DNA of 5,602 nucleotides, taken from the NCBI GenBank assembly GCA_011055275.1, contig DSEZ01000017.1, forward strand, positions 1 through 5,602, written 5' to 3'. This DNA comes from Thermoprotei archaeon. GTDB taxonomy: Archaea; Thermoproteota; Thermoprotei_A; Marsarchaeales; UBA168. This document shows, piece after piece, positions 1 to 5,602 of this stretch (position 1 is its first letter; the number at the start of each line of letters is the position of its first letter). Below the pieces are notes generated by a model that did not search any database, was not told the DNA's origin, and saw only the letters and a program-made list of their open reading frames with translations. Position numbers and translations under genes: made by a program.

Positions 1-472
1 ACACCACCCATTTATCTGTTATACCGGCGCAAAAATCGGGTTCAATTTCGCTCCACGGCTTCTTGAGAAGAGCCGCTAGCTTTACGCTTGCCGCTTCGTC
101 CTCAAGCTCCTTCTTTACGAAAGCCATGGTCTTTCCGCTATCTATTATGTCGTCAACTATTAGCACGTTCTTGTTCTTAAAGTTCCCCTCGGGTTTTTGA
201 ACTACCTTTATCTCATCCCTTTCGTTTATACCGCTGTAATACTTTATCCCATAAACGTAGAAATCCCTCACCAAAAGCATGTCCGAGATTATGCGCGCGG
301 GAATTATACCCCCTCTGGATATGCCTATAATGGCATCAACCCTGTAAGACCCGGAGAGAATCGCCTTTGCCACTTTGGATGATAATATCATGACATCTTC
401 CCAGCTTATCTCTTGAAGCTGTGGTCTACTCTCCTTGTAAACGGTCTCCATATTTTCTTTGCCACTTGACAT
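1..472 (-). CDS. Purine-type phosphoribosyltransferase, partial (C-terminus beyond left edge)
   Basis: Type I phosphoribosyltransferase, probably of the hypoxanthine/xanthine/guanine group that makes nucleotides from free purine bases and PRPP in the cytoplasm. The visible 157 residues were read from the reverse strand; the frame is open to the left edge, so the C-terminus is missing. Residues 103-116 form the PRPP-binding loop VLIVDDIIDSGKTM, with its acidic pair D107-D108 and the SGKT phosphate loop. An upstream SRGG (residues 52-55) fits the pyrophosphate-binding loop, and 'YGIKYYSG' with a charged stretch fits the flexible hood. The start used is ATG at 472; ATG at 451 (residue 8) is equally possible and better fits the TATA-like element just upstream. 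It is divergent from the ORF at 612. The fold assignment is firm; the exact base specificity cannot be told because the hood and C-terminus are incomplete. Confidence 0.9.
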   Translation of the reverse strand, partial: MSSGKENMETVYKESRPQLQEISWEDVMILSSKVAKAILSGSYRVDAIIGISRGGIIPARIISDMLLVRDFYVYGIKYYSGINERDEIKVVQKPEGNFKNKNVLIVDDIIDSGKTMAFVKKELEDEAASVKLAALLKKPWSEIEPDFCAGITDKWVV

Positions 473-482
473 ATAACTTTTT
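471..482 (-). promoter_or_regulatory. TATA-like element for the phosphoribosyltransferase
   Basis: The reverse strand reads AAAAAGTTATAT here, an archaeal TATA-box-like stretch with an A-rich upstream side. Its centre lies about 23 nt before the ATG at 451, which suggests a leaderless transcript starting at that codon rather than at the upstream ATG at 472. This is inference from spacing only. Confidence 0.4.
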
Positions 483-611
483 CGCAACGACCACTTTTGC
501 CAACCTCTCAGGTTTGAGCCCACAATTTTACGGCCTTATCCCTAAATCGGGGCCCTCTCGATGGGATGCCCATGACAATGGGTAAAAGCGCCCCTGCAAG
601 CATCGTTAAAA

Positions 612-950
612 ATGAAGTCGGAGAAACGCTTCGTTTACGTGTTTCTTATAGACGATATGCTGGTATCTGTTTCCTTTAGAGGTAAGCTTGTATCGAACGC
701 GGACGCCAAGAGGTCAAGAGACTGGGCTGCCGTGACTGCTCTATCCACTTTTGGTGACGCGTCGTACATATTGCTCGTTGGGCCGCCTCCCTATCCTTCA
801 TGGCCCAAAAAAGAGATTCACGGCAGCTCGACCCTGTCCCTTCCTATCGGTTGCAGCGAGGAGTTTCGCGATCACTTTCAAGAAAGCCAAGGAGTTGCGA
901 CCCTTTTTCTTAAGCTGGCTCTAGAACTAAGTGGACTGGGCGGGGTTTGA
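612..950 (+). CDS. Unidentified small protein, convergent with tRNA-Ala
   Basis: I do not recognise this 112-residue ORF. It begins with ATG at 612; the in-frame upstream stop is at 573, and no earlier ATG exists. Composition looks protein-like: a hydrophobic strand near the N-terminus (residues 7-14), a second strand around VSVSF, a helix-like stretch, a strand ILLVG (53-57) followed by a proline-rich PPPYPSWP turn, and a hydrophobic C-terminal helix ending in GLGGV. This suggests a small alpha/beta protein; there is no signal peptide or clear membrane segment. Codon choice (AGG, AGA and ATA present) resembles the neighbouring genes. No good Shine-Dalgarno is seen; a weak TAAAA element at 583-587 lies about 27 nt upstream and would fit a leaderless message. 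The last six codons and the stop are antisense to the 3' end of the tRNA gene, so either the C-terminus is real and overlaps the tRNA, or the ORF is chance. Confidence 0.5.
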   Translation: MKSEKRFVYVFLIDDMLVSVSFRGKLVSNADAKRSRDWAAVTALSTFGDASYILLVGPPPYPSWPKKEIHGSSTLSLPIGCSEEFRDHFQESQGVATLFLKLALELSGLGGV

Positions 951-1023
951 ACCCGCGACCTCTCGGATGCGAACCGAGCGCTCTCTGGCCGCTATGCGGT
1001 CTTCCAGGCTGAGCTACCAGCCC
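932..1023 (-). tRNA. tRNA-Ala(CGC) with an intron in the D-arm
   Basis: The reverse strand folds as a full cloverleaf after removal of 18 nt. The acceptor stem is GGGCTGG/CCAGTCC, including the G3-U70 wobble that defines alanine tRNA. The D-stem is GCTC/GAGC with loop AGCCTGGAA (A14, G18-G19, A21). The anticodon stem is CTCGG/CCGAG with loop TTCGCAT, giving anticodon CGC at 969-971, which reads GCG. The variable loop is AGGTC, and the T-arm is GCGGG-TTCAAAC-CCCGC. G15 and C48 can form the Levitt pair. The discriminator base is A73 (position 932), and CCA is not encoded, so it would be added post-transcriptionally. Mature length is 74 nt before CCA. No TATA box lies directly upstream; the nearest good one is at 1178-1188, so the tRNA is probably co-transcribed with the structured leader at 1024-1158. 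Confidence 0.93.
983..1000 (-). other. 18-nt tRNA intron in the D-arm
   Basis: An extra 18 nt interrupts the tRNA between the D-loop and the 3' side of the D-stem (about position 22/23; repeated bases allow 20/21 to 23/24 with the same product). In the precursor, exon CTGG pairs with CCAG at the intron 3' end as a 4-bp helix. Next to it is a 4-nt AAGA bulge, then an inner CCGC-ATA-GCGG hairpin. The 3' junction lies in AGA after CCAG. This resembles a relaxed bulge-helix-bulge, the substrate of the archaeal tRNA splicing endonuclease. Cutting AG|A in both bulges restores CTGGAAGAGCG, a normal D-arm. Splicing is inferred, not shown. Confidence 0.82.
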
Positions 1024-1158
1024 ACAGTGAACTGCTCCGCCCTTACGGGCGCAGCTTCCCGCTTCCTTCGGCAGGGCTCGCAACCGCAACGGCTGCGCTC
1101 GCCTTACCGTCCGCGGGCATCTCGCCTGCGTTCCACAGGCAAAGCCCTATTGGGCAAC
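1024..1158 (-). ncRNA. Candidate structured ncRNA, co-transcribed leader of tRNA-Ala
   Basis: About 135 nt between a strong TATA box and the tRNA 5' end, roughly two-thirds G+C and richer than the flanking genes. On the reverse strand it forms five consecutive hairpins. (1) GCCC-AATA-GGGC, 1155-1144. (2) GCCTGT-GGAAC-GCAGGC, 1140-1124. (3) A 9-bp stem with one bulged G, made of CCGC plus GACGG against CCGTT plus GCGG, 1116-1084, with a 14-nt loop. (4) CCTGC/GCGGG, 1075-1058. (5) A two-part stem AGCTGC-GCCC-GTAA-GGGC with a GGA bulge and closing GCAGTT, 1056-1030, capped by a GNRA loop. RNase P cleavage at the tRNA 5' end would leave its 3' end at 1024. I see no RNase P RNA core motifs, 5S rRNA pattern, SRP helix 8, C/D boxes or H/ACA signature, so the function is unknown. 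A coding role is unlikely. It could instead be only an unusually structured tRNA leader. Confidence 0.6.
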
Positions 1159-1177
1159 ATATCTGTTTTTCGCATAG

Positions 1178-1188
1178 CTTATAAATTT
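1178..1188 (-). promoter_or_regulatory. Archaeal TATA box for the ncRNA-tRNA transcript
   Basis: The reverse strand reads AAATTTATAAG, close to the ideal archaeal box A, preceded by a purine-containing BRE-like stretch (GAC). The expected transcription start, about 23-27 nt downstream, falls at G1158 or G1155, just before the first hairpin. No comparable box lies nearer to the tRNA. Confidence 0.75.
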
Positions 1189-1291
1189 GTCGCGTTTCTT
1201 TGAGGACCTCTGTATCGTTTAAAGTTTAATGCCAGTCATCTGCCGCTTTGGTAACGGCCGCAATCTGAAACGAGCATCCCATTAAACGACC
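1189..1291. other. Intergenic stretch, no gene seen
   Basis: Between the NAD kinase stop and the ncRNA promoter. It holds an AT-rich TTTAAAGTTTAA at 1218-1229, possibly a second promoter element, but I see no convincing ORF, hairpin terminator or long T-run on either strand. Confidence 0.5.
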
Positions 1292-2098
1292 TTACACAAG
1301 CCTTGATTCGAGCTTTCTGTAAAGACCGGAGAATGAAAACGGCTTCACGCGTATGAACTTCGCCCTTTCCCTTGATAGCCTAACGGATACCTCACGTGCT
1401 CCGCATGCAATCCTTTCGCCGTCGATGACTAGGGCTATGTTCTCATGGGCGATTATGCTCACCTCGGAATCCCCTATCACAAACGGGCGGATACCCCAGA
1501 AAAAGGGAGCCACTGGTACCACGACCATGGCAACCAAAGAGGGATCGACCAATGGACCACCTGCCGAAAACGCGTAAGCCGAGGAACCCGTTGGAGTTGC
1601 CACGATTATCCCGTCTCCCCTAGCCTTGAACAGGTAATGCCCTCCTACCCTTAGCGTTATGAGGGCGCTCTTGCCTATTTCAGACGACTTTACGAGGACC
1701 TCGTTGAGCGCAGTCCTGTTCTCGCTTTCCAAAAGCGCTCTTTCTTCAACCATAAAATCTCCCTTCAAGACCTTTGGCAACCACCCATCAAGCTCCTCGG
1801 GCTCCAATTCAGAGAGTGCCCCCAAACCACCGTAGTTCACTGAAAGAAAGGGCACTGATGCATTCCCTACCTTAGCCCTTGCCCGCAAAAGCGTCCCGTC
1901 TCCTCCCAGCGATATTATAATAGAGGGCTTTCTGCTAGCCTCTAGTTTCTCTATTTCAGAAAGCCTAACTACCTCTATGCCCATACTTTCAGCGAGCGAA
2001 GCAACTTTGTTTTCAGCTTCCTGTGCTGCCTTGCTTCCAGGCCTATGAGATAAGTATAAGATCTCCACGCCCTTGCTCCATCTGGTGTATTTCTCCAT
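1292..2098 (-). CDS. NAD kinase (ATP-NAD/polyphosphate-NAD kinase family)
   Basis: Cytoplasmic enzyme that phosphorylates NAD to NADP. The 268-residue product (from ATG 2098) is the usual length for archaeal members. Motifs in order: SLGGDGTLL (GGDGT near residues 65-69), the conserved nucleotide-binding loop SVNYGGLGAL, an ALNEV motif with the substrate-binding Asn-Glu (about 130-133), then GDGIIVATPTGSSAYAFSAGGP (first 20: GDGIIVATPTGSSAYAFSAG) near 161-182, which is the hallmark block of the family, and a late DGE. The loop after VN reads GGLGAL where many homologues have GRLGFL. A TTG two codons upstream (2104) is in frame; I prefer ATG 2098 because a TATA-like element at 2116-2124 fits a leaderless start there. 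It lies 62 nt after DUF655 on the same strand, so partial co-transcription with that operon is possible. Confidence 0.92.
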   Translation of the reverse strand: MEKYTRWSKGVEILYLSHRPGSKAAQEAENKVASLAESMGIEVVRLSEIEKLEASRKPSIIISLGGDGTLLRARAKVGNASVPFLSVNYGGLGALSELEPEELDGWLPKVLKGDFMVEERALLESENRTALNEVLVKSSEIGKSALITLRVGGHYLFKARGDGIIVATPTGSSAYAFSAGGPLVDPSLVAMVVVPVAPFFWGIRPFVIGDSEVSIIAHENIALVIDGERIACGAREVSVRLSRERAKFIRVKPFSFSGLYRKLESRLV

Positions 2099-2115
2099 AC
2101 CCAAAATACGTTGAA

Positions 2116-2124
2116 CTTAAAAAC
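2116..2124 (-). promoter_or_regulatory. TATA-like / T-rich element before NAD kinase
   Basis: The reverse strand reads GTTTTTAAG. The TTTTTAAG is TATA-like and lies about 22 nt before ATG 2098. The T5 run could equally act as a weak terminator for the upstream DUF655 operon. Both roles are inferred. Confidence 0.35.
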
Positions 2125-2160
2125 GCTTTCTGACTGACGTCAAGGCGCAGGCGTAGCGCT

Positions 2161-2793
2161 TCAACTACTAGAAGCTTGCCACGCTGAAAGTCGGCGTGTG
2201 ACGGGCCTTCTGTAATAGCGGACAAACAACCTGAAGTTATCTTTGCCCTGCATTTCCTCGATTATCCTTTTCTTTATGGCCTGCGCCACGTTCTTCACAC
2301 CAACCCTCTTCTCAAAGTCCTCGAAGGACTGAAAGGGGGCCATCTTGCGCTCATCCAGCGCCTTCCACATAATCTTCTTCCCTATCCCCGGGATAAGCTC
2401 AAGTTGATGAAGCCTAGTGGTTATGGGCGAGGAATTGTTGAGGAAGTTGACGAAGTCTTTTTCCCTCTGCTTGATCAAATTATCAAGGACCTCGTCAAGC
2501 GTTTTCTTTGCCGCGGGGGTGAGGTCGTCGTAGGATATTATACCGTCTACCCTTATGTAATTATAACTCACGTCCGGTCCAACGTATATCCTCTCGCCCG
2601 GTTTGACTTGCCCCAATGCCGGTCCAGGGGTCGCCTCGAACAAGGTGAAGTAAAATTCGCCCATGGCTTGTATTATGGGTGTGGGCGATTGGCGATTAGA
2701 GTAGGGGTTGCCATATGGCAAGTAATCCAACACTATGGCGTACTCTTCGTTTATCCTTATGTGCCCCCTTCTTCCCCTATCTCTTTCGCTCAA
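2161..2793 (-). CDS. DUF655 family protein with helix-hairpin-helix motif
   Basis: A 210-residue archaeal protein of the DUF655 family, recognised from EEYAIVLDYLPYGNP near the N-terminus, the GERIYVGP block (66-73) and a helix-hairpin-helix LIPGIGKK (133-140) followed by a helical region rich in Lys/Arg. The N-terminal part probably forms a beta-rich, OB-like fold and the C-terminal part probably binds nucleic acid; its precise role is not known. The C-terminal tail is basic (RYYRRPVTRRL). The start is TTG at 2793: no ATG is available before the conserved region, and GGGGGA at 2801-2806 sits 7 nt upstream. It lies 17 nt after rpoF and is the last gene of the operon before NAD kinase. In many archaea a KsgA-type rRNA dimethyltransferase follows DUF655; it is not here. 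Confidence 0.88.
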   Translation of the reverse strand: MSERDRGRRGHIRINEEYAIVLDYLPYGNPYSNRQSPTPIIQAMGEFYFTLFEATPGPALGQVKPGERIYVGPDVSYNYIRVDGIISYDDLTPAAKKTLDEVLDNLIKQREKDFVNFLNNSSPITTRLHQLELIPGIGKKIMWKALDERKMAPFQSFEDFEKRVGVKNVAQAIKKRIIEEMQGKDNFRLFVRYYRRPVTRRLSAWQASSS

Positions 2794-2800
2794 TCGCTCT

Positions 2801-2806
2801 TCCCCC
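2801..2806 (-). promoter_or_regulatory. Ribosome-binding site supporting the TTG start of DUF655
   Basis: The reverse strand reads GGGGGA, 7 nt before TTG 2793. It decides the start because there is no ATG before the conserved domain. Confidence 0.6.
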
Positions 2807-2810
2807 TAAC

Positions 2811-3164
2811 TCACCCGTTTACCGAGGCTTGCTTGGGGGGCAAGTACTTCTCCACCACGGAAAAGAGCTCTCCAAGCTTTTCCAGCGGGCTTATCGCTTG
2901 CTCATGCGCTAAAAACGGGAGCAACTCATCCCTTGTACTGGGCAGCGAATTAGCTATTGACACCGCCGTCGGAACGCTGACCCCCTTGCTAACCAGCTCA
3001 TTAACCAGCTCTCTTGATTTTTCGGCCGTGAGCTTTGAGAACTTAGTGAGGTACTCCTGTACTATGGCGTCCTCGTAGTTTGTGGTTACGGCGATCCTAC
3101 CATAGTACTGGCTGGCCTCAGATATCGTTATTTCCTTCTTCTCCAGTATCTTCAAAAGAACCAC
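2811..3164 (-). CDS. rpoF: DNA-directed RNA polymerase subunit F (Rpo4/Rpb4)
   Basis: Subunit of the archaeal RNA polymerase stalk, which pairs with Rpo7 (RpoE) and helps open-complex formation and processivity. The 117-residue product is all-helical and of normal length. Residues 5-16 (KILEKKEITISE) match the family's N-terminal tip, followed by the QEYLTKFSKLTAEKSRELVNELV helix region (36-58). The C-terminal block has LPSTRDELLPFLA and the LGELFSVVEKYLP helix, equivalent to the HRDC-like bundle. The start used is GTG at 3164, directly abutting the L21e stop TAG. However, GGTGGT overlaps this codon and could act as a ribosome-binding site for the in-frame TTG at 3155, giving a protein three residues shorter. 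It sits between rpl21e and DUF655 in the standard archaeal order. Confidence 0.93.
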   Translation of the reverse strand: MVLLKILEKKEITISEASQYYGRIAVTTNYEDAIVQEYLTKFSKLTAEKSRELVNELVSKGVSVPTAVSIANSLPSTRDELLPFLAHEQAISPLEKLGELFSVVEKYLPPKQASVNG

Positions 3165-3452
3165 CTATGCGGCCGGCCTTATGTGCACTGGTGAAACGGT
3201 GAGCTTAGCGCTCCTCTTACCAAGAGGGATGGCAACCACGTAGCACCTACCCTTCTTCTCGATTACCTGCCCCACTTTTCCCTGGTACCTAGTGTGGGGC
3301 ATTCCCTCGTAAACTCCAGGCCATATGTCGATGATGACTTTCTGTCCCTCATTATAAGTGGCAAGCCACCTTCTAAGGGGAGGAAAGCCGGCCTTCTCTC
3401 CATCCTTTCCCAGTGCACTTCTACCTTTTCTCCTATATCCCTTGGCTTTCAA
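3165..3452 (-). CDS. rpl21e: Large ribosomal subunit protein L21e
   Basis: Archaeal/eukaryotic-type ribosomal protein of the 50S subunit (eL21). At 95 residues it has the family length. It shows the basic N-terminus GYRRKGR (5-11), the core EGQKVIIDIWPGVYEGMPH, and the family signature GMPHTRYQGKVG (50-61), followed by KGRCYVVAI and a C-terminal VSPVHIRP. The start is TTG at 3452, inside the end of Pus10 (20-nt overlap); GAGG at 3459-3462 is 6 nt upstream. The overlap with Pus10 and the abutting start of rpoF suggest translational coupling. Confidence 0.95.
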   Translation of the reverse strand: MKAKGYRRKGRSALGKDGEKAGFPPLRRWLATYNEGQKVIIDIWPGVYEGMPHTRYQGKVGQVIEKKGRCYVVAIPLGKRSAKLTVSPVHIRPAA

Positions 3453-4770
3453 ATGGGTCCTCTACCTCCATAACATCTAATAACTTACATTTAAGCGATT
3501 TTCCTATTTTACTCGACAAGCTCGGTAAAGTCCTACCGCCGTCACCGCTTATTAACTCCTTTATGTACGTACCTCCTTCGGCTTTCACTAAAAACTTAAG
3601 CGTTTTTGAGTCAACTCTTTCTACTTTGAGCTCGTAAATGGTCTTCCTTCTAACGAGGTCAGCCCTTCTCCTGCTCACCCTAGTGGGCGTGCGCTGGATT
3701 ATTTCAACTCCGTTAAAGGCCGAGTTCAGAATTGATATATCGTCATCGGTTATGTCCTCAGCGCTCTCGATCACTCCTTCGTAAGTTTTCTTGCTCTTTT
3801 CCTCTCCCTTAACCAAGCTCACCGCTTCCTTTCCCACGAGCTTTAATCCCCTGACTTCCACCTTACCCCCTGAGTGCTCCTTTATGGCCTCTTCCGCTGA
3901 GCTCAGGTCAAGCTGCCTTATCTTTGGGCTGAGAAGTTCCATAACGAAAGGTCTTCCACTACCCAGCATCCTCGCATCCACGTCTTCCCTACCGGCGGCA
4001 TGTATCTTTTCGCCCTCCGCCTTTGCCAGAGGTACAAGCACGGCCGCTATTTCTTCCTCAACCGACGTCGGGTACTTCTTACCGGTGAAGTTGCAGTGAG
4101 GACACCCCTTTCCATGGCAGTAACTGCAAAGCCATTTTGACTGAGGTATTCCCCTTTCCAGCTTCAAGTACCGCCCGTAAACGTAGACCGGAGAGATGTT
4201 CAGCGAGACCGTCATGGAAAGCGGATGAACCTCCACTATCACATCTGGACTCTTGAGCTCAACTTCCTTTCCTGTAGCTGCGGATATGGCCTTCCCGACT
4301 TCCCTATTAATCTCCCATTTTATCGACTCGTATCCCTCGAGGCCGTTATTCACGGCTAGCGCCTCTTCTTTTTTCATTATGGACTCAGCCCCAACTGTTG
4401 CCACCAGGAAAGTGTTCCACTGGATTTCCGACAGCTGCGATAGGGCATCCTTGACGGCATCGGCCAGCTTATCCAGCACGCCACCGCAGACATCGCAGCT
4501 CTTCGGCTGTTCGCTTACCTCCCGACCCTCAAACACCAGGGCCTTTAAGGCTGGCCCGTAAGCGCCGTTAGTCCACAGGACCCTAAGCGTCTCCTCTCCT
4601 CCGCTGGATATGTCCTTGTGCGCTTCCATTGTCAGCACGGCCTTTATCGCGGCTCCCCTCTCCTCGTTCTTTAGGCCTCTGCCATATCTCGCAAACATGC
4701 GGCCAAGGCAGTGGTCACAAAGAGGGTGCTCTTTCAAGAGCTGCAACGATTTGTCCAGTATCTCCATCAC
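3433..4770 (-). CDS. pus10: tRNA pseudouridine synthase Pus10
   Basis: Archaeal Pus10 makes pseudouridine 55 (and in many species 54) in the T-loop of tRNA. The 445-residue product has the N-terminal zinc-binding pairs C18-x2-C21 and C92-x2-C95, a THUMP-like region about 50-205, and a third cysteine cluster CSYCHGKGCPHC (C215, C218, C223, C226). The catalytic block GREDVDARMLGSGRPF lies at 260-275; the active aspartate is in the DVDAR motif. C-terminal hallmarks are QRTPTRVSRRRADL (359-372) and AEGGTYIKELISGDGGRT (397-414). GTG at 4770 abuts the SRP54 TAA, but the next codon is ATG (4767), which sits 6 nt after GGTGGT (4774-4779) and is probably the real start. The tRNA-Ala in this window has the T-loop TTCAAAC with U54 and U55 available as a substrate. 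Confidence 0.95.
   Translation of the reverse strand: MMEILDKSLQLLKEHPLCDHCLGRMFARYGRGLKNEERGAAIKAVLTMEAHKDISSGGEETLRVLWTNGAYGPALKALVFEGREVSEQPKSCDVCGGVLDKLADAVKDALSQLSEIQWNTFLVATVGAESIMKKEEALAVNNGLEGYESIKWEINREVGKAISAATGKEVELKSPDVIVEVHPLSMTVSLNISPVYVYGRYLKLERGIPQSKWLCSYCHGKGCPHCNFTGKKYPTSVEEEIAAVLVPLAKAEGEKIHAAGREDVDARMLGSGRPFVMELLSPKIRQLDLSSAEEAIKEHSGGKVEVRGLKLVGKEAVSLVKGEEKSKKTYEGVIESAEDITDDDISILNSAFNGVEIIQRTPTRVSRRRADLVRRKTIYELKVERVDSKTLKFLVKAEGGTYIKELISGDGGRTLPSLSSKIGKSLKCKLLDVMEVEDPFESQGI
3459..3462 (-). promoter_or_regulatory. Ribosome-binding site for L21e inside pus10
   Basis: GAGG on the reverse strand, 6 nt before the TTG start. It is embedded in the last codons of pus10 and supports the non-ATG start and the 20-nt gene overlap. 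Confidence 0.5.
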
Positions 4771-5602
4771 TTAACCACCCAAAAGGTTAACAAGGCGCTT
4801 GTTTCTCCTCACGTTTTTCATGGTCTTCTTCAAAAGCTCGTACTGCCTAATCATGTCCTTGACGTCCTCAGGGCGCGTGCCCGAGCCCTTAGCTATCCTC
4901 CTTATGCGCGACGAATCCAAAATTGAGGGGTCGCTCCTTTCCTTCTTATTCATAGATTGGATTATTACCTCCCATTTTTTCATGCGCTCCTCCCCCTGTT
5001 CCTCGGTCAACTGGTCGATCTTCAGCCCTCCCCCAAGGGGAAGCTTTTCCAAAACGCTGCTTAGGGGTCCCATCTTTCTAAAGGCCCTTATCTGGCTGAG
5101 CATGTCATCAAGGGTCATACGACCACTCGCCATGCGCTCTAAGGACTCCTCTTGTTCTTTCTCGGCCGTCTGCATGGCCATTATAAGGGATCTTAGATCT
5201 CCCATACCAAGCAGCCTACTCACGAAGCTCGATGCTTCAAATTCTTCGATGTCGTCTAAACCCTCGCCGACACCTATAAATGAAACCGGCACCTTCAGGT
5301 AGGCGACCGCGGATAGCGCTCCTCCTCCCTTTCCGGAACCGTCAAGCTTCGTTATGATGACCGACCCGACCTTGACCTTAGAAGAGAAGGCCGCCGCTTG
5401 TGATGATGCGCTTTGCCCCAAGTTCGCGTCAATAACCAGCATTACGTGATCAGGGTGGATGAAGCCGTTCAGCTCTCCCATCTCCTGCATGAGGCCTTCT
5501 TCGTCCTTGTGTCTGCCCGCGGTATCTATTATGATCAACCTCGCGCCGCGTTCCCTCAGCTGCTTTAGACCCTCTTCAAAGGCCTTCTTTATTGGCGACG
5601 AG
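4771..5602 (-). CDS. srp54: Signal recognition particle GTPase SRP54, partial (N-terminus beyond right edge)
   Basis: SRP54 binds signal sequences of nascent membrane and secreted proteins and, with SRP RNA and FtsY, delivers ribosomes to the membrane. The visible 276 residues cover the second half of the G domain and the whole M domain; the frame stays open to the window edge, so about 160-175 N-terminal residues (N domain and P-loop) are missing. The frame continues upstream of the TTG at 5538 with SSPIKKAFEEGLKQL, showing that codon is not the start. G-domain motifs are IIIDTAGR (G3, visible residues 23-30), TKLDG (G4, 84-88) and GVGEGLDDIEEF. M-domain motifs include FVSRLLGMGDL, MTLDDMLSQI, and the RNA-binding block SRIRRIAKGSG. 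The C-terminus is short and ends NLLGG. It is the first visible gene of the operon. Confidence 0.97.
   Translation of the reverse strand, partial: SSPIKKAFEEGLKQLRERGARLIIIDTAGRHKDEEGLMQEMGELNGFIHPDHVMLVIDANLGQSASSQAAAFSSKVKVGSVIITKLDGSGKGGGALSAVAYLKVPVSFIGVGEGLDDIEEFEASSFVSRLLGMGDLRSLIMAMQTAEKEQEESLERMASGRMTLDDMLSQIRAFRKMGPLSSVLEKLPLGGGLKIDQLTEEQGEERMKKWEVIIQSMNKKERSDPSILDSSRIRRIAKGSGTRPEDVKDMIRQYELLKKTMKNVRRNKRLVNLLGG
4774..4779 (-). promoter_or_regulatory. GGTGGT ribosome-binding site for pus10
   Basis: GGTGGT on the reverse strand, overlapping the end of SRP54, 6 nt before ATG 4767. It favours ATG 4767 over GTG 4770 as the start. Confidence 0.5.

Follow-up and report, generated by a model that had tools for sequence, protein, structure and literature searches.

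What is the G+C-rich, apparently structured stretch of about 135 nt that separates a TATA-like box from a tRNA gene in the genome of this Thermoprotei archaeon, and does it represent a new kind of archaeal RNA? A preliminary description, made from the letters of the window alone (the window being the whole 5,602-nucleotide stretch of DNA that was analysed), had proposed an undescribed structured RNA fused upstream to the tRNA.

A strongly folded stretch adjoins a tRNA-Ala gene

On the minus strand, 1024-1158 is 66% G+C, compared with 51% for the whole window, which bears out the earlier estimate of about two-thirds. Its predicted fold reaches -72 kcal/mol against a shuffle mean of -55.4 (z -4.06; 1 of 200 shuffles was as stable), and the stretch stops one base before the tRNA gene. 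The strong fold and the adjoining tRNA end were thus as described, but where five consecutive hairpins had been said to end exactly at the tRNA, the prediction gives four stem-loops with six helices and leaves the last nine bases unpaired. The features are as follows:

1144-1155, minus strand: predicted stem-loop
1121-1143, minus strand: predicted stem-loop
1058-1117, minus strand: long arm of three helices in the predicted fold
1033-1055, minus strand: 3' stem-loop in the predicted fold, assigned below to an omegaRNA scaffold
931-1023, minus strand: tRNA-Ala(CGC) gene with a 17-nt D-loop intron at 985-1001 (ARAGORN gives Ser(aga) unspliced and Ala(cgc) spliced)

The ARAGORN call of tRNA-Ser(AGA) for 931-1023 was discarded because removal of the 17-nt D-loop intron yields tRNA-Ala(CGC). 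By eye, the intron resembles a bulge-helix-bulge substrate. The congeners G001 and G002 also have this tRNA, interrupted at the same position by an insert of similar length; the 3' end of the G002 copy reads N, and ARAGORN misses the intron-bearing tRNA-Ala in both (L039, L040). Neighbours of the tRNA in the window include genes for NAD kinase and a phosphoribosyltransferase. A 112-aa frame at 612-950 on the plus strand has no Pfam match, and its 3' end runs into the 3' end of the tRNA.

An Rfam search over 1024-1158 at E up to 5 returned zero family matches, RNase P, SRP and sotRNA families included, in agreement with the earlier remark that no known RNA motif was visible. Archaeal SRP RNA was found nowhere in this incomplete genome, and 1024-1158 likewise gave no score as SRP RNA. 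The RNase P RNA of the genome sits elsewhere, on contig C32 (G000:C32; L041 1-197, minus strand), where it is cut by the contig end.

The stretch matches the right end of an IS200/IS605 element

In IS200/IS605 transposons, the region on the side of the right end (RE) encodes the guide RNA of TnpB, for which the names omegaRNA, reRNA and sotRNA are in use. Judged by sequence homology, such a transposon has left its RE and the 3' tail of its tnpB gene at 1027-1145 (minus strand):

1027-1071, minus strand: RE of an IS200/IS605 element, with the conserved GGAAGCGGGAAGC, a 3' hairpin and a terminal UUCAC (covariance model R2)
1032-1145, minus strand: tnpB tail, 38 codons in the TnpB frame and no longer coding (frame shared with a second copy of the element, on contig C27)

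The covariance model R2, built from 27 other REs with the window excluded, recovered 1027-1071 at 54.1 bits with an E-value of 6.7e-11 (E-values from this tool are rough), and its next best place within the window scored 8.2 bits. By this match, the right end of the window element is intact. The 27 REs in the underlying alignment (A1) were picked from search hits; neither the window nor the C27 copy was admitted, and duplicates, hits that looked like chance, a further RE-like hit in L095 and some finds made by BLAST only (in L090, L092 and L096) were also left aside. The G001 copy of the element seen in the window is among the rows, as L034. RNAalifold on an earlier model, R1, produced only 3 pairs, and R1 was of no use; R2 was built on an eight-pair helix written by hand. 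This helix, the homologue of the 3' stem-loop at 1033-1055, is kept in 92.4% of the cells across the 27 REs and in at most 57.8% when slid. Its covariation score was reached by 0 of 500 shuffles, its number of double-change pairs by 28 of 500 and its number of pair types by 89 of 500, all three figures being inflated by related rows.

In related genomes, the 3' part of the element comes after TnpB genes. In at least 10 of the 27 rows, the RE comes behind a TnpB C-terminal domain that can be recognised (nine by motif, L079 by Pfam), and in L036 and L038 the TnpB domains are followed by GAAGCAGGAAGC, a hairpin, and TAGTTCAC or TAGCTCAC. Because of this homology to right ends behind TnpB genes, the word "undescribed" could not be kept: the RNA is the RE/omegaRNA portion of a tnpB element of the IS200/IS605 type. 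What the fold, the RE model match and the kept pairing described below do support is an RNA with structure that is joined to the tRNA on its upstream side. That it is an undescribed host RNA belonging with the tRNA, as originally proposed, would suit the strong fold and the empty Rfam search, but the RE model match and the TnpB-linked relatives speak against this, as does the leaderless state of the tRNA in G001 and G002, and we regard it as exceedingly improbable. In particular, a new host RNA conserved as a partner of this tRNA is ruled out by the same two congeners.

Translated in the TnpB frame, the C27 copy gives TLPVERRRDARGRQGRRSRCGCEPCRMKREAPSVRAG* with the end MKREAPSVRAG*, like the end MKQEAPSVRAG* of the TnpB in L036. 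A tail reading GLCLWNAGEMPADG..., in the frame of the decayed copy L079, was rejected, the true frame being the one with the MKREAPSVRAG* end in C27. The same frame in the window is interrupted by one stop, at 1104-1106, and lacks the usual terminator at 1032-1034, and substitutions between the copies show no excess at third codon positions. These three observations rule out a coding region, as had been surmised from the letters alone.

Pairing is kept between copies of the element

A search with window positions 931-1190 across 41 genomes detected two further copies: one in the own genome (G000:C27:1073-1201), which aligns without gaps over 129 nt at 87%, and one in a congener (G001:C26), at 71%. 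The search also matched the tRNA and the 3' part of the element elsewhere. When 1024-1158 was searched against DNA of the whole class, 12 of 197 genomes matched, the eight outside the order doing so in the 3' third only.

The window and C27 copies differ at 17 of 129 positions. These differences break 1 of the 43 pairs in the window fold, against 6.4 (sd 1.8) under random placement (fraction 0.0014), and 2 of the 43 pairs in the C27 fold, against 6.2 expected (fraction 0.0094), the folds being predicted from the same sequences that are compared. On the antisense strand, there was no such constraint, with 4 of 37 and 6 of 40 pairs broken (fractions 0.25 and 0.61). This shows that pairing in the predicted sense-strand folds is kept between the two own-genome copies; a constraint that predated the stranding of the copies would leave the same signal. 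The preliminary description had suggested aligning relatives and looking for compensatory changes. The alignment did bring out conservation and kept pairing, but the conservation is between transposon copies elsewhere, and across the three copies double changes were no commoner than in shuffles (196/500).

The element lies between the tRNA and its probable original promoter

The architecture of related elements was compared with that of the window copy. In G007:C29, the order is left end, a 412-aa TnpB and RE, and in G009:C7 it is left end, Y1 transposase, TnpB in two frames and RE. Mini-elements of IS200/IS605 (MITEs) include the PATEs, and the C27, G001:C26 and G003:C19 copies are of this type, having a left end and an RE with no TnpB frame. 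The window copy, in contrast, has no intact left end: BLAST gave no match to it, and a MAFFT alignment places at most a few bases of the 3' arm of the left end there, weakly. Among 12 left ends of related elements, 10 come after TTTAA, one after GTTAA and one with TTTAG, TTTAA being the motif published for Sulfolobus islandicus (PMC10640517). In G003:C23, left-end-like and RE matches almost touch (L094 1972-2030; L095 2004-2066), which suggests mini-elements of <100 nt. Upstream of the structured stretch, the window contains:

1178-1185, minus strand: TATA-like box TTTATAAG, aligned by MAFFT with the putative tnpB promoter of related elements
1201-1207, minus strand: GTCCTCA, possibly the last bases of the left end (weak; from alignment only)
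1218-1223, minus strand: TTTAAA, probable original promoter box of the tRNA (the same box lies 20 nt before the tRNA in G002)

Both G001 and G002 carry the tRNA without the element in front. In G002, the TTTAAA box stands 20 nt before the tRNA, and ACAGATCTAATAT directly precedes GGGC. The window flank is common to G002 through TTTAAACGATACAGA, with small indels, after which the element follows, and the G002 flank is shared on both sides. We placed this boundary by eye; when G002 and the window were aligned globally, the insertion came out in the wrong position. G001 is also leaderless at the tRNA, but its flank differs, and G003 gave only weaker tRNA matches (68-70%).

The window thus keeps TTTAAA at 1218-1223, and the element with its own TATA-like box is placed between this box and the tRNA. 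The TATA box that had been thought to serve the tRNA is indeed present as a TATA-like sequence, but it aligns with the element's own promoter region. The insertion might matter mainly because it donated a promoter, with the tRNA now read from the element's box and the scaffold made only incidentally: of the two boxes, the original one stands 194 nt and that of the element 154 nt before the tRNA, and the latter is clearer in the window copy than in the C27 and G001 copies. However, both boxes are still upstream and either may work, and the arrangement is found in one genome only; we consider such a donation very unlikely.

In our view, the stretch is probably a stranded IS200/IS605 piece without tnpB, located between tRNA-Ala(CGC) and the tRNA's probable original promoter, and predicted to form a tRNA leader that RNase P likely cuts. 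An internal deletion may once have brought the omegaRNA part next to the tnpB promoter, and the resulting mini-element would have landed directly in front of the tRNA, at a motif resembling TTTAA (the G002 empty site has TCTAA). Later loss of the left end would mean that the element is no longer self-mobile. This insertion route is not proven, the left-end remnant being weak and TCTAA one base off TTTAA. Both boxes stand upstream, so transcription from either one would be predicted to yield a tRNA preceded by the scaffold. RNase P cleaves at tRNA 5' ends, and cleavage at this one would leave the scaffold with three guide bases, so that the RNA would be disarmed. The earlier suggestion of a stable RNA released by RNase P during tRNA processing is a fair one, RNase P RNA being present in the genome, but the product would not be a new kind of RNA. 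Ordinary archaeal tRNA leaders would likewise be removed by RNase P; unlike them, the leader here is a transposon piece of ~135 nt and strongly structured.

The predicted RNA belongs to a published kind of TnpB guide RNA

Guide RNAs composed of the tnpB end and the RE have been published for many orthologs, and a 3' stem-loop at most 10 nt from the guide start is a trait of omegaRNAs (PMC10278001). The corresponding parts of the window are:

1027-1158, minus strand: predicted omegaRNA scaffold (1024-1158 folds with z -4.06; the C27 copy matches at 87% over 129 nt; pairing kept between copies)
1027-1031, minus strand: UUCAC, the conserved end, after which the guide begins in S. islandicus (sequence; PMC11043419)
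1007-1026, minus strand: would-be 20-nt guide directly after UUCAC, consisting of three bases and the first 17 of the tRNA

Within 1027-1158, the 3' end of tnpB is joined to the transposon RE, UUCAC precedes the guide, and the predicted 3' stem ends at 1033, within 10 nt of the would-be guide start at 1026. The stretch 1024-1158 is an orphan member of a published kind of TnpB guide RNA, and only its orphan, tRNA-fused setting is unusual.

The closest known systems are the SisTnpB1 omegaRNA and the TnpB7 reRNA of S. islandicus. Like the window element, they have an RE that ends in UUCAC, hairpins near the 3' end and a tnpB tail of ~113 nt in the scaffold, and they share with relatives of the window element the TTTAA that precedes the left end (PMC10640517, PMC11043419). 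The window element differs in that tnpB is missing in cis, the left end is not intact, the frame is broken and the flank that would serve as guide is a tRNA gene. The ISDra2 reRNA of Deinococcus radiodurans is ~150 nt from the tnpB 3' end and the RE plus ~16 nt of flank, but it differs from the RNA in the window in its sequence, in its TAM (TTGAT) and in having a TnpB that is present and active (PMC8612924). Haloarchaeal IS1341-type sotRNAs/omegaRNAs (RF02656, RF02657) are also archaeal RNAs from a tnpB 3' end; they overlap an existing tnpB (PMC12558985), and the window, unlike them, has no Rfam match at E up to 5. An apparently unknown archaeal RNA is hereby identified, and an orphan transposon guide RNA can evidently pose as a tRNA leader and be missed by Rfam.

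A would-be guide from the tRNA and the search for a TnpB partner

We further asked what such an RNA would target and which TnpB could use it. In S. islandicus, the guide is the sequence right after UUCAC (PMC11043419). By this published rule, the RNA in the window would take its guide from the 5' part of the tRNA itself. Of the 20 positions of this would-be guide, TGTGGGCTGGTAGCTCAGCC, 19 agree with the G002 site, next to which stands TCTAA, one base off the TTTAA that is the target motif (TAM) of elements of this kind. In the own genome (78% complete), GGGCNGGTAGCTCAGNC occurs only here, and no self-target was seen.

The TnpB C-terminal domain gave seven matches in the own genome, five of them over the family cut-off. 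When all seven places were translated, the one on C110 was not TnpB-like by eye, and each of the other six was a contig-end piece or carried stops. No intact TnpB was therefore found in this genome, which is 78% complete and in which contig-end pieces may be intact genes broken by assembly; a working TnpB may exist. The C93 copy (G000:C93; L079 2654-3439, minus strand) is a TnpB relic with changed residues at two RuvC motif places, reading GIGLGVKD and VVFRADN compared with GIDLGVEK and IYVEDLD in the open TnpB of G007:C29, and has one internal stop. The own genome also contains a 141-aa Y1 transposase frame, on C147.

Because no intact TnpB was found in the genome, the stretch is most likely a transcribed relic. 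It could instead be a working stand-alone omegaRNA gene with its own promoter, in which a TnpB supplied in trans would use the 5' part of the tRNA as a guide to empty tRNA-Ala sites (TnpB homing). The kept scaffold pairing and the kept TATA-like box agree with this, as do the 19/20 match to the G002 empty site beside TCTAA and the guide pattern that occurs nowhere else in the own genome. The tnpB tail, counted from 1145, is 114 nt, close to what is needed in S. islandicus TnpB7, where cutting the coding-derived part to <113 nt strongly reduced activity (PMC11043419); that the mini-element would start about where the published scaffold starts is suggestive, but not proof. Two points speak against a stand-alone gene: the search of the own genome yielded no intact TnpB, and use of the guide would have to compete with folding of the tRNA and with cutting by RNase P. 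We judge it unlikely.

Should the stranded piece indeed be transcribed ahead of the tRNA, this locus offers a natural experiment on whether an omegaRNA can lose its guide to RNase P cleavage. In a bolder version, which we hold to be quite unlikely, the tRNA body occupies the guide position of the omegaRNA, and either RNase P disarms the RNA or, before cleavage, the RNA with its tRNA-aimed guide loads onto a TnpB supplied in trans. Were this true, tRNA processing would act as a switch on an RNA-guided nuclease.

Right ends next to tRNA genes

Finally, we determined how often such elements adjoin tRNAs. The order contains 81 RE matches, and in the 60 flanks that were fetched 0 abut a tRNA, a count that tRNAs similar to the intron-bearing tRNA-Ala missed by ARAGORN in L039 and L040 could escape. 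In 1 of the 60 (L155, G005:C20:8862-9156), a tRNA-Thr starts 27 nt after the RE, and a T-arm pattern search of the flanks again pointed only to this place. Four more REs were read directly (window, C27, C93 and G001:C26), and only that of the window abuts a tRNA. In the literature covered, with subscription papers mostly outside it, we recognised no report of a tRNA-fused TnpB guide RNA.

Across the end of another TnpB frame and the RE belonging to it (L037 1440-1515, minus strand), the Rfam family HgcC gave a sub-threshold match of 33.4 bits (gathering threshold 50). The HgcC family may itself be a TnpB omegaRNA.
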